DNA of 64,000 nt from Emcibacter sp. (GTDB taxonomy: Bacteria; Pseudomonadota; Alphaproteobacteria; Sphingomonadales; Emcibacteraceae). Position 1 is the first letter of the stretch. The number at the start of each line of letters is the position of its first letter. This document shows positions 1 to 64,000 of this stretch, one piece after another. The position numbers were made by a program, and so were the translations under genes. The stretch is taken from positions 124,001-188,000 of the forward strand of contig JAJFIQ010000019.1 of assembly GCA_021774785.1 (NCBI GenBank). Direction: 5' to 3'. The notes below the pieces were generated by a model. The model did no database searches, was not told the DNA's origin, and saw nothing but the letters and a program-made list of their open reading frames with translations.

Positions 1-403
1 TTCAAAAAACATTCAAAAAAACGTTGTATTCCTTGGACGCCTACTGTCGCACTTGGGATGGAACCCATCATTTCGTCGCATAATTAAAACGATTCACCGT
101 AATTTCATTGCGCATTGCACCGGTTATTACTAGCCATAATGGTTGAGGGCCAAGGGTGTGTTTCCTATAGCTGTTGACAAAATAAAGAAACGAGACCACT
201 GCTACACGTTAAGATATCTATTGTATTGAAGGCGTTAAGTAGTTTGTTTGTCTCAAATGAGAGGCTAACGCATGAAAACAATGGTACCATATCCATTCCC
301 ACCGCCCTGAAACTATATTTTTCAACCACTTCCTAAAGGTTTCCTCACACTATAAATCATGACGTTGCCTTGAGTAGGGGTATTTACAATCTGGAGTATT
401 AAT
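1..403. other. Intergenic / possible gene end at window edge
   Basis: No gene can be supported here. All three forward frames are open for the first 80 to 130 bases; frame 2 reads 43 codons to a TAG at 131-133, so the tail of a gene entering from the left is possible but not testable. A TTGACA hexamer lies at 174-179, but I find no convincing -10 box at normal spacing. The rest, up to the serine hydrolase start at 404, is featureless to my reading. Confidence 0.4.
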
Positions 404-1600
404 ATGACGATCAACTCGAAATTCAAAAACCTGTTCGCCGTCGCTTTATTAAGCGGTTTTAGCGGTATTGCCGCAGCAGGCGCCGAAGAAGGTGATAACC
501 TCGCGCCGGAGGCCACAGCCGCCGAGGCCACGATCTCATTCTGGGATATGCCTTTTCTCAATAAAGCCTATATTGATTCAAGCCCAGCCGATAGAAAAGA
601 CGGTATTGCAGTTGGCGAATTGGACATTGATGGCGGTAATAAAGCCATGGTTTTGCAGCTGGCGCAGGAAATCGCTGATAGTAAGTACGGAAACTACGAC
701 AGCCTGCTCATTACCCACAAGGGCAAACTCCTCTTTGAATCATACTATAAGCGTGGTCGTATCAATTTGGCCCACGGGCAAGCGTCAGCGACTAAAAGCT
801 ACACCAGCTTGGCGCTTGGCCGCGCTATCCAGTTGGGTTATCTGACCATGGATGATTTAGACAAACCGCTGGTAAGCTTTCTCAAAGACCTCGATCCTGC
901 AAAATTAGTCGATGGTTACGAGATGATCACCCTGCACAAAACATTGACCATGCGCTCGGGGCTTCGCATTAGTGAAGAACAAAGGGAAAAACTCGAGAAA
1001 AATCCCGCTGCGTTAAAGGGCCAAGGCCAAGTTCAGGCTTATCTTGAGTATAGCGCGCCTATCACAGCAGAGTCTCAGAGCTATTCATATGGTGGCGGCC
1101 AGACAAATTTGGTGATGCAAGTCCTTGATGCTGTCGTGCCGGGAACGGCCAAAGATTTTATTAAAAATGAGCTTCTCGACAAAATGGGAATCACGAATTA
1201 TCGCTGGCAAACTGCCGTTAGCGGCCTGCCAGAAGCTGGTTGGCGCGCGCGCATGACATCGCGCGCTATGGTCAAGTGGGGTACCTTGGTCATCAACAAC
1301 GGTAAATGGCAGGGCGAGCAACTTATTTCAGCAGATTATTTAGCTAAGGCCACCAGTGGAATTTCTAAACCTAATGAAGATTGGCTACCTGACAATATTT
1401 CCTATGGCTATTTTTTATATCAAATCGAGGTGCCTGTCGGAGATAAAAGCTATGATGTCAACCTTGCTTGGGGTGGTGGTGGACAATATATTATAACGGT
1501 TGAAGAACTTGACTTAATTGTTGTGATCACGGGTCATGACAGGGAAGATACAATAATAAATCAGGTTTTAAAAACCATCCTACCTGCATTTGTTAAATAA
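404..1600 (+). CDS. Secreted serine hydrolase, beta-lactamase (class C / PBP-like) family
   Basis: This 398-residue protein has an N-terminal signal peptide (hydrophobic stretch at about residues 9-26, ending in small residues) and should act in the periplasm or outside the cell. The SxxK active-site motif is S-A-T-K at residues 128-131. The second motif reads Y-S-Y at 227-229 rather than Y-x-N, and a glycine-rich WGGGGQ near residue 356 stands where class C enzymes have K/H-x-G. These features fit the broad serine hydrolase/esterase branch of the family better than a true antibiotic-hydrolysing beta-lactamase. It stands alone, with a 585-base gap downstream. The substrate cannot be inferred. 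Confidence 0.85.
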   Translation: MTINSKFKNLFAVALLSGFSGIAAAGAEEGDNLAPEATAAEATISFWDMPFLNKAYIDSSPADRKDGIAVGELDIDGGNKAMVLQLAQEIADSKYGNYDSLLITHKGKLLFESYYKRGRINLAHGQASATKSYTSLALGRAIQLGYLTMDDLDKPLVSFLKDLDPAKLVDGYEMITLHKTLTMRSGLRISEEQREKLEKNPAALKGQGQVQAYLEYSAPITAESQSYSYGGGQTNLVMQVLDAVVPGTAKDFIKNELLDKMGITNYRWQTAVSGLPEAGWRARMTSRAMVKWGTLVINNGKWQGEQLISADYLAKATSGISKPNEDWLPDNISYGYFLYQIEVPVGDKSYDVNLAWGGGGQYIITVEELDLIVVITGHDREDTIINQVLKTILPAFVK

Positions 1601-2185
1601 GGTGAAAATCATGAAACGGATTTGCGGCTCAATGGTTTTGCGACTTTTTTCGCTGGTGACGTAGAATATGTTCAGAATCTGAATATATCAGGCATTTTAT
1701 TGTGGAAATATACGTAGATATCCTGAAGGCAGGCCTAACATATTGAAATATAAGGTGTTTTATAGTTTTTAAATTTTAAAAATATTCTATATTTATTCAA
1801 ATGTATTATTTAATAAATATAAGCCATTGTTTTTATTGAATATTTAAAAGTTACAGTTCTCAAAGTGTTAAGACAGGCGTTTCAAAATTTCAAAGGTCCG
1901 TGCAATTTGTGCGGGCCTTTTTTGTGTTTAAATACAAAACTGTAGGTATAAAATATACATGACAATACGTAATAAGTATGCTTATGCTGTTGATGAATAA
2001 AGCTTTGTATTGACAATAGGTGGTTGTTTAAATGGAAAAGACTGAGCTATCTCCAGCCTTTTTAATTGGCTATAATAGTATTTAATTCCTCTCAATATCC
2101 CATGTTTTCCATAGATAACTTTGAAATCTACATTGAATAAGCCTATATAGAGAAAACATAGTATTTTGAATTATGGAACAGGCAA
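1601..2185. other. AT-rich intergenic region
   Basis: The 585 bases between the serine hydrolase and argC are very AT-rich, especially 1740-1860, and hold no ORF I can support. A terminator-like hairpin sits at 1892-1924, almost 300 bases past the hydrolase stop, so either that transcript has a long 3' UTR or a small RNA ends there. No clear argC promoter was found. Confidence 0.5.
1892..1924 (+). terminator. Rho-independent terminator candidate
   Basis: AAAGGTCCG pairs with CGGGCCTTT across an 11-base loop (one T-G wobble) and is followed by a run of T. It lies in the gap upstream of argC, about 290 bases after the serine hydrolase. Confidence 0.6.
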
Positions 2186-3316
2186 ATGACCGCAAAATCT
2201 AAGAAAATCAGAGCAGCAATATTAGGCGCCAGTGGCTATACCGGGGCGGAACTGGTTCGATTGCTGGTGCGCCATCCCAATGTTGAAATAGTCCTGATGA
2301 CGGCTGACCGGAAGGCGGGACAGCCTATTGATACTGTTTACCCTCATTTGACAGGCTTGGGGCTGCCAGATTTGATCGCTGTCAGCGATGTGGAATGGCC
2401 AGGGTTAGAACTGGATGTAATTTTCTGTGCGCTCCCCCATGCCACGTCTCAGGAGATTATCAAAGGTATTCTCCATGAAACTGGTCATGGCTTCATAGAT
2501 GAAATGATCATCGAACGCCCGGCGGATTATGCCAATGCCATCCAAGGCTCGGTAAAGGTGATTGATCTTTCAGCCGATTTCCGGCTTAGAGATATTGATG
2601 TTTATACCAAATGGTACAGCGAATATCATCAGGCGGCAGAATTACAGAAAGAGGCCGTATATGGCCTGACCGAACATTATCGGGAAGATATTAAAAAAGC
2701 CCGTTTGGTGGCCTGTCCGGGCTGTTATCCGACGGCGGCGTTACTCACCCTAATTCCGCTTCTAAAGGATAAGAAAATCTGCAAGGACGGTATCATCATT
2801 GATGCTAAATCCGGGGTTAGTGGGGCCGGTCGTTCGCTCAGAGAAGCAAATTTATTTACCGAGGTATCGGAAGCCATGCATCCTTATGCTATCGCTGCAC
2901 ATCGTCATTCCCCGGAAATTGAGCAGGAACTCTCCCGCGCATATGGTGAAGACCTGATGGTTACATTCACCCCTCATCTGGTTCCCATGAATCGGGGCGA
3001 ACTGGAAACAATCTATGTTAATATGGCGGACGGCCAGACGATTGCGGATCTGAGGGAAAGTCTGAGCAAAGTTTACGAGGATGAACCATTTGTTCATTTG
3101 GTTGGGGAAGATGTCATTCCGGCTACCCGCCATGTCAGGGGCTCGAACCAGTGTTTGATCGGGGTCTATGCTGACCGGGTTCCGGGCAGGGCCATATTGG
3201 TGGTGGCTATTGATAACCTGATCAAAGGATCATCGGGTCAGGCCATTCAGAATATGAACATAATGTTTGGGCTGAAGGAGACATTGTCGCTGGAACAGGC
3301 ACCATTATTTCCGTAA
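2186..3316 (+). CDS. argC: N-acetyl-gamma-glutamyl-phosphate reductase
   Basis: ArgC reduces N-acetylglutamyl phosphate to the semialdehyde with NADPH, the third step of arginine synthesis in the cytoplasm. The N-terminal Rossmann motif GASGYTGAEL (about residues 12-21) and the catalytic cysteine in ACPGCYPT (Cys180) are both present, as is the SADFRL segment typical of type 1 ArgC. At 376 residues it is some 25 longer than usual; the excess is an insertion at about residues 98-120, between the dinucleotide domain and the VIDLSADF segment. No other arg gene is adjacent. The gamma carbonic anhydrase gene follows after 18 bases and is probably co-transcribed. Confidence 0.95.
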   Translation: MTAKSKKIRAAILGASGYTGAELVRLLVRHPNVEIVLMTADRKAGQPIDTVYPHLTGLGLPDLIAVSDVEWPGLELDVIFCALPHATSQEIIKGILHETGHGFIDEMIIERPADYANAIQGSVKVIDLSADFRLRDIDVYTKWYSEYHQAAELQKEAVYGLTEHYREDIKKARLVACPGCYPTAALLTLIPLLKDKKICKDGIIIDAKSGVSGAGRSLREANLFTEVSEAMHPYAIAAHRHSPEIEQELSRAYGEDLMVTFTPHLVPMNRGELETIYVNMADGQTIADLRESLSKVYEDEPFVHLVGEDVIPATRHVRGSNQCLIGVYADRVPGRAILVVAIDNLIKGSSGQAIQNMNIMFGLKETLSLEQAPLFP

Positions 3317-3334
3317 TGTTTAAGGAGGCTTTTA

Positions 3335-3892
3335 GTGACAAAAGAATATTGCAGACCCGCACCCGGCGGTGGAAAATTATATTCCTTTAACGGCGTTTGG
3401 CCAAAACTTGGGGAGGGGGTATTCATTGCCCCCGGTGCCCGCATCATTGGCAACGTTGAAATCGGGGAGGGGTCCAGTGTCTGGTTTAATTGTGTACTCA
3501 GGGGCGATGTGGAAAAGATTCGTGTAGGCAAAGGCACCAATATTCAGGATGATACGGTTGTTCATGTGGACGGCGGCGGAATTCCAACGCTCATTGGCGA
3601 TAATGTACTGATTGGTCATAGCTGCATGATTCATGGCACCACCATCGAGGATAAAGGGTTTGTTGGGCTGGGTGCTGTGACAATGGATGGCTGTTACATT
3701 GAAAGCGAGGGCATGGTCGCAGCAGGTGCTTTGCTCAGTCCGGGAAAGCGCGTTGGAAGCAAAGAATTATGGGTCGGCCGTCCGGCAAAGAAAATCCGCG
3801 ATCTGACTGATGCGGCGTTGGAAGGTATGATGGCGGGGACAGTTGGTTATCAGGAATTGGCTGTGAAATATTTAAAGCAATATAACACTTAA
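3335..3892 (+). CDS. Gamma-class carbonic anhydrase / left-handed beta-helix hexapeptide protein
   Basis: This 185-residue protein is built of hexapeptide repeats (I/V-G-x-x-x-x) that form a left-handed beta helix, as in the gamma carbonic anhydrase family. The zinc-binding histidines are visible as VVHVDGG and GHSCMIHG, so metal binding is likely; whether it hydrates CO2 is not proven, since many YrdA-like members show no activity. The start is GTG at 3335, chosen because a strong AAGGAGG lies six bases upstream and no in-frame ATG fits. It follows argC closely. Confidence 0.88.
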   Translation: MTKEYCRPAPGGGKLYSFNGVWPKLGEGVFIAPGARIIGNVEIGEGSSVWFNCVLRGDVEKIRVGKGTNIQDDTVVHVDGGGIPTLIGDNVLIGHSCMIHGTTIEDKGFVGLGAVTMDGCYIESEGMVAAGALLSPGKRVGSKELWVGRPAKKIRDLTDAALEGMMAGTVGYQELAVKYLKQYNT

Positions 3893-4134
3893 TCAGTCAC
3901 TGTGGCTTTCTCAAGAGCCGTTGCAGCTTCACCCAAAATGCGCCCTTCCAATGATAATTCCAGAAATCTGGTATAATCTTTCGGGTTGGTAATTTTTTGT
4001 TTGGCAACAGGAATAATGTCCATGGAAGTTGCCGCATCCAGTTTATATTTCTGGATAAGCTGCATCATTTCTACACTGATTAGGTCTAGCTCTTTTCTTA
4101 TTTTGGTAATGGTTAAATCATCAGTAGATAACAT
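3889..4134 (-). CDS. Small hypothetical protein
   Basis: An 81-residue, mostly helical protein that I do not recognise. It has no signal peptide, membrane segment or cysteine. Its stop overlaps the end of the convergent carbonic anhydrase gene by four bases. The N-terminal helix (about residues 10-30) loosely recalls an AroQ-type chorismate mutase helix, but the other catalytic residues are not evident, so I do not make that call. The start ATG is at 4134. Confidence 0.55.
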   Translation of the reverse strand: MLSTDDLTITKIRKELDLISVEMMQLIQKYKLDAATSMDIIPVAKQKITNPKDYTRFLELSLEGRILGEAATALEKATVTD

Positions 4135-4217
4135 TTATTTTACTCTCATATTTATAATATTATGATACGGTATTTCCATGAGAAACGCTATCTCATTCAA
4201 AGCAGAAAGGTGATTAT

Positions 4218-4823
4218 GTGACTTGGATTAAAACCATTTCCTACAAGGAAGCCAAAGGACGCCTGAAACAGATATATGATCGCCTTAAAGGGCCAAATGA
4301 TGCGCTTGATAATATTCTCATCGCCCATAGTTTGCGGCCACATACCCTAGAAGGGCATCTGGCGTTATATAAAAATGTTCTTCATCATACGGCCAACAAA
4401 CTGGATAAGTGGTTTTTGGAGGCAATTGGCACCTATGTCAGTATGCTGAATAAATGTAATTATTGTGTCAATCACCATTTTGAAGGTATGAAACGTCTGG
4501 TTGGAGATGATGCAAAATCCGAGGAAATCCGCCAATCTTTTGTGAATCGGAAACTGGAACAGTCTTTTGATAATAATCAGATCCTTATGCTGGAATATGC
4601 CGAGAAACTAACATTGCGAGCTGTGGATATTGGTGAAGATGATATTAAGTGTTTAAGAAATTCCGGCTATGAAGACGGGGAAATTCTTGAGGTTAATCAG
4701 GTTACAGCCTATTTTAATTATGCCAACCGAACCGTTCTCGGTCTAGGTATATCCCTTGAAGGCGATACTTTAGGACTCTCCCCTAATAATACAGATAACA
4801 GTGAAGACTGGTCGCACAGTTAA
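4218..4823 (+). CDS. Peroxidase-related / AhpD-like carboxymuconolactone decarboxylase family protein
   Basis: This 201-residue protein carries the AhpD core motif C-N-Y-C-V-N-H-H at about residues 74-81, giving the redox-active CxxC and the following histidine of alkylhydroperoxidase-like proteins. The family reduces peroxides or acts as a disulfide-linked redox partner in the cytoplasm. The start is GTG at 4218; an AAAGG lies upstream, and the nearby ATG at 4216 is out of frame. It is a single gene, followed by the ompW regulatory region. Confidence 0.85.
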   Translation: MTWIKTISYKEAKGRLKQIYDRLKGPNDALDNILIAHSLRPHTLEGHLALYKNVLHHTANKLDKWFLEAIGTYVSMLNKCNYCVNHHFEGMKRLVGDDAKSEEIRQSFVNRKLEQSFDNNQILMLEYAEKLTLRAVDIGEDDIKCLRNSGYEDGEILEVNQVTAYFNYANRTVLGLGISLEGDTLGLSPNNTDNSEDWSHS

Positions 4824-4883
4824 TCATCTTAAACATATATTTCAAAAACATCTTTTGTTTAATACATTAAATATTTTTTTTTA

Positions 4884-4897
4884 TTGATTCAAATCAA
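4884..4897 (+). promoter_or_regulatory. FNR/FixK-type binding site upstream of ompW
   Basis: TTGAT-TCAA-ATCAA is an exact match to the TTGAT-N4-ATCAA palindrome bound by FNR, FnrL and FixK. Its centre lies 76 bases upstream of the ompW start codon. ompW is a known FNR-regulated gene in enterobacteria, which supports an oxygen-responsive role here. Confidence 0.75.
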
Positions 4898-4909
4898 GGA
4901 TGGAAATTT

Positions 4910-4965
4910 GTTGTCTCCTTAAAAGTTTCTTTTGTAACCAATAGCAAAAAAGAAAAGGAGACAAC
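4910..4965 (+). promoter_or_regulatory. ompW leader hairpin that encloses the ribosome binding site
   Basis: GTTGTCTCCTT at 4910-4920 is a perfect 11-base inverted repeat of AAGGAGACAAC at 4955-4965. The second arm holds the ompW Shine-Dalgarno (AAGGAG) and ends one base before the ATG. The interior can pair further (TTTCTTTTG against CAAAAAAGAAA with a two-base bulge). If both arms are in the mRNA, ribosome access would be blocked. The repeat could instead be a DNA operator. Confidence 0.65.
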
Positions 4966-4966
4966 C

Positions 4967-5602
4967 ATGAGAAATACTATATTGAAGTCTGTAAGCGCCG
5001 CCGCACTTATTATGACGAGCCTGTCATGTACATCTGTGGCAAAAGAGGCTGGTGATTTTATGATGCGCGGCCGGGCCATTTATATTGTGCCGGATGAGGA
5101 TGCAACGACTTCTATCGGGGGAAATGTTGGTATCAACAATGAAATTGTTCCTGAGCTGGATTTTACCTATTTCCTGACTGATAATGTTGGGGTGGAACTT
5201 ATTCTGGCTACGGGTAAGCACCATGTAATGGCACTGAATACGGCGCTTGGTGCCTCTGCATCACTGGGCAGTGTCATGCTCCTGCCCCCTACGCTGACAC
5301 TACAATATCACTTTAATCCAAAGGGTGATTTTAGCCCCTATGTTGGTGCTGGTGTAAATTATACATTTTATTACAGCGAAAATGCACCCGGTGGTACAAT
5401 TGCAGATATTGATTATAACGATGGTTTTGGCTTTGCTTTGCAAACTGGTTTTGATTTCAAAATTAATGACAATTGGTCATTCAATGCGGATGTGAAAAAA
5501 TACTGGTTGAATACGGATGTTAAGATTAATGGCGGTGCTGTGACGGCTGATGTTGACATTAATCCCTGGATATTTGGTGTTGGCTTTGGCTATATATTTT
5601 AA
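4967..5602 (+). CDS. ompW: OmpW family outer membrane beta-barrel protein
   Basis: This 211-residue protein has a signal peptide (about residues 1-25) and the alternating hydrophobic strands and Gly/Asn-rich turns of a small eight-stranded barrel, ending in an aromatic residue (GFGYIF) as outer membrane proteins do. Segments such as PTLTLQYHF and SPYVGAGVNYTFYY match the OmpW family. OmpW forms a narrow hydrophobic channel thought to pass small nonpolar molecules. The start follows a strong AAGGAG, which is itself inside a hairpin arm; an FNR-type box lies upstream. Expression is therefore likely oxygen-dependent. Confidence 0.9.
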   Translation: MRNTILKSVSAAALIMTSLSCTSVAKEAGDFMMRGRAIYIVPDEDATTSIGGNVGINNEIVPELDFTYFLTDNVGVELILATGKHHVMALNTALGASASLGSVMLLPPTLTLQYHFNPKGDFSPYVGAGVNYTFYYSENAPGGTIADIDYNDGFGFALQTGFDFKINDNWSFNADVKKYWLNTDVKINGGAVTADVDINPWIFGVGFGYIF

Positions 5603-5633
5603 AACCACCTATTGCCGACAATTATTGAATTAA

Positions 5634-5662
5634 TTTACATTTCAGGAATTTTGGCGTAAACT
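5634..5662 (+). promoter_or_regulatory. Sigma-70-like promoter candidate before the phoH leader
   Basis: TTTACA (5634-5639) and TAAACT (5657-5662) are separated by exactly 17 bases. This would start a transcript near 5669 that runs through the folded segment and terminator ahead of phoH. The -10 box is a weak match. Confidence 0.4.
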
Positions 5663-5682
5663 GTTTGTAATATTTTTATTTT

Positions 5683-5812
5683 AAGGGAATTGTCAGAGTG
5701 CAGAAAAGTAGACCGCCTCGAGCGAGTATCTTAAGCCTCACAAGTTTCAGCAATCCCCTTCTTATTGCCAATTTCCACAAGCGCCTCTCGATTTTCGGGG
5801 GGCGTTTTTTTT
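5683..5812 (+). ncRNA. Structured leader or small RNA ending in a terminator, upstream of phoH
   Basis: AAGGGAATTG (5683-5692) can pair with CAATCCCCTT (5751-5760) with one mismatch, closing a 58-base domain. A GC-rich hairpin (5782-5804) and a T tract follow, 14 bases before the phoH ribosome binding site. This layout fits either a free-standing small RNA of about 145 bases or a cis-acting attenuator of phoH. I do not recognise a known RNA family. Confidence 0.45.
5782..5812 (+). terminator. Rho-independent terminator immediately before phoH
   Basis: CGCCTCTCG pairs with CGGGGGGCG around an ATTTT loop (one mismatch/bulge) and is followed by eight T. Its position, 30 bases before the phoH start, makes it a possible conditional terminator. 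Confidence 0.75.
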
Positions 5813-5840
5813 AACCTCAAACTTTGTAGGAGATTATCTC

Positions 5841-6599
5841 ATGGGTAAAAAAGCAAGACGTGCAAAAGGTAAGATGGAATATCAAAATATTCACACTTCC
5901 AATATCCGGCCTCTTTATCGGGATCGGGACAGCTCATGGGATCCTCTGCAGGGTTATGAAGAAAAACGGGAACGTAAATATACTCGAAAAATAAAACCGC
6001 AAAGTGAAAATCAACGGTTTATGATGGAATCTATTGATAAACATAATGTGGTGGTCGCTGTCGGGCCAGCGGGCACGGGTAAGACCTATGTGGCCATAGC
6101 CAAAGCGGTGGAGGCTTTAGAATCCGGACAGGTATCGCGCATAGTCCTTTCGCGGCCCGCCGTCGAAGCGGGTGAGAATCTCGGCTATCTGCCCGGTGCG
6201 TTGGATGAAAAGCTCGCGCCCTACCTCAGGCCGCTCTATGACTGCCTGAGTGATCGGATGGGGTTGCGTAATTTAAAGAAATTTCTCCATGATGGCACTA
6301 TTGAAATCGCGCCTATCGCTTATATGCGGGGTCGAACCTTGAATAATGCCTATGTGGTTGTGGATGAGGCCCAGAATTGCACCTATGCCCAGTTAAAGAT
6401 GCTTCTGACCAGATTGGGGTGGCAATCGACGATGGTGCTGACGGGCGATCCTGATCAATCGGACCTTCTGCATGGCCTGTCAGGACTGAGTGATATTACA
6501 GAACGTCTGGATGCCTTGGAGGATGTTGCCGTTGTCCATCTCAAAGACAAGGATATCGTGCGTCACCCGCTGGTAGCTGCCATGCTTACAGTCATATAA
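5841..6599 (+). CDS. phoH: PhoH family ATPase
   Basis: This 252-residue protein is a single P-loop NTPase domain of the PhoH type. The Walker A GPAGTGKT lies at residues 75-82, and a Walker B-like VVVDEAQNC follows near residue 175, with LTGDPDQ after it. PhoH proteins are cytoplasmic ATPases linked to RNA metabolism and, in some bacteria, to phosphate starvation; the substrate here is not known. A basic, arginine- and lysine-rich N-terminus of about 55 residues precedes the ATPase core. A clear AGGAGA sits before the ATG. The preceding terminator suggests possible attenuation. Confidence 0.9.
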   Translation: MGKKARRAKGKMEYQNIHTSNIRPLYRDRDSSWDPLQGYEEKRERKYTRKIKPQSENQRFMMESIDKHNVVVAVGPAGTGKTYVAIAKAVEALESGQVSRIVLSRPAVEAGENLGYLPGALDEKLAPYLRPLYDCLSDRMGLRNLKKFLHDGTIEIAPIAYMRGRTLNNAYVVVDEAQNCTYAQLKMLLTRLGWQSTMVLTGDPDQSDLLHGLSGLSDITERLDALEDVAVVHLKDKDIVRHPLVAAMLTVI

Positions 6600-6684
6600 T
6601 GTAGCTGTCACATTAGGGTAATATTCATATTCTATTCAATAGTGGCTTCAAGAGAAGCATTATTATTTGAAAGGAAAAATGACT

Positions 6685-6870
6685 ATGACGAGCATAATAC
6701 CATCGCTGCTGGAAGATGTTGCGACCACCCGTAGAATTGCACGGGTTTTATTAAAGCATGTAAGGCCAAAAAATAAAGAAGAAGCTATCAGTATATTAAA
6801 TAGCCGTTTAGGCATTTATATGAATAACAACAGTGCGATAACCAATGAAGTTGAGCGTTACTTTCTGTAA
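6685..6870 (+). CDS. Small hypothetical protein
   Basis: A short basic protein of 61 residues that I do not recognise. The open frame extends back to a TTG at 6667, but AAAGGA at 6670-6675 places the probable start at the ATG at 6685 (nine-base spacing); the ATG at 6679 is too close. It has no membrane segment or cysteine, and appears helical. It sits between phoH and the convergent DUF4170 gene. Confidence 0.45.
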   Translation: MTSIIPSLLEDVATTRRIARVLLKHVRPKNKEEAISILNSRLGIYMNNNSAITNEVERYFL

Positions 6871-6882
6871 CTGATCAACGTC

Positions 6883-7098
6883 TTATTTTGGTTCCATTAG
6901 CCGGTGAAGATGCACGACTACATATTTTGTCAGAGCGTCATCCACATTGGCCTGACTAGCCCCTTTCCAGGCATCATAGGCTAGTTTATAGTTAGGGAAA
7001 ATTCCGACCACATCCAGATTTTCCGTTTCAATAAAATCCAATGTTTGAGGATCACTGACTTTTCCGCCAAATACCAAATGCAATAGATTGTCAGCCAT
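6883..7098 (-). CDS. DUF4170-like small protein
   Basis: This 71-residue protein resembles the alphaproteobacterial DUF4170 family: an FGG segment, then DVVGIFPNYKLAYDAWKG, then a C-terminal VVHLHRLMEP. The family has no assigned function. Its ATG overlaps the stop of the upstream mlaC-type gene by one base (TAATG), so the two are translationally coupled and the protein may act with that lipid-transport component. Family assignment is from memory of the motif pattern. Confidence 0.7.
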   Translation of the reverse strand: MADNLLHLVFGGKVSDPQTLDFIETENLDVVGIFPNYKLAYDAWKGASQANVDDALTKYVVVHLHRLMEPK

Positions 7099-7805
7099 TA
7101 TTTAGTTTCTTCCACTTTTTCATTTTCTGCAATTTCGACCGTACCCTTTACAATATTCTTCATGAAATCAATCAGTCCGGGCATGCCGCTTTCTGAAATT
7201 CTGGCAGCAAAGTCGTCTCGCTGTGTACGGGCCATACTGATGCCTTCTATTTTAACATCAATAATTTTATAGCCACGCTCAATGTTTTCGTCCTCTTTAT
7301 TAGGACGGACGCGCCAGTCAACATCATAGGATTTATCTTCGTCATCAATCACTTTGGTGCGGACATACATATCGCGCTTGCCATTGGGCAGGACTTTTCC
7401 CACTTGCACTTTCCGGGTATCCAACTTTGTCAGGCGACTGGTATAAACCTTGACCAGATAGTCAGGGAACAGGGTATAATAAATATTTAAATCTTCGGTC
7501 GAGGCTTTTTTTCTCTGACGCCCCAGAGAAATTTTTCCGATATAATCTACATTAAAGCCTTCTATCAAAATTTCACTGAATTTTGCTTCTTGATCTTGGA
7601 GCGTGGCACTATCATTCAGTAAACTGGTCAGTGCCTTGTCAGCAAGCAGTTGAATGAATTCTGCGGCTTCTTGCTGTATTACGGGGTCTTCATTAACGTT
7701 TATTTTGCTTTCTGCTGCCCAAAGATTCTGGCTCCAGAAAATGGCAATTAATAGAAGGGTCGTTGACAAAGTAGCAACAAACATCCGTTTGGTCAGATTT
7801 TCCAT
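7098..7805 (-). CDS. mlaC: MlaC/Ttg2D-type periplasmic phospholipid-binding protein
   Basis: The protein matches the toluene-tolerance Ttg2D/MlaC family: a signal peptide (hydrophobic residues about 10-27), a helical region with FSEILIEGFNVDYIGKISLGR, and a C-terminal YKIIDVKIEGISMARTQRDDF segment. MlaC shuttles phospholipids between outer and inner membranes. The frame is open to 7874, but the ATG at 7805 gives a normal 235-residue precursor with the signal peptide at the N-terminus. The other mla genes are not in the window; only the small DUF4170-like gene follows, overlapping by one base. Confidence 0.85.
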   Translation of the reverse strand: MENLTKRMFVATLSTTLLLIAIFWSQNLWAAESKINVNEDPVIQQEAAEFIQLLADKALTSLLNDSATLQDQEAKFSEILIEGFNVDYIGKISLGRQRKKASTEDLNIYYTLFPDYLVKVYTSRLTKLDTRKVQVGKVLPNGKRDMYVRTKVIDDEDKSYDVDWRVRPNKEDENIERGYKIIDVKIEGISMARTQRDDFAARISESGMPGLIDFMKNIVKGTVEIAENEKVEETK

Positions 7806-8013
7806 ATTCAGGGATAAATTGTATGTTTTTGTGTTTTTTTGCATTTCCATCATCATTCTTTTTGGTCGTGTCACTTAATATACCCTTTAAATTATAACCT
7901 TTCGGTTAACACGTAAAATCATAAATAAGTTACCGCTTTGTGTTCGGCAGGCCACAATAGCTATATTTATGAATTTATGTCCAAATATTCAAGGGCTGCA
8001 TAGACACGTTATA

Positions 8014-8049
8014 AAAAAAGCACCGGCACCTTGTGGCACCAGTGCTTTT
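8014..8049. terminator. Terminator of the cytochrome c gene
   Basis: AAAAAGCAC pairs with GTGCTTTT around a loop that itself holds GGCACC repeats. The stem is flanked by A on one side and T on the other, so it can work in either direction, but its natural use is for the minus-strand cytochrome c gene ending at 8065. Confidence 0.7.
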
Positions 8050-8064
8050 CTCATTCAAAAAAAA

Positions 8065-8445
8065 CTACTGTAATGTTTTCAAGTACGCAATAACATTAGC
8101 CCGATGTTTGTCTTTTTTAAGGCCAACGAATGTCATTTTTGTTTTCTTGACCAAAGCTTTCGGTTTTGTCAGATACGTATCCAATGTTGCTTCGTCCCAT
8201 GTCAGGCCGGATGCAATCATAGCTTTTGAATATTTATAACCTTCTTTTTGAGCAGCTTTCGCTCCAACAATGCCAAACAGGTTTGGACCAACAAGATTTT
8301 TTCCGCCGTCATTTACTGAGTGACAGGCTTTACATTTTTTGAAGACTTTCTGGCCTTTTACCGCATCACCTTCGGCGAATGAAGCGCTTGAAAATGATAC
8401 AGTTGCCATCGCAAATGCTGATAAAATTAAAAAAATACGTTTCAT
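8065..8445 (-). CDS. Class I c-type cytochrome (cytochrome c2/c550-like)
   Basis: The 126-residue precursor has a signal peptide (residues 1-24, ending SFA) and the haem-attachment motif C38-K-A-C41-H42. Met104 in KTKMTF is the likely distal haem ligand, and the GPNLFGIVG segment is typical of mitochondrial-type cytochrome c. It should carry electrons in the periplasm between the bc1 complex and a terminal oxidase. The frame is open to 8583, but the start at 8445 follows AAAGGA and puts the signal peptide at the N-terminus. It is monocistronic with its own terminator. Confidence 0.92.
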   Translation of the reverse strand: MKRIFLILSAFAMATVSFSSASFAEGDAVKGQKVFKKCKACHSVNDGGKNLVGPNLFGIVGAKAAQKEGYKYSKAMIASGLTWDEATLDTYLTKPKALVKKTKMTFVGLKKDKHRANVIAYLKTLQ

Positions 8446-8643
8446 GAATAAATCCTTTGATAATAATCCGATAATTCTACAATAAGCGAACTCTAGCCCA
8501 TTTATTTTCCACTTTGTAACGAATCGTGAGGAGAATTCAAGCTTTCTTTGCTTGCGAATGGAAATATTATTAAAGTGTGGCAAAATTATGCTTTCTTACA
8601 TAGGGGACGCAGTGCGCCCCCTATGTAAGAAGATTAAATATCT

Positions 8644-10206
8644 CTAATTTACGGTTTCAGTTGCTTGCTCACCCCGATTAGAACTGATTTCACCACTTTC
8701 GATCTTTCTGGTAAAGGATATCAGGCACTGCCGGACAACAGGTGCCAGAACAAATACGCCAATCAAGTTCGGGATTGCCATTGAGAAGTTGGCCGCATCG
8801 GAAAAGTCAACAATTTCTGCCAAGCTCATAGTGGACCCAATAACCGTTACACAGCAGAAGATTATTTTATAAGTGATCTCCATTGTTTTGCTTTCCCCGA
8901 ATAAGAATGTCCATGATTTCAGGCCGTAATAGGACCATGTAATCATGGTGGAAAAGGCAAATAATAAAACCGCAACTGCCAAAATATACGGGAACCAGGA
9001 AAATACCGTTTCAAAGGCTTTTGAAGTCAACATAACCCCTTCAAATGTATTTCCGCCCTCGCTGGATGTATAAACGCCGGTGATCACAATCACCAAAGCG
9101 GTAATGGTGCAAACAACTACAGTATCAATGAAAGGCTCCAACAGGGAAACCAGTCCTTCCGTGGCTGGCTCACTTGTTTTAACGGCTGAATGGGCAATGG
9201 GAGCAGAACCAATTCCGGCTTCATTGGAGAATGTCGCCCGGCGCATGCCCTGTATCATCACACCGATAATGCCGCCATAACCCGCCTCTGGTGTGAAGGC
9301 TCCGTTGATGATTGCCATAAAGGCTTCCGGAATTTTGTCAGAAAAGGAAAATAGTACGCAGAAGGCAGCAATCAGATAAATGATGCACATCGTTGGCACC
9401 AGCTTGGCGGTTACATGTGCGATGGATTTGATGCCGCCAATAATGACAAACCCTACAACTGTCGCAACAAGCAGACCAAGAAGCCACCGATAATTTTGCA
9501 GCACACCGTTGGTGCCGGGAAGCTGGGCTATAAAGTCAGAAGTTAATCCGATCTGAAATATATTACCGCCACCAAAGGAAGCAAAAATACAGCAGATGGA
9601 GAATAAGATTGCCAAAAACATTCCAAATTTAGCCATGCCTCGTTCGGCAAACCCATGTTTTAGATAATACATGGGTCCACCGGAAATAGAGCCATCTTCA
9701 TGTACTTCACGGTATTTAACACCAAGTGTACATTCCGCAAATTTCGTTGACATGCCAAGCAGACCAACAACAATCATCCAGAATGTTGCACCGGGACCGC
9801 CAAGGCTGATGGCCACAGCCACACCCCCGATATTACCCAGACCAACAGTACCTGACAGGGCCGCAGACAGGGCCTGGAAGTGGGTAACTTCACCGGCATC
9901 TTCCTTCTTGGTATAATCACCTCTGACGATTCTGAATGCCGTTTTAAAACCACGAATATTGATAAATTTAAAATATATGGTGCAAAAAATGCCACCTGCT
10001 GCCAACCATAAAACAATGAGAGGCATTTTCTCTCCCATTATATCAACAGAATAGAAAACATATTCGGAATAACGACTGGTGAAAGGATGGAGAAAATCAT
10101 TGAGGGCTTGGTCAATTCCCTTCATATCGAAAGCATAAGCCGATGTGGGAATAAAAAGGCCAAGTAAAGTTATGCTAATGAAGATTTGTTTTAGTCTGAT
10201 ACTCAT
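8644..10206 (-). CDS. AGCS family sodium:alanine/glycine symporter
   Basis: This 520-residue inner membrane protein has about ten hydrophobic segments and the AGCS signature SGTVGLGNIGGVAVAI followed by GGPGATFWM. The conserved GMRRATFSNEAGIGSAP segment is also present. Members import alanine or glycine with sodium. An extra N-terminal hydrophobic segment (residues 7-25) looks like a signal peptide, which is common in the marine versions. It stands alone. No regulatory element was found beyond the AT-rich upstream gap it shares with the divergent DUF2336 gene. Confidence 0.92.
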   Translation of the reverse strand: MSIRLKQIFISITLLGLFIPTSAYAFDMKGIDQALNDFLHPFTSRYSEYVFYSVDIMGEKMPLIVLWLAAGGIFCTIYFKFINIRGFKTAFRIVRGDYTKKEDAGEVTHFQALSAALSGTVGLGNIGGVAVAISLGGPGATFWMIVVGLLGMSTKFAECTLGVKYREVHEDGSISGGPMYYLKHGFAERGMAKFGMFLAILFSICCIFASFGGGNIFQIGLTSDFIAQLPGTNGVLQNYRWLLGLLVATVVGFVIIGGIKSIAHVTAKLVPTMCIIYLIAAFCVLFSFSDKIPEAFMAIINGAFTPEAGYGGIIGVMIQGMRRATFSNEAGIGSAPIAHSAVKTSEPATEGLVSLLEPFIDTVVVCTITALVIVITGVYTSSEGGNTFEGVMLTSKAFETVFSWFPYILAVAVLLFAFSTMITWSYYGLKSWTFLFGESKTMEITYKIIFCCVTVIGSTMSLAEIVDFSDAANFSMAIPNLIGVFVLAPVVRQCLISFTRKIESGEISSNRGEQATETVN

Positions 10207-10282
10207 AAATATCCCCTAAAAATTACGGAAAAAGCAAAAATTTGTTAATTATTTTTAATTATGTTGCTTCTTATAGCGTAAA

Positions 10283-10297
10283 TTAACGACAGTTTAA
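10283..10297. promoter_or_regulatory. CtrA box candidate (TTAA-N7-TTAA)
   Basis: TTAACGACAGTTTAA is an exact match to the full CtrA consensus. It lies 112 bases before the DUF2336 gene and 77 bases upstream of the divergent AGCS gene, so either could be the target. Confidence 0.5.
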
Positions 10298-10408
10298 CCT
10301 CTTTTATGAAAAATAGACCATGGAAATATACTTACGCGGGCTACTTTGTGTCTTGGCACGGGTGGTGGCTGACAGAAACATTACTATAAACTGTCTAAAA
10401 TAAGGGCA

Positions 10409-11536
10409 ATGGATTCAATGACGGATAATTTAACAAGCTCGGACATACAATCGTTACTGAGTGATCCCACAGCAGAAAATCGTGCGGAAGCGGCAATTAA
10501 AGTCAGTAGCAAATTTAATACGGGAAAATTGAGCGATAGCGAACGGCAAATTGCCGAGGATATTTTCAAGATTATGGTCAAGGACGCTGAAGAGCGCGTC
10601 CGGTCAGCTTTATCTGAAAGCCTTAAGGATAATCCCGATGTTCCCCATGATGTTGCTGTGTCATTGGCCAACGATGTGGTTGATGTGGCTGGGCCCATGC
10701 TTGAATTTTCAGAAGTTCTGACCGATGATGATCTGAAAGAAATTATTACGAGTCATGGTGCGGAAGGCCAGATTGCCATAGCAAAGAGAGAACATCTGTC
10801 TGCTGATGTGACCGATGCCATTGTTGAAAATAGTGAAAATGAAGAAGTGATCGCCACATTGGTTTCCAACGAAGGGGCAGACCTTCAGGAAGATACTATG
10901 GGCAAGGTCATGGATAAATTTGGCGCGGTCGAGGCTGTCAGCGATTCACTGGCCAACCGTGGACAATTGCCGATAAATGTAGCCGAACGTCTGGTGTCGC
11001 TTGTGTCTGAAAAAGTGCGGGATCATTTGGTCACACATCATGAAATGACTCCGGATATGGTCATGGACCTGTTTTTGAGTGCGCGGGAGCGGGCAACAGT
11101 TAGCCTCCTGAGTGATGGTGCTGATGTTATGGATGTGCGTCGTCTGGTGGAACAATTGCATGATCATGGACGTCTGACGGAAACATTGATATTCCGGGCT
11201 ATCTGTATGGGGGATGTGGTATTTTTCGAAGCCGCCTTAGCAAAATTATGTAATATTCCGGTGAGCAGTGCCTATAAATTGATTCATGACCGCGGCAGTA
11301 TGGGGCTGGCAGCCATTTATCGGGAATGTAAATTGTCCCCCCAGATGTTGCCAATCGTAATGGCGGCTTTGGAAGTGGCCAAGGACATGGAAACCAGTGC
11401 CGGTGAGGACCGTGATCGGTTCCAACAGCGTATGCTGGAAAGAATGTTGACTAATAACGAAGATGACTTTGATCCAGAAAATCTGGATTATTTCATTACC
11501 AAACTTGGATCGTCAAAAAACAATCAAGCTGCCTAA
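10409..11536 (+). CDS. DUF2336 domain protein
   Basis: This 375-residue soluble protein has the alpha-helical, HEAT-like repeats of the DUF2336 family, which is largely confined to alphaproteobacteria. Segments such as DIFKIMVKDAEERVRSALSE and SLANDVVDVAGPMLEFSEVL are typical. The function is unknown; some members are linked to cell-cycle or stress signalling. There is no signal peptide or membrane segment. The full CtrA box upstream suggests cell-cycle control. The gene is convergent with the large coiled-coil gene at 11644. Confidence 0.8.
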   Translation: MDSMTDNLTSSDIQSLLSDPTAENRAEAAIKVSSKFNTGKLSDSERQIAEDIFKIMVKDAEERVRSALSESLKDNPDVPHDVAVSLANDVVDVAGPMLEFSEVLTDDDLKEIITSHGAEGQIAIAKREHLSADVTDAIVENSENEEVIATLVSNEGADLQEDTMGKVMDKFGAVEAVSDSLANRGQLPINVAERLVSLVSEKVRDHLVTHHEMTPDMVMDLFLSARERATVSLLSDGADVMDVRRLVEQLHDHGRLTETLIFRAICMGDVVFFEAALAKLCNIPVSSAYKLIHDRGSMGLAAIYRECKLSPQMLPIVMAALEVAKDMETSAGEDRDRFQQRMLERMLTNNEDDFDPENLDYFITKLGSSKNNQAA

Positions 11537-11643
11537 ACCGTTCGGTCTTTAAATGTGGACAGCGTTAGTCTTCGTCTCATGTATTGAAAATGATGTCACC
11601 TTGCCATGATGAAAAGCTGGGTGATAAAATCTGTCATCATATT

Positions 11644-14121
11644 TTAAGAAGAAAATCTGTCCAGAGCCTGTGCTAAGGCCAGATACACTTTTCCGGTTTC
11701 CGAAGAAATCAAGGCCACACTGAAGATGCTGTAGCTGTCTGATACCATGGATTGTGACATCAGATCTTCGAAAATCTGGATATATTCCAAAGCATTTTTC
11801 CGGAATTCCGGATCATCTTTATATTTATCACGAATACTTGCGGAATGTTTTTTATCGGTAACTTTTTTAAGCCGCCGGACGAAAGTATTCTTGTCACCAT
11901 CAACATAGGATTGCCAGACCTTGTCTGGGACGTCACTTTCAAAATAACGGTTGATGTCGATGGAAAGGGACTGAAGCTGTTCAATAACTCTGGACGCTAG
12001 ATTTGAGAAATGGGTTCCGGTTTTATCCCGGTTCTTTTGTTCAATGGCTTCGGCATCTATAAGGATACTTTTGTTAGACATTTGAAGGGCATTAATAAGC
12101 TGTTGGAATTTCTCGGCATGATCGTCGATGGCCCGATTGGTTTCATCGGCGGCTTCGGTAGCGCTTGCCGAGGCCAGAAATATGCTTTCCGAAGCATGTT
12201 CCATCTGGCTAGTCACTTTGGAAACATTGCTTTCTGCCGCAATGGCAGCCCGTTCATTTTCTTTTCCCAGTTCCGCTAACTTATCAGACAAGCCATCAAG
12301 TTTGGATAAAGTATCAGCACATTGGTTTTCAACAAGAGTTGCCGTTTTTAACCAGTTTTCCGACAGGGAAGCTGCCTGTTGATCTGTGGCAGTGAAATGG
12401 TGACTAACGTTATCCCCCATTTCCTGAGCGTTACGGATGGTGTTTTCCGTCCTGTCACGGATATCATCAATAAGCCCGGAAAGCTGCTCTGTTTGTCCAA
12501 CGATGCTGCTGATGACTTCCTGAGTATGTTCGCCGAGGGAACCGGTCTGGTTTTTAAGCTTTTGCAGACTATCATCCAGATATTCCGCCACGTCAGCTAG
12601 GCTTTTTACCAGTTCGTCATGTTGGCTTTTTATTTGAACTTCTGATTGATCAATATGAGAACGGAATTTTTCAGTCAATTGTTCAAAAGAAGAAAAATGT
12701 TCGTTCATTATTACGGTATTTTCGCTAAGGCTTTCCGTGGTCAGTTTGACGGCCTCATCAACCCGCTGTGCTTGGGATTCAATAGAGGATACCGTATTTT
12801 CCATTTCCCCGATAAAGTCCGCTCCCTGACTGGTGATAAATTCTTTGGCCTTATTGGCCTGTTTTTCAAGGGCTTCTTCTACAATATTAACCCTTGCAGC
12901 AATGGTATGCTCCAATGTCTCACTTTTCGCATCAAGATCATCTGTTGCCCGTCCCATGTAACCAATCAGATTTTCAGATAAATTCTGTGAGGATTGCACA
13001 ATCTCTGCTGCATTGGATTTAAAATTGTCACTGGCCTCATTAAGTTTTCTGGTCATGTCATCTGCTTGTGATAATGCTTCCGTAGCTGTTGTGGACAAAC
13101 CGGTGCTCTGTGCCAACATTGTGGCGGTGATTTTTTCTGATTCTTCTGCGGTTTTCTGGCTCAATTCTGCTATTATTGTGGATTGTTTGTCCATATTGTC
13201 ACAAATCTGGGCAGTGTTTTGGGAAAGTCCGGTCACGGTTTCGGTCAGGTCCGCTTGTTTTTCAGATAATGCCTGGCTAATGCTACCCAGTTTATTTTCT
13301 GACTGCTCGCAGTTTTCGGATATCTCCCGGGACATTTTCCCAAGCTCACCCGCCATTATTTCCAGCTGTTCTCCAATCAGTCGGGATCTTTCATCAAGCA
13401 GCTTATTCTGGGTGGCAATTTCCGTACTGATGTCATCAGAATTCTTGCGCGTGACATTGGCAATGGTTTCACTGTCAAATTTAAGTTGTTTAAAGAGACC
13501 TTCCAGTTCGGTGATATTCTCCGTTACCTTGATCAGTTGATTAGTAAAGGCTTGTCTTTCTGCGGATAATATTTCCTGAATGTTGACCGCTTTGACTTCC
13601 GCATCTGTGGTGACATCAAACAGGCTACTGATCTGCTCCTGAAAACGATTTTCCAGATTATCGATGCGTGTGGTGGCAATGTCGCCCGCCGCTTCCACAT
13701 GACTGATTTCTTTATTCAGTTCAGAAACGATGGAATTAACGCGCCTTTGGGCAAGGTCAAGCGGCGTGAGTAGCTCGTCCAACCCATGGGCCAGAGCCAT
13801 GCGGTGATCCCGCAGGGGGTCGGTCCGTAAATAAACCAATGCAATCAGCCAGATCAAAACTAGTGGCATCATAGCCCCTGCCAGCAGGCCGCCCGTCTCA
13901 TAAGTTGGCATTCGGGCAATGGTTTTGCCAGATTCTCTAAACCACCAAATGCATAATCCTATCCATATAAGGCTTAGGGTTGCCGAAAGTAAAAGTGGCC
14001 AAAAACGACTGAACCATGCGTGGCTCGAATTTTCATCAGATATGGTAGCCTGTATCTTATCTGGGTCAGCGGCTTGAGAGGGGGTGGCTTGATCCGTGTC
14101 CGGGGTTTTACTGTCCGTCAT
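11644..14121 (-). CDS. Large two-TM coiled-coil membrane protein, function unknown
   Basis: The 825-residue protein has a polar N-terminus of about 35 residues, two hydrophobic segments (about 40-61 and 79-98), then roughly 600 residues of heptad-rich, Ser/Gln/Glu-rich coiled coil with repeated A-x-x-L-S-E and T-E-x-I-x-x units. A more globular C-terminal 120 residues (FESDVPDKVWQSYVDG and DKYKDDPEFRKNALEYIQIFEDLM) ends it. It looks somewhat like a chemoreceptor signalling domain, but the conserved receptor hairpin tip is absent. It may be an envelope or polar scaffold. The neighbours are a DUF2336 gene and a divergent response regulator. Confidence 0.7.
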   Translation of the reverse strand: MTDSKTPDTDQATPSQAADPDKIQATISDENSSHAWFSRFWPLLLSATLSLIWIGLCIWWFRESGKTIARMPTYETGGLLAGAMMPLVLIWLIALVYLRTDPLRDHRMALAHGLDELLTPLDLAQRRVNSIVSELNKEISHVEAAGDIATTRIDNLENRFQEQISSLFDVTTDAEVKAVNIQEILSAERQAFTNQLIKVTENITELEGLFKQLKFDSETIANVTRKNSDDISTEIATQNKLLDERSRLIGEQLEIMAGELGKMSREISENCEQSENKLGSISQALSEKQADLTETVTGLSQNTAQICDNMDKQSTIIAELSQKTAEESEKITATMLAQSTGLSTTATEALSQADDMTRKLNEASDNFKSNAAEIVQSSQNLSENLIGYMGRATDDLDAKSETLEHTIAARVNIVEEALEKQANKAKEFITSQGADFIGEMENTVSSIESQAQRVDEAVKLTTESLSENTVIMNEHFSSFEQLTEKFRSHIDQSEVQIKSQHDELVKSLADVAEYLDDSLQKLKNQTGSLGEHTQEVISSIVGQTEQLSGLIDDIRDRTENTIRNAQEMGDNVSHHFTATDQQAASLSENWLKTATLVENQCADTLSKLDGLSDKLAELGKENERAAIAAESNVSKVTSQMEHASESIFLASASATEAADETNRAIDDHAEKFQQLINALQMSNKSILIDAEAIEQKNRDKTGTHFSNLASRVIEQLQSLSIDINRYFESDVPDKVWQSYVDGDKNTFVRRLKKVTDKKHSASIRDKYKDDPEFRKNALEYIQIFEDLMSQSMVSDSYSIFSVALISSETGKVYLALAQALDRFSS

Positions 14122-14252
14122 ATTTCAAATGTTCTTTACTATTTTTTCCTAAAATATTCTATATTCTATCAGGAGCATACGCGGGCAACAAGCATTTGAA
14201 TTTCTATTTGATTATTAATCACAAGTTCACTTTTTGTTTACTCTAGGGATTT

Positions 14253-14260
14253 ATGGTTAA
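14253..14260. promoter_or_regulatory. CtrA half-site ATGGTTAA
   Basis: ATGGTTAA (reverse complement TTAACCAT) lies 52 bases before the response regulator start. The same octamer occurs before the first flagellin, fliL and the first motB-like gene in this window. Confidence 0.35.
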
Positions 14261-14311
14261 CGCATAGAAAAATTTGGAAACAGATACCGGATTAACAGGT
14301 ACGGGAAGAAT

Positions 14312-14863
14312 ATGAGTAATATTGATTTAAGCAGGGTAAGTATTTTAGTAGTGGAGGACTGTCAGTTTTTAAGATCACTGATAGTGAATTGCCTTCGCGT
14401 GTTAGGTGTGGGTTCCATCAAATCCGTTGATGACGGGTCGCAGGCCATTGAATTTATTAAACAAGTGGCTGATAATCCTATGAAAGCCGGAATGATGAGC
14501 ATAGATATCATTATCTCCGATTGGGAAATGTCGCCGGTGAATGGTATGATTTTGTTGCGATGGATTCGCCGCCATAAAGAAAGTCCGGATCGTTTTGCTC
14601 CTTTCTTGATGTTGACTGGTTATTCTGAGCCACAGAGGGTACATGATGCCCGTGCTATGGGGGCAAATGAGTTTATGTCAAAGCCCTTCACAGTAAATGC
14701 ATTGGCAGACAAGCTGTTTTCTATCATAAATAAACCGCGTCAATATGTACATAATGCATCATATTTTGGTCCAGACCGTCGTCGACAGGCAATACCTATA
14801 AAAGGGGAAGATAGGCGGAAGCTTACCTATGACAGCCCGGAAGTGGAGGTCGTCAATGGCTAA
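14312..14863 (+). CDS. Single-domain response regulator (CheY-like receiver)
   Basis: The 183-residue protein is a receiver domain with a short tail and no output domain. The phospho-acceptor is Asp70 in IISDWEM, the acidic pair is E15-D16, Thr102 is the switch residue, and Lys124 lies in SKPF. The tail has the FGPDRRR...GEDRR motif seen in alphaproteobacterial CheY-like stand-alone regulators. The next gene, an HPt-type protein, overlaps its end by eight bases, so the two likely form a phosphorelay. A CtrA-type half-site lies upstream. Confidence 0.88.
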   Translation: MSNIDLSRVSILVVEDCQFLRSLIVNCLRVLGVGSIKSVDDGSQAIEFIKQVADNPMKAGMMSIDIIISDWEMSPVNGMILLRWIRRHKESPDRFAPFLMLTGYSEPQRVHDARAMGANEFMSKPFTVNALADKLFSIINKPRQYVHNASYFGPDRRRQAIPIKGEDRRKLTYDSPEVEVVNG

Positions 14864-15356
14864 AGTAAGCGTGCGCTATTACAGGCATAAAAATAAACTG
14901 AAGGAAAAGACGCTTGGGCTGGCCCCAAACAATGATGAAGAGATTTCCTTTGATGAAGATTTAATGGCACAGGCCATGGCGGTTCTGGATGATATGGCAG
15001 AAGACTACCCGGATTGGGTGTCCGGGCTTATCCAGCAGCTGGCCGATGTGCATCGCCGCTGTGTGGATACACCGGAACAAAGGTTTCAGCATTTTGAACA
15101 GCTTCATTCCATTGCCCATGATATGCGGGGGCAGGGGGGAACTTTCGGTTATCCTCTGATGTCTAACTTTGCTGACGGATTATATGATTTTACCGGTGTA
15201 AGTACGACCACCTCTGACAAGAATGTGGAAATCATAAAAGCCCATATTGATGCTATGCGGGTCGTGATCAAGGATCGCATCAGTGGTGATGGTGGCGATA
15301 TTGGTAATCAGTTGAAGAAGGGTCTTGAAGCCGCTATTAAAAAATATCAAAATTAA
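14856..15356 (+). CDS. HPt-domain phosphotransfer protein
   Basis: This 166-residue helical protein carries the histidine phosphotransfer motif H88-D-M-R-G, within SIAHDMRGQGG followed by FG and Y, matching H-x-x-K/R-G of HPt domains. It should relay phosphate to or from the overlapping response regulator. The start at 14856 has GGAGG seven bases upstream, inside the regulator gene; the frame extends back to 14829 without a good ribosome site. No histidine kinase is in the window, so the donor is encoded elsewhere. Confidence 0.75.
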   Translation: MAKVSVRYYRHKNKLKEKTLGLAPNNDEEISFDEDLMAQAMAVLDDMAEDYPDWVSGLIQQLADVHRRCVDTPEQRFQHFEQLHSIAHDMRGQGGTFGYPLMSNFADGLYDFTGVSTTTSDKNVEIIKAHIDAMRVVIKDRISGDGGDIGNQLKKGLEAAIKKYQN

Positions 15357-15360
15357 TAGG

Positions 15361-16545
15361 CTACTGCTTTCGGCTCAGTTCTTTCATAGCACTTTCCAAA
15401 CCACCGACGGTGAGGGGGTACATGCGGTCGCTCATGAGCTGGCGCATGAGGGAGGTGGAATGGGTGTAATCCCAATGGGCTTCTTTCGTGGGGTTAAGCC
15501 ATACGGCACTCTGATATATTTCCAGAACCCGCTTCATCCATACCTCGCCGCTTTCCTCGTTCCAATGTTCGACACTGCCACCGGGATAGACTATTTCATA
15601 GGGGCTCATGGACGCATCACCCACAAAAATTACCTTATAATCATGGGGGTACTTATGGAGGATATCGTAGGTGTCCAGTCGGTTCTGATGGCGCCGGCGA
15701 TTATCCTGCCAAACCCCTTCATAGAGACAGTTATGGAAATAGAAATATTCCATATGTTTGAATTCACTGCGGGCGGCTGAAAAAAGTTCCTCACATAACT
15801 TAATATGCGGGTCCATGGATCCACCAATATCAAAGAATATCAGTACTTTTATGGCATTATGGCGCTCCGGCACCATTTTAATGTCCAGATAGCCCTGTTT
15901 TGCTGTGGAACGAATGGTGTCATCAAGGTCTAGTTCCTCTGCGGCCCCCTGACGGGCAAAATTACGCAGGCGTTTCAGGGCAACCTTGATATTACGAGTG
16001 CCTAGCTCAACATTATCATCAAGGTTTCTGAATTCCCGTTTATCCCAGACCTTGACCGCCCGTCCGTGACGGCCTTCTTTTTGACCAATACGAATGCCTT
16101 CAGGGTTATAACCATAAGCACCAAAAGGAGATGTTCCAGCCGTGCCGATCCATTTGCTGCCGCCCTGATGGCGTTCATTCTGTTCTTCCATGCGCTTTTT
16201 CAGGGTATCCATCAGCTTGTCCCAGTCGCCCATGGCCTCAATCTTTTCCATTTCCTCAGGCGTGAGGAATTTTTCAGCCATTTTTCGTAACCATTCTTCA
16301 GGGATTTCCGCGAGAAGGTCTTCGGCCTCGGGGGCTTCCAGCCCCTTAAAACAATGGCCAAACACCTGATCAAATTTATCCAGATTGCTTTCGTTCTTTA
16401 CCAGCGTCGTTCGGCTTAGATAATAAAAATCATTGATGGAGTAGTTGGCAATTCCTGCCTGCATTCCTTCCATGAGCATGAGGTATTCCCGCAGGGATAC
16501 GGGAACGCCGTGGTCACGGAGGGTCAGAAAGAAATTTGTAAACAT
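15361..16545 (-). CDS. VWA domain protein, CoxE-like
   Basis: The 394-residue protein matches the CoxE-like branch of von Willebrand factor A proteins. The N-terminus (FFLTLRDHGVPVSLREYLML) is typical, and the metal-ion site DIGGSMD (D-x-G-x-S) occurs near residue 239. Such proteins work with MoxR AAA+ ATPases to remodel or activate a partner enzyme. The moxR-type gene lies directly upstream and abuts this one (shared base 16545), forming a two-gene operon. No client oxidase or dehydrogenase gene is adjacent. Confidence 0.88.
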   Translation of the reverse strand: MFTNFFLTLRDHGVPVSLREYLMLMEGMQAGIANYSINDFYYLSRTTLVKNESNLDKFDQVFGHCFKGLEAPEAEDLLAEIPEEWLRKMAEKFLTPEEMEKIEAMGDWDKLMDTLKKRMEEQNERHQGGSKWIGTAGTSPFGAYGYNPEGIRIGQKEGRHGRAVKVWDKREFRNLDDNVELGTRNIKVALKRLRNFARQGAAEELDLDDTIRSTAKQGYLDIKMVPERHNAIKVLIFFDIGGSMDPHIKLCEELFSAARSEFKHMEYFYFHNCLYEGVWQDNRRRHQNRLDTYDILHKYPHDYKVIFVGDASMSPYEIVYPGGSVEHWNEESGEVWMKRVLEIYQSAVWLNPTKEAHWDYTHSTSLMRQLMSDRMYPLTVGGLESAMKELSRKQ

Positions 16546-17390
16546 TATCTGTTTTCTCGGCGATTCATAAAAGCTAGCCGTTCCAGCATATGCACGTCCT
16601 GTTCATTTTTCAGTAACGCACCATGCAGGGGTGGTATCATAGTTTTAGTATCGTTGCTGCGAAGAACATCAAGCGGCATATCCTCCACCATCAGAAGTTT
16701 CAGCCAGTCCAACAATTCAGATGTTGATGGTTTTTTCTTCAGTCCCGGCACTTCACGCACATCATAAAATAAATTAAGGGCCTCACGCACAAGAATATTT
16801 TGAATATCAGGGAAATGGACATCAATGATATCGGTCATGGTTTCCTTGTCGGGGAACTTGATGTAATGGAAGAAACAGCGGCGCAGGAAAGCATCCGGCA
16901 AGTCTTTTTCATTGTTGCTTGTGATAATAACCAGTGGCCGGTTCACGGCCTTAATGGTTTCCCCGGTTTCATAAACATTGAATTCCATTCGGTCCAGTTC
17001 CTGCAGCAGGTCATTGGGAAATTCAATATCAGCCTTGTCAACTTCATCAATGAGTAGAATAGGGCTGTCTTTGGCCGCGAAAGCTTCCCATAGCTTACCC
17101 TTGTTGATGTAGTTCTTGATATCGTGAACTTTTTCCGACCCGAGCTGGCTGTCCCGAAGTCTGGATACCGCATCATATTCATACAGCCCCTGTTGGGCCT
17201 TGGTGGTGGATTTGACATGCCATTCCAGAAGGTCTTTGCCCAATGCCTTAGCCACTTCATGAGCAAGGACGGTCTTGCCTGTTCCCGGCTCCCCTTTGAT
17301 TAACAGGGGGCGTTCCAGGGTGAGGGCCGCATTAACCGCAATCATCAGATCCGGTGTTGCCACATATGTATCAGTACCAGTAAATTTCAT
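16545..17390 (-). CDS. MoxR family AAA+ ATPase
   Basis: The 281-residue AAA+ protein has Walker A GEPGTGKT at residues 33-40, Walker B PILLIDEVDKAD, sensor 1 region VIITSNNEKDLPDAFLRR and an arginine finger in the same segment. MoxR ATPases act as chaperones, coupled to VWA proteins such as the one encoded next. The ATG at 17390 is preferred to the TTG at 17396. Stop and start of the pair touch, implying coupled translation. Confidence 0.9.
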   Translation of the reverse strand: MKFTGTDTYVATPDLMIAVNAALTLERPLLIKGEPGTGKTVLAHEVAKALGKDLLEWHVKSTTKAQQGLYEYDAVSRLRDSQLGSEKVHDIKNYINKGKLWEAFAAKDSPILLIDEVDKADIEFPNDLLQELDRMEFNVYETGETIKAVNRPLVIITSNNEKDLPDAFLRRCFFHYIKFPDKETMTDIIDVHFPDIQNILVREALNLFYDVREVPGLKKKPSTSELLDWLKLLMVEDMPLDVLRSNDTKTMIPPLHGALLKNEQDVHMLERLAFMNRRENR

Positions 17391-17485
17391 AACCAAACAT
17401 CCGTTTTATTTTTACCTATATAAGGTATCTTGCCCCCTTTAAAAGGTCAAAGGCTAATTTTTCGCAAGTTGGCAGGCTTATTGTG

Positions 17486-19171
17486 TCAGGTAGATTTCTC
17501 TTTCAATTCTCCTTCAATCCACGGCGTGAATTCTTTTTCGGCAAATAAAATCATATAGTCCTTCCAGTCCAGAGTGGGTAGTTTTTGGGACATTTTATTT
17601 TTGGTAAATATTGGCGTGCTGTCATCCATGCCAAAGGTCCACCATGGTCTTTCATTATAATTAACCCACCAGCACTTGCAGCCAGCGGCAGCAGCCTGTG
17701 CAACCGGTGTTGTGCAGGGACCGATGACGAGATCAAGGTTTTTCATTAAAGCAGCAGATCCCTCAAAGTCGTCCTTGAGGTCTAATTCTTCAAAATTATA
17801 AAGAACAATGCCATGGTAATCCAGTAGCTCTTTGAGTTCATTGTCAACGTCACCATATTGGACATTTATAAAATTGACATTTTTTGTCTTCAGGACAGGT
17901 ATCCATTCCAGAAGCTCAGCATAAAACATGCTACGTTTGGCTTGTTTCAATCCACTACGCCAGCAAAGGCCAATATTATAATTATGGGGCAGGTGAGATA
18001 GTTTCTCTTTCCAGTAATCAGTTTTTTTCTGATCAGGGACCAGAAAGCCTTCACTCATGTCCGGTACGTCATCAAGAGATCGCCACCGATAACGCATGAA
18101 TTCCGTATACAGGCACATATAGTCAATTTCATCTATATCAATTCCTTCATAGAGCCTGACCTTGTAGCCCGCGTCTTGCTCGCCCGTTACATAGGGGAGT
18201 ATGGTGGCTTCTTTGAAACTATTTTGAAAAAGCGGAACCAGACGTTTGTCACAGCCAATAATCACTTTCTTGGCTTGCTTGATTGCAGAAGGATACAGGC
18301 AGGAAAATAGTATTTCGTCACCAATACCCTGTTCTGCCCCAATCAATATGGTTTTGCCTTTTAAATCCTGCCCCTGCCATTGTTCAATGTTATAGGGCAT
18401 AAAAACGGATCCGGGGTCAGAAGGATGATTATGCCATGCAAGGGCATCAAAGGTCTCGTCAAATTTACCTAATCTCAAGCCACTGAGGGAAAGTGCTCTA
18501 TAGCTGTATGCTGAGTTAGGGGCTAGTTTGACCGTTTTATTTGCAAATTCGAAAGCTTTTTCATATTGCTGCAAGTTGGCATATACCAAACATAGATTGC
18601 TGGCAAACATAGGTACAGTCTTATCCAGACGGTATGCTTCTTCATAAAATACTTGTGCTGCGGGATAGCCATCGCGGAAAGAGACGCCCGCTCCAATGGA
18701 ATTCCACAGGATAGCAAATTCCGGATATACGGGGATAATATCCTGCAAAAGCTGTATTGATTCATCCAACTGCCCATTTTCCCGCATTGCCGTGGCAAGA
18801 TTGTTATAGCCAACGGGTTCATCGGGGTTGAGTTGAACGTAAAGTGTGAAGAATTTTACCGCCAGTTCAGGCATGTCAAAGGAAAGGCAGGCGCTACCTA
18901 AAGATTCGCAAATGGCAGGATTTTCTGCGTTTTGATTAAGGGCATGTTCCATTACGTTAATGGCTTTGTTTTTCATGCCCAGTCCAAACAGGCATCTAGC
19001 CATCAATACCAGAGTGTTAGGATGGTAATCTTTGTAATCCAGCGCTTTAGTGAAATATCGTAACCCTTGTGCCAAGTCACCTTTTTCATAAAATTTGGTG
19101 CCAGTAATGATGAGTTTTTCATACTGTTTTAGTGTTTTGGGGGTGGGAAGGCTTTTAATTTTCTTTGCCAT
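17486..19171 (-). CDS. TPR-containing glycosyltransferase, FlmG-like
   Basis: This 561-residue cytoplasmic protein has about seven TPR units (residues 25-260) followed by a GT-B-like domain (about 275-555) with GKTILIGAEQGIGDEILFS and a C-terminal DLVIGPCTTPVAQAAAAGC nucleotide-sugar site. The same layout occurs in Caulobacter FlmG, which binds flagellins through its TPRs and attaches pseudaminic acid. Its place next to flbT, flaF and flagellin, and close to pseB and pseC, supports the same role. The frame is open to 19204, but the ATG at 19171 follows AAAGGC. The donor sugar is inferred, not shown. Confidence 0.75.
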   Translation of the reverse strand: MAKKIKSLPTPKTLKQYEKLIITGTKFYEKGDLAQGLRYFTKALDYKDYHPNTLVLMARCLFGLGMKNKAINVMEHALNQNAENPAICESLGSACLSFDMPELAVKFFTLYVQLNPDEPVGYNNLATAMRENGQLDESIQLLQDIIPVYPEFAILWNSIGAGVSFRDGYPAAQVFYEEAYRLDKTVPMFASNLCLVYANLQQYEKAFEFANKTVKLAPNSAYSYRALSLSGLRLGKFDETFDALAWHNHPSDPGSVFMPYNIEQWQGQDLKGKTILIGAEQGIGDEILFSCLYPSAIKQAKKVIIGCDKRLVPLFQNSFKEATILPYVTGEQDAGYKVRLYEGIDIDEIDYMCLYTEFMRYRWRSLDDVPDMSEGFLVPDQKKTDYWKEKLSHLPHNYNIGLCWRSGLKQAKRSMFYAELLEWIPVLKTKNVNFINVQYGDVDNELKELLDYHGIVLYNFEELDLKDDFEGSAALMKNLDLVIGPCTTPVAQAAAAGCKCWWVNYNERPWWTFGMDDSTPIFTKNKMSQKLPTLDWKDYMILFAEKEFTPWIEGELKEKST

Positions 19172-19367
19172 ATGTTTTTTGCCTTTAGAAGAATAGTAAA
19201 CCAAATAACCTAAGGGGATTATAATTTTTGCACGAAAATATTGTAACTGATTTCATTTTAATACTATAGTTAATTAACTAAGTTCATATTTTATTAACAC
19301 AAAATTTGAGATAATGGTCAAGCAGCTACAGTGAATTTCGATCATCACTCAAGTAGAGGTAGGAAAA

Positions 19368-19763
19368 ATGGCGTTAAAAATATCCTTGAAACCGGGAGAA
19401 AAAATTATTGTTAACGGGGCGGTCATGGTAAATGGTGATCGCAGGTCAACTTTAATATTGCAAAATAAGGCTTCTCTTTTGCGGGAAAAAGATATTTTGC
19501 TGGCAGAAGATGTTGATACGCCCATAAAGCATATATATTTTCCGATCATGCTTATGTATATGGATGAAAAAGGGTTTAGCAAATATCATGAGCAATATGT
19601 TTTGCGCATGACGGAACTTTTAAGTGTTTTGGAAGACCCCGCAGCAAAGACAATATGCGTTGCCATAAGCAAGGATGTTATGGACGGCGAATATTATAAA
19701 GCGTTGCTCAAGTGTAAAAAAATGTTCGAATATGAAAATGAGAGACTAAATTATGTCCCTTAA
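19368..19763 (+). CDS. flbT: Flagellar biosynthesis repressor FlbT
   Basis: The 131-residue protein is a clear FlbT: MALKISLKPGEKIIVNG start, DRRSTLILQN, LREKDIL and a central HIYFPIMLMYMD. In Caulobacter, FlbT binds the 5' UTR of flagellin mRNA and destabilises it until the hook is complete. It overlaps flaF by 11 bases and precedes a flagellin gene whose leader holds a small hairpin near the ribosome site. A good AGGTAGGA precedes the ATG. Confidence 0.93.
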   Translation: MALKISLKPGEKIIVNGAVMVNGDRRSTLILQNKASLLREKDILLAEDVDTPIKHIYFPIMLMYMDEKGFSKYHEQYVLRMTELLSVLEDPAAKTICVAISKDVMDGEYYKALLKCKKMFEYENERLNYVP

Positions 19764-20163
19764 GGCGTACCAGACAACCCAGAAGGCCAATGAATCCACG
19801 AGCCAAACCGAATATCGGTTATTTGCCGATGTGACGCGGGCTTTGATGGATGCAAAAGAATTATCGAACCTTGATGTAAAATTACATGATGCGTTGCATT
19901 GGAACCGTCAATTATGGTCTACCTTGGCCACTGATTGTGCGGTTGAAGGTAATATGTTACCCAAACAATTACGTGCTTCTATCATTTCCATATCGATCTG
20001 GGTGGGTAAATATAGCTCTCAGGTCGCCCGGGGAGACGAGACGGTTCAGGCATTGATTGATATTAACAGAAATATCATGGAGGGGTTGTCCGCTCAGGCC
20101 CAGAATAATGTGGCTGATGCTAAAGATACCGACGCTACCACAGGTAATAATTATTCCGTATAA
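19753..20163 (+). CDS. flaF: Flagellar biosynthesis regulator FlaF
   Basis: This 136-residue protein matches FlaF: the N-terminal AYQTTQKANESTSQTEYRLFADVTRAL region and HDALHWNRQLWSTLATDCA are conserved in the family. FlaF is needed for flagellin translation and secretion, and in Caulobacter it acts opposite to FlbT. Here flaF overlaps the end of flbT, so the two are translated together. A flagellin gene follows after a 275-base leader or promoter region. Confidence 0.93.
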   Translation: MSLKAYQTTQKANESTSQTEYRLFADVTRALMDAKELSNLDVKLHDALHWNRQLWSTLATDCAVEGNMLPKQLRASIISISIWVGKYSSQVARGDETVQALIDINRNIMEGLSAQAQNNVADAKDTDATTGNNYSV

Positions 20164-20195
20164 TTATTAATTTTATTTCTTAAATTTTACATTTT

Positions 20196-20214
20196 ATGGT
20201 TAATTTTTCATTAA
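20196..20214. promoter_or_regulatory. CtrA box candidate 1 upstream of flagellin
   Basis: TTAA-TTTTTCA-TTAA at 20200-20214 is a full TTAA-N7-TTAA match, and its left arm is part of ATGGTTAA (20196-20203). It lies 225 bases before the flagellin start. The surrounding DNA is AT-rich, so chance matches are more likely than average. Confidence 0.45.
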
Positions 20215-20288
20215 CTATATTGTGTTGTTCTAACATAACCTCATGATTCTGAATGATGAATCAATTTTCTTTCTAAAATTAATGCTTG

Positions 20289-20303
20289 TTAACTAATCCT
20301 TAA
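20289..20303. promoter_or_regulatory. CtrA box candidate 2 upstream of flagellin
   Basis: TTAACTAATCCTTAA is a second exact TTAA-N7-TTAA match, 136 bases before the flagellin start codon and 75 bases after the first. Confidence 0.45.
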
Positions 20304-20393
20304 TAGATTACAATATATCCTAATCGTGTCAGCTAGATAGCCAGAAAGGCATACATCTATAATGGTGGCGCGAGTGGGTTTCGGCCCGTAATG

Positions 20394-20406
20394 GAGCAAA
20401 ATGCTC
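20394..20406 (+). promoter_or_regulatory. Small hairpin in flagellin 5' leader
   Basis: GAGCA-AAA-TGCTC forms a five-base stem about 20 bases upstream of the flagellin ribosome site (GGAG at 20427-20430). In Caulobacter, FlbT acts on a leader structure of flagellin mRNA; this hairpin is a candidate target. The stem is short. Confidence 0.35.
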
Positions 20407-20438
20407 TTTGTTAGTACTCTCAGAATGGAGATTATATT

Positions 20439-21284
20439 ATGGCTTTTTCAGTCAACACAAATGCAGGCGCTCTCTTTGCACTGCAATCCCTCACAAAAAC
20501 AAATAATCAGCTTGATACCGTTCAGTCCAGAATTAATACTGGTTTGAAGGTTGCATCAGCTAAAGACAATGCTGCGGTTTTTGCTATTGCCCAAGGGCAA
20601 CGGGCTGACCTGGCGGGTCTGGATGCTGTTAAAGGGTCACTTGATCGTGCGTCAAGTTCCCTGAATGTGGCTCTTGCCGCTGCAGAAGCTGTTTCTGATC
20701 TATTAATTGAATTAAAAGCAAAAGCAGCTACAGCGGTTGACCCCGGTACAGATGCTGCTTCACGGACAGCTCTTAACGATGAATATTTAAGTCTGATTTC
20801 TCAGATTAATACCGTTGTTAATAATGCTGAATTTAACGGCGTTAACGCTGTGAAGACCGGTGGTGCTTCTATTCAGGCTCTGGTTACTGTTCCAAATGGT
20901 GCTGATTCTGCTGCGGCCTCTGCTATTACTATTGCGGCCAAAGATATCTCAGCCACAAGTGTTGGTCTGGGTATTTCCGCAACAAGCGTTATTACCTCAG
21001 TAGCAGCGGCTTCTACCGCTCTTGGTCTTATCAGTACAGCTGAAGCCAGTGTAACAACCTTCCTATCCAAGCTTGGCGCGGGTGCGAAACGTGTTGAAAT
21101 TCAACGCTCGTTCACTGACAAGCTTTCTGATGCCATCGAAATTGGTATTGGTAATCTGGTTGATGCCGATCTGGCCCGTGAAAGTGCGAACTTGCAATCA
21201 CTGCAGGTGCGACAACAGCTTGGACTGCAAGCGTTGTCCATTGCGAACCAGGCACCTGGTTCAGTATTGTCACTGTTCAGATAA
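20439..21284 (+). CDS. Flagellin (paralogue 1)
   Basis: A short, 281-residue flagellin consisting only of the conserved D0/D1 ends with a small variable middle (about residues 140-200). The N-terminus (AFSVNTNAGALFALQSL) and C-terminus (ANLQSLQVRQQLGLQALSI) are typical of the class. It is exported by the flagellar type III system and polymerises into the filament. The middle is rich in Ala, Ser and Thr, fitting O-glycosylation. It differs from the two tandem paralogues at 29.1-30.9 kb and is linked to flbT and flaF. A strong terminator follows. Confidence 0.95.
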   Translation: MAFSVNTNAGALFALQSLTKTNNQLDTVQSRINTGLKVASAKDNAAVFAIAQGQRADLAGLDAVKGSLDRASSSLNVALAAAEAVSDLLIELKAKAATAVDPGTDAASRTALNDEYLSLISQINTVVNNAEFNGVNAVKTGGASIQALVTVPNGADSAAASAITIAAKDISATSVGLGISATSVITSVAAASTALGLISTAEASVTTFLSKLGAGAKRVEIQRSFTDKLSDAIEIGIGNLVDADLARESANLQSLQVRQQLGLQALSIANQAPGSVLSLFR

Positions 21285-21298
21285 TATTCTATCTAATA

Positions 21299-21332
21299 AT
21301 TTTGGTGGGGCGTATTATCGGCCCCACCAAAA
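21299..21332 (+). terminator. Terminator of flagellin 1
   Basis: TTTTGGTGGGGC pairs with GCCCCACCAAAA across a short loop: a long, GC-cored hairpin 15 bases after the flagellin stop. Confidence 0.8.
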
Positions 21333-21440
21333 TATACACTTTGGATTTTTGAATATATTGATTATATTTTTAATAATTTTTCATGATTTTTTGTAGATAT
21401 TAGAGTAAACTTTGGAAAGTTGGTATATGTAGAGGATAAG

Positions 21441-21896
21441 ATGGTAGATGGGATTAACATAAATAGTCCGCGCTTATCTGGTAACGGTGAAACAGGAAAG
21501 ACTGTTCCGGTACCCGCAGTTGCTTCTGCTGGTACTCAGGCGACACAACCTCCTAAAGCAAAAACCGTTCAGCCCGCGCATGAAGTACAGAACAACGCCG
21601 CATCAGTGATTGCAAAATCAACTGAGAAGCGTCTTGTTGCGCTGACGGCTGGTAATACCCTTGACTTTCTGAAAACTGCCGAAAAATTTATCGACGCATC
21701 TTTACCGAATAAACCGCCGGGAACGAAATTACGCATTGATCTGGATAAAGATTCCGGACGATTTGTATATCAGGGAGTTGATGTAAAAACTGGTGAAGTG
21801 GTAATCCAGTTTCCATCAGAAGAAATTCTGAAATTAATTGCTTTCAACCGTGAGCGTGATGGTGTGGAAGGTATCGTTGTTGACGAAGAAGCATAA
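21441..21896 (+). CDS. flaG: FlaG family flagellar protein
   Basis: The 151-residue protein has a disordered Pro/Ala/Thr-rich first half and a C-terminal FlaG domain with the pattern RFVYQGVDVKTGEVVIQFP followed by EEILKLI. FlaG proteins affect filament length, but their mechanism is not well known. The start at 21441 is chosen because AGAGGA lies five bases upstream; the open frame reaches back to a TTG at 21420. A terminator follows the stop, so flaG is probably a single-gene transcript. Confidence 0.85.
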   Translation: MVDGININSPRLSGNGETGKTVPVPAVASAGTQATQPPKAKTVQPAHEVQNNAASVIAKSTEKRLVALTAGNTLDFLKTAEKFIDASLPNKPPGTKLRIDLDKDSGRFVYQGVDVKTGEVVIQFPSEEILKLIAFNRERDGVEGIVVDEEA

Positions 21897-21923
21897 CGGC
21901 TGTTTGAGTTATTATGTTTTTGT

Positions 21924-21950
21924 CTGTATCCTGTGATACAGGCTTTTTTT
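21924..21950 (+). terminator. Terminator of flaG
   Basis: CTGTATC-CTGT-GATACAG followed by GC and seven T is a perfect seven-base stem. It separates flaG from the downstream sugar-nucleotide gene. Confidence 0.85.
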
Positions 21951-21966
21951 ATGGGTAAAATAGATT

Positions 21967-22704
21967 ATGACTGACAGTATCTTATGCATATCTCAGGCCC
22001 GTATGACATCAACACGCCTACCGGGAAAGATCCTGAAAACCGTCTGTGGACGGACGTTGCTGGATTATCATGTAAGCCGTCTGCTTCGAAGCCAGACCAT
22101 AGGTCAAGTGGTTGTCGCCACTACCATTAATTCCTCTGATGATCCGGTTGAACAATATTGCCAGACAAAAGACATTGCCTGCGTTCGGGGCAGTGAAGGT
22201 GATGTGTTATCCCGCTATGCACAGGCTGTTGAACAATATCCGGCTGATATCATTGTACGGGTGACATCCGATTGTCCGTTGATTGATCCTGATCTGGTGG
22301 ATCAGGTAATCCGTTATTTTTTGAAACATCGCGACCAGTTTGATTATATTAATTTGGATAGTGGGCTTTACCCCCGTGGCTTAGATGTTGAGGTATTTTC
22401 GTTTGCGGCATTGGAAAAAGCACATACGGAAGGTCAGGAACCCCATCAGCGCGAACATGTTACACCCTATATTTATCGTTCAGGCAGCGAATTTCGTTGT
22501 GGCACCTTCCCATCACAGGAAAAATCCGGTCATCATCGATGGTGTGTGGACGAACCGGCTGACTTTGAACTGATTTCCAACATTCTTTCGGCTTTTAATG
22601 GTAAGGATGATTTTTCATGGCAAGAATGTCTGGCATTGGTCGATAAAAATCCAGACTGGTTCTTGCTGAATAGTTCGGTTCATCAAAAGACCCTTACTGA
22701 ATGA
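21967..22704 (+). CDS. SpsF-like cytidylyltransferase family protein (copy 1)
   Basis: This 245-residue protein belongs to the SpsF/CMP-sugar synthetase-like family: SQARMTSTRLPGKILK at the nucleotide-binding N-terminus, VVVATTINSSDDP, CVRGSEGDVLSRY and TSDCPLIDPDLVD. Members are thought to activate acidic sugars with CTP. A second, diverged copy lies at 25699-26460. It may help make the CMP-sugar donor for flagellin modification; its exact substrate cannot be read from the sequence. The spacing to the flaG terminator is short, and no strong ribosome site is seen. Confidence 0.8.
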   Translation: MTDSILCISQARMTSTRLPGKILKTVCGRTLLDYHVSRLLRSQTIGQVVVATTINSSDDPVEQYCQTKDIACVRGSEGDVLSRYAQAVEQYPADIIVRVTSDCPLIDPDLVDQVIRYFLKHRDQFDYINLDSGLYPRGLDVEVFSFAALEKAHTEGQEPHQREHVTPYIYRSGSEFRCGTFPSQEKSGHHRWCVDEPADFELISNILSAFNGKDDFSWQECLALVDKNPDWFLLNSSVHQKTLTE

Positions 22705-22809
22705 ATATTTACGTTTTATTAATCATAAAAAGTCTAATCTCCAAAAGAAGTTAGTGAATTAATTTTCTTTTTTATATATAATAAATGTTGTGTAAACAGG
22801 AGCCAGTCT

Positions 22810-23442
22810 ATGTCGGAAAATGAAACAGAGCAGGTTAAATTCTGGCGTGGAGATTTCGGTGATACCTATGTTGACCGAAATGCCGTTTCTCATGAGCATA
22901 TGAAAATGCGGTTATCCATGTGGGTCAGGATATTTAAATATATGGCCGCTGATATGCCAAAGTCTGTTTTGGAGGTTGGCCCTAATATTGGGCTGAATAT
23001 CCGGGCCATGAAAATGCTCTGTGAGGCTGAATATTTTGCGGTTGAACCTAATGCAAAAGCGCGTAAGATTCTGATAGAAGAAGGCATTGTGCCTGAATCA
23101 AATCTTCAGAATGCATTTGCTGGTGACTTTGAGGTGCCGTCGGTACCTGTGGACCTAGCTTTCACATCCGGCGTGTTAATTCATATCCATCATGATGATT
23201 TGCTGGCGGCTTGTAAAAATATCCATCAGTCCACGAGCAAATATATTGTTTGTTACGAATATTTTTCTGACAAACCGGAAATAATTAAATATCGAGGCCA
23301 TGGTGATAAATTATTCAAGCGGGATTACGGATCTTTCTGGCTGGAAAATTTTCCAGACCTGAAATGTCTCGGGTATGGTTTTGAGTGGAAGGCCATGACC
23401 GGTATGGATAACGCAACATGGTGGGTTTTTGAAAAAAGATAG
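22810..23442 (+). CDS. Pseudaminic-acid-associated SAM methyltransferase
   Basis: The 210-residue protein fits the methylase family found with pseudaminic acid genes (the TIGR03587 type): an N-terminal EQVKFWRGDFGDTYVDRN segment and SAM motif I as VLEVGPNIGLNIRAM near residue 60. It would methylate a sugar or a glycan in the cytoplasm. AGGAG precedes the ATG. The gene directly precedes pseB (six-base gap), so it is in the same operon. Confidence 0.85.
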   Translation: MSENETEQVKFWRGDFGDTYVDRNAVSHEHMKMRLSMWVRIFKYMAADMPKSVLEVGPNIGLNIRAMKMLCEAEYFAVEPNAKARKILIEEGIVPESNLQNAFAGDFEVPSVPVDLAFTSGVLIHIHHDDLLAACKNIHQSTSKYIVCYEYFSDKPEIIKYRGHGDKLFKRDYGSFWLENFPDLKCLGYGFEWKAMTGMDNATWWVFEKR

Positions 23443-23448
23443 GGCTTT

Positions 23449-24486
23449 ATGATGAGCAAGACAATAATCCGGTCTTTTGAATCCGATCTCGGGTTTCTGG
23501 ATGATGCAACCCTTTTGATAACAGGTGGGACAGGCTCTTTTGGCAAGATGCTAACCCAAACGTTGTTGGATACTGCAAAATTAAGACGTCTTATCATTTT
23601 TTCCCGGGATGAATTAAAGCAATATGAGATGGAACAATCTTTTTCCAATCATCCCAATTTCAGAAGTCTGCGTTTCTTCATTGGCGATGTACGGGACAGG
23701 AACCGGCTTGATATGGCGCTTCGGGGTGTGGATTACGTTATCCATGCGGCGGCGCTGAAACATGTACCAATTGCGGAATATAATCCGTTTGAATGCATCA
23801 AGACCAATATTTTTGGCGCACAAAATTTGGCGGAGGCTTCTATTAACTGTGGGGTGAAAAAAATTATTGCCCTGTCCACCGATAAGGCGGCAAGCCCCCT
23901 TAATCTTTATGGTGCATCCAAGCTGGCATCAGATAAAATTTTTGTTGCGGCCAATAGCCTTGGCGGTAGTCAGGATTTTTCATGTTCCGTGGTTCGCTAC
24001 GGCAATGTACTTGGCTCACGCGGCTCCGTCGTTCCTTTTTTTAAAAAATTGATAGCGGAGGGTACGGATCATCTACCAGTTACGGATGTTCGCATGACCC
24101 GCTTCTGGATCACCCTGCGTCAGGGTGTTGATTTTGTGCTCAGCAACCTCAAAATGATGCAAGGCGGGGAAATTTATATCCCGAAAATCCCCAGCATGAA
24201 AGTAAGCGAGATGGCCAAAAGTCTGGCTCCTGATCTTGCTATTCGTGAAATTGGCATTCGCCCTGGCGAAAAACTACATGAGCAGATGATTACCCGGGAT
24301 GATGGCCGCCAGACCATAGCTCTGGAAGACCGTTATATCATCACACCGCAGTTCAGTTTCTGGACCGATGATTATTATATGGATCATGACGCAACCCGTG
24401 TTCCGGAAGATTTTGATTATTCCAGCGATACCAATGCTGAATGGCTGGATGATAAGCAGTTTCTCGAAATGTTAAAAATGATATGA
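23449..24486 (+). CDS. pseB: UDP-N-acetylglucosamine 4,6-dehydratase (inverting)
   Basis: PseB catalyses the first step of pseudaminic acid synthesis, converting UDP-GlcNAc by 4,6-dehydration and C5 inversion. This 345-residue short-chain dehydrogenase has TGGTGSFGKM (NADP site, about residues 25-34), the active-site segment ALSTDKAASPLNLYGASK, and HAAALKHVP. A 15-residue N-terminal extension precedes the family core. Its stop overlaps the pseC start (ATGA), so the pair is translationally coupled. Confidence 0.95.
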   Translation: MMSKTIIRSFESDLGFLDDATLLITGGTGSFGKMLTQTLLDTAKLRRLIIFSRDELKQYEMEQSFSNHPNFRSLRFFIGDVRDRNRLDMALRGVDYVIHAAALKHVPIAEYNPFECIKTNIFGAQNLAEASINCGVKKIIALSTDKAASPLNLYGASKLASDKIFVAANSLGGSQDFSCSVVRYGNVLGSRGSVVPFFKKLIAEGTDHLPVTDVRMTRFWITLRQGVDFVLSNLKMMQGGEIYIPKIPSMKVSEMAKSLAPDLAIREIGIRPGEKLHEQMITRDDGRQTIALEDRYIITPQFSFWTDDYYMDHDATRVPEDFDYSSDTNAEWLDDKQFLEMLKMI

Positions 24487-25694
24487 CCGTCGGGCGCCCT
24501 AAATATCTGTCTTATGGTCGACAGTTTCTCGATGATAATGATATTCAGGCTGTTGTTGATGTTTTGCGCGGTGACTGGCTTACCACAGGGCCCACGGTTC
24601 AGCTATTTGAAAATAAGCTGCGCGATGTTGTAAATTCTAATTATGTAACGTCATGTTCCAGTGGTACGGCCGCTTTACATATGGCTTATATGGCTTTGGG
24701 GTTGGGGCAGGGGGACAGGGTTATTGTTCCGGCTATCAGTTTTATCGCCACCGCTAATGGTGCGGAATTTTGCGGCGCGGATGTGTTCTTTACCGATGTT
24801 GATCCCGACAGTGGCATGATGCGGGCGAGGGATGTGCTTAAGTTGATCAATGACCTGACGCCGGAAGAGGTTAATTCTGTTGTGGCGATAACGATGGTTA
24901 ACCTTGCGGGGGAGGTAGCGGAAATTGAAGCTATCAGTGTAATAGCCCGACAATATGACTGGAAAATAATTATCGATAGCTGCCATGCGCTTGGCACTAG
25001 TTATCAGGATAGCAAAGGCGTAAAGAGATCGGTTGGGGATTGTTCTTTTGCTCATATGGAGGTTTTCTCCTTTCATCCGGTCAAAACCATTGCCATGGGT
25101 GAAGGTGGTGCCGTGACCACCAATGACAAGGCCCTATATGAAAAGCTGTGCCTTCTGCGAAATCACGGTATGGAAAGAGACCCGGATAAATGGGTGAGTA
25201 AGAGCGGAACACCGCCGCCCTGGTATTATGAGATGCAGCTTTTGGGTTATAATTATCGTCAGAGCGATATTCATAGTGCCCTTGGGGTCAGCCAGCTAAA
25301 CAAATTGCCTTCCTTCATGGAAACGCGGCAGCGTCTTATGGCAAAATATGATGAATTGCTGGCGGGGTTATCGGATTATATTAAACCAATTTCGACGACG
25401 GACGGTTGTTCTGCCACAAGACATCTCTATGTGGTTTTGATTGATTTTGAAGCCATTGGCATGAGCCGGATAAATTTTGTTGCCGCTCTAGCGGCTTGTA
25501 ATGTGGGAACACAGGTCCATTATATTCCCATTAATGCACATCCCTATTATCTTGAAAAATATGGTGAATTAAATCGCCCTGGTGCGGAACAATATTATGC
25601 AAGGGCGTTATCCCTGCCACTCCATGTATCCATGTCAGAGGATGATGTGATCTATGTGGTTGATCAGATTTCAAATATTTTGAAAGGTCTATAG
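24483..25694 (+). CDS. pseC: UDP-4-amino-4,6-dideoxy-N-acetyl-beta-L-altrosamine transaminase
   Basis: PseC is the PLP-dependent aminotransferase that follows PseB, adding an amino group at C4. The 403-residue protein has SCSSGTAALHMAY, the cofactor-binding DSCHALG, and the active-site lysine in SFHPVKTIAMGEGGA (near residue 200). It is a DegT/DnrJ/EryC1 enzyme of normal PseC length. It overlaps pseB by four bases and is followed four bases later by the second SpsF-like gene. Confidence 0.93.
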   Translation: MTVGRPKYLSYGRQFLDDNDIQAVVDVLRGDWLTTGPTVQLFENKLRDVVNSNYVTSCSSGTAALHMAYMALGLGQGDRVIVPAISFIATANGAEFCGADVFFTDVDPDSGMMRARDVLKLINDLTPEEVNSVVAITMVNLAGEVAEIEAISVIARQYDWKIIIDSCHALGTSYQDSKGVKRSVGDCSFAHMEVFSFHPVKTIAMGEGGAVTTNDKALYEKLCLLRNHGMERDPDKWVSKSGTPPPWYYEMQLLGYNYRQSDIHSALGVSQLNKLPSFMETRQRLMAKYDELLAGLSDYIKPISTTDGCSATRHLYVVLIDFEAIGMSRINFVAALAACNVGTQVHYIPINAHPYYLEKYGELNRPGAEQYYARALSLPLHVSMSEDDVIYVVDQISNILKGL

Positions 25695-25698
25695 GCCC

Positions 25699-26460
25699 AT
25701 GACGGACAAACCCCGTATTGTCGCCACCATTGAGGCCCGCATGACATCAAGCCGGTTACCCGGCAAGGTGTTGATGTCTTGTCTTGGCAAAAGTATGCTG
25801 GAACATATGGTCGACCGGGTAAAGCGATCCCGTGTTCTGGATGATATTATCATTGCCACAACCGTTAATACTACGGATCAGGTGATAGCAGATGAGGCCA
25901 GCCGGCTTGGCGTTAAATGTTACCGGGGCAGTGAAGATAATGTTATGAGTCGGGTGCTGGAAGCGGCCCAAAATCATAATGTGGACATAATAGTTGAACT
26001 TACCGGCGATTGCCCGTTGCTGGACCCGACCTTGATTGATCTGGCGGTGGTGGAATATTTAGACAGCGGCGTGGATTATCTTTCCAATTTGTCCGATGAA
26101 GATTTTGAAAATGGTCTGGGCCATCCGCTGGGCTATGCAGTTCAGGTTTTTAGTACTTCTGTTCTGGCCGATGCTTTTGCACGTACCAATGACCCACTCG
26201 ATCTGGAACATGTCAGCCGCCCCCTTTATCAAACTCCGGATCGTTATTCCGTTAAATATCTGCCTACACCACAGGCCCAACGTGGCCCACATATGTCGGT
26301 AACATTAGATACGGAGAAGGATTTTCAGGTTATTTGTGCGGTGCTTGAAGCGTTAAGCCCGAAAAACCAAGATTTTACCATAGAAGAGGTGGTTGCCTAT
26401 CTTGCGGCACATCCGGATGTTTGCCGGATAAATCAGGATATTGGACGGGTTAAGGTGTAG
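25699..26460 (+). CDS. SpsF-like cytidylyltransferase family protein (copy 2)
   Basis: A 253-residue protein of the same SpsF-like family as the gene at 21967 (EARMTSSRLPGKVL, IIIATTVNTTDQVI, CYRGSEDNVMSRV, LTGDCPLLDPTLID), but clearly diverged. As the gene right after pseC, it sits where PseF (CMP-pseudaminate synthetase) is often found. Canonical PseF has a different N-terminal motif, so I infer that this protein may replace it. It lies in the pseB-pseC operon and ends five bases before the oxidoreductase gene. Confidence 0.8.
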   Translation: MTDKPRIVATIEARMTSSRLPGKVLMSCLGKSMLEHMVDRVKRSRVLDDIIIATTVNTTDQVIADEASRLGVKCYRGSEDNVMSRVLEAAQNHNVDIIVELTGDCPLLDPTLIDLAVVEYLDSGVDYLSNLSDEDFENGLGHPLGYAVQVFSTSVLADAFARTNDPLDLEHVSRPLYQTPDRYSVKYLPTPQAQRGPHMSVTLDTEKDFQVICAVLEALSPKNQDFTIEEVVAYLAAHPDVCRINQDIGRVKV

Positions 26461-26465
26461 AAATT

Positions 26466-27410
26466 ATGGCAGAGCCCAAGGCAAAGTTTTCTGTTTTAAT
26501 CATTGGTTGTGGGGCTATTGCGGGGGGCTATGACAGTCAGGATATTTCAGGACCAAATATTCTGACCCATGCCAAGGCCTTTAATATTCATGATGGTTTT
26601 GATCTTGTTGGCTGTCTGGATATTGATCCAGAAATTGCCCAAAATTTCGTAGATATGTGGAAAGTGGATAAGGCATATGTGAATCTTGAACGGGCCATGA
26701 GAGATCATGAATTTGATGTTATATCAATCTGTACCTCAACCCCCAGCCATGAAAATTACCTTCGTAAACTATTAGGATATAACGTAAGGCTGATTTTTTG
26801 CGAAAAACCGATCACGGACAATTTATACACAGCAAGAGAAATGGCAGGCTTGTATAAAGACAAAATGGCTGTGAATTACCTGCGGCGTTTTGATCCGGAT
26901 ATCAGACAAGTTTCCACCGATATAGCTAGGGGTAAATTTGGCGGATTTATATCTGGAAAATCATTATATAACAAAGGGTTATATAATAACGGCTCTCATA
27001 TGACGGATTTGATTCAAATGTTAATTGGGCCATTGAAAGTGGTGACGGCAGCGAATATCATTCATGACTATTGGTCCGATGATCCCACCATATCCGCCCG
27101 GCTAGAAGCTGGCGAAAATGCACGAATAGAGATGACCGGATCCGATGTACGCGATGGAATGGTATTTGATCTGGAACTCGATTTTGAGAAAGCAAAAATT
27201 AGTTTGCTAGATTTTAGCCAGATATTGACCATTCAGTATAAGGATGGAACGGAAAGGAAAATGAATACCGGCCTGAACCGGGGGATGTTGAATGCTGTAT
27301 CAAATATTTATGATCACCTGACTGGGGATAGTGAATTATATTCAAAGGCAGACAATGCTATCTCGGCGCTGGAAACCTGTAGTGAGATCAGGAGGATGGC
27401 GGGAATATGA
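26466..27410 (+). CDS. Gfo/Idh/MocA family oxidoreductase
   Basis: This 314-residue protein has the Rossmann motif VLIIGCGAIAGGYD at the N-terminus and the family hallmark EKP (IFCEKPITDN) near residue 118. Such enzymes oxidise or reduce sugars or sugar nucleotides with NAD(P). Its place in the pseB-pseC operon suggests action on a nonulosonic acid or a related nucleotide sugar, which could give a derivative different from standard pseudaminic acid. Stop and next start overlap (ATGA), so it is coupled to the following gene. Confidence 0.85.
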   Translation: MAEPKAKFSVLIIGCGAIAGGYDSQDISGPNILTHAKAFNIHDGFDLVGCLDIDPEIAQNFVDMWKVDKAYVNLERAMRDHEFDVISICTSTPSHENYLRKLLGYNVRLIFCEKPITDNLYTAREMAGLYKDKMAVNYLRRFDPDIRQVSTDIARGKFGGFISGKSLYNKGLYNNGSHMTDLIQMLIGPLKVVTAANIIHDYWSDDPTISARLEAGENARIEMTGSDVRDGMVFDLELDFEKAKISLLDFSQILTIQYKDGTERKMNTGLNRGMLNAVSNIYDHLTGDSELYSKADNAISALETCSEIRRMAGI

Positions 27411-28402
27411 GTGGTAAAATCCTGTTCATCAGCCGTGACCCCGGTGGCACGAACCAGCTAGCTGCCCTGCGTGATATTATGCTGGGAAAGGACAGCGATA
27501 CTAAATTTGCCGTATATGAGTATCTGCATATTTCCCTAGAACCAGATATTATTTTGATCGCCAAGGATTATGCAAAAGCGATTTGGCAACAAAACGGCAT
27601 TGCTTGTGAAGGCTGGCCAGGTATTGCTTCTGAAGCGGAAATAGCCGATTATTTAGCGGGTTTAGATCCTGATCAGATCATTACCAGTACTTGTCATTTA
27701 GATGACCGGACGGAACAGACTGTTTGGCGGGTGGCTAGAAAACTTGGTATTAAAACGACAGCTTTTCTGGATTCAGGCCTTAATATCGCGCTACGTTTCA
27801 CCGATGGTGCCGGACAAATCATATTGCCCGATCAGGTATCCATGATTAATGATCAGGCTACCAGCACTTTGTTGTCTCTTGGCCTTAACGCGCAGAATAT
27901 GGTTATTTTGGGTGATTTGTATCAGGGCTATGCCAAGGTCATGGCCAAGGGAACAATGACGGACAAGCTTCGACAGGATTGGGGGGTTAAGGCGGATGAG
28001 AGCCTTATTTTATTTGCATCCGATTATATCAGTGAAATGCAAGCCATGGGGGCCGTGTTTGAGACCACAGAATTTGAATGTCTCAATTGTTTGCTAGATT
28101 TGCTGAAATCCGGGGATATATCAAAATATATAAAGGATATTTCAGGGCCGTATCGGCTGGTCATCCGGCCACATCCAAAGGATGTACCGGGTAAATATGA
28201 CAACTATCTCCTTAAAAGCACAGACAATATAACGATCCTGATCAATGATATGGCTCCATCCTTAGAGGCAGTGCTATCGTCAAATATAGTGGCAGGATAC
28301 GGATCATCCCTTATGAATGAGGCCAGAGTGTTGGGGGTCGCTGTGCTGGAACTGGGGCCAATCGTCAAGAACCGTAGAGGTCACAAAAAAACAGCTTCAT
28401 AA
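27407..28402 (+). CDS. Putative GT-B-like glycosyltransferase or sugar hydrolase, unrecognised
   Basis: The 331-residue protein is not one I recognise. It starts with a GT-B-like KILFISRDPGGTNQLAAL, has an internal HLDDRTEQTVWRVARKLG, and in the C-terminal half RLVIRPHPKD and VLSSNIVAGYGSSLMNEA, features shared with CDP-glycerol/polysialyl-type transferases and PseG-like enzymes. It likely acts on an activated sugar. It is the last gene of the forward operon, and its 3' end overlaps the convergent acetyltransferase gene by 38 bases. The last residues (NRRGHKKTAS) look non-conserved. Confidence 0.6.
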   Translation: MSGKILFISRDPGGTNQLAALRDIMLGKDSDTKFAVYEYLHISLEPDIILIAKDYAKAIWQQNGIACEGWPGIASEAEIADYLAGLDPDQIITSTCHLDDRTEQTVWRVARKLGIKTTAFLDSGLNIALRFTDGAGQIILPDQVSMINDQATSTLLSLGLNAQNMVILGDLYQGYAKVMAKGTMTDKLRQDWGVKADESLILFASDYISEMQAMGAVFETTEFECLNCLLDLLKSGDISKYIKDISGPYRLVIRPHPKDVPGKYDNYLLKSTDNITILINDMAPSLEAVLSSNIVAGYGSSLMNEARVLGVAVLELGPIVKNRRGHKKTAS

Positions 28403-29048
28403 TCTCGGTTTTATTTTCATTTGATTTCTTTTCGAGCAGGTCACTCAGGGACGTGGTGCAAATATTACCGTCTCTTTGTTTTTGCAGCTCATAAAACCTT
28501 GTTGATGTGACGGCGTAGGTGGCAATATCATATTTCTCACCATTGCGTATGCCGTAATCCTGAGAATATCCATCCAGTTGATAACCAATCAGTTCAAGAC
28601 TATTCATCCATTTCCACAGCGTCGCATTCTGGCCGCCGTACACGCGTTGAAGATTTAAGCGGTCAAAGGCATGTTTGGTCAGAAGAGCAATAGCTTCCAG
28701 AGCGGCCCCCTTAATGCTGCGATCGCCAAAAACGATACTTAATGCCGCAGACCGTAAAGTAGGGCTGATAAATTTTAGACAGACGACGCCAATATGACGG
28801 GATGTTTTCTTATCTATGACCACTAGCAGAAGTGATGTGGGGTCGGCCATTTCTGCGCCAACAATTTCGGCCTGTTGCTCGCGATTTACCGGAAAGACGC
28901 CATGAACCAGATATTGTGTTGTAACCGGATCGTTGAACCAGCTATGCCACGGGCCTAGCATAACGTCTTTCTCAATGATGGGTTGACGTAGGGCGACAAT
29001 TTCGCCCTCAAGAAAAATATCGTCATCCTGCGGATTATGGTCTGCCAT
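28365..29048 (-). CDS. GNAT acetyltransferase, PseH-like
   Basis: This 227-residue protein is a GNAT-family N-acetyltransferase: LRQPIIEKDV at the start, a central IGVVCLKFISPTLRSAALSIVFGD, then ALEAIALLTKHAFDRLNLQRVYGGQ, the usual acetyl-CoA region. It matches the role of PseH, which N4-acetylates the PseC product. A 50-residue C-terminal tail is longer than in PseH. It lies on the minus strand, convergent with and overlapping the sugar operon, and downstream of the two tandem flagellins. Confidence 0.75.
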   Translation of the reverse strand: MADHNPQDDDIFLEGEIVALRQPIIEKDVMLGPWHSWFNDPVTTQYLVHGVFPVNREQQAEIVGAEMADPTSLLLVVIDKKTSRHIGVVCLKFISPTLRSAALSIVFGDRSIKGAALEAIALLTKHAFDRLNLQRVYGGQNATLWKWMNSLELIGYQLDGYSQDYGIRNGEKYDIATYAVTSTRFYELQKQRDGNICTTSLSDLLEKKSNENKTEIMKLFFCDLYGS

Positions 29049-29066
29049 GATGTTTCCAGTTTTATG

Positions 29067-29089
29067 GATACTTGGTATGATAAAGTATC
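29067..29089. repeat. Inverted repeat between flagellin 2 and the acetyltransferase
   Basis: GATACTT (29067-29073) and AAGTATC (29083-29089) form a perfect seven-base stem with no T tract. It lies 28 bases past the flagellin stop; a 3'-end stabilising hairpin is possible. Confidence 0.35.
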
Positions 29090-29117
29090 ACAGACATCAA
29101 AAAAGAAAAGACATAAC

Positions 29118-29948
29118 CTAACCGCCAAAGATACTCAGGATCGATTGTGGGGCCTGATTGGCAATGGATAGGGCCTGTATGCCAAGCTGTTGCTTGACCT
29201 GAAGTGCCTGTAGGTTGGCACTTTCCTTGGCCATATTGGCGTCCACCAGATTACCAATCCCGACTTCAATGGTATCTGCGATCATATCAGCAAAGACCCG
29301 CTGTGATTCCAAAGCTTTACCACCGGCACCCAATTTGGTCAGAACACTGTTCACATTGGCCAACGTTGTATCCACATCTGTCAGGGCCGCAGTGGCCAGG
29401 GTTAGTGTATCAATTTTTTGTGCTGCCGTGATGAGGACATTGCCACCGCCTAAGGTCAGGTTTTGATGGGCGACGGTGATGGTTTGGGTCGCATTGGGGT
29501 TTGTGATCGCCACAATGGCATCGGTGCCACCATCAATTATATTGGTGCCATTAAATTCAGAGTTGGCAACAATGATCGTGATTTGATCACGAAGGGCTTC
29601 AAAATCCTCATTCAATGCGGTACGGCTTGTAGCATCAAGCCCGGCATCCGCTGCGGCAACAGCCTTTTCTTTCATTTCAATGAGCAGGTCAGAAATTGCC
29701 CCCGCTGCGGCCAAAGCAACATCCGTGGTACTGATGGACCGGTCCAGACTTTGCTTTACAGCGCTATAGCCTTTCAGGTCTGCGCGAAGCTTTTGGGCGA
29801 TAGAGAAAATGGCGGCATTATCTTTGGCGCTGGAAACTCTTAAGCCGGTATTGATCGCTGTTTGCGATTTTTCCAGATCTCTTGTTGTATTATTCAGATT
29901 AAATAGAGCTGATAATGCGGTTGCGTTGGTATTAACTGAAAAAGCCAT
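29118..29948 (-). CDS. Flagellin (paralogue 2)
   Basis: A 276-residue short flagellin (AFSVNTNATALSALFNLNN start; AKESANLQALQVKQQLGIQ and PQSILSIFGG at the end). It is nearly the same as the gene at 30088-30921, differing mainly by single substitutions, so the two are a recent tandem duplication. The variable middle is Thr- and Asn-rich (ITNPNATQTITVAHQN). It lacks a clear sigma-54 site of its own and might be read from the upstream flagellin or from a degenerate TGGCAT element. Confidence 0.95.
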   Translation of the reverse strand: MAFSVNTNATALSALFNLNNTTRDLEKSQTAINTGLRVSSAKDNAAIFSIAQKLRADLKGYSAVKQSLDRSISTTDVALAAAGAISDLLIEMKEKAVAAADAGLDATSRTALNEDFEALRDQITIIVANSEFNGTNIIDGGTDAIVAITNPNATQTITVAHQNLTLGGGNVLITAAQKIDTLTLATAALTDVDTTLANVNSVLTKLGAGGKALESQRVFADMIADTIEVGIGNLVDANMAKESANLQALQVKQQLGIQALSIANQAPQSILSIFGG

Positions 29949-30008
29949 TTCTTTGTCCTATCTTATATATTCTTGCTTAAAATATTTTACTATACTGATG
30001 CCACCTGA

Positions 30009-30036
30009 AGGGGCGATTGCTCTATAATCACCCCCA
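30009..30036 (-). terminator. Possible attenuator between tandem flagellins
   Basis: On the minus strand, GGGGGTGATT can pair with AATCGCCCC (one bulge, one wobble) after flagellin 3. It lacks a T tract, so partial termination or RNA stability control is as likely as full termination. Confidence 0.35.
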
Positions 30037-30087
30037 CATGATGTTCATATTATTGTTCAGAATGCATGTATGCTAAATTCTGTATTA

Positions 30088-30921
30088 TTAACCGCCGCCG
30101 AAGAGGCTTAGGATCGATTGTGGTGCTTGATTGGCAATGGATAGCGCCTGAATACCAAGCTGCTGCTTGACCTGAAGTGATTGCAGGTTGGCACTTTCCT
30201 TGGCCATATTGGCATCCACTAGATTGCCGATCCCGACCTCAATCGTATCGGATATTTTATCGGCAAATACACGCTGGGATTCAAGTGATTTACCACCGGC
30301 ACCCAGTTTGGTCAGAACACTGTTCACATTGGCCAATGTCGTATCAATTTGAGTAAGAGCCGTTGCAGCCAGTGTCTGTGTTGTAATGGTCTGTGCAGCA
30401 GTGATAAGGACATTGCCGCCGCCTAAGGTCAAATTCTGATGGGCGATGGTAATGGTCTGGGTGGCATTGGGGTTTGTAATCGCAACAATTGCGTCCGCAC
30501 CGGCGTCAATCAAATTTGTGCCATTGAATTCAGAGTTGGCGACAATGATTGTAATTTGATCTCTCAAGGCTGCAAAATCTTCGTTCAACGCCGTTCGGCT
30601 TGTGGAATCAAGTCCGGCATCTGCCGCAGCAACGGATTTTTCTTTCATTTCAATGAGCAGATCTGAAATGGCACCAGCAGCAGCAAGGGCGATATCGGTG
30701 GTGCTGATGGACCGGTCCAGGCTTTGCTTGACCGCACTATAACCCCTTAAGTCAGCACGCAGTTTTTGTGCGATGGAGAAGATCGCTGCATTGTCTTTTG
30801 CCGATGAAATTCTCAAACCAGTATTAATACGAGTCTGGGTCTGTTCCAGATCCTTTGTCGTAATATTCAAATTTAGCAGGGCCGATAGGGCACTGGCATT
30901 TGTATTAACTGAGAAAGCCAT
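30088..30921 (-). CDS. Flagellin (paralogue 3)
   Basis: A 277-residue short flagellin, the upstream member of the tandem pair and closely similar to paralogue 2 throughout. The open frame reaches 30969, but all three paralogues start at the MAFSVNTN sequence, here at 30921, with GGAGAG just upstream. A near-perfect sigma-54 promoter lies 73 bases before the start, so this copy should be made late, after hook completion, as for other alphaproteobacterial filament genes. Confidence 0.95.
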   Translation of the reverse strand: MAFSVNTNASALSALLNLNITTKDLEQTQTRINTGLRISSAKDNAAIFSIAQKLRADLRGYSAVKQSLDRSISTTDIALAAAGAISDLLIEMKEKSVAAADAGLDSTSRTALNEDFAALRDQITIIVANSEFNGTNLIDAGADAIVAITNPNATQTITIAHQNLTLGGGNVLITAAQTITTQTLAATALTQIDTTLANVNSVLTKLGAGGKSLESQRVFADKISDTIEVGIGNLVDANMAKESANLQSLQVKQQLGIQALSIANQAPQSILSLFGGG

Positions 30922-30993
30922 TCCGCTCTCCTTCCATTTGTTGCATTCTGAACATGTCGCATCCCACATACGGGATATACCACTTACTAGAAA

Positions 30994-31009
30994 TGCAAGA
31001 GGTGTGCCA
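30994..31009 (-). promoter_or_regulatory. Sigma-54 promoter of flagellin 3
   Basis: On the minus strand TGGCAC-ACCTC-TTGCA matches the sigma-54 consensus exactly, with GG and GC at the required spacing. It lies 73 bases upstream of the flagellin start codon. Confidence 0.85.
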
Positions 31010-31145
31010 GTTTTAAAAATCTGTTAACTAATTGAAATATATGTATAAAATTTTAAATTTGATGGGCGCTCAGATGGGCAGTCAGAAAGATCAGGAAAAA
31101 GCTGCCACGAGGTGGGCAAAGCCTGCAGTATAAGTGGGGGAAGTT

Positions 31146-31189
31146 ACAGCCCTGTTTGTCATGAAATCATGGCCAATACACAGGGCTGT
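31146..31189. repeat. Perfect 10-base inverted repeat
   Basis: ACAGCCCTGT (31146-31155) and ACAGGGCTGT (31180-31189) can form a GC-rich stem; the 24-base loop holds a smaller palindrome around CATGAAATCATG. It follows the stop of the minus-strand methyltransferase gene by 11 bases. There is no T tract, so it is a weak terminator at best. Confidence 0.5.
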
Positions 31190-31200
31190 TGGTAAGAATG

Positions 31201-31905
31201 TTATAATTGGATATAGGCTATATTAGGCTCATAATAAAATTTTTCTATTTGTATGTCATTGAGTGAACCACCAAAGGCTTCTAACATAGCCATGGTCTCA
31301 CCGGGCCAATGATCATTGTTAATCTCGTCAAAAGCCAGAATGGCCCCTTTTGGCATGCGTGGCAGGAGATGCTCCAGGGCAACCTTGGTCGGTTCATAAA
31401 GATCAAAGTCCAGATACAATAGGCTAATCACCAACTGCTGGTTATCCTTGACAAACTTTGGGATGGTCTTGGTGGCATCCCCTTTAATAAGTTGAATTTT
31501 ATCATATTGCTGGATGAAACGATTGTCATCAAATTCAGCGATACATTCATTAAGTTCATCAAGAATATTATCATGAGATGTGAAGGCACCTTCTTTTAAT
31601 TCCGGATAATCCTGATCACCCTTGTCCTTATCATGGACGGATGGGAAACCTTCGAAGGTATCAAAACCGAATATCCGACGGTTAAAGGCAACCGGTTCAA
31701 GGGTTGCGGACATTTTCGCCCATGCCATTACGCCTCCACCATAATGAACGCCACATTCGATGATGGAACCTTTAACATTCATGGATTTCTTGAATAATTC
31801 ATGGCGGGCCATAAAACGGGCCATGGACTGACGGTTGATATATTTCTCAAAATTAGAAAGTTTAAGAGACATGTCATAAGGATATTTTTCAATCAGAGAC
31901 TTCAT
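31201..31905 (-). CDS. TylF/MycF-like SAM-dependent O-methyltransferase
   Basis: The 234-residue protein resembles macrocin O-methyltransferase (TylF) proteins: GSIIECGVHYGGGVMAWAK is SAM motif I, RIFGFDTFEGFP follows, and LLYLDFDLYEPTK and LAFDEINNDHWPGET hold the metal and sugar-binding region. Such enzymes methylate deoxysugar hydroxyls. It lies at the end of a minus-strand run from the DegT gene to here, and so probably modifies the same glycan. Confidence 0.82.
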   Translation of the reverse strand: MKSLIEKYPYDMSLKLSNFEKYINRQSMARFMARHELFKKSMNVKGSIIECGVHYGGGVMAWAKMSATLEPVAFNRRIFGFDTFEGFPSVHDKDKGDQDYPELKEGAFTSHDNILDELNECIAEFDDNRFIQQYDKIQLIKGDATKTIPKFVKDNQQLVISLLYLDFDLYEPTKVALEHLLPRMPKGAILAFDEINNDHWPGETMAMLEAFGGSLNDIQIEKFYYEPNIAYIQL

Positions 31906-31923
31906 TATGCTTTCCAGTACTGG

Positions 31924-32634
31924 TTATTTGGTGGTAAATTTTCCGGCTAAGATAGTGCTTGTTTTCATTATCAGATCACGGCTGGCGGGTCCCATATTAA
32001 ACAGGCAATCGATAATGCTGAGGTTTTCCATAAAATCACTGCCTTGATCATAGATTGGGTGGCTAAAATTTTGCCAGCAGTGGTATATGCCAGCATCATA
32101 CATTATCTTTTCATCTACATATGAACTTCCCCCCTCGTTGGACAGGTAATGATCCGCACCCACTGCACGGCACATATTAATTAACATATCCGTTTTTTGG
32201 CCGGTGATGGCATAATCTTCGCTGTAATAAATAGGAGTGTTAATTTCCAGCCATTCTAGGAATTGGATGATCAGCGCAATATTCATTTCACCCAGATATG
32301 CCCAGGGTTGGTTTATCAGCAGTTCCAGTGCGGGGAAATAATCTTTAAAATAGGGCCTTTTCTGGTAGGCGTTTCGGATGCTGGCCAGATGCTTGCGTTT
32401 CCAGTGATCATTATTAATTTCTGTTTCTGAAATGGATTGCCCGAAACGGCCTGTCTTCATAACTGGAACAGTCAGAGTAAGGGTCTGATTTCCATTGCGA
32501 ATGGTGTTACGGCTATGCCAGCTTTTATTGACAAACTGGCAATGTCCTACAAACATAAATTTATCACTTAAGGCAATTTTACTGAAAAGATGCATGCTGG
32601 GTAAATATACCGGCTGATGTCCAGAAAGGATCAT
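31924..32634 (-). CDS. WbqC-like family protein
   Basis: A 236-residue WbqC family protein: the N-terminal SGHQPVYLPSMHLFSKIALSD, VGHCQFVNKSWHSRN, and LTVPVMKTGRFGQSISE are typical. The family appears in O-antigen and flagellin sugar loci and is thought to act as a sugar aminotransfer- or acyltransfer-related enzyme, but no reaction is established. Its start overlaps the stop of the PseG-like gene by four bases, showing the minus-strand operon. Confidence 0.85.
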   Translation of the reverse strand: MILSGHQPVYLPSMHLFSKIALSDKFMFVGHCQFVNKSWHSRNTIRNGNQTLTLTVPVMKTGRFGQSISETEINNDHWKRKHLASIRNAYQKRPYFKDYFPALELLINQPWAYLGEMNIALIIQFLEWLEINTPIYYSEDYAITGQKTDMLINMCRAVGADHYLSNEGGSSYVDEKIMYDAGIYHCWQNFSHPIYDQGSDFMENLSIIDCLFNMGPASRDLIMKTSTILAGKFTTK

Positions 32635-33701
32635 AATATATGTTCCTTTTTTGTTTCTTTTTCCTTCAGAGACCGGAAAAAAATGTCCATGGCTTTAATA
32701 GTCCGTAACATACCTTTCCCATCAATCAATTGTCGTGCGTTGCGGGAGAGTGTAAGGCGTTTTATCCTAGAATTCATTATATTTATAATATTCTTGCTCA
32801 CGATGTTCATGTCCATACCGCCTTCATATTTCAGGTCAATGATACAGCCTTGCCCTGAAAAGAAGCGCGCTTCCGGCGGCAGGTTTTTTTCCTGTGGAAA
32901 TACAATTACAGGTAATCCGACGGCAAGGGATTCATACACGATCATACCACCAGTGATCAGACCAACGGAATGCTGGCTTAACATTTTAGCCATTGCTGGC
33001 TGGTCAAGCCCCTGATGCAGACAGATATTGCTGGCATGGCAGTTTTTTGCGAGCTGTTCAATCTGTGGAAAGGCCGCCCCGACGACAATTGTTTTATGTG
33101 GCAGGTTCAACTTTGACAATGGACCATGATTTGCGGTCAATTTCATCGCCCAATCGCACGCCCGGTCGCCGCTGCCAATCACAGAAATGAGGCTAAGGTC
33201 CTTGGGTTCGGACCAAGGGTTGGCGGCAAAGCAGGGATTGATCAGGGTATATTCACTGCCGCAATGGATGCCAGCGCTGTTGGTCATATGGGGATAATGA
33301 TGATAGTCTTTGAGGATTGTACCATTGAAAATCTGATCTGCTTTTACGGGGCCACCTTCATCATCAATAGCGATGATGGGTAGGTCGGATGCCATAAAAA
33401 TATCCCACGATATTTTGCCTAAATGAGGGTGGTCAACCAAAATAATATCGGCATTAATACGAACTGCCGTTTCAACCACGAACTGAGCCTTTTGTTTTTC
33501 TGACAACATCTCGGCCGGAAACCCGGTGACCTTTGTTGCAGGATTAAAAAACTGATTATAATGGGGAAAGACACCAATCAGATGAAGGTCAATATCTGAT
33601 TTTACAAGTGAAAGTATTTTGGCGACCCTGATCGCATGAGCCAGACCCACATTATGGTCGGCATCCAGTCGGATGAGAATTTTCAAGCTACTTTTGGGCA
33701 T
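32631..33701 (-). CDS. PseG-like UDP-sugar hydrolase / GT-B family protein
   Basis: The 356-residue protein resembles PseG, the hydrolase that releases UDP from the 2,4-diacetamido sugar in pseudaminic acid synthesis. The N-terminal IRLDADHNVGLAHAIRVAKI matches the PseG glycine loop region (R-x-D-x-x-x-x-x-G-x-G/A-H). The C-terminal half has VGLITGGMIVYESLAVGLP and FPQEKNLPPEARFF, typical of its GT-B nucleotide site. It is longer than Campylobacter PseG (about 275 residues). It overlaps neighbours on both sides. Confidence 0.78.
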   Translation of the reverse strand: MPKSSLKILIRLDADHNVGLAHAIRVAKILSLVKSDIDLHLIGVFPHYNQFFNPATKVTGFPAEMLSEKQKAQFVVETAVRINADIILVDHPHLGKISWDIFMASDLPIIAIDDEGGPVKADQIFNGTILKDYHHYPHMTNSAGIHCGSEYTLINPCFAANPWSEPKDLSLISVIGSGDRACDWAMKLTANHGPLSKLNLPHKTIVVGAAFPQIEQLAKNCHASNICLHQGLDQPAMAKMLSQHSVGLITGGMIVYESLAVGLPVIVFPQEKNLPPEARFFSGQGCIIDLKYEGGMDMNIVSKNIINIMNSRIKRLTLSRNARQLIDGKGMLRTIKAMDIFFRSLKEKETKKEHIL

Positions 33702-34383
33702 AAATCAGCCAGGCCGCCTCCAGATATTTGCTATCTTTCAGTGTCGATGTCACTTCTTCGATTCTAATATGTGAGAAATCACTAAAGTATTTTTCAATTT
33801 CTGATTTTGGTAACAAGGTCAATGACATTCCGGCTTCATTATTCCACGGTTGCCCTTCTTCATCTCCGGTAATTTTATATTGGTGAGGACCGCAAGATTC
33901 CCCTTTTATTTTACGGATATCGCGATCATTTTTGATCATGACAAATGTGCTACCACCTGTCTTTAACAGCCGATAAATTTCCCTGATCGACTGGGCCAAT
34001 TTGTCGGGAGCAAGATAATAAAGTACGCCATAGCATAATATCCCGTCAAATGACTGATCCGGGAAGGGCTGGTTTTCCGCTGAAGCTTGAGAAAAGGCTA
34101 TATCAAGACCTTCATGCGTCGCCCAATATTGGGCTTTGTCGATAGCGGTCTGGGAATGATCAGTAGCTGTAACCTGAAACCCCTCCTGTTTCATCATGAT
34201 TGCATGGCGGCCCATACCCGTTCCCATGTCCAGAATATGTGTCTGAGAAATATCTTGGCGAGAAAAATTGCCAAATAACCAACGTACAGCATAACTGTTG
34301 GGGTAGCGTGGTGCCCCAAGGCCATCGCGGTATAAATCTTCCCATTGATTTTCGGTCTGGCTGTTTTTTTGTTCAGAGTTCAT
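33688..34383 (-). CDS. Class I SAM-dependent methyltransferase
   Basis: A 231-residue methyltransferase with motif I HILDMGTGMGRHAIMM at about residues 45-60, the acidic residue at VTATDHSQ and a motif IV-like DGILCYGVLYYL. It resembles tellurite-resistance/UbiE-type small-molecule methylases. The substrate is not clear; its place between the DegT and PseG-like genes suggests a sugar intermediate. It overlaps both neighbours (14 bases with pseG-like, 11 with degT-like). Confidence 0.82.
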   Translation of the reverse strand: MNSEQKNSQTENQWEDLYRDGLGAPRYPNSYAVRWLFGNFSRQDISQTHILDMGTGMGRHAIMMKQEGFQVTATDHSQTAIDKAQYWATHEGLDIAFSQASAENQPFPDQSFDGILCYGVLYYLAPDKLAQSIREIYRLLKTGGSTFVMIKNDRDIRKIKGESCGPHQYKITGDEEGQPWNNEAGMSLTLLPKSEIEKYFSDFSHIRIEEVTSTLKDSKYLEAAWLIYAQK

Positions 34384-35449
34384 CGGCAGCCTCCATAAGA
34401 ATTTCTGCGGCTTGTTTAATATGCATCTGATCGTAGTCTTTTGTTACCCATAAATTCAATACGCTTTCACCCCAGAGGTCAGATGAAGAAGGCGTGCCGG
34501 TTAAATAACCTGTGGGCAGCTCCCGCCATAGGGAGCGATAATTTATACCAGCATCCATATTGCATTTCCACAGGCTTTGGGCAAAGTGATGACGTCTATT
34601 CGGCACATTTCGGATGTGCCGCCAAGGCACTGGCTGTTTCAATTTCACTGGTTGCAGAATATTATCCAAAGGGGCCAGAGCCTGATTCCACAAAGCATTT
34701 TTTTCAATTCTTTTAGTTCTTTCTTCTGGGAAGTGATCCAATATTGCTAAAAGATGGTCCGTATTTTTATGATCAAACCGAAAACAGGAAAGGTCTGTTT
34801 CTGTCTGACATATCTGATCCAGCAGTTTGGCTGAGTCTCCTTGCGCGTTTCGCAATGCACGCCTTTTTAGCATGGTATCCTCTTCTAGTGCCAAAGCACG
34901 ATCATCCAGAAATGCATAGCTGTCGACACGTTTTTGTAATGTCTTTGCCAATGAAAGATCATTGGTGAGAAGGGCGCCGCCGGAACCGGCTTCTATGGGT
35001 TTGGCATAGCCGAAGCTTACCAACAGGGCATCGCCAAAGGGGCGGTCATTATTCTGAATACGAATGGCATTGGCATCATTTTCCAGAATGAACCAGCCTT
35101 TTTCACGGGCCAGTTTCACCGTTTCAGGATAATGCCCTTGAAATCCATATAGGTGCGTGGGGATGATAATTCCAGGGTTGTCAGTCCTGTTCATAACCTG
35201 AATGAAAGCCTGATCGGTGGGTAAACCATTCTCCGGGGATACTGGAACCGTTACGGCAGTGCCGCCTCCGGCCCGGATAGCGGTGACAAGTACCGGACAT
35301 ATATTTTCCGGCAACAGAACCGGGACCGAGGGTTTATATACATCATGAACCGTTTCTATCAATGCCACCAGCCCGGACCGTGCACGACCGAGCATCACTG
35401 TATATTCAAAGCCGAACAGGCGGGCTAGCCTCTGTTCAAGAACAGACAT
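34373..35449 (-). CDS. DegT/DnrJ/EryC1-like PLP-dependent aminotransferase
   Basis: The 358-residue protein has the fold of sugar aminotransferases: MLGRARSGLVALIETV at the cofactor end, IPTHLYGF, ENDANAIRI, and the PLP lysine in SFGYAKPIEAGSGGAL near residue 175. It differs enough from PseC to suggest a different sugar substrate. It is the first gene of the minus-strand block that includes a methyltransferase, PseG-like, WbqC and TylF-like genes, so a second nucleotide-sugar branch is likely. Confidence 0.82.
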   Translation of the reverse strand: MSVLEQRLARLFGFEYTVMLGRARSGLVALIETVHDVYKPSVPVLLPENICPVLVTAIRAGGGTAVTVPVSPENGLPTDQAFIQVMNRTDNPGIIIPTHLYGFQGHYPETVKLAREKGWFILENDANAIRIQNNDRPFGDALLVSFGYAKPIEAGSGGALLTNDLSLAKTLQKRVDSYAFLDDRALALEEDTMLKRRALRNAQGDSAKLLDQICQTETDLSCFRFDHKNTDHLLAILDHFPEERTKRIEKNALWNQALAPLDNILQPVKLKQPVPWRHIRNVPNRRHHFAQSLWKCNMDAGINYRSLWRELPTGYLTGTPSSSDLWGESVLNLWVTKDYDQMHIKQAAEILMEAADEL

Positions 35450-35560
35450 ATGGATATATCCTTAATGTTTCCCCCATTGAATCCTCTTTATGGTGCATAG
35501 TCAATACTGGTTGCTATTATTCCAATGAGGGGCAATAATTTTATAGGTATGATCAGTTCG

Positions 35561-36007
35561 TTAAATGGTTTGATTTAAGGTGATTGAAGTGGGAGATTTA
35601 TTAGCAGAACGCGCCCCATTTGCACCGTAACGGCAGGCGTTATTCTGATGTTTGATCACTTCATCGCTGATGGCCTTAATCATGTTTTCGGAAATTTTCT
35701 TCAGAGCTTTGACCAGACTTGTATGACGGGTGAGAACCGACAGAAAATTTCGGGATTCCTGTTTCAGAATGCGGACGGCAGACCCATTACCACTGGCTTT
35801 TAGGCCGCCACGGTTATTTAATTCTGTCATTTCTTTATGATAAGTAGCCATAAGCTGGTTTTTGAGCGGTAAGAGTTTTTCCAGTTCCCCGGGTCGACTG
35901 GATTTAAGCAGGGTTGTTTCCTGAGAAACGATTTTGGTCAGTTCCCTGACGGTATTAATAAGTGGCCCTAGAAAATCCGGTTTTTCAGTATTTTGATTAT
36001 TTGACAT
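35561..36007 (-). CDS. flgN: FlgN-like flagellar chaperone
   Basis: A 148-residue helical protein that lies after flgJ in the flgI-flgJ operon, the usual place for FlgN in alphaproteobacteria. The long helix FLGPLINTVRELTKIVSQETTLLKS and the later KALKKISENMIKAISDEV fit FlgN, which chaperones the hook-filament junction proteins FlgK and FlgL. It overlaps flgJ by 11 bases. The tail is polar and likely disordered. The call relies mostly on context and length. Confidence 0.7.
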   Translation of the reverse strand: MSNNQNTEKPDFLGPLINTVRELTKIVSQETTLLKSSRPGELEKLLPLKNQLMATYHKEMTELNNRGGLKASGNGSAVRILKQESRNFLSVLTRHTSLVKALKKISENMIKAISDEVIKHQNNACRYGANGARSANKSPTSITLNQTI

Positions 36008-36326
36008 TGGAATAACCTGCTTCCTGTGTTTTTAAAATTTCCCGGTATATTGAATCCGAAAGACCAATGCCGCCATTTCGGGCGATTTGGCCGGCGATTT
36101 CCTCACTCAAAATATCCTGAAAAACTTCTTCACTATGGCCGCCACCAAAGGGGCCATCCGATTTCATGCCCATCGACATGCTTTTCAATATTTGTGATAG
36201 GAAGACAGCCTCAAAAGATTCCGCAGTTTCCCGCGCTTTTTTTTCAAAGGGCGTTGTGGGCTGGGGTCGGTTGTTTTGAGTTGTCGCTTGAGTCTGAGGC
36301 GCAATATTCATAAATCTCATGTCCAT
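35997..36326 (-). CDS. flgJ: Rod-binding protein (FlgJ N-terminal type)
   Basis: This 109-residue protein matches the rod-capping domain of FlgJ: ESFEAVFLSQILKSM, GPFGGGHSEEVFQDILSEEIAGQI and GGIGLSDSIYREI. As usual in alphaproteobacteria, it lacks the peptidoglycan hydrolase domain, so wall penetration needs a separate enzyme. The ATG at 36326 shares a base with the flgI stop (TGATG), with GAGG seven bases upstream. The frame also allows a GTG at 36329. Confidence 0.9.
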   Translation of the reverse strand: MDMRFMNIAPQTQATTQNNRPQPTTPFEKKARETAESFEAVFLSQILKSMSMGMKSDGPFGGGHSEEVFQDILSEEIAGQIARNGGIGLSDSIYREILKTQEAGYSNVK

Positions 36327-37465
36327 CACATCACCTCAATTTCCGCATGAAGTGCGCCGGATACTTTCAGGGCCTGTAGAATGGCGATCATGTCGCGGGG
36401 ACCAATGCCTAGCGCGTTCAGGCCATCAACAAGTTCCTGTAGGTTGACGCCCGGTTTCAGGAGAGCGAATTTTTTACCTTCGCCGTCTTCAACATCAACA
36501 CCTGTGCGGGGAACCTCAACAGTTTCGCCACCTCCAAAGGGGTTTGGTTGGGATACTTGTGGTGTTTCTGTGACACGAATGGTCAGATTACCCTGTGCAA
36601 TAGCTACTTCGCTGACCCGAACTTCATGACCAATTACAATAATGCCGGACCGTTCATCAACAACAACCTTGGCTTTCAGATCAGGCTGGACATAAAGCTG
36701 TTCCAGATCAGTAACCAGACTGACCATATTGTTGGCATAGCTATCCGGCTTGATAACCAGAATAGTTGACGGGTTCATTGCCATTGCGGTCTGGTGACCC
36801 ATTTCATCATTAATAGCTTTTGCTACACGGCGTGACGTTGTGAAGTCAGGGCTGTGTAAGGACAGGAGTATTTCTTTTTTTCCTAGCATGGAATATTTGA
36901 TTTCTTTTTCCACGATCCCGCCATTTGGGATACGACCAGCTGTTGGCACACCCTGTGTAACACTTGAGGCGTCACCACCGGCAGAAAAGCCAGAAACCTG
37001 TATGGAGCCTTGTGCTACCGCGTAAACTTCACCGTCAGCACCTTTGAGCGGCGTAACAATAAGCGTGCCACCGCGCAGGTTTTCGGCATCACCGATTGAG
37101 CTAACGTTAATATCTATGCGGTTTCCAGGACGGGCAAAGGGGGGCAGACTGGCGGTTACCATAACGGCGGCGACATTTTCACCTTTCATTGTGGCACCCC
37201 TGGTGTTTATGCCGAGACGCTCCAACATGGCAACAATGCTCTGCTCGGTATAGGGAGCGTTTCTCAGTGAATCACCGGTACCATCCAGTCCAACCACAAG
37301 ACCGTAACCGACAAGTTGGTTTTCCCGTACGCCTTCGATAGATACCAGATCTTTTATGCGGGATGCAGCCTGCGTGGGCAGGACATTGGCCACATTGATA
37401 ACGCCCACCAACATAAGGGTGATTAACTTTTGTAACAGCAACTGTTTTCTGGACTTCTGTCGCAT
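36326..37465 (-). CDS. flgI: Flagellar P-ring protein FlgI
   Basis: FlgI forms the P-ring around the rod in the peptidoglycan layer. The 379-residue precursor has a signal peptide (about residues 10-34, ending TQAA) and the conserved RIKDLVSIEGVRENQLVGYG, VGLDGTGDS, and MLGKKEILLSLHSPDFTT. It is the first gene of flgI-flgJ-flgN, with a sigma-54 type promoter 47 bases upstream. Its length is normal for the family. Confidence 0.96.
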   Translation of the reverse strand: MRQKSRKQLLLQKLITLMLVGVINVANVLPTQAASRIKDLVSIEGVRENQLVGYGLVVGLDGTGDSLRNAPYTEQSIVAMLERLGINTRGATMKGENVAAVMVTASLPPFARPGNRIDINVSSIGDAENLRGGTLIVTPLKGADGEVYAVAQGSIQVSGFSAGGDASSVTQGVPTAGRIPNGGIVEKEIKYSMLGKKEILLSLHSPDFTTSRRVAKAINDEMGHQTAMAMNPSTILVIKPDSYANNMVSLVTDLEQLYVQPDLKAKVVVDERSGIIVIGHEVRVSEVAIAQGNLTIRVTETPQVSQPNPFGGGETVEVPRTGVDVEDGEGKKFALLKPGVNLQELVDGLNALGIGPRDMIAILQALKVSGALHAEIEVM

Positions 37466-37511
37466 AATAATTCCGTTTCAGAAAATTGTTATTATTTCTC
37501 AGGCTTTACTA

Positions 37512-37527
37512 TGCGAAATTCATGCCA
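37512..37527 (-). promoter_or_regulatory. Sigma-54 promoter of flgI operon
   Basis: On the minus strand TGGCAT-GAATT-TCGCA keeps the GG and GC dinucleotides at the spacing needed for sigma-54. It ends 47 bases before the flgI start codon. Confidence 0.65.
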
Positions 37528-37749
37528 ACTAATTTGCGGCGGAAAATAAATGTAAGTGTATGATTTATAGTGATATTTTAATTATATAATGTGGGGTTGG
37601 ATGGAAAACTTTCAAAGCAGAAGAATTTTTTTCCCTTCACGGGCAAAGCTTGCCGGGTAAAAAACGTATGAAGCGGTGGTATGATCTGTTATATCAGGGT
37701 GTTGATATTTAGTATGATGAAATAGTAGATTTAATGGAATGAGGGCTTC

Positions 37750-38175
37750 ATGGAGATAAAAGGACCAGGACGGGTCACAACGTCCGGGGTTTCACGGAAG
37801 AAGAAGACGGGTGGCTCCGGCAAAGCGGGGTTTAGCAAAGCTCTGTCCACAGATGAAGCTTCATCAGCGTCACCCCCCAGTGGAACATCCCCTTTGACAT
37901 CAGTTAGTTCTCTATTGTCACTGCAGGAAATGCCAACAAGTAGTGATGGCAGATCAAAAGGGTTGGCTTTGGCTGAAGATTTGATTGGTCATCTTGAAAT
38001 TATCCGCCATGGATTACTTGCCGGTCAAATTCCCCAAAGCAGATTAAGAGATGTTGTCGCCGTCGTCACGCGAGAGAGAGACATGTCAAAAGACCCGGCC
38101 CTGGATGAAATTTTGAATGATATAGAATTACGAGTCAAGGTTGAGTTAGCCAAACTTGAGATGTTTGGTGAATAG
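37750..38175 (+). CDS. fliX: Flagellar assembly regulator FliX
   Basis: The 141-residue protein matches FliX: the N-terminal MEIKGPGRV, a Ser/Pro-rich linker, and the C-terminal helical ALAEDLIGHLEIIRHGLLAG with LRDVVAVV. FliX links early basal body assembly to the sigma-54 activator FlbD in Caulobacter. It is divergent from flgI. A short hairpin (AATAGG/CCTATT plus T) overlaps its stop and may end the transcript. Confidence 0.9.
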   Translation: MEIKGPGRVTTSGVSRKKKTGGSGKAGFSKALSTDEASSASPPSGTSPLTSVSSLLSLQEMPTSSDGRSKGLALAEDLIGHLEIIRHGLLAGQIPQSRLRDVVAVVTRERDMSKDPALDEILNDIELRVKVELAKLEMFGE

Positions 38176-38193
38176 GCCATAAAACCTATTTTT
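38171..38193 (+). terminator. Weak terminator candidate at fliX end
   Basis: AATAGG pairs with CCTATT across eight bases, followed by TTT. The stem overlaps the fliX stop codon and is weak. Confidence 0.35.
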
Positions 38194-38336
38194 AATCCTT
38201 TATAATTAGTGCGTATTGGCACAAATCTTCATTGATCAATATTAACGCTTGAATTGTAGGATTGAGTTGAGTAGTTTGGCATCCGAAAACTAACCAGAGT
38301 TTTCCTGAGTTCGGGATGATATAATAGAGGCCATCG

Positions 38337-38753
38337 ATGAAGACCAAGTTGCCAGAAGGTTATAAACCTTCACCAGATGAAAAATTTATGAATGATAAAC
38401 AAACGCTTTATTTTCAAAAAAAGCTTTTGGACTGGAAAGAAGAAATTCTTCGTGAATCCAAGGAAACTTTGGCTCATCTTCAGGAAGATAGCCAGAAAGA
38501 ACCTGATATTGCCGACCGGGCATCGTCAGAAACCGACTGGTCTATTGAGCTAAGAACCCGTGACCGTCAACGTAAACTCATTACAAAAATTGACGCTGCC
38601 ATTGAACGCCTCAATAAAGGCGAATATGGATTTTGTGAAGTTACGGGCGAGCCGATTAATCTGGAAAGGCTGGAAGCACGTCCCATCGCTATGATGTCTT
38701 TGGAAGCTCAGGAAGAACACGAAAAATACGAAAAAGTTCATCGCGATAATTAG
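38337..38753 (+). CDS. dksA: RNA polymerase-binding transcription factor DksA
   Basis: DksA binds the RNA polymerase secondary channel and, with ppGpp, adjusts transcription. The 138-residue protein has the coiled coil with the tip region DIADRASSETD, and the C-terminal GEYGFCEVTGEPI with RLEARPIA. Only one of the four zinc-finger cysteines remains (CEVT in place of CxxC; SLEAQ for the second pair), as in other alphaproteobacterial DksA. A strong terminator follows. Confidence 0.94.
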   Translation: MKTKLPEGYKPSPDEKFMNDKQTLYFQKKLLDWKEEILRESKETLAHLQEDSQKEPDIADRASSETDWSIELRTRDRQRKLITKIDAAIERLNKGEYGFCEVTGEPINLERLEARPIAMMSLEAQEEHEKYEKVHRDN

Positions 38754-38778
38754 GACGCTATGAAATTTCAATATTAAG

Positions 38779-38813
38779 TAAGACCGTATTTTTTTGGTAC
38801 GGTCTTTTTTTTA
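38779..38813 (+). terminator. Terminator of dksA
   Basis: AAGACCGTA pairs with TACGGTCTT around a T-rich loop, followed by a run of T, 26 bases after the dksA stop. Confidence 0.85.
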
Positions 38814-38824
38814 TCCCAACTCAA

Positions 38825-39595
38825 TTATCGTACGGCGGTCGCAAGCGTGTCATGGTGATGGCTTAGAAACTGTCGTAAGTATGCCCCAATATCAGTGCCC
38901 TCAGGAAAACCTGCCCCGATAATGGCTGCCTCTGTTTCCTGACGTGTGGTGGGATTAGGGGCAGCAAAAGCCTGCATTGATTTATGGAACCCAATGGTAA
39001 AATTATCAAAATCATTGCCCGTATCGCCAACAAAAATCATATTCGCTTTTCGCTTTGTACGGACCAGATAATCATTTTCCATGGCTCTTTCGTGTATAAG
39101 GGGGGCATGCTGTCCGGCTAATGCGGAAAACATCTCCACATGATAGAAATCATTATCAGCAAATGCCTGTGCGACCAAAGAAATATCGGGGCCGTAAGCA
39201 AACAGGTCGGACTTGAACACAACATGAGTATTTATGGCCTGCCGCCAAGTGATAATTTCATTATGGTGTTTTTTATTTAGGATGTTTCGGTCTGCTGAAT
39301 AATGGAGCTGATAACTTTCCATGGGTTGCAGTAGCAGTAAATCCCAATGGTCCCCTTGGGAATGGCGCATGATAAAGGGGGGCTGTTGACCTAATTTTTT
39401 ATAATAACCGTCAGTTTTCATTTGTTTCAATGTTTTGATTAAATCCAACAATTGGCCCGGTGCTGCCCGCATCAGTGTGGTTTTATATAAATAAGTTGGA
39501 TTTTCTATATCCTGAGCTTTCACAGACGTTGTTACAGCTAGACCAATAGATAAAATTGTAACAGCTTTAAAAAATCGAAAAATAGATTTAATCAT
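38825..39595 (-). CDS. Secreted protein of unknown function
   Basis: A 256-residue protein with a signal peptide (residues about 8-27, ending VKA). I do not recognise a family with certainty. Segments YLYKTTLMRAAPGQLLDLIKT and HWDLLLLQPM look like a dimeric alpha/beta-barrel (NIPSNAP or antibiotic monooxygenase-like) unit, and a second similar unit (NDFYHVEMFSALAGQ) follows, so two barrel halves are possible. It sits between dksA and flgH but has its own context and is probably not flagellar. Confidence 0.6.
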   Translation of the reverse strand: MIKSIFRFFKAVTILSIGLAVTTSVKAQDIENPTYLYKTTLMRAAPGQLLDLIKTLKQMKTDGYYKKLGQQPPFIMRHSQGDHWDLLLLQPMESYQLHYSADRNILNKKHHNEIITWRQAINTHVVFKSDLFAYGPDISLVAQAFADNDFYHVEMFSALAGQHAPLIHERAMENDYLVRTKRKANMIFVGDTGNDFDNFTIGFHKSMQAFAAPNPTTRQETEAAIIGAGFPEGTDIGAYLRQFLSHHHDTLATAVR

Positions 39596-39691
39596 AATAA
39601 ATATCTCTTATTTTATTATAGGTGCTTTATTCTCGCATAATATTACAAAATCATACATATAACCAGTATTCTGCAAACCAATAGCCCAAAT

Positions 39692-39727
39692 AAAAAGGAC
39701 CACACTCTTCTGGTGCGGTCCTTTTCT
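39692..39727. terminator. Bidirectional terminator between flgH and the secreted protein gene
   Basis: AAAAGGACC-CAC pairs with GTG-GGTCCTTTT around a short loop. It has A on the left and T on the right, so it can act both ways; it most naturally ends the flgF-flgG-flgA-flgH operon. Confidence 0.75.
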
Positions 39728-39795
39728 TTGTGCGGGAAAGGGTAGGCGGGAGATTAAGCCCGCCTACCGAACACAAGTATCAAAAGTTACAACCT

Positions 39796-40587
39796 TTAGA
39801 ATGGAAACAGGATGTCGAACAGTTGTGATCCATAACGGGCCTGCTGAACATCAGTTAATTGCCCACGGCCACCATAAGAAATTCTGGCTTCCGCGATTTG
39901 GGTATGCTCGATGGTATTGGTGGAACTTATATCTTCAGGCCGGATGACGCCCATTACGGTCAGTTCCCTGACCTCGAAATTAACCCGGACTTCCTGCCGT
40001 CCCTGTACCACCATATTGCCATTGGGCAACACTTGGGTTACCACCGCAGCCAGAGTTAGATTAATAGATTCGCTACGGTCCACTGTCCCACTTCCTGCAT
40101 TGGATGTGGTGCTCCCCAAGTCTATTAGGGATGACGGACTTACGGCACTGGGTAAAATATTGTTCAGTTGACTTTCCAAGCCGAGGAAGTTTGGCGCACT
40201 TGCTGTATCGGAAGTGGTTCTGGTGCGGCTGGTCTGGTTATCTATGCTTGCTTTGTCATCAACTGTTATATTGATAGTTAGAATATCGCCAATTTTACTG
40301 GCCCTTTGATCGCGAAAGAAATTCTTTGAGCCAACCCGCCAAAGTGAATTGCCGCTATTACTAATTTGCGCAGTTTGTTGCGGTTGAATTTGAATGGTTC
40401 TCTCTGAGGCCTGCCTTTGTTGGGGTACGACGCTCGCCGCTTCAATCGGGGCGAGGTCCGGGGCTTTACCAATATCACCAATCCGACCTATGGCACCGCA
40501 TCCCGGTAACGTCAGGACCAAAGCGATGATCAAACATAGATACTTTGTGGATTTTGGAAATTTGAATTTGTTCACTCTATAAGTCAT
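39796..40587 (-). CDS. flgH: Flagellar L-ring lipoprotein FlgH
   Basis: FlgH forms the outer membrane L-ring. The 263-residue precursor has a lipobox LPGC with the lipidated cysteine at residue 30, and conserved LWRVGSKNFFRDQRASKIGDILTI, SINLTLAAVVTQVLPNGNMVVQG and GVIRPEDISSTNTI. It is the last gene of a minus-strand operon with flgF, flgG and flgA. AAGGA lies before the ATG. Confidence 0.95.
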   Translation of the reverse strand: MTYRVNKFKFPKSTKYLCLIIALVLTLPGCGAIGRIGDIGKAPDLAPIEAASVVPQQRQASERTIQIQPQQTAQISNSGNSLWRVGSKNFFRDQRASKIGDILTINITVDDKASIDNQTSRTRTTSDTASAPNFLGLESQLNNILPSAVSPSSLIDLGSTTSNAGSGTVDRSESINLTLAAVVTQVLPNGNMVVQGRQEVRVNFEVRELTVMGVIRPEDISSTNTIEHTQIAEARISYGGRGQLTDVQQARYGSQLFDILFPF

Positions 40588-40610
40588 TCTACTATTCCTT
40601 GAAAATTAAT

Positions 40611-41585
40611 CTATTGAAGCACATCCAATTGTGCCAGACCAAATTGTGCGGTTATGACCTGCACTTGAGACGGACCCGTTATCACGGCCTCAATGGTTTT
40701 ATGGGATTTATTGTTCATCACTCGAATGACATCACCACGGCCCCCGCTTTCAATGGCTTTGCCAATGGCGGTAAGACTGATTTTGCCCGACTTGAAAAGG
40801 ATGCTGACGACCTTACCGCGAATGACGATTTCAGGCCGGGTGAGGTCACTAAACCTGAGAGGTGTAGTGGGGTTCAACCCGCGCTTTGGTGTCATGCCGA
40901 TCAATTGGTCCTTTTTTCGGATGATGTTGCGTCCAATGCTAAGGGTAGGCATTGGCACCCAAGCAATATCCCGTTCAGTAATTTGTCGGCCAGGGGTGAT
41001 AATTTTATTTAAGGCCGGTATATAGCTTATGGCATGGGTTCGTCCGCGAACAAGGGTTGCGGCAAATTTACCATCACCAACAGGCACCGAAATATTTGCA
41101 GAAAATTTACCAGACTGCTGATCGAAGTCGAATTTCTTCACGGTAATATCTTCGATGTCATTATCTTCTGGCAGGTTAAGGACAGCATTTTTATTGTCAA
41201 ACCTGATGCCATTCTTTCTGTCTGATAAATTCAAGGCTTCCAGTTCCTGCATGATCATGTTCTTAAGAGCCTCATGCTTTATCACTTTGCCTTTTCTGGA
41301 TACTATAATCTGTTGCACGCCACGGCTATTCTGCCAATATACTTTATGCTGCCGGGTGAGGCTGGCAAGATATCGCGTCGAAACAGATGTTTTCCCACCA
41401 GGGGCCGGGGCATTCATGACCCAGATATCATGGCCTGTATCAAGATTATCCAGTAAATCACCCAATGTTACGGTTGATTTATTCACCAGAGCGGTTGACC
41501 TGACTTCCGCCAATGCAAAAGCCACTTGTGCCGTAACCACCCAAGATATGACCAGAATTATACCAGTGTAAAAAATGCGTTTCAT
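40611..41585 (-). CDS. flgA: Flagellar basal body P-ring formation protein FlgA
   Basis: FlgA is a periplasmic chaperone for P-ring assembly. The 324-residue precursor has a signal peptide (residues about 5-25), and the C-terminal SAF-type region VPMPTLSIGRNIIRKKDQL, GMTPKRGLNPTTPLRFSDL and GDVIRVMNNKSHKTIEAVI. It is longer than the enterobacterial protein, as in other alphaproteobacteria. It lies between flgG and flgH. AAGGATAAG precedes the start. Confidence 0.92.
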   Translation of the reverse strand: MKRIFYTGIILVISWVVTAQVAFALAEVRSTALVNKSTVTLGDLLDNLDTGHDIWVMNAPAPGGKTSVSTRYLASLTRQHKVYWQNSRGVQQIIVSRKGKVIKHEALKNMIMQELEALNLSDRKNGIRFDNKNAVLNLPEDNDIEDITVKKFDFDQQSGKFSANISVPVGDGKFAATLVRGRTHAISYIPALNKIITPGRQITERDIAWVPMPTLSIGRNIIRKKDQLIGMTPKRGLNPTTPLRFSDLTRPEIVIRGKVVSILFKSGKISLTAIGKAIESGGRGDVIRVMNNKSHKTIEAVITGPSQVQVITAQFGLAQLDVLQ

Positions 41586-41595
41586 GGTCTTATCC

Positions 41596-42381
41596 TTATC
41601 TCAGATTCGATGTCACGCTCATCATTTCATCGGCAGTACTAATAACTTTGCTGTTCATTTCATAAGCCCTCTGCGCGGTGATTAGTGCGGTGACCTCAGT
41701 CACAGAATTCACATTGGAATTTTCCAGAAAACCCTGTAGTAAAACACCAAAGCCCGGGGTGTTGGCCACGCCGATGTTGGCTGTGCCGGATGCAGGTGTT
41801 TCAAGGAATTGATTGTTACCAATGCCTTCTAGGCCTGATGGGTTGGGGAAGGTGACCAATTCCAGACGGCCAATATTGCTAAGGTCAATCTGACCATCCA
41901 GTTTGACAAGAACTTCACCATCCGGATTAACCGTAATGTCGGTGGCTCCTTGTGGTACCGTCAGGTCTGGACCTACGATATAGCCTTCCAATGTTACAAT
42001 CTGGCCTGTTGGCCCTAATTGAAATGATCCGGCGCGGGTATAGGCATCATCACCATTTGGCAGCGTAATGCGGAAATAACCGTTGCCATTGATGGCCACA
42101 TCCAGAGAATTATCAGTACCAACAACGCTGCCTTGCTCCGTGATCCGGTAAACTCCGCCGGTTTTAACACCGACGCCAACTTGAATTCCGGCTGGCGTGA
42201 TGGTGCCTGTGTCCGATGAATCGGCGCCGACCCGTTCAATATTTTGATAAAGAAGGTCCTGAAATTCGGCCCTTTGCCGTTTGAACCCTGTTGTATTCAT
42301 ATTGGCAATATTGTTGGAAATAATTTCCACATTAAGCTGCTGGGCTAACATGCCGGTCGCGGCAATACTAAGTGCTTTCAT
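41596..42381 (-). CDS. flgG: Flagellar distal rod protein FlgG
   Basis: FlgG builds the distal rod. The 261-residue protein has the N-terminal rod motif GMLAQQLNVEIISNNIANMN, the NTTGFKRQRAEFQDLLY segment, and the C-terminal LENSNVNSVTEVTALITAQ and YEMNSKVISTADEM. The length is standard. It is exported by the flagellar type III system and is encoded 31 bases after flgF. Confidence 0.96.
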   Translation of the reverse strand: MKALSIAATGMLAQQLNVEIISNNIANMNTTGFKRQRAEFQDLLYQNIERVGADSSDTGTITPAGIQVGVGVKTGGVYRITEQGSVVGTDNSLDVAINGNGYFRITLPNGDDAYTRAGSFQLGPTGQIVTLEGYIVGPDLTVPQGATDITVNPDGEVLVKLDGQIDLSNIGRLELVTFPNPSGLEGIGNNQFLETPASGTANIGVANTPGFGVLLQGFLENSNVNSVTEVTALITAQRAYEMNSKVISTADEMMSVTSNLR

Positions 42382-42411
42382 AACTAATATCCTGTATTTT
42401 CTGTGCGTTTA

Positions 42412-43152
42412 TTATCCAACCTTGGCGAGTTCATTTATCGCCTTGCTCTGTGAGTCCTGGAGTTTTTCCATGAGCTTAGAGGTTTGGATATAGGATTTGC
42501 TAACTTGAATCATGCGTGTGATTTCGATGATTGGCTGAACATTTGATGTTTCGATGGCCCCTTGAATTATATTATAATCCGTTGCTGGTCTGGTCGGGCT
42601 GTCCGAGCTAAACATATTATCGCCGATCTTCTTCAATTTGGAATTATCAGCAAAGGCGACTACATTCAATTTTGCAATCTGCCCCACTGATGGCGAGGAA
42701 ATTGTGCCATCCGATGCAATGGCGATATCCGTTACATTTGGCGGGAATTTTATTACATTACCGGTCTTATCCAGGATTTCCTGCCCAGAAGATGTGATCA
42801 ATGTGTAGTCATCGGATAAAGCCAGATGTCCATTGCGGGTATAGGCTATATCGCCATCGTCTTTCCTGACTTGAAACATGCCATCCCCGCTGAGCGCAAT
42901 ATCAAAAATATTGTCAGTGGTTTCAAACAGACCATCGGTCATATTTCGAGTAATGCCGAAATCCTGAACGTAAGAGATTTGCCGGAGTGATTTTGGCAGA
43001 TCCCCTTCTGCCTCTTTTAGATATTGACCAAACATGACATTTTCCCGTTTGAAGGCGGTAGTGCTCATATTGGCGATATTATTGGCAATAATATCCATTT
43101 GCCGCCGTTTGGCGACCTGATGCGAAAGCGCAATTGATAATGTTGTGTCCAT
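42412..43152 (-). CDS. flgF: Flagellar proximal rod protein FlgF
   Basis: A 246-residue rod protein with LSHQVAKRRQMDIIANNIAN and STTAFKRENVMFGQYL at the N-terminus, and QPIIEITRMIQVSKSYIQT at the C-terminus, matching FlgF. The start at 43152 has AAAGGA six bases upstream; the frame is open to 43200 without a good site. A sigma-54 type promoter lies 44 bases upstream, and the gene leads flgF-flgG-flgA-flgH. Confidence 0.92.
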   Translation of the reverse strand: MDTTLSIALSHQVAKRRQMDIIANNIANMSTTAFKRENVMFGQYLKEAEGDLPKSLRQISYVQDFGITRNMTDGLFETTDNIFDIALSGDGMFQVRKDDGDIAYTRNGHLALSDDYTLITSSGQEILDKTGNVIKFPPNVTDIAIASDGTISSPSVGQIAKLNVVAFADNSKLKKIGDNMFSSDSPTRPATDYNIIQGAIETSNVQPIIEITRMIQVSKSYIQTSKLMEKLQDSQSKAINELAKVG

Positions 43153-43195
43153 CTTAGGTCCTTTCTGGCCGTTCGATTTTTCCCGAACTTTACAA

Positions 43196-43211
43196 TGCAT
43201 ATGTCATGCCA
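43196..43211 (-). promoter_or_regulatory. Sigma-54 promoter of flgF operon
   Basis: On the minus strand TGGCAT-GACAT-ATGCA has the GG and GC dinucleotides at the sigma-54 spacing and lies 44 bases before the flgF start codon. Confidence 0.65.
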
Positions 43212-43350
43212 ATAAATAAAATGATTTAAGATCAATGGATTAGGGATGTTTTGTCACCATAACCTTGTAAAAAAGGCAGAGTTTGCCCGGTAATATTTTC
43301 CATCTTCCTATATTCCAATTGGTAGATATGCCTGTTATAGTAAAAAAATA

Positions 43351-43358
43351 TTAACCAT
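43351..43358. promoter_or_regulatory. CtrA half-site TTAACCAT upstream of fliL
   Basis: TTAACCAT followed by AATTAGG is close to a full TTAA-N7-TTAA site. It lies 118 bases before fliL, an early-class flagellar operon usually under CtrA. Confidence 0.4.
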
Positions 43359-43475
43359 AATTAGGGTGAGGGCCGTGAAAGAGGTAATTCCTAACGAGTT
43401 GTTAACAATAAGGATTTACATTTGGTCTATGAAACGGCATTTTGGTACCCCAATTAACAGGGGTGAGTTGGTATT

Positions 43476-44012
43476 ATGAGTGAAGAAAACGATTCTGAAG
43501 CGAATGAAGACGATCTCGCAGAAGGTTTGGAACAGAAAAAAACAAGCGGCAAGAAGATAATTATTATCGCCGCCGTGGCTATTATCGTTCTTGCCCTGGG
43601 CGGCGGGGCTGCATTCTATTTTATGTCCGGGGATGATACGGAACATGCAGCAGATCTGGAGCATGGTGGACAAGAAGCGGGTTTGGCGGATCAGGAGCCG
43701 ACAGAACTTTTATTTCTGGAACTGGATTCCATGCTGGTCAACCTTGATACAGCGGGTGGAAAACCAAAATATCTGAAGATCACCATAGCACTTGAGGTTG
43801 ACAAACAGGAATCTCTGGATGACCTCAATAAAAAAATGCCCCGCATAATTGACCAGTTCCAGACTTATTTGCGCCAATTACGGATAGAGGACCTGAACGG
43901 ATCAGCGGGCATGTTCCGGCTTAAGGAAGAATTGCTGATCAAGGTAAATGACGCGGTTTACCCTACCCGGGTGAATGATGTGTTGTTTAAAGAAATGCTG
44001 GTTAACGGATAA
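43476..44012 (+). CDS. fliL: Flagellar basal body protein FliL
   Basis: FliL surrounds the stator at the motor and supports torque. The 178-residue protein has an acidic N-terminus, one membrane segment (about residues 28-50), a periplasmic domain with FLELDSMLVNLDTAG and KYLKITIALEVD, and the C-terminal VNDVLFKEMLVNG. It leads an operon with fliM, a DUF6468 gene and motE. The CtrA-type octamer lies upstream. Confidence 0.93.
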   Translation: MSEENDSEANEDDLAEGLEQKKTSGKKIIIIAAVAIIVLALGGGAAFYFMSGDDTEHAADLEHGGQEAGLADQEPTELLFLELDSMLVNLDTAGGKPKYLKITIALEVDKQESLDDLNKKMPRIIDQFQTYLRQLRIEDLNGSAGMFRLKEELLIKVNDAVYPTRVNDVLFKEMLVNG

Positions 44013-44020
44013 CCCAAGTT

Positions 44021-45130
44021 ATGTCAGACGAAGAAGAAATTGATGATGATGCCGTTGCTGCCGAATGGGCCGCCATGGCAGAAGAAGGTGAAGATGAGGA
44101 GCCATCGGACGGCGACCTTGTAGATGGTGGCGAAGATGATATGGCCGCCGCTATGGCCGGGACTGACCGGGTTCTGGACCAGACTGAAATTGACAGCCTT
44201 CTGGGGTTTGACGGTGAAGACGATGATGTGGGATCAAAATCCGGCATTCAGGCCCTGATCAGCAGTGGCCTTGTGGCTTATGAACGTCTGCCCATGCTGG
44301 ATATTATCTTTGACCGTTACGTTCGGATGATGTCTACATCGCTCAGGAATTTTACCTCTGATAATTTTGAGGTTTCCATTGATAACATGACTTCGATCAG
44401 GTTCGGGGATTATCTGAATTCTATACCCTTGCCTGCTATGTTGGCGGTTTTCCATGTAGAGGAATGGGATAACTATGGGCTAATCACTATTGACAGTAAT
44501 CTCATTTATTCCATAGTGGATGCCCTGCTCGGCGGGCGGCGTGGAACGGCTCCCATGCGTATTGAAGGTCGGCCCTATACCACTATTGAACATACGCTGG
44601 TCCAGGAAATGCTGAGCGTGATGCTGAAAGATCTCTGCGACGCGTTTGAACCTATCAGTAAGGTGACTTTCAAACTGGACCGGTTAGAGACCAACCCGCG
44701 CTTTGCCACCATTGCCCAGCCGACAAATGCGGCTCTTCTTATCAAGATGCGTGCCGATATGGAAGATAGGGGCGGCCGCATGGAGCTGGTACTGCCCTAT
44801 GCAACATTAGAGCCAGTTCGTGAGTTGTTACTGCAACGTTTCATGGGGGAAAAATTTGGCCGTGATTCCATTTGGGAAACCCATCTGGTGAGAGAGCTTT
44901 TTAATACGGATGTTAATCTGGAAGTCATTCTGGATGAACATAGCATGACTTTAGGTGAAGTATTAGGCATGGAAGTCGGTCAGACATTGATGTTAGGTGC
45001 CCAGGCCGAGAGTGAAGTGGAAGTTCGCTGCGGTGGTATTCCCATGATGACAGGGCGGGTTGGTAAACTAGGACAGCATGTGGCCATCAAAATAGAAAAA
45101 GACCTTAAGAAAAATAGTGGAGCTGTCTGA
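44021..45130 (+). CDS. fliM: Flagellar motor switch protein FliM
   Basis: FliM forms the C-ring and binds CheY-P to set rotation. The 369-residue protein has a CheY-binding DQTEIDSLLGF near residue 60, preceded by a long acidic extension rich in Glu and Asp (about residues 2-45) that is unusual in length. The core has RLPMLDIIFDRYVRMM and the C-terminal SpoA domain has TLGEVLGMEVGQTLML. The ribosome site is weak, so coupling to fliL (eight-base gap) is likely. Confidence 0.95.
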   Translation: MSDEEEIDDDAVAAEWAAMAEEGEDEEPSDGDLVDGGEDDMAAAMAGTDRVLDQTEIDSLLGFDGEDDDVGSKSGIQALISSGLVAYERLPMLDIIFDRYVRMMSTSLRNFTSDNFEVSIDNMTSIRFGDYLNSIPLPAMLAVFHVEEWDNYGLITIDSNLIYSIVDALLGGRRGTAPMRIEGRPYTTIEHTLVQEMLSVMLKDLCDAFEPISKVTFKLDRLETNPRFATIAQPTNAALLIKMRADMEDRGGRMELVLPYATLEPVRELLLQRFMGEKFGRDSIWETHLVRELFNTDVNLEVILDEHSMTLGEVLGMEVGQTLMLGAQAESEVEVRCGGIPMMTGRVGKLGQHVAIKIEKDLKKNSGAV

Positions 45131-45131
45131 A

Positions 45132-45536
45132 ATGGAATTAATGCTTGATATTGTCATTATTGTTTTGATTGCAATTATGATTGGTTATTCGGTAGTTTTG
45201 AATATTAAGCTTAAAACTTTTCGTGACGCTCAAAATGAAATGGCCACACTGGTTGTGCAATTGAATGATGCAGTATCACGCGCGCAATCAAGTGTTGAGA
45301 CATTGAAGAAAGCGGCCCTGATTGAGGAAACTCGCCTTAAGGAACTGGTCATTAAGTCACGTCAGTTAGCCGATGAGCTAGAGATTATTACCCAGAGTGG
45401 TTCAAACCTGGCAGATCGTATTGAACAAGGGCTTGTCCCAGCACAAAATGTACCGGAACATGAAGAATTTGCCGAAGAAGGTGAAGAATATGAAGAAGAT
45501 AATGAAATGCTGGAAACCCTGAAAAAGGTTAGATAA
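45132..45536 (+). CDS. DUF6468-type flagellar-cluster membrane protein
   Basis: A 134-residue protein with one N-terminal membrane segment (residues about 3-23), a coiled-coil (about 28-95) and an acidic Glu-rich tail. It matches the DUF6468 type found after fliM in alphaproteobacterial flagellar clusters; no function is established. The ATG at 45132, ten bases after GGAG, is favoured over the GTG at 45117 that overlaps fliM. It is followed by motE after 31 bases. Confidence 0.75.
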   Translation: MELMLDIVIIVLIAIMIGYSVVLNIKLKTFRDAQNEMATLVVQLNDAVSRAQSSVETLKKAALIEETRLKELVIKSRQLADELEIITQSGSNLADRIEQGLVPAQNVPEHEEFAEEGEEYEEDNEMLETLKKVR

Positions 45537-45567
45537 CTGTATTTCATATCGTATTGAAGGAAAGATT

Positions 45568-46188
45568 ATGACTAAAAAAATTCGGTTTTTACCCTTGTCC
45601 ATCGTTATCATGTCAATGGTGCTTGGGGTTAAGGTTGTTGATTTTTCTTTCGGCGTAGAAGTAGCATTAGCCCAAAATGTTATAGAGCCGCAGACTGATA
45701 AAAAAGCAGTTGAAAATGCAGATGAGGATACTGTCACAAAAGATATAACGCCCGCGCAACTCAGCAGTATTCCTACCCGTAAGGAAATTGAATATCTGCA
45801 AAAACTTACAAAACGCCGGGAGGAGCTTGATCGCCGTTCACGTGAACTGGATGACCGTGAAAAAGTATTGACAGCCGTAGAGTTACGCATTGTTGAGCGA
45901 ACAGAATCCCTGAAAAAAATACAAAAAACCATTGATGCATCGCTGGCAAAGCATGCTGCCCGGGAAAAGGCTCAGTTGGAAAGTTTGGTCAAAATCTATT
46001 CCGCTATGAAACCGAAACAGGCTGCACAGATTTTCAATAATCTTGACGAGGAAGTCTTGATTGCAATAGTTGAAAATATGAAAGAAAAAAAAATGGGGGC
46101 CATTCTCGCCCAAATGAATCTGAATAAAGCAAAAAAATTAACTGTCAGCCTTGCCACCAAGGAAAAATTACCAAAAATTGAGGGCTGA
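45568..46188 (+). CDS. motE: MotE-like protein (MgtE N-terminal fold)
   Basis: This 206-residue protein has an N-terminal signal or anchor segment (residues about 7-35), a coiled coil (about 75-120), and a C-terminal MgtE_N-type helical domain (KIYSAMKPKQAAQIFNNLDEEVLIAIVENM). MotE is a periplasmic chaperone for MotC in Sinorhizobium, and such genes follow fliM in many alphaproteobacteria. A good terminator lies just after it, closing the fliL operon. Confidence 0.78.
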   Translation: MTKKIRFLPLSIVIMSMVLGVKVVDFSFGVEVALAQNVIEPQTDKKAVENADEDTVTKDITPAQLSSIPTRKEIEYLQKLTKRREELDRRSRELDDREKVLTAVELRIVERTESLKKIQKTIDASLAKHAAREKAQLESLVKIYSAMKPKQAAQIFNNLDEEVLIAIVENMKEKKMGAILAQMNLNKAKKLTVSLATKEKLPKIEG

Positions 46189-46200
46189 TACCTAAGTATT

Positions 46201-46223
46201 AATTTCCTGACCGGAAATTTTTT
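46201..46223 (+). terminator. Terminator of the fliL-fliM-motE operon
   Basis: AATTTCC-TGACC-GGAAATT is a perfect seven-base stem followed by TTTT, 13 bases after the motE stop. Confidence 0.7.
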
Positions 46224-46313
46224 CTTCATGTATTAAAGGGTTTACCAGCTATTAACATCTCGAAGCTATACTTTGCCCTGAGATTTTATACTGAGTAACA
46301 ATATGAGCAGAAA

Positions 46314-46958
46314 ATGCGATTAAATATGGTTTCACTGGAAGACAGAATTGAACGCATCCGAAAAAAAATGGGTGATAAGGTCGAGGTCTCCGAAATTACG
46401 TCAATCGTTGGAGAGGTAATGGGGTCGCTTGAAGGTGATTTTGATTTGCAGGAAGTGCATTTTCAGGATGAGCTGAGGGCTTTGCTGAGCTATATTGAGC
46501 AATCCAAGGCAGACCTGTCCGGTATTCATCCTAAGCACCTAAGCGAAAATAAAATTCCCGAAGCAAGTAATCAATTGGATCAGGTGGTTGCTGCAACAGA
46601 GGAAGCCGCCACCAAAATTATGGATTCTGCTGAAGAAATTTCTGAACTAGCTGATACGCTAGAGGGAGAGGCCGCTGAAAAGCTGATGAATATCTCAATG
46701 AATATTTTTGAGGCGTCCAGCTTTCAGGATATTACGGGTCAACGTGTGACAAAGGTCGTTAACACATTGAAATATCTTGAAGAAAAATTGACACTCCTAG
46801 CCGATGCCATCGGCGATACAGATTCTCATATTAAGGATGTAGACGGTACGGAAGATGTTTGCCCGGAAAGTGATCAGAATTTGTTACAAGGACCACAATG
46901 TACCACTACTGGCAATGATCAAGACGATATTGATGCCCTATTTGACAGCTTTGATTGA
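46314..46958 (+). CDS. cheZ: Protein phosphatase CheZ
   Basis: The 214-residue helical protein has the CheZ core ASSFQDITGQRVTKVVNTLKY (with the catalytic Gln in the DITGQR loop near residue 141) and a C-terminal DDIDALFDSFD, the CheY-P-binding tail. CheZ removes phosphate from CheY to end signalling. It is followed by motB-like genes. The ATG at 46314 is used; an ATG at 46326 is also possible. Confidence 0.9.
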   Translation: MRLNMVSLEDRIERIRKKMGDKVEVSEITSIVGEVMGSLEGDFDLQEVHFQDELRALLSYIEQSKADLSGIHPKHLSENKIPEASNQLDQVVAATEEAATKIMDSAEEISELADTLEGEAAEKLMNISMNIFEASSFQDITGQRVTKVVNTLKYLEEKLTLLADAIGDTDSHIKDVDGTEDVCPESDQNLLQGPQCTTTGNDQDDIDALFDSFD

Positions 46959-46993
46959 TTGTAGACGCAAATTTGTATAGGCTCGGGGAGATT

Positions 46994-47001
46994 ATGGTTA
47001 A
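46994..47001. promoter_or_regulatory. CtrA half-site ATGGTTAA upstream of motB-like gene
   Basis: ATGGTTAA lies 31 bases before the first motB-like start. The same octamer recurs upstream of other motility and signalling genes here. Confidence 0.35.
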
Positions 47002-47031
47002 TATCTACGATAGCCCAAGAAACCCAATCAG

Positions 47032-47802
47032 ATGAATAATATCACTGGCAGAACAGGGGCATTTGACCCCACCGAAAATACAAAGAAAAAATCCGACGAT
47101 ACAACAGGACTTTTTGTTTCTTTATATTTGATCGTGCTGGCCTTTTTCGTGGTCATGAATTCAATTTCCAACCAAGATCAGAATAAAGTCAATGCGGCGA
47201 CAGAGAGTGTTACGCGTGCCTTTAGCAACCCTTACGAACCGGAGGCAGATTTTGTCGATGTATCGGCTAATGAGAAAGCCTTAACCCCAAATGATGAATT
47301 TTATGATCAGATATTGGGCGTTTTTGCGTCATTGGTTGGGTTCGAGGGTAAATTCCCAACCAAGGGTGGGGATGTGGTGAAGGTGAAATTTAAAACCAGT
47401 AATTTGTTTGAGGATGATTCCCGAGAATTTCGCCCGGAACAACAAGCATTTTTAAAACAGTTATCAGGTTACTTGGCCGGTGGTCGCGATAGTGAAAAAC
47501 GGGAAATTGATATTGTAATTTATTCAGGAAAAGTCCTGCCCAGCGGCCCTAGATACTGGGAAGATATTAATATTTTAAGGGCAGGGGCCTTTGCATCACA
47601 GCTTGAAAAAATGGGGGTGCCGGGAAATAAACTATCCATAGGGATGGTAAAGGGAGAAGAAGACCGGATGGTTGTGACATTTTACAACCGTGAACGACTG
47701 AGCGCGGTTCAGGAATTAACCGGCCATGGAACAGAAAAATTACCGGTTCCAGAAATTAAGAAAATTATCATTGAGAATATTGATGGAGGGGGCGGATCAT
47801 GA
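47032..47802 (+). CDS. MotB-like protein lacking the ion-binding aspartate
   Basis: A 256-residue protein with an N-terminal membrane segment (residues about 26-46, TGLFVSLYLIVLAFFVVMNS) and a periplasmic OmpA-like domain. At the position of the MotB proton-binding Asp, it has Ser30 (FVSLYL against FADLLA in the next gene). The OmpA-like part retains RYWEDINILRAGAFASQLEKMG but lacks the usual TD motif. It may pair with the following MotB-like protein or act as a structural subunit. The two genes overlap by four bases. Confidence 0.7.
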   Translation: MNNITGRTGAFDPTENTKKKSDDTTGLFVSLYLIVLAFFVVMNSISNQDQNKVNAATESVTRAFSNPYEPEADFVDVSANEKALTPNDEFYDQILGVFASLVGFEGKFPTKGGDVVKVKFKTSNLFEDDSREFRPEQQAFLKQLSGYLAGGRDSEKREIDIVIYSGKVLPSGPRYWEDINILRAGAFASQLEKMGVPGNKLSIGMVKGEEDRMVVTFYNRERLSAVQELTGHGTEKLPVPEIKKIIIENIDGGGGS

Positions 47803-48539
47803 TGCTTTCTCTTGATAAATCTGAAGATGAAAAAGTTGGTGAAAGCTGGCTGATTATTTTTGCTGATCTGCTGGCATTATTATTAACCTTCTTTGTATTG
47901 ATGTTTTCCATGAGTTCGGTACAGGTATCCAAATGGCAAGCGGTCGTGGAATCTTTAAGCGAAAACCTCAACCCGAGCCGGGCGCAAATTCAGGAAGAAA
48001 ACTGGCAAAATATAGAAGCCGCCATGGTGGAACAGAAAGAAGCCCTAAGCTTAATTTATCTGAAAAAAATATTTGAGGATAAACTGCAATATGATCCCAT
48101 ATTACGGCGCAGCAGCGTAACCTTACTGGATGACCGGCTGGCGGTTACACTACCTGCTGACCTTATTTTCGAAAAAGGCCAGTCTGAATTCTCTATGGAT
48201 GCCTATAAATCCATGCAGGAGCTAGGGGCGTCTTTGCAATCTATCCATAATAAAATTACGGTGGTTGGCCATACGGATCTGGAGCCGACCAGTGGTCGCT
48301 ATTATCCGACAAATTGGGAATTGTCTTTGGTGCGTGCCATATCTGTGGCTAAACTTATTGAGCAGGCGGGATATACGCAGAATATTGAAACTTTTGGTAA
48401 TGGGTCATCCCGTTTTGATGAACTTGATGAGAATATTCCTCTGGATGGTCGCTATTTATTGGCACGACGGGTTGATATTTTTATTCATCGGGAAGACAGG
48501 GATCAGCTACAGACAAAACGGAAAAATGTAAATGAATAG
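47799..48539 (+). CDS. motB: Flagellar motor protein MotB
   Basis: The 246-residue protein has the MotB plug-and-TM pattern FADLLALLLTFFVLMFSMS with Asp23 in the position of the proton-binding Asp32 of E. coli MotB, and a C-terminal peptidoglycan-binding domain with VVGHTD, SNWELS-like TNWELSLVRA, and GNGSSRF. It should form the stator with MotA, which is not encoded in this window. It overlaps the upstream MotB-like gene and the downstream TPR gene (eight bases). Confidence 0.85.
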   Translation: MMLSLDKSEDEKVGESWLIIFADLLALLLTFFVLMFSMSSVQVSKWQAVVESLSENLNPSRAQIQEENWQNIEAAMVEQKEALSLIYLKKIFEDKLQYDPILRRSSVTLLDDRLAVTLPADLIFEKGQSEFSMDAYKSMQELGASLQSIHNKITVVGHTDLEPTSGRYYPTNWELSLVRAISVAKLIEQAGYTQNIETFGNGSSRFDELDENIPLDGRYLLARRVDIFIHREDRDQLQTKRKNVNE

Positions 48540-51408
48540 AGTATCCGGTATATTATGGCATCTCGTCTTATTTTTTGCTGTTGTCACAAGTCCTATGCGC
48601 GCGATGGCACAGGAAGTGATAGATGTGCGCAATGGTGATCACCCGACCTTTAGCCGAATTGTGTTTGATTGGCAGGAAGTGGTATCCTATACACCAAATT
48701 TAAGTGGAGACAGGCTTGAGATTACTTTTGATAAAGCCAGTACTCCGAACTGGAATACCCTTCTTCTTGAATCGATGAAATATATAGAGCAGCCTGAATA
48801 TCGCATTGAAGGGCAAAGTCTGATTGTTACCTTGAAAGTAACAAAGGCGAGCGAGTTAAAGCATTTTCGTATCGGAACAAAAATTGTTTTCGATGTTATT
48901 GGGAATGATGAGAATTCTGCATCTTTCGTGGCGACATCTGTCACAAGGAAGCCAATTATTTCTGTTGATACAGAAGCGGTAGAGCAAATTGTCACCAAAC
49001 CAAGACGTCAAATATTACCAGATAATGGTGAATTAAAATTAACCGTTGACCGGAAGTGGGACAACGTCAGGCTAAGTTATCAATGGAATGAAAATGTACG
49101 TGCGGCTATCTTTATACGCCATAACTATTTGTGGGTGGTATTTGAAGGTAAAAAAATCGTTGATCAATCTGAGTTGGATCGGTTTCTTGGGCAACGGATA
49201 TTATCAGTGCGTCAGCTTGACCATCCAACGATGACAATTCTTATGTATGATGTGATACCGGCGCAAAATGTAAAAAGTCAGCGGGTTGATGCTGAGTGGA
49301 TTATCGATCTGAAAAATTCCCCAATTGCACCGACTGTTCCTATTCAGACCAGTCATCAGCGCGCCGCAGGAAACAAGGGTGAAAATTTCTTCTTCTCTGT
49401 GGAAGATACGGGTCCAGTACTTGTGTTAGACGACCCGGTAATTGGCGATTCTTTAGCAATTATACCGGTTATGGAATCGTCTCAAGGTGTATTACAAACC
49501 CAAAAATTTACAGAATTTGTATCACAGGCCACGGCACAGGGCATAGCCGTACAATTGATAGCCGATGACTTGAATATTTTGAAATACAGCAACGGCGTAA
49601 GTGTTGCGGCCGATGGTGGCCTTGCGCTTTCGCGTAGCCAGCTTTCCAGTAAACTCGACATGATTGAGGACGCTGATCAGGAATTGGGGAATAGCGAGAA
49701 ATTGGTGGATTTTTCCGCGTGGGAAAAGGGACCGCTTGGTGATGGGGATTATCATGCCAACAAGCATGAACTGCTATACTTGCTGTCCAACTCTACCGAT
49801 ACCAACCGCAGTGAGCGACGATGGAAACTTGCAAAATTTTATCTGGCGAATGGCCGAACGAGAGAGGCCTTCGGGGTGCTTAATGTGATGCTAGATGGTT
49901 CGCCCAGACTGATTGATAATCCAGAATTCAGAACTGTTCTCGGTGTCGCTAATATCCTGATGCGTCGCTTTGGAGAAGGAACGAAACTTCTGAATCACAA
50001 GTCGTTGATTTCCGAAAGGGATGTATACTTGTGGCGTGCAGTGGCGGAAAGTGCCATGGGCAATCATAAAAAGGCTTTTGAAAGCTATAAAAAGGGCTCG
50101 GATATTTTATCCCTGCATGATCAGGATAATCAAGTTCGCTTCCTGTTTGCGGCAATCCATTCTGCCTATGAGCTGGGTGATAAGGATTTTGTAGAATTCA
50201 GCCTGTCATTTTTGCAGAAATTGCCCCTTACTGCGGCACAACTGACGGAAGTGGGCTATTGGCAGGCTTTGCTGGAGAGGGATAACGGCAATCTGCTACA
50301 GGCAGAAGATACGCTTCAGGGGCTCGTAAGGCTAGGGGCGCGCCAGACAGCGGCGCGGGCTAAGTTTGACCTGATCAATATGGAATTAAAAGCTAAAAAA
50401 ATAGATGCCATAGAGGCCGTGGATCAGCTTGAAAAACTGCGTTTTGCATGGCGTGGCGATAATTTTGAGTTGGACCTGTTGTCACGGCTCGGGGACATCT
50501 ATGTACAACAGAATGAATATAATACCGGACTTCAAACATTGAAACTTGCCGTTACATTTTTTGATGGTTCAAAGAAGACAGCAGAACTTACCCGGCAAAT
50601 GAGCAAAATATATAGTGACTTGTTTTTAAATGGGGGGGCCAGCATCTTGTCGCCCGTAAAAGCCGTAGCGCTTTATTCAGAATTTCAGGAACTTATCCCG
50701 CTAGGCAAAGATGGTGATACCATGACCCGGCGACTTGCTGATAGACTGGTGTCATTAGACCTGCTGGAAGAGGCCGCAGAACTTTTAAATCATCAAATTA
50801 AATTCCGACTTAAAGGCAGCGCACAATCTGTAGTAGCTAGTCGGCTGGCTATGGTTTACCTACTGGATTCCAAGCCGGAAGAGGCTTTGAACATCTTGCG
50901 GGCAACCCGGGATTCACAAACGCCTGATGATGTGCAGAATCGTCGCCGGATGATTGAAGGACGCACGTTAATAGAACTTGATCGTTATGAAGAAGCCGAG
51001 GTGCTGATCGAAGAATATAAAACCGGAGAAGCGGAAGATATGCGTTCAGATATATATTGGAAGTCTGAAAACTGGGCAAAATATATCACTCATAAAAACC
51101 GCATGTTAGGTAACCGTTATCAGGATAATCTGGGTCTTAGTGCTGCGGAACGTCTGGCGATACTTCGCTTATCTGTTGCCTATGTGATCAGTGATGACAG
51201 GGCGGGGGTCAAGGACTTGCGCAATAAATATAAAGCCCATATGGATAATGGTTTATATGGCGACACCTTCGAGGTGATAACGGCGGAAAGGCAATTGACT
51301 GATTTGAATGTGAGCCGCCTGACCAGCTCAATTGCCAGTGTTTCCAAGCTTGAAACTTTCATGCAATCCTATAAAGCAGAATTTTCCGGCGAAGCTGTGC
51401 AAAATTAG
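48532..51408 (+). CDS. Large periplasmic TPR protein with AMIN-like N-terminus
   Basis: A 958-residue precursor with a signal peptide (residues about 5-26). Residues 30-125 (VIDVRNGDHPTFSRIVFDW) resemble an AMIN domain, which binds peptidoglycan or secretin. A second such unit may follow at 160-260. From about residue 410 onward are TPR-like helical repeats. It overlaps the motB gene, so it is co-translated with the stator genes and may organise or stabilise stators in the wall. No named homologue was recognised. Confidence 0.7.
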   Translation: MNRVSGILWHLVLFFAVVTSPMRAMAQEVIDVRNGDHPTFSRIVFDWQEVVSYTPNLSGDRLEITFDKASTPNWNTLLLESMKYIEQPEYRIEGQSLIVTLKVTKASELKHFRIGTKIVFDVIGNDENSASFVATSVTRKPIISVDTEAVEQIVTKPRRQILPDNGELKLTVDRKWDNVRLSYQWNENVRAAIFIRHNYLWVVFEGKKIVDQSELDRFLGQRILSVRQLDHPTMTILMYDVIPAQNVKSQRVDAEWIIDLKNSPIAPTVPIQTSHQRAAGNKGENFFFSVEDTGPVLVLDDPVIGDSLAIIPVMESSQGVLQTQKFTEFVSQATAQGIAVQLIADDLNILKYSNGVSVAADGGLALSRSQLSSKLDMIEDADQELGNSEKLVDFSAWEKGPLGDGDYHANKHELLYLLSNSTDTNRSERRWKLAKFYLANGRTREAFGVLNVMLDGSPRLIDNPEFRTVLGVANILMRRFGEGTKLLNHKSLISERDVYLWRAVAESAMGNHKKAFESYKKGSDILSLHDQDNQVRFLFAAIHSAYELGDKDFVEFSLSFLQKLPLTAAQLTEVGYWQALLERDNGNLLQAEDTLQGLVRLGARQTAARAKFDLINMELKAKKIDAIEAVDQLEKLRFAWRGDNFELDLLSRLGDIYVQQNEYNTGLQTLKLAVTFFDGSKKTAELTRQMSKIYSDLFLNGGASILSPVKAVALYSEFQELIPLGKDGDTMTRRLADRLVSLDLLEEAAELLNHQIKFRLKGSAQSVVASRLAMVYLLDSKPEEALNILRATRDSQTPDDVQNRRRMIEGRTLIELDRYEEAEVLIEEYKTGEAEDMRSDIYWKSENWAKYITHKNRMLGNRYQDNLGLSAAERLAILRLSVAYVISDDRAGVKDLRNKYKAHMDNGLYGDTFEVITAERQLTDLNVSRLTSSIASVSKLETFMQSYKAEFSGEAVQN

Positions 51409-53186
51409 TATCTTACTTTAACGTAACTTCCCGGGGCATCTTCTAGAATTTCGAGTGGACCGTCACCGGGGATGCGGGCAGTTACTTTGGCGCCGGATTT
51501 TTTAGAGAGCCACTTATGCCAGTCATCCCACCATGAACCGACAACGCTCGTTGCCCCTTCCAGCCACGCATCCGCATCATGGGGCAGGTCGTCGTTGAGC
51601 CAGTGGTTATATTTCTTGGCGGATGGTGGGTTAACAACACCGGCAATATGACCGGAACCCGCCAGCATGAACCGTTTGGGGCCGGAAAAATTCCATGTGT
51701 CTTTATAGACCGACTTCCACGGACAGATGTGGTCGGTATGGGCGGCCTGAATATAGGTGGGTATGGTGACCTTTGTAAGGTCAAGTGGTGTATCATTGAG
51801 CGAGACAGCACCCGGTTTGACCAGGTTGTTATTCTTATACATATCATCCAGATACTGCAAATGGCAGGCGCGGGTCAGGCGGGTATTATCTCCGTTCCAA
51901 TAGAGCAAGTCAAAGGGGAAGGGGTCTTTGCCTTTCATATAATTATTGATAACAAAGGACCAGATTAGATCATTTGATCGCAGCATATTGAATGTATTGG
52001 ACATGGTTTTACCATCAAGATAGCCTTGTTTTTCCATATTCTGTTTCATATCTGCCAATTGTTTTTCATCGACAAAGATGGTCAGTTCCCCGGCTTCGCT
52101 GAAATCAACCTGTGTGACCAAAAATGTAGAACTGCTTATTTGGTCCAGATCATCTTTTGCCGCCAAATAGGCCAAAGTACATGACAACATGGTGCCGCCG
52201 ATGCAATATCCGACGGTATTGATTTTTTCTTCGCCAGTGGCTTTTTTTACCATTTCTATGGCAGTAAGCACGCCCAAGTTCATGTAATCATCTAACCCCA
52301 TGTCAGACATGCTCTTATCCGGGTTTCGCCATGATATGATGAAGGTGCTATAGCCCTTATCGGTCAGCCATTTGACCAGTGAATTTTCCGGACGCAGATC
52401 CAGTATATAAAATTTATTGATCCATGGCGGGATAATCAGAAGGGGTTTTTTATATTGCTTTTCCGTTGTTGGTGAATATTGGATAAGTTCAATAAGGTCA
52501 TTTCGGTAGATGACTTTGCCAGGGGTGGCACCCACATTCCGACCCAATTCAAATTTTTCATTATCGGTCATGCTAACGGTAAATTTTCCGGTTTCCGGGT
52601 CGTAATCCCGGATAATATTTTCCATACCCTTGGCCAGATTTTGACCGTTGCTTTCAACTGTTTCGCGGATTACCTCTGGATTGGTCATGGCAAAATTTGT
52701 TGGCGACATGGCATCAATGAATTGTCGGGTGAAAAAATTCATTTTTTCTTTATCATGGCCATTTTCGGGGGTTATGTCATCAGCCGCATCAGCCAGATGG
52801 CGGGAGGTCAGAAGGTAAGATTGCTTGATAAAGTCAAAAATCTGATTTTCCTGCCATTCGGCATCTTTAAATCTTTTATCGCCTCGTTCAGGCTCAATGG
52901 AAGGCTCTACCGTGTCGTCCCCCATCATTTTGCGTGATGCATTCTGCCACAGGTTCATATAGTCCTGCCACAAGTTCATTTGTTTCTCGACCAGCTGTTC
53001 CGGGTGGGAGCTATAATATTTGGTTAGTTCAAGAAGGGTTTCCCCAATATGCATGGGGTCGGTTTCTATATCGGATTTCTGGGTATTTTGGCTGTCCATA
53101 AAATCATGGGCCATTTTTTGGAATTCGGCGGTCATTTCAGCCATATTTTCAGACAGCTGTTCCATATCTGTTTTTTTTTCGCTCAT
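51405..53186 (-). CDS. phaC: Class I polyhydroxyalkanoate synthase
   Basis: PhaC polymerises (R)-3-hydroxyacyl-CoA into PHA granules. The 593-residue protein has the modified lipase box G-Y-C-I-G-G with catalytic Cys328, and conserved LIIPPWINKFYILDLRPENSLVKWL, FIISWRNPD, HTDHICPWKSVY, GSGHIAGVVNPPS. The length fits class I. The start at 53186 follows GAGGGA; an ATG at 53201 is also open. It is convergent with the TPR gene, overlapping it by four bases. No phaA/B/R genes are adjacent. Confidence 0.95.
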   Translation of the reverse strand: MSEKKTDMEQLSENMAEMTAEFQKMAHDFMDSQNTQKSDIETDPMHIGETLLELTKYYSSHPEQLVEKQMNLWQDYMNLWQNASRKMMGDDTVEPSIEPERGDKRFKDAEWQENQIFDFIKQSYLLTSRHLADAADDITPENGHDKEKMNFFTRQFIDAMSPTNFAMTNPEVIRETVESNGQNLAKGMENIIRDYDPETGKFTVSMTDNEKFELGRNVGATPGKVIYRNDLIELIQYSPTTEKQYKKPLLIIPPWINKFYILDLRPENSLVKWLTDKGYSTFIISWRNPDKSMSDMGLDDYMNLGVLTAIEMVKKATGEEKINTVGYCIGGTMLSCTLAYLAAKDDLDQISSSTFLVTQVDFSEAGELTIFVDEKQLADMKQNMEKQGYLDGKTMSNTFNMLRSNDLIWSFVINNYMKGKDPFPFDLLYWNGDNTRLTRACHLQYLDDMYKNNNLVKPGAVSLNDTPLDLTKVTIPTYIQAAHTDHICPWKSVYKDTWNFSGPKRFMLAGSGHIAGVVNPPSAKKYNHWLNDDLPHDADAWLEGATSVVGSWWDDWHKWLSKKSGAKVTARIPGDGPLEILEDAPGSYVKVRY

Positions 53187-53348
53187 ACCCGCTTCCCTCA
53201 TTTTATAAAATTTTATTATGGCGAGTATAGCATATACTACGATAGATTATTTGTTTAAATACTGTAAAAGACATTTTCCTTTACTTCCGTTTACTGTTAC
53301 ATAAAGATTCTGCAGTTTAGAGTTAAAGTTTATTAATAAGAGGAAAAA

Positions 53349-54566
53349 ATGGAAAAGGATTTCTACCGCATAAAAAGATTGCCACCGTATGTTTTTGCTG
53401 AAGTGAATGCCATGAAAGCAAAAGAACGCGCGGCAGGTGCGGATATTATTGATTTTGGTATGGGAAATCCTGATCTTACCCCGCCTCAGCATGTCATGGA
53501 CAAGCTGACTGAAACCCTGAAGAATCCAAAGGTGCATCGTTATTCCGCATCCCGTGGAATTCCGGGGTTGCGTAAGGCACTGTCCGCTTATTATGAGCGG
53601 CGTTTCAATGTGGATATTGATCCTGAAACGGAAAGCATCGTCACCCTTGGTTCAAAGGAAGGGCTTGCAAATCTTGCGCAGGCTATCACTGCTCCGGGTG
53701 ATGTAATTCTGGTACCAAACCCCAGTTATCCCATCCATCATTTCGGCTTTATTATTGCGGGAGCCACCATCCGGCATATTCCGGTTGGCGGCGGTAATGA
53801 TTTTATGGAAGGGCTGGCCAATGCGGTCAAACATTCCATACCGAAACCATTGGCAATAGTGATTAACTTTCCGTCGAATCCGACGGCAGAAGTGGTTGAC
53901 TTGGATTTTTATACAGAGATTGTTGCTTTCGCCCGTAAGCATCAGATTTATATATTGTCCGATCTGGCCTATTCTGAGATTTATTTCGATGGTAATCCAC
54001 CACCGTCCATACTGGAGGTGCCGGGGGCAAAGGAAGTTGCTATCGAATTCACATCCCTCAGCAAGACATATTCAATGGCCGGATGGCGTATGGGTTTTGC
54101 CGTGGGCAACAAAGATCTGGTTGCGGCCCTGACCCGTATGAAATCTTATGTTGATTACGGGGCTTTTACACCCATACAGGTGGCAGCAACGGCGGCCTTT
54201 AATGGCCCGCAGGATTATATTGATTATGCCCGTGGGGTGTATAAATCACGCCGTGATGTGTTGATCAAGGGCTTGGCAGAAGCCGGATGGAATGTCCCTT
54301 CTCCGGCGGCGACCATGTTTGCCTGGACAAGGGTGCCAGAGATATGGCGTGAACTTGGCTCCATGGAATTTACCAAGCAATTGCTGAAACATGCCCATGT
54401 GGCAGTATCACCGGGTGAGGGCTTCGGTGAATATGGCGAAGGCTTCGTGCGTATTGCTCTGGTGGAGAATGAACAACGCATTCGTCAGGCTGTGCGCAAT
54501 ATCAAGAAATTCATGATCGATAGCCCAAGATTGATCGAAGATATTAAGAATAGATCGGAAAAGTAA
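53349..54566 (+). CDS. PLP-dependent class I aminotransferase (AlaC/DapL-like)
   Basis: The 405-residue protein is a fold-type I aminotransferase: DFGMGNPDLTPPQHV, SLSKTYSMAGWRMGFAVGN with the PLP lysine near residue 240, and NFPSNPTAE. It resembles alanine-pyruvate and LL-diaminopimelate transaminases. Its position directly before hom (stop and start share a base) suggests a role in aspartate-family amino acid synthesis. The exact amino donor is not determined. A clear AGAGGA precedes the start. Confidence 0.88.
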   Translation: MEKDFYRIKRLPPYVFAEVNAMKAKERAAGADIIDFGMGNPDLTPPQHVMDKLTETLKNPKVHRYSASRGIPGLRKALSAYYERRFNVDIDPETESIVTLGSKEGLANLAQAITAPGDVILVPNPSYPIHHFGFIIAGATIRHIPVGGGNDFMEGLANAVKHSIPKPLAIVINFPSNPTAEVVDLDFYTEIVAFARKHQIYILSDLAYSEIYFDGNPPPSILEVPGAKEVAIEFTSLSKTYSMAGWRMGFAVGNKDLVAALTRMKSYVDYGAFTPIQVAATAAFNGPQDYIDYARGVYKSRRDVLIKGLAEAGWNVPSPAATMFAWTRVPEIWRELGSMEFTKQLLKHAHVAVSPGEGFGEYGEGFVRIALVENEQRIRQAVRNIKKFMIDSPRLIEDIKNRSEK

Positions 54567-55855
54567 TGAAATCTCTGAAAATTGCCATAGCCGGGCTGGG
54601 AACCGTTGGGGTAGGTGTTATAAAAATACTGGAAGAACACAGTGCCATGATTGCTGCGCGTACCGGACGCCGTATCGAGATCGTTGCTGTTTCTGCCAGC
54701 AATCGCAGCCGAGATCGGGGTATTGATATTTCCGGTTATGACTGGGCTGATAATGTGCTGGATTTTGCAGCGCGGGATGATGTTGATATGGTGATCGAAC
54801 TTATCGGCGGGTCTGATGGTGTTGCCAAGGAGCTGGCACAGCAGTCGTTATCCAACGGAAAATCTTTTGTCACAGCCAATAAGGCCCTGATCGCCCATCA
54901 TGGTGCTGAACTGGCTCAGAGCGCGGAAGATAATAATATAGCCATGCGCTTTGAAGCTTCTGTAGCGGGTGGTATTCCGATCATTAAATCCATTGGTGAA
55001 GGGCTGGCTGCCAATAGATTGACCAAGGTTTATGGTATCCTGAACGGCACCACAAATTACATGCTGTCCCAAATGGAAGCCACGGGCAAAGATTACGGCG
55101 AAATTCTAGAGGAAACCAAGCTTCTGGGTTATTTGGAGGCCGATCCGTCCCTTGATCTGGACGGAATTGATGCGGGTCATAAGCTTGCTATTCTAGGCAG
55201 TGTGGCCTTTGGTGTGAAAACCGATTTTGACAATGTTTATATGGAAGGTATTCGCCGGATTAAACTGGTGGATATTGAATATGCACGGGAATTGGGCTAC
55301 CGCATAAAATTATTGGGTATTTCCAGCCTTTCCGATGCCGGACTGGAACAGCGGGTACACCCCTGTCTGGTCCCAAAGTCAGCCCCTATTGCCATTGTGG
55401 ACAATGGTTTTAATGCAGTTGTCGTTGATGGTGATTATATTGACCGCACTTTCTATGAAGGGCGCGGTGCGGGAGAGGGGCCGACGGCCTCTGCGGTGGT
55501 TGCGGATATTATTGATATTGCCCGTGGTCGTTCCGGCCCGGCATTCTTTGTGCCCATCGGTGAAATGCAGGAAGCCAGGCCGGTCAGCATTTCAGACCGT
55601 AATGGCCCCTATTACATTCGCCTCCATGTGGAAGAGCAGCCGGGGGTGATCGCTGACATTACGGCGGCACTAAGAGATGAGGATGTTTCCCTTCATATCA
55701 TGCTGCAAAAGGGAAGCGAGCAGGATGGAACCGTCTATGTAATCATGGTAACCCATGAAACCCATGAAAAGCGGGTGATGAATGCCCTTGATCAAATTGA
55801 CAGTTTATCGTCTGTTATAGATAAACCTCTGGCAATCCGTATTGAGAATTTGTAA
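54566..55855 (+). CDS. hom: Homoserine dehydrogenase
   Basis: Hom reduces aspartate semialdehyde to homoserine, feeding threonine and methionine. The 429-residue protein has the NAD(P) motif AGLGTVGVGVIKIL, FEASVAGGIPIIKSI, YGILNGTTNYMLSQM, ADPSLDLDGIDAGHKLAIL, and a C-terminal ACT domain (about residues 350-425) for feedback by threonine. It is coupled to the upstream aminotransferase and followed by glpX. Confidence 0.96.
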   Translation: MKSLKIAIAGLGTVGVGVIKILEEHSAMIAARTGRRIEIVAVSASNRSRDRGIDISGYDWADNVLDFAARDDVDMVIELIGGSDGVAKELAQQSLSNGKSFVTANKALIAHHGAELAQSAEDNNIAMRFEASVAGGIPIIKSIGEGLAANRLTKVYGILNGTTNYMLSQMEATGKDYGEILEETKLLGYLEADPSLDLDGIDAGHKLAILGSVAFGVKTDFDNVYMEGIRRIKLVDIEYARELGYRIKLLGISSLSDAGLEQRVHPCLVPKSAPIAIVDNGFNAVVVDGDYIDRTFYEGRGAGEGPTASAVVADIIDIARGRSGPAFFVPIGEMQEARPVSISDRNGPYYIRLHVEEQPGVIADITAALRDEDVSLHIMLQKGSEQDGTVYVIMVTHETHEKRVMNALDQIDSLSSVIDKPLAIRIENL

Positions 55856-55907
55856 AAGAAGTTACAACATAAGATTTTGTGATTTTTAAATTAAGGAAAC
55901 ATACATT

Positions 55908-56882
55908 ATGTCCTTCGAATCAAATATGGACCGTTTGCTGGTATTAGACCTAGTTCGTGTGACAGAGGCCGCTGCGGTTTCTGCGGCGAAGCTTGTTGGT
56001 CGCGGGGATGAAAAAGCGGCGGATGCGGCGGCAGTGGATGCCATGCGGACGGCCTTGAATAATATGGATATTCAGGGACGCGTTGTAATCGGTGAGGGCG
56101 AACGGGATGAAGCTCCCATGCTGTTCATCGGTGAAGAGGTTGGAACGGGCAAAGGCCCACGGGTTGACATTGCCCTTGATCCCTTGGAAGGCACGACAAT
56201 CGCGGCAAAGGCCATGCAGAATTCATTGGCGGTCATCGCTCTTTCCGAAGAAGGTGAGATGTTGAACGCTCCGGATGTTTATATGGACAAGGTTGCCGTT
56301 GGCCCCGGTTATCCCGAAGGCATCGTTGATCTGGACAAAAGCCCAACTGAAAATATTAAAGCCGTAGCTGAAGCGAAAGGTTGTGCCGTAGGAGACATTC
56401 TGGTTTGTGTATTGGATCGTCCGCGCCATGCTAATATTATAAATGAGGTTCGTGAATCCGGTGCCCGTGTTAAATTAATCGGGGATGGTGACGTAGCTGG
56501 TATCATTGATACCACAAACATTGAAACCAGTGTCGATATCTATATGGGTTCCGGCGGCGCACCGGAAGGTGTTCTGGCGGCTGCGGCACTCCGTTGTATC
56601 GGGGGGCAGATGCAGGGTCGTCTGACTTTCCGTAACGATGATGAACGGGGCCGTGCTCACAAATGGGGTATTACCGACCTGAACCGGAAATATACCACAA
56701 TGGACTTGGCCAGTGGCGACGTAATTTTCGCCGCGACCGGCGTGACAGACGGCTATTTGCTGCGCGGAGTTCATCAAACGCCTGATGGCAATGGCTATTC
56801 AACAGAATCCGTTGTAATGCGTTCCAAAACCGGCACGGTACGTTGGGTCAAAGGCGAACATAATCGTAATGTCAATGACTGA
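55908..56882 (+). CDS. glpX: Class II fructose-1,6-bisphosphatase
   Basis: GlpX hydrolyses fructose 1,6-bisphosphate in gluconeogenesis. The 324-residue protein has the metal and substrate motifs VIGEGERDEAPML, DIALDPLEGTTIAAKAM, and GSGGAPEGVLAAAALRC. The length is normal. An AAGGAAA lies before the ATG. It overlaps recJ by 14 bases. Confidence 0.96.
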   Translation: MSFESNMDRLLVLDLVRVTEAAAVSAAKLVGRGDEKAADAAAVDAMRTALNNMDIQGRVVIGEGERDEAPMLFIGEEVGTGKGPRVDIALDPLEGTTIAAKAMQNSLAVIALSEEGEMLNAPDVYMDKVAVGPGYPEGIVDLDKSPTENIKAVAEAKGCAVGDILVCVLDRPRHANIINEVRESGARVKLIGDGDVAGIIDTTNIETSVDIYMGSGGAPEGVLAAAALRCIGGQMQGRLTFRNDDERGRAHKWGITDLNRKYTTMDLASGDVIFAATGVTDGYLLRGVHQTPDGNGYSTESVVMRSKTGTVRWVKGEHNRNVND

Positions 56883-58680
56883 TACGCCTCAGCAGGAAGA
56901 AGATTTTCTTCTTGGTGTAGAAAAGTCAGTCACCGGGCGGGCCTGGGTGCAGCGGCCCGCCGAATATCGTATTATACAGGCTATCGCACAGCAACATGCT
57001 TTGCCGGAAATCGTTGCCCGTGTTGTCGCTGGCCGTGGCATTGATCTGGAACAATCCGCAGATTTCCTGAACCCCACACTTCGGGCCGCATTGCCCGACC
57101 CTTCCCGTTTCAGGGATATGGACAAGGCCTGTGCGCGGGTGGTAGAAGCCATCCGAAAGGATCAGAAGGTTGCTGTTTTTGGTGATTATGATGTGGATGG
57201 GGCCACATCTTCGGCAATCTTAAAACGTTTCTTCTCTGCCCTGTCTCAGGACCTGATTATATATATCCCGGATCGGATAAAGGAAGGCTATGGCCCCACC
57301 GCAAAGGCCCTGCTTGACCTGAAAGCCAAGGGTGTTGATCTGGTCATTACCGTGGATTGCGGGACGGTATCTTTTGATCCTCTGCGTGCAGCCAAAGATG
57401 CCGGACTTGATGTAATCGTTATCGACCACCATCAGGCAGAACCTGCGTTGCCCGATGCGGTGGCGGTGGTCAATCCTAACCGAATTGATGAAGAAGACGG
57501 TTACGGCCAACTGGCGGCGGTCGGGGTGACATTTATTTTTATGGTCGGTATCAATCGTCTGCTCCGGCAGTCTGAATGGTATTCAGACAATGAAAGCGCA
57601 GAGCCAAAACTAATGAATATGCTCGATCTCGTGGCCCTTGGAACCATATGTGATGTGGTGCCACTGGTGGGTGTAAACCGGGCATTGGTGGCTCAGGGCT
57701 TGAAAGTGATGGCGGGACGCAGCAATGCGGGCATCCGCGCTCTTGGCGATGTGGCGGGTATCAAAGAAGAGCCGGGAACCTATCATGCGGGCTTTCTCAT
57801 TGGCCCCAGAGTGAATGCCGGGGGCAGGGTGGGCCGGGCAGAGGTCGGCTCTCTGATTCTCAGCACGGATGATGCTCAAGAGGCGGCGTGGCTTGCCAGT
57901 GAACTGCATACCTATAATGCGGAACGTCAGGCCATTGAACATATGGTTCTGGAACAGGCCATGGCTCAGGTGGCGGCTAATATAGGTCCCGGTGGAGAGG
58001 TGCCAAGTGTGATCATTGCATCCTCCAAAGGATGGCATACGGGCGTGATTGGCATCGTCGCAGGACGGTTGAAAGAATTTTATCAGCGTCCCACTATTGT
58101 CATCGGCATTGATGATAACGGTGTGGGTAAAGGTTCCGGCCGTTCCATCTACGGCGTTGATCTGGGAGCCGCCATTACGGCCGCGCGACAGGTGGATATA
58201 TTATCCGCAGGGGGTGGGCATGCCATGGCGGCGGGACTTACGGTGCAGGAAGCCTTAATTGATGATTTGTGGGTCTTTCTCACGGACAGAATGAGCAGGG
58301 CTGTAGGCGATGCGCTGAAGGGCCTGTCCCTCAAGCTGGATGGGGTATTAACCGCTTCCGGCGTGACGGTGCCGCTGGTGGATCAGTTGGGTCAGGTGGG
58401 GCCATACGGGCAGGGCAATGCCCAGCCCCGTTTCGCGCTGGCCAATGTGACGGTGCAATATGCCGATGTGGTGGGCAAGGACCATGTGAAATGTACATTA
58501 CACGGCGCGGATGGGGGCCGGATCAAGGCCATGGCCTTTCGATCGGCGGATCAACCGCTTGGTCAATTGATTTTATCGTCCTGGGGTAAACAAATTCATG
58601 TGGCGGGAACAATCCGTAAGAATAGCTGGAACGGCAATGTTTCTGCGGAAATTTTCATTGATGATGCGGCTGCCATATAA
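56869..58680 (+). CDS. recJ: Single-stranded DNA exonuclease RecJ
   Basis: RecJ is a 5'-3' ssDNA exonuclease of recombination and repair. The 603-residue protein has the DHH-family motifs VFGDYDVDGATS (about residue 103), VIDHHQAE with D186-H187-H188, and the DHHA1 SAGGGHAMAAGLT near residue 445, then the OB-fold C-terminus. It overlaps glpX. The start at 56869 has no strong ribosome site; translational coupling is likely. Confidence 0.95.
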   Translation: MSMTDTPQQEEDFLLGVEKSVTGRAWVQRPAEYRIIQAIAQQHALPEIVARVVAGRGIDLEQSADFLNPTLRAALPDPSRFRDMDKACARVVEAIRKDQKVAVFGDYDVDGATSSAILKRFFSALSQDLIIYIPDRIKEGYGPTAKALLDLKAKGVDLVITVDCGTVSFDPLRAAKDAGLDVIVIDHHQAEPALPDAVAVVNPNRIDEEDGYGQLAAVGVTFIFMVGINRLLRQSEWYSDNESAEPKLMNMLDLVALGTICDVVPLVGVNRALVAQGLKVMAGRSNAGIRALGDVAGIKEEPGTYHAGFLIGPRVNAGGRVGRAEVGSLILSTDDAQEAAWLASELHTYNAERQAIEHMVLEQAMAQVAANIGPGGEVPSVIIASSKGWHTGVIGIVAGRLKEFYQRPTIVIGIDDNGVGKGSGRSIYGVDLGAAITAARQVDILSAGGGHAMAAGLTVQEALIDDLWVFLTDRMSRAVGDALKGLSLKLDGVLTASGVTVPLVDQLGQVGPYGQGNAQPRFALANVTVQYADVVGKDHVKCTLHGADGGRIKAMAFRSADQPLGQLILSSWGKQIHVAGTIRKNSWNGNVSAEIFIDDAAAI

Positions 58681-58687
58681 GGGGCAT

Positions 58688-58706
58688 GGAAAAAAACGAT
58701 TTTTCC
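58688..58706 (+). terminator. Weak hairpin after recJ
   Basis: GGAAAAA and TTTTTCC pair around ACGA or a similar loop. There is no strong T tract, so termination is uncertain. Confidence 0.35.
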
Positions 58707-58764
58707 GAAGAAACCTGTTGACCGATGGGGTGGGAACAATTAAAACCACCTCACCGACCTAGAT

Positions 58765-58839
58765 GGCCCCTTCGTCTAGCGGTTAGGACGCGGCCCTTTC
58801 ACGGCTGAAACACGGGTTCGATTCCCGTAGGGGTCACCA
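58765..58839 (+). tRNA. tRNA-Glu (anticodon TTC)
   Basis: The cloverleaf is complete: acceptor GGCCCCT with AGGGGTC, anticodon stem CGGCC with GGCTG around the loop CTTTCAC (anticodon TTC at 58798-58800), T-arm CGGGTTCGATTCCCG, and an encoded CCA at 58837-58839. Confidence 0.97.
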
Positions 58840-58893
58840 CTCTTTTGGTAGAGCTGATGATAAAGTTTCTTTTTGATGTCATCTTGCTTTTTT

Positions 58894-58970
58894 GGCGGGG
58901 TAGCTCAGCTGGTTAGAGCAGCGGAATCATAATCCGCGTGTCGGGGGTTCAAGTCCCTCTCCCGCTACCA
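58894..58970 (+). tRNA. tRNA-Met (elongator, anticodon CAT)
   Basis: Acceptor GGCGGGG with TCCCGCT (G-T at the end), D-arm GCTCAGCTGGTTAGAGC, anticodon stem GCGGA with TCCGC around ATCATAA (CAT at 58928-58930), and CCA encoded at 58968-58970. The sequence fits elongator Met rather than tRNA-Ile2 or initiator Met. The accessory region starts right after it. Confidence 0.93.
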
Positions 58971-59051
58971 TTCTATTAGATATATCATATAGTTATCTCA
59001 TGTTGTTACTTACGCAATCTGTCAAGACGGTGGTGTCAGGTTGGTGTGCCT

Positions 59052-59360
59052 TGAGATGCCCCTAGTTTGTTAGACACCTTGCAGTTACACTATTGTTTGT
59101 TTTTCAAAATCGATTGGTGACAACAATCCATTGTTACCATGTTTTCTTTTTGGGTTGTAGAAAAACTCGATATAGTCAAACACATCCTGCCGAGCATCCT
59201 TACGGGTTGCATAGGTTCTCCGCCGTATCCGCTCTCGTTTCAATAAATGAAAAAAGCTTTCAGCCACAGCATTATCATGGCAGTTACCACGCCTACTCAT
59301 GCTGGCTTCCAGATTATGATCCGTTAGGAACTTCTGCCACTCATAACCTGTAAACTGGCT
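59052..59360 (-). pseudogene. IS3-family transposase (OrfB) 3' remnant
   Basis: The minus strand encodes the C-terminal end of an IS3-type OrfB: SQFTGYEWQKFLTDHNLEAS, then MSRRGNCHDNAVAESFFHLL, the conserved catalytic Glu in AESFF, and YNPKRKHGNNGLLSP. The frame is open to the junction at 59358-59361, where the IS6 element begins, so the gene's 5' two thirds are gone. The region after the stop (59052-59076, GGTGTCTAACAAACTAGGGG on the minus strand) looks like the IS3 right end. The remnant is dead. Confidence 0.88.
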
Positions 59361-60164
59361 TTGTCAAAGTAAACTAAAGTTGGGCAAAGAGGCATTTAAT
59401 CACAAATTATTTATGCCGTGAGAGAGCGCCATTCAGTCATAGATTCTGAACGAAATTTCTTAAATGTCTGTCTGTCTACGAGGTGTCGTTCTCCGTTAAA
59501 ATGATTGTATATTTGGGCGTGGATGGAAGTGAATTTTTGAAGTGTTTCCTCTTTCCGAAAGCCCTGCATTGCATATTCTCGTCGTCGGAAAGGCAGGTGA
59601 CTATTCTCAGCCCGATTGTTTAATCGACCTCCGGATTCTTGCTTGTTCTGGCAACCCAATTCTTTCATGGCAGCTTTATAAGACCTGAGCTTATCTGTGA
59701 CGATAGCCATCGGCAGTCCATAGCGCTTAATGAGAGATTTTAATACTTTCAGGGCGGCTTTCTTGTCTCGTCGTTTTGTTACAACGGTGTCAAGGACTTC
59801 ACCTTCATGATCGACAGCACGCCAAAGATAATGGGTTTTACCTCCGATTTTGACAAAAACCTCATCAATGTGCCACCGCCAATTTGAATATTGCTTAGGA
59901 TAAGATGTGCGTTTCTTTCTTATCTTTGCAGCCAATTCTGGGCCGAAACGGTTCCACCACAGACGGACCGTCTCGTGACAAATATCTATGCCACGTTCGA
60001 ATAGAAGGTCTTCCACATGTCTTAATGACAGGGGGAATTTGACATACATGAAAATAGCCAGACGGATAATTTCTGGCGAACTATTGAAATAACGATATGA
60101 TTTACTCATCGAATGAAGTTAAGGTCTTGTTCAAAGCTTGGCAATATTTTACTTTGACAGAACT
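59358..60164 (-). mobile_element. IS6-family insertion sequence, intact transposase
   Basis: About 807 bases with one transposase gene. The ends share TGTCAAAGTAAA: outward-left GGCTTTGTCAAAGTAAA at 59357-59373 and outward-right AGTTCTGTCAAAGTAAA at 60148-60164. IS6 elements make an 8-base target repeat, but the flanks (TGTAAACT left and TGTCAGGC right) differ, so a rearrangement has taken place. The element lies between an IS3 remnant and a second IS6 fragment. Confidence 0.85.
59411..60109 (-). CDS. IS6-family DDE transposase
   Basis: The 232-residue protein is an IS6/IS26-type transposase: the N-terminal FPLSLRHVEDLLFERGI and HETVRLWWNRFGPELA, and the DDE triad set in WRWHIDEVFVKIGGKTHYLW (first Asp), AIVTDKLRSY (second Asp), and RAENSHLPFRRREYAMQGF (Glu). 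It is full length and may be active. The start is at 60109. Confidence 0.93.
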   Translation of the reverse strand: MSKSYRYFNSSPEIIRLAIFMYVKFPLSLRHVEDLLFERGIDICHETVRLWWNRFGPELAAKIRKKRTSYPKQYSNWRWHIDEVFVKIGGKTHYLWRAVDHEGEVLDTVVTKRRDKKAALKVLKSLIKRYGLPMAIVTDKLRSYKAAMKELGCQNKQESGGRLNNRAENSHLPFRRREYAMQGFRKEETLQKFTSIHAQIYNHFNGERHLVDRQTFKKFRSESMTEWRSLTA

Positions 60165-60291
60165 TGTCAGGCCCATCAGGACTGCTAGGTGGATGATCTC
60201 AGGCAAAGTCTTAAAATAACGATATGGTTTGCTCATCGTATGAAGTTAAGATCTTGTTCTAAGCTTGGCAATATTTTACTTTGACAGAACC
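60165..60291 (-). mobile_element. Second IS6-family element, right-end fragment
   Basis: This 127-base fragment is similar to the right end of the intact IS6. It keeps the terminal repeat (GGTTCTGTCAAAGTAAA on the minus strand at 60275-60291) and the first 24 or so codons of a transposase (start at 60236, MSKPYRYFKTLPEIIHLA), which is then broken by the other element's end. It differs from the first copy at many bases, so it is a separate, older element. Confidence 0.82.
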
Positions 60292-61000
60292 GTTTTGACC
60301 GCTGAATATGCATAATTTGGCCTTCACTGACCTCTGGCTGTGCACCTTCCGCGGTTTCATCCAGTGCTAAGGATAAAAGGTCGACGACGGCTGTGAACAC
60401 TTTTGGGCTTATCGTTTTAGGAAGAGCGTTACCTACTTTTAACAAGGTATCAAGATTTGCTTGAACAAGCTGTGCAAGCGGATTTCCCCCAGAGACTCTA
60501 ATCGGCGGCGATCCCATTAACCATCGACATTTATCCAAAAAAACGTGTTTGGGAACCTGTAGTACGGTTTGTTCAAATGAATCATCGAACTTAAATTCAT
60601 AGGGACGATCGCTATCGATAAAGGTGATAGCACCTTGTTCAAGTACTATATTTTGTGAGTCTTGACGTACGATTCCTGAACCTGATTTTTGGCAAATGAA
60701 GATCAGAGAGGATTTTTCACTGCTTTTGATTGAACGGCGACTACGCCTCACAATATGGGCATCGGCAGAAACGGCCGATACACCGAAGCCATCCGAATGA
60801 ACTAATTCTATATGGCCGTTAAAATCTTCATCCTCGGCACATTCTATTTCCAAAGGTAGGAAAGCTTCCGACGTCGCTTCTTGCCAATAAACAGATCGTT
60901 TATGTGCTGGAACAGCATCAGTAATGTAGGTCTTTGAACCCTCAGTTTTAGGGTGACTGTCCATGAGTTTTGGCTCTCCTATTGCATGAATAGTCAACAT
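60233..61000 (-). pseudogene. AraC-family transcriptional regulator truncated by an IS6 end
   Basis: The minus strand encodes an AraC-binding-like N-terminal domain (ligand-sensing; residues about 20-200, with SLIFICQKSGSGIVRQ and ITFIDSDRPYEFKF). The gene-derived sequence ends at IMHIQRSK, exactly where the first DNA-binding helix of the AraC HTH domain should start; the last 19 codons are read from the IS6 end. The whole HTH region is lost, so it cannot bind DNA. The native start may be the ATG at 60964 rather than 61000. Confidence 0.85.
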
Positions 61001-61141
61001 TTAGTGCTGCCATTGTCAAGTTTTTAAACATAATTGCTATTATAGAATCTAATCAAGTCTAGAAACATGGCGTTCTTTATAAGTGGTCGCCTTTAAATTT
61101 AACGCCTCATCAAAGAGGCGACATATCAAAAGGAGCATTAC

Positions 61142-63457
61142 ATGACTCACCTAAAGCAGATAGCACCAGCATTCATCGCGTTAGCGGCTTCGCTTGGTTA
61201 CCCACATTCGGTACTAGCGCAGACCTTGGAAGCGGCAACTAGCAATGACTTCTATTTGGATGAAATTGTTGTGACGGCCCGTAAGCGTGCCGAAAACGTT
61301 CAGGACACACCGATATCAATTACGGTGTTTAGATCAAAGGACCTTGAGGCCCGTCAAATTGTGAATGTGGGGCAAATTGCTGACTTTACGCCTAATCTCA
61401 CAATTAACACATCTGCGGCGTTCTCGGGGAGTTCGGCGACACCTGCTATTTTCTTGCGAGGTGTTGGTCAGGTTGATTTTTCGTTAAATACTGACCCAGG
61501 TGTTGGTTTGTATGTTGATGGTGTATATATTTCAAGGGCTGTTGGTGGATTAATTGATCTTGTTGATATTGAGCGTATTGAAGTCCTTCGTGGCCCGCAA
61601 GGAACGCTCTTCGGACGCAATACAATTGGCGGCGCAGTAAGTGTGACCACCAAAGCTCCAACAGATGAGTTTGGCGGCCGCTTAAAGTTAACGACCGGCT
61701 CTGATAATCGTATCTTGGTTCAAGGTCTTGTGAATGCGCCTCTTGGCGAAAACCTAAACTCTCGTCTTGCTGCGAATTATCACAAACGAGATGGTTATGT
61801 GGACCGCCCAGACGGGGTTAGTTTGGGTGACGATAACAGCTTTTCAATTCGTGGTACTGTAGCATACACGCCTGCCGAAAATTTATCCGTAACGCTCTCG
61901 GTTGATTACACGCGTGAGCGCGAAGAATCCGCACCATTTATTTTAACGAGTTTAGATCCAAACGCGCCATTTTCTGGTTTCCATAATGCTGTGATTGCAC
62001 CACTTATTGACCCAAGTCTCGCGAGCCCATTCGGCCCATTGGGCCCGCCAAGTGCTTGTTTTATAGGTGCGAGTAATCCAGCGTGTTTCAATGAAGAATC
62101 TGTACCTGTGGGCGTGCAAGGCGTGAATAATGGTACCTTGCCGTCGCAATCGGATATTGACGTGTTTGGTGCGTCGTTAATTATCGAATACGATCTCAAT
62201 GAGAGTATAACCCTCAAGTCAATTTCTGCTTATCGTGATCTTGATAGTTTTTCAACTAATGAGCCTGATAGCTCGCCAGTTGCCGTAAACTCAACGCAAG
62301 ATGATTTTACCTATAATCAGTTCAGTCAGGAATTACAGTTTTTAGGAACAAGTTTTGATAACCGTTTAGAGTGGATTTTGGGGGGATATTTTTTCACTGA
62401 AGAAGGTATCAATAAAAACTTTGTGAAATTCTCAGTTATTGAAATTTTGAGTGGTGGCCTCGTCGAAAACCAATCTATTGCAGGGTTTGGTCAGGCAACC
62501 TACGCCATTACAGACCGTCTTAAATTAACCACCGGTTTGCGTTGGACAGAAGATAGCCGAGACTTTACACCGGATCAACGCGTGACTCGAGATATTGCAG
62601 CGGGAATTCCGGTTGGCACGCCGCTACTACCAAATGTAAAGGCGAGTGCGAAATCTAACGATTTCACGCCCATGATCAATGTGAGTTATGATCTGAGTGA
62701 TGATGTAAATACTTATGCAACCTATTCTCAGGGATTTAAGTCTGGTGGATTTACCCAACGCGTATTCCCACCAATTTTCCCCGCGCCTGGGCAAAATCCA
62801 GCGGATGTCATACCGGCCTTTGATCCAGAAACTGTCGATACTTACGAAGTTGGTTTTAAATCGCAGTTTTTTGACAATCGCATGCAGTTAAATGCGGCAG
62901 CCTTCCAAACTAATTACAAGGATACTCAAATCAATGTTCAAGTCGGTATCGCACCGACAACACAGAACGCGGCTGCGGCGACGATTAAAGGTTTTGAAGT
63001 TGAATTTCAGGCAGCGCTTTCTGAAGGGTTCCGGTTGAATTTTGGGGCGGGTTATCTGGATGCTAATTACGACGAACTTGATGCAACAGTCGATCCAAGG
63101 ATCACGTTGAACAGCCGCTTGCCGGGTACATCCGAATGGACGATAAGCGGCGGCGCAAGTTATCGTCATCAAATGGGTGACATGGGATTCCTCACAGCGC
63201 GCGCAGATTTCAGCTATCGTAGTGCGTTCTTTTTCGATGCCAATAACGAGATCGGCGAAGATGGTTATACGGTCGTCAATTTAGGTCTTAATTGGGAAAG
63301 CATCGATGGAAATTGGACGGGCAGTATTTTCGGAACCAACGTTACTGACGAAATCTACGCTGTCTCAGGCGCGTCTATCTTAAACCCTGGCGGTTTCCAA
63401 CAAGCGTCTTTTGCCAGAGGCGCAGAATGGGGTCTCAGTGTTACACGTAACTTTTAG
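61142..63457 (+). CDS. TonB-dependent outer membrane receptor
   Basis: A 771-residue receptor with a signal peptide (to about residue 26), a TonB-box-like DEIVVTARKRAENVQDTPIS, a plug domain with the RGVGQ and IERIEVLRGPQGTLFGRN motifs (about residues 35-165), and a 22-strand barrel that ends in an aromatic residue (VTRNF). It resembles the sphingomonad and marine alphaproteobacterial receptors for organic compounds. The substrate is unknown; the nitrilase-like gene downstream and truncated AraC regulator upstream suggest uptake of an aromatic or nitrile compound. AAAGGAG lies before the ATG. Confidence 0.93.
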   Translation: MTHLKQIAPAFIALAASLGYPHSVLAQTLEAATSNDFYLDEIVVTARKRAENVQDTPISITVFRSKDLEARQIVNVGQIADFTPNLTINTSAAFSGSSATPAIFLRGVGQVDFSLNTDPGVGLYVDGVYISRAVGGLIDLVDIERIEVLRGPQGTLFGRNTIGGAVSVTTKAPTDEFGGRLKLTTGSDNRILVQGLVNAPLGENLNSRLAANYHKRDGYVDRPDGVSLGDDNSFSIRGTVAYTPAENLSVTLSVDYTREREESAPFILTSLDPNAPFSGFHNAVIAPLIDPSLASPFGPLGPPSACFIGASNPACFNEESVPVGVQGVNNGTLPSQSDIDVFGASLIIEYDLNESITLKSISAYRDLDSFSTNEPDSSPVAVNSTQDDFTYNQFSQELQFLGTSFDNRLEWILGGYFFTEEGINKNFVKFSVIEILSGGLVENQSIAGFGQATYAITDRLKLTTGLRWTEDSRDFTPDQRVTRDIAAGIPVGTPLLPNVKASAKSNDFTPMINVSYDLSDDVNTYATYSQGFKSGGFTQRVFPPIFPAPGQNPADVIPAFDPETVDTYEVGFKSQFFDNRMQLNAAAFQTNYKDTQINVQVGIAPTTQNAAAATIKGFEVEFQAALSEGFRLNFGAGYLDANYDELDATVDPRITLNSRLPGTSEWTISGGASYRHQMGDMGFLTARADFSYRSAFFFDANNEIGEDGYTVVNLGLNWESIDGNWTGSIFGTNVTDEIYAVSGASILNPGGFQQASFARGAEWGLSVTRNF

Positions 63458-63528
63458 ATCTATTTGTGGTTCCTGATGAGTCGGGAGACAAATTCAAATC
63501 TCAACAAAAATAGCGGAAGTGAGCGAAT

Positions 63529-64000
63529 ATGACACATAAAAAACCTTTGAAAGTTGCTGCGGTACAGGCGGCCCCTATCTTCTTCGATTTACAAGCTTGC
63601 TTGAAGAAGGCGGCCAGACTGACAGCGGAAGCAAAAAAAGAGGGATGTGAGCTGATTGCCTTTGGTGAGGCTTGGTTCCCCGGCTATCCTTTTCAAATAT
63701 GGCTTGGGGCTCCGGCATGGAGCATGCAATATACTATTCCTTATTTCGAAAATTCCATGGAAGTCGGATCCTCTGAATTTGAACAACTATGTTCAATAGC
63801 TCGTAAAAATAAAATTATGATTTCAGCGGGTATTTCAGAAAGAGATGGCGGCAGTCTTTATTTGAGTCAGATACTCATTGATAATAAAGGCGAGGTCGTT
63901 TCACTTCGCCGCAAACTCAAACCCACCCATGTCGAGCGTTCGATTTTTGGTGAGGGCTATGGTGAAGATCTGGTGGTGAGTGACACTGAAATTGGGCGCA
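63529..64000 (+). CDS. Nitrilase / carbon-nitrogen hydrolase family protein (partial)
   Basis: The first 157 codons of a carbon-nitrogen hydrolase run off the window. VAAVQAAPIFFD begins the fold, the catalytic Glu is in AFGEAWFPGYPF (near residue 48), and the catalytic Lys is in LRRKLKPTHVERSIFGEG (near residue 135); the Cys lies beyond the window. The EAWFPGYP and THVER motifs resemble aromatic or aliphatic nitrilases and cyanide hydratases more than amidases. GGAAG precedes the ATG, and the gene follows the TonB receptor by 71 bases. Confidence 0.88.
   Translation, partial: MTHKKPLKVAAVQAAPIFFDLQACLKKAARLTAEAKKEGCELIAFGEAWFPGYPFQIWLGAPAWSMQYTIPYFENSMEVGSSEFEQLCSIARKNKIMISAGISERDGGSLYLSQILIDNKGEVVSLRRKLKPTHVERSIFGEGYGEDLVVSDTEIGR

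Follow-up and report, generated by a model that had tools for sequence, protein, structure and literature searches.

Between its FNR box and its predicted transcription start, the ompW gene of an Emcibacter species carries a core promoter stretch that is complementary to the gene's own translation initiation region, and this property, rather than the exact hairpin, is probably conserved in at least two genera, as far as sequence comparison can tell. The best reading of these data, which we consider evenly poised, is that ompW RNA initiated upstream is silenced by folding back on itself, through an arm encoded in the FNR promoter. The gene lies in a window of 64,000 nucleotides, the whole stretch of DNA that was analysed. 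The inverted repeat, the geometry of the FNR boxes in relatives, the excess of complementarity, its species specificity and the opening energies are all results of computation. The hypothesis grew from these data and the tests were made post hoc, so the p values given below are guides and not proofs.

A set of 83 ompW leaders was reduced to 76 by dropping L021, whose start was wrong, together with the six that had no box (L073, L109, L118, L119, L122 and L123), and to 75 where L023, which repeats L022, was also removed. OmpW relatives on plasmid records, all of less than 60% identity, were left out. The general controls were 262 ordinary genes that a rule selected in 40 stretches and in the window. 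The FNR-box controls consisted of 78 rows taken by hand among the matches listed; 63 of these rows, picked by eye, served in the opening-energy test on sequences cut at the ATG, and 60 hand-picked FNR-box places among the matches listed were used in the test with coding sequence, where the removal of two with early stops left 58.

The ompW leader and its FNR promoter

The ompW coding sequence (4967-5602, + strand, 211 aa) encodes a protein of the OmpW family (Pfam PF03922, 178.5 bits against a cut-off of 24, 1.8e-52). In its leader, the arms GTTGTCTCCTT (4910-4920) and AAGGAGACAAC (4955-4965), both read on the + strand, are 100% complementary over 11 bases at a separation of 34 nt, so that the complementarity claimed for ompW from the letters alone is real. 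The 3' arm contains the Shine-Dalgarno AAGGAG (4955-4960), the end of which lies 6 nt from the ATG at 4967. In the predicted fold, an inner helix formed on the same strand by TTTCTTTT (4926-4933) and AAAAGAAA (4948-4955) is stacked on this outer helix, and RNA 4900-4990 folds at -19 kcal/mol into a single long hairpin (2/200 shuffles fold equally well, z -2.64); RNA from 4932 has scant structure (-2.7 kcal/mol). For a leader that begins at the FNR box, the predicted cost of opening the Shine-Dalgarno is 13.6 kcal/mol, versus 2.8 kcal/mol for the short leader, which agrees with the earlier suggestion that the site would be closed in RNA begun upstream of 4910. Among 60 ORF leaders compared in the window, that of ompW had 11 pairs and the runner-up 8, and both arms were found at a comparable distance at one genomic place only. 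Perfect pairing of at least 11 over the Shine-Dalgarno zone was reached by 26/3000 shuffles of the upstream DNA; taken alone, the repeat is thus roughly a 1% event per leader and is not compelling after a scan of many genes. An Rfam search of 4800-5100, thermometer families included, returned two hits, both far under their gathering scores. Elsewhere in the window, perfect inverted repeats of 14 and 13 pairs, with short loops and a terminator-like shape, are located at 8593-8631 and 21299-21333.

The FNR box TTGATTCAAATCAA (4884-4897, + strand, centre 4890.5) is a perfect match to TTGAT-N4-ATCAA, and a weak match to a -10 element, TAAAAG, is predicted 22 nt past it (4920-4925, + strand). Of 36 ompW leaders drawn from the window's genus, family and order, 35 have a box with at least 7 of the 8 key bases. 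In 22 of the 35 boxed leaders the start codon follows the centre of the box by 64-76 nt, and in 17 of the 35 a hexamer beginning with TA stands exactly 22 nt past the box. Among the FNR-box matches listed for the same genome, TATAAT is found 22 and 23 nt past the box at C19:178360-178435 and C19:547093-547164. Class II Fnr sites centred at -41.5 of start sites have been described in the sphingomonad Sphingopyxis granuli (PMC7713065), and this geometry, together with the spacing of the box, leads us to expect the ompW start at 4932-4934 on the + strand (box centre + 41.5 to 43.5). The 5' arm falls between the FNR box and this predicted start, and mRNA started by FNR should therefore be without the arm. 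The box and its spacing in relatives thus lend support to a class II start near 4932 and to a message that lacks the 5' arm, both of which had been put forward from the sequence. The 36 nt past the box (4898-4933, + strand), referred to here as the core promoter stretch, would lie outside the predicted FNR mRNA; they hold the complements of the initiation region and were used in the shuffle, swap and control tests. A CRP-family helix-turn-helix (profile match, 51.5 bits) is encoded at C19:179250, in an ORF of 265 aa whose product has a cluster of cysteines at the N-terminus and which we take, from its motifs, to be an FNR. The minus-strand FNR-box place at C19:178360-178435 is less than 1 kb from this CRP/FNR-family regulator gene (L259 871-1668, in G000 C19).

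The gene upstream of ompW, at a distance of 143 nt, is a co-directional peroxidase-related gene (4218-4823, + strand, NCBIfam TIGR01926). No terminator-like site was found on the + strand between the two genes, and a simple sigma-70 scan of the + strand from 4500 to 4966 gave zero promoters. A block of about 40 nt upstream of the FNR box (4831-4872), which contains AACAT/ATGTT half-sites, can be made out by eye in 8/10 genus relatives, being absent in G011 and doubtful in G015; it may be the site of a second regulator or an upstream promoter. Further upstream, a minus-strand ORF of 81 aa (3889-4134) has no NCBIfam match. In several genus relatives, the nearest upstream ORF of ompW is a minus-strand ORF of 82-85 aa.

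Arms and targets in related species

The sequence-only reading had proposed that compensatory changes be sought in relatives and had named their absence as a refutation; in the ten genus relatives compared, pairing was no better than with shuffled partners, so that the exact pairs do not pass this check. The window's pairs gave standard pairs in 47/110 cells in these relatives. Fixed-register covariation found 60% of cells paired for the window hairpin, a level reached by 351/500 shuffles, and 410/500 shuffles were as high as the genus hairpin. By comparison of the aligned leaders, the exact 11-bp hairpin is private to the window's genome. At the ribosome site, the other aligned genus members have GGAAAC, a consensus from which the window's 3' arm departs, and GTTTC at 4925-4929 is kept in 9/10 aligned genus members, with GTTTTC in G011. 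The window's leader is also 7 nt longer than those of G015, G001, G002 and G011. A search of 40 genomes with the whole leader DNA returned the ompW leaders of genus relatives and no closer relative; E. coli genomes gave no similar DNA.

The relatives have arms of their own. In G015, G001, G002 and G009, the promoter contains TCTCATT (or CTTCATT, TCTTATT), whose partner at the start codon is AATGAGA or AATGAAA, and an additional helix is formed by GTTTC and GAAAC, the latter at the ribosome site. G011 has a GGTGGTTT-type stretch complementary to its own first codons, and G013 (L007), whose leader exceeds those of most sister species by some 75-80 nt, nevertheless has a -10 region complementary to its own ribosome site and start codon. 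Pairing is weak in G006, G008 and G010. Different arms again are found in the same promoter stretch in genera g9, g24 and g3. Across relatives, the positions of the arms vary between box+1 and box+36, and no motif common to them was seen when they were checked by eye. Judging from the sequences, TCTCATT matches the start codon in G015 and G001 where TCTCCTT in the window's spacer matches the ribosome site, and the window's species may have rebuilt the pairing in a new register. Because arm and target change register as they drift together, covariation in fixed columns is blind to them, and it was the property itself that was tested.

Dinucleotide shuffles of the 36 nt past the box gave a mean z of -0.96 for the 76 ompW leaders, 18 of which were at p <=0.05; with the same 36-nt geometry, the 262 ordinary genes had a mean z of +0.05, with 13 at p <=0.05. 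Taking one shuffle rank per genus, p was 0.0125, and 21/27 genera had a rank below 0.5. In a swap within the window's genus, the fit of each promoter to its own start site was better than that to the start sites of sister species (p 0.0002; with the window and two near-duplicate loci removed, p 0.0046). In genus g9, none of 20,000 permutations reached the observed value. No clear signal was obtained in g5 (6 loci, p 0.85), g73 (4 loci, p 0.50) or g10 (8 loci, p 0.31, falling to 0.04 when the region stopped at the ATG). Ending the region at the ATG in the window's genus gave p 0.048, or 0.61 without the window and its near-duplicates, and the signal of this genus rests partly on the first codons. 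A swap over 27 genera with one locus per genus had a median z of -4.4, with composition less well controlled across genera, and loci from beyond the order search (33 tried, 24 with a usable box) gave z -3.6 with composition uncontrolled; for this reason, neither the value of these extra loci nor the all-genera swap values are leaned on here.

When promoter stretches were ranked for their fit to ompW initiation regions, alongside those of 173 other genes from the genus, each region's own stretch had a mean rank of 0.087, with 6/11 at <=0.05; 5/173 of these control genes were at <=0.05 when ranked likewise, as were 6/44 of the control genes in family f5. The reverse ranking, of the own initiation region among control ones, was weaker (1/11 in g1 and 3/14 in g9). 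The signal became weaker when the promoter stretch and the target were split; in the genus, it was clearest for the second half of the stretch against the Shine-Dalgarno (mean rank 0.175, 4/11 at <=0.05). The FNR box and codons 16-26 had no significant signal. Weaker excesses, both absent inside the two genera, were obtained over all loci for the DNA before the box (z -3.6) and for codons 5-15 (z -2.5). The direction of the upstream gene, from rough calls with 3 uncalled, had no clear effect (13/52 co-directional vs 2/21 divergent at <=0.05). Swap tests on the 262 ordinary genes and on four small, eye-picked groups of other FNR-box leaders were flat, with a lowest p of 0.12. One of three other FNR-box gene groups, with 12 members and a AGAGGAAC-like ribosome site, had a swap p of 0.0086, which means that the feature may not be confined to ompW. 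This AGAGGAAC-like group comprises G000:C19:576681-576762 and its relatives (L207, L210, L213, L217, L221, L224, L238 and others).

Opening energies and alternative explanations

The cost of opening the Shine-Dalgarno was compared between long and short leaders. The predicted difference had a mean of 3.22 kcal/mol in 75 ompW leaders (32 at >=4 kcal/mol) and of 5.11 kcal/mol in the window's genus (7/11 at >=4), and it averaged 1.39 kcal/mol in the 58 other FNR-box genes, picked among the matches listed (4 at >=4), and 0.65 kcal/mol in the 262 ordinary genes (14 at >=4). Among ompW loci fetched after the idea had arisen, 19/42 were at >=4 kcal/mol. The excess of ompW persists for assumed starts from box+30 to box+39, and mean ranks against dinucleotide shuffles were 0.286 for ompW, 0.111 for the window's genus, 0.481 for the FNR-box controls and 0.509 for ordinary genes. 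The group means and the ranks are for sequences that include coding sequence; with sequences cut at the ATG, the FNR-box controls were raised as well (16/63 at >=4 kcal/mol). With the cut sequences, all ompW leaders were above these controls (p 0.014) and the window's genus was not (p 0.43). With coding sequence, the FNR-box controls are level with ordinary genes on the shuffle rank, but the raw opening difference of these controls still exceeds that of ordinary genes (p 0.0007).

This general, if modest, rise in FNR-box leaders is one of several observations expected if the window hairpin were a chance inverted repeat, formed by a pyrimidine-rich spacer and a purine-rich ribosome site, with no RNA that holds both arms. 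Eleven pairs are within the reach of shuffled DNA at the frequency given above, pairing is not conserved column by column, the FNR mRNA should be without the arm, and the window locus alone ranks no better than 0.02 against shuffles. This explanation nevertheless seems unlikely to us, given that the same stretch has excess complementarity, specific to the species, in two genera and that an excess (z -5.2) is also found in 50 loci outside them, in a sample that mixes genera and has composition less controlled.

It is improbable that the inverted repeats act as DNA, as operator halves or a cruciform, or that they stem from template-switch mutation in short intergenic spacers. The signal does survive without G-U pairs and is nearly equal on the other strand (z -7.7, against -9.3 on the sense strand), and the departure of the window's 3' arm from GGAAAC and the extra 7 nt of its leader point the same way. 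However, the ordinary genes of the same geometry lack the own-pair excess, which makes a general mutational bias unlikely, and the arms have no motif in common by eye. A DNA operator had also been mentioned in the sequence-only reading and, tested as an operator copy in direct-repeat orientation, gave no significant signal.

About equally improbable, finally, is a main ompW mRNA that starts upstream of the arms, the hairpin being a thermometer, a switch opened by an sRNA or a damper of translation: the spread of the arms over the 36 nt past the box is compatible with any start before the box and the block before the box is recognisable in most genus relatives, but the spacing from box to -10 is that of class II, as are the Fnr sites described in S. 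granuli (PMC7713065), and E. coli ompW is described as having one start, 29 nt before the ATG (PMC4886647).

Proposed mechanism and comparable systems

In fold-back silencing as proposed here, a class II FNR promoter would drive ompW, and the core DNA between the box and the start would encode an anti-initiation arm. RNA entering from upstream, by read-through of the neighbour or from an upstream promoter, would carry this arm and fold back, hiding the Shine-Dalgarno and, in some relatives, the start codon as well. RNA started by FNR at about 4932-4934 would begin past the arm and stay open, and OmpW would be made mainly from oxygen-limited, FNR-driven transcription. The window's 11-bp helix would then be one species' version of a property that relatives keep with other letters and in other registers. 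We infer the start point of ompW, the existence of the upstream RNA and the effect on translation from these predictions. Read-through of the peroxidase-related gene is a possible source of the long RNA in the window. Some genus members form good hairpins but have just a small ORF upstream, on the minus strand, and read-through from a neighbour is not an obvious source of RNA in them; with the nearest ORF small and on the minus strand in several members, an upstream promoter would be needed there, perhaps within the conserved block before the box. The earlier idea that promoter choice switches ompW translation is partly supported: in this wider form it gains support because the different arms of relatives fit their own initiation regions, but the exact pairs show no compensatory conservation and the simple scan gave no second promoter. 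More tentatively, and with somewhat less than even confidence, we propose for this alphaproteobacterial group that the ompW FNR promoter is under selection for an anti-initiation arm that drifts with its target, promoter choice alone gating translation by oxygen without an extra regulator. If true, this would be a chromosomal, oxygen-linked lock, supplied by the promoter itself against RNA begun elsewhere. A swap test of this type could uncover cases that column-wise covariation misses.

E. coli ompW, like that of the window, is an FNR-dependent OmpW porin gene with a short leader, and FNR, ArcA, NarL, CRP and H-NS are described as its regulators (PMC4886647). It differs in having FNR sites at -81.5 and -126.5 and a single start site, and a check of that study's main text for the words hairpin and translation came up empty (PMC4886647). 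The closest model is gene e (lysozyme) of phage T4, with which ompW would share the fold-back of the initiation region in long transcripts (PMC3014915). According to the account given there, the longer early transcripts of gene e fold into an inhibitory structure, with a 100-fold drop in lysozyme synthesis, messages begun at the proximal late promoters are missing its 5' part and are translated well, and in related phages the late promoter sits in the region that encodes the 5' strand (PMC3014915). Gene e serves phage lysis timing, with late promoters and experimental proof, whereas ompW encodes a chromosomal porin, has an FNR promoter and is a case of prediction only. In Bacillus subtilis, a hairpin has been proposed to block translation of read-through from an upstream promoter into sigG, and RNA begun at sigG's own promoter is unable to form it; unlike that of ompW, this hairpin has more than 20 pairs and is described for sporulation control, with no FNR or oxygen link in that account (PMC5942855).

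Searches of open-licence papers on ompW with FNR, translation, sRNA, hairpin, start sites or thermometer turned up no such switch. The ompW proposal is also similar to the situation in IS10/Tn10, in which external read-through RNA folds over the ribosome site of the transposase and RNA from the internal promoter does not, with the difference that there a mobile element shields itself against outside promoters. A phage gene is known to have a fold-back lock, one has been proposed for a sporulation gene and a transposon uses one; ompW, if the proposal is true, would be a chromosomal case linked to oxygen.
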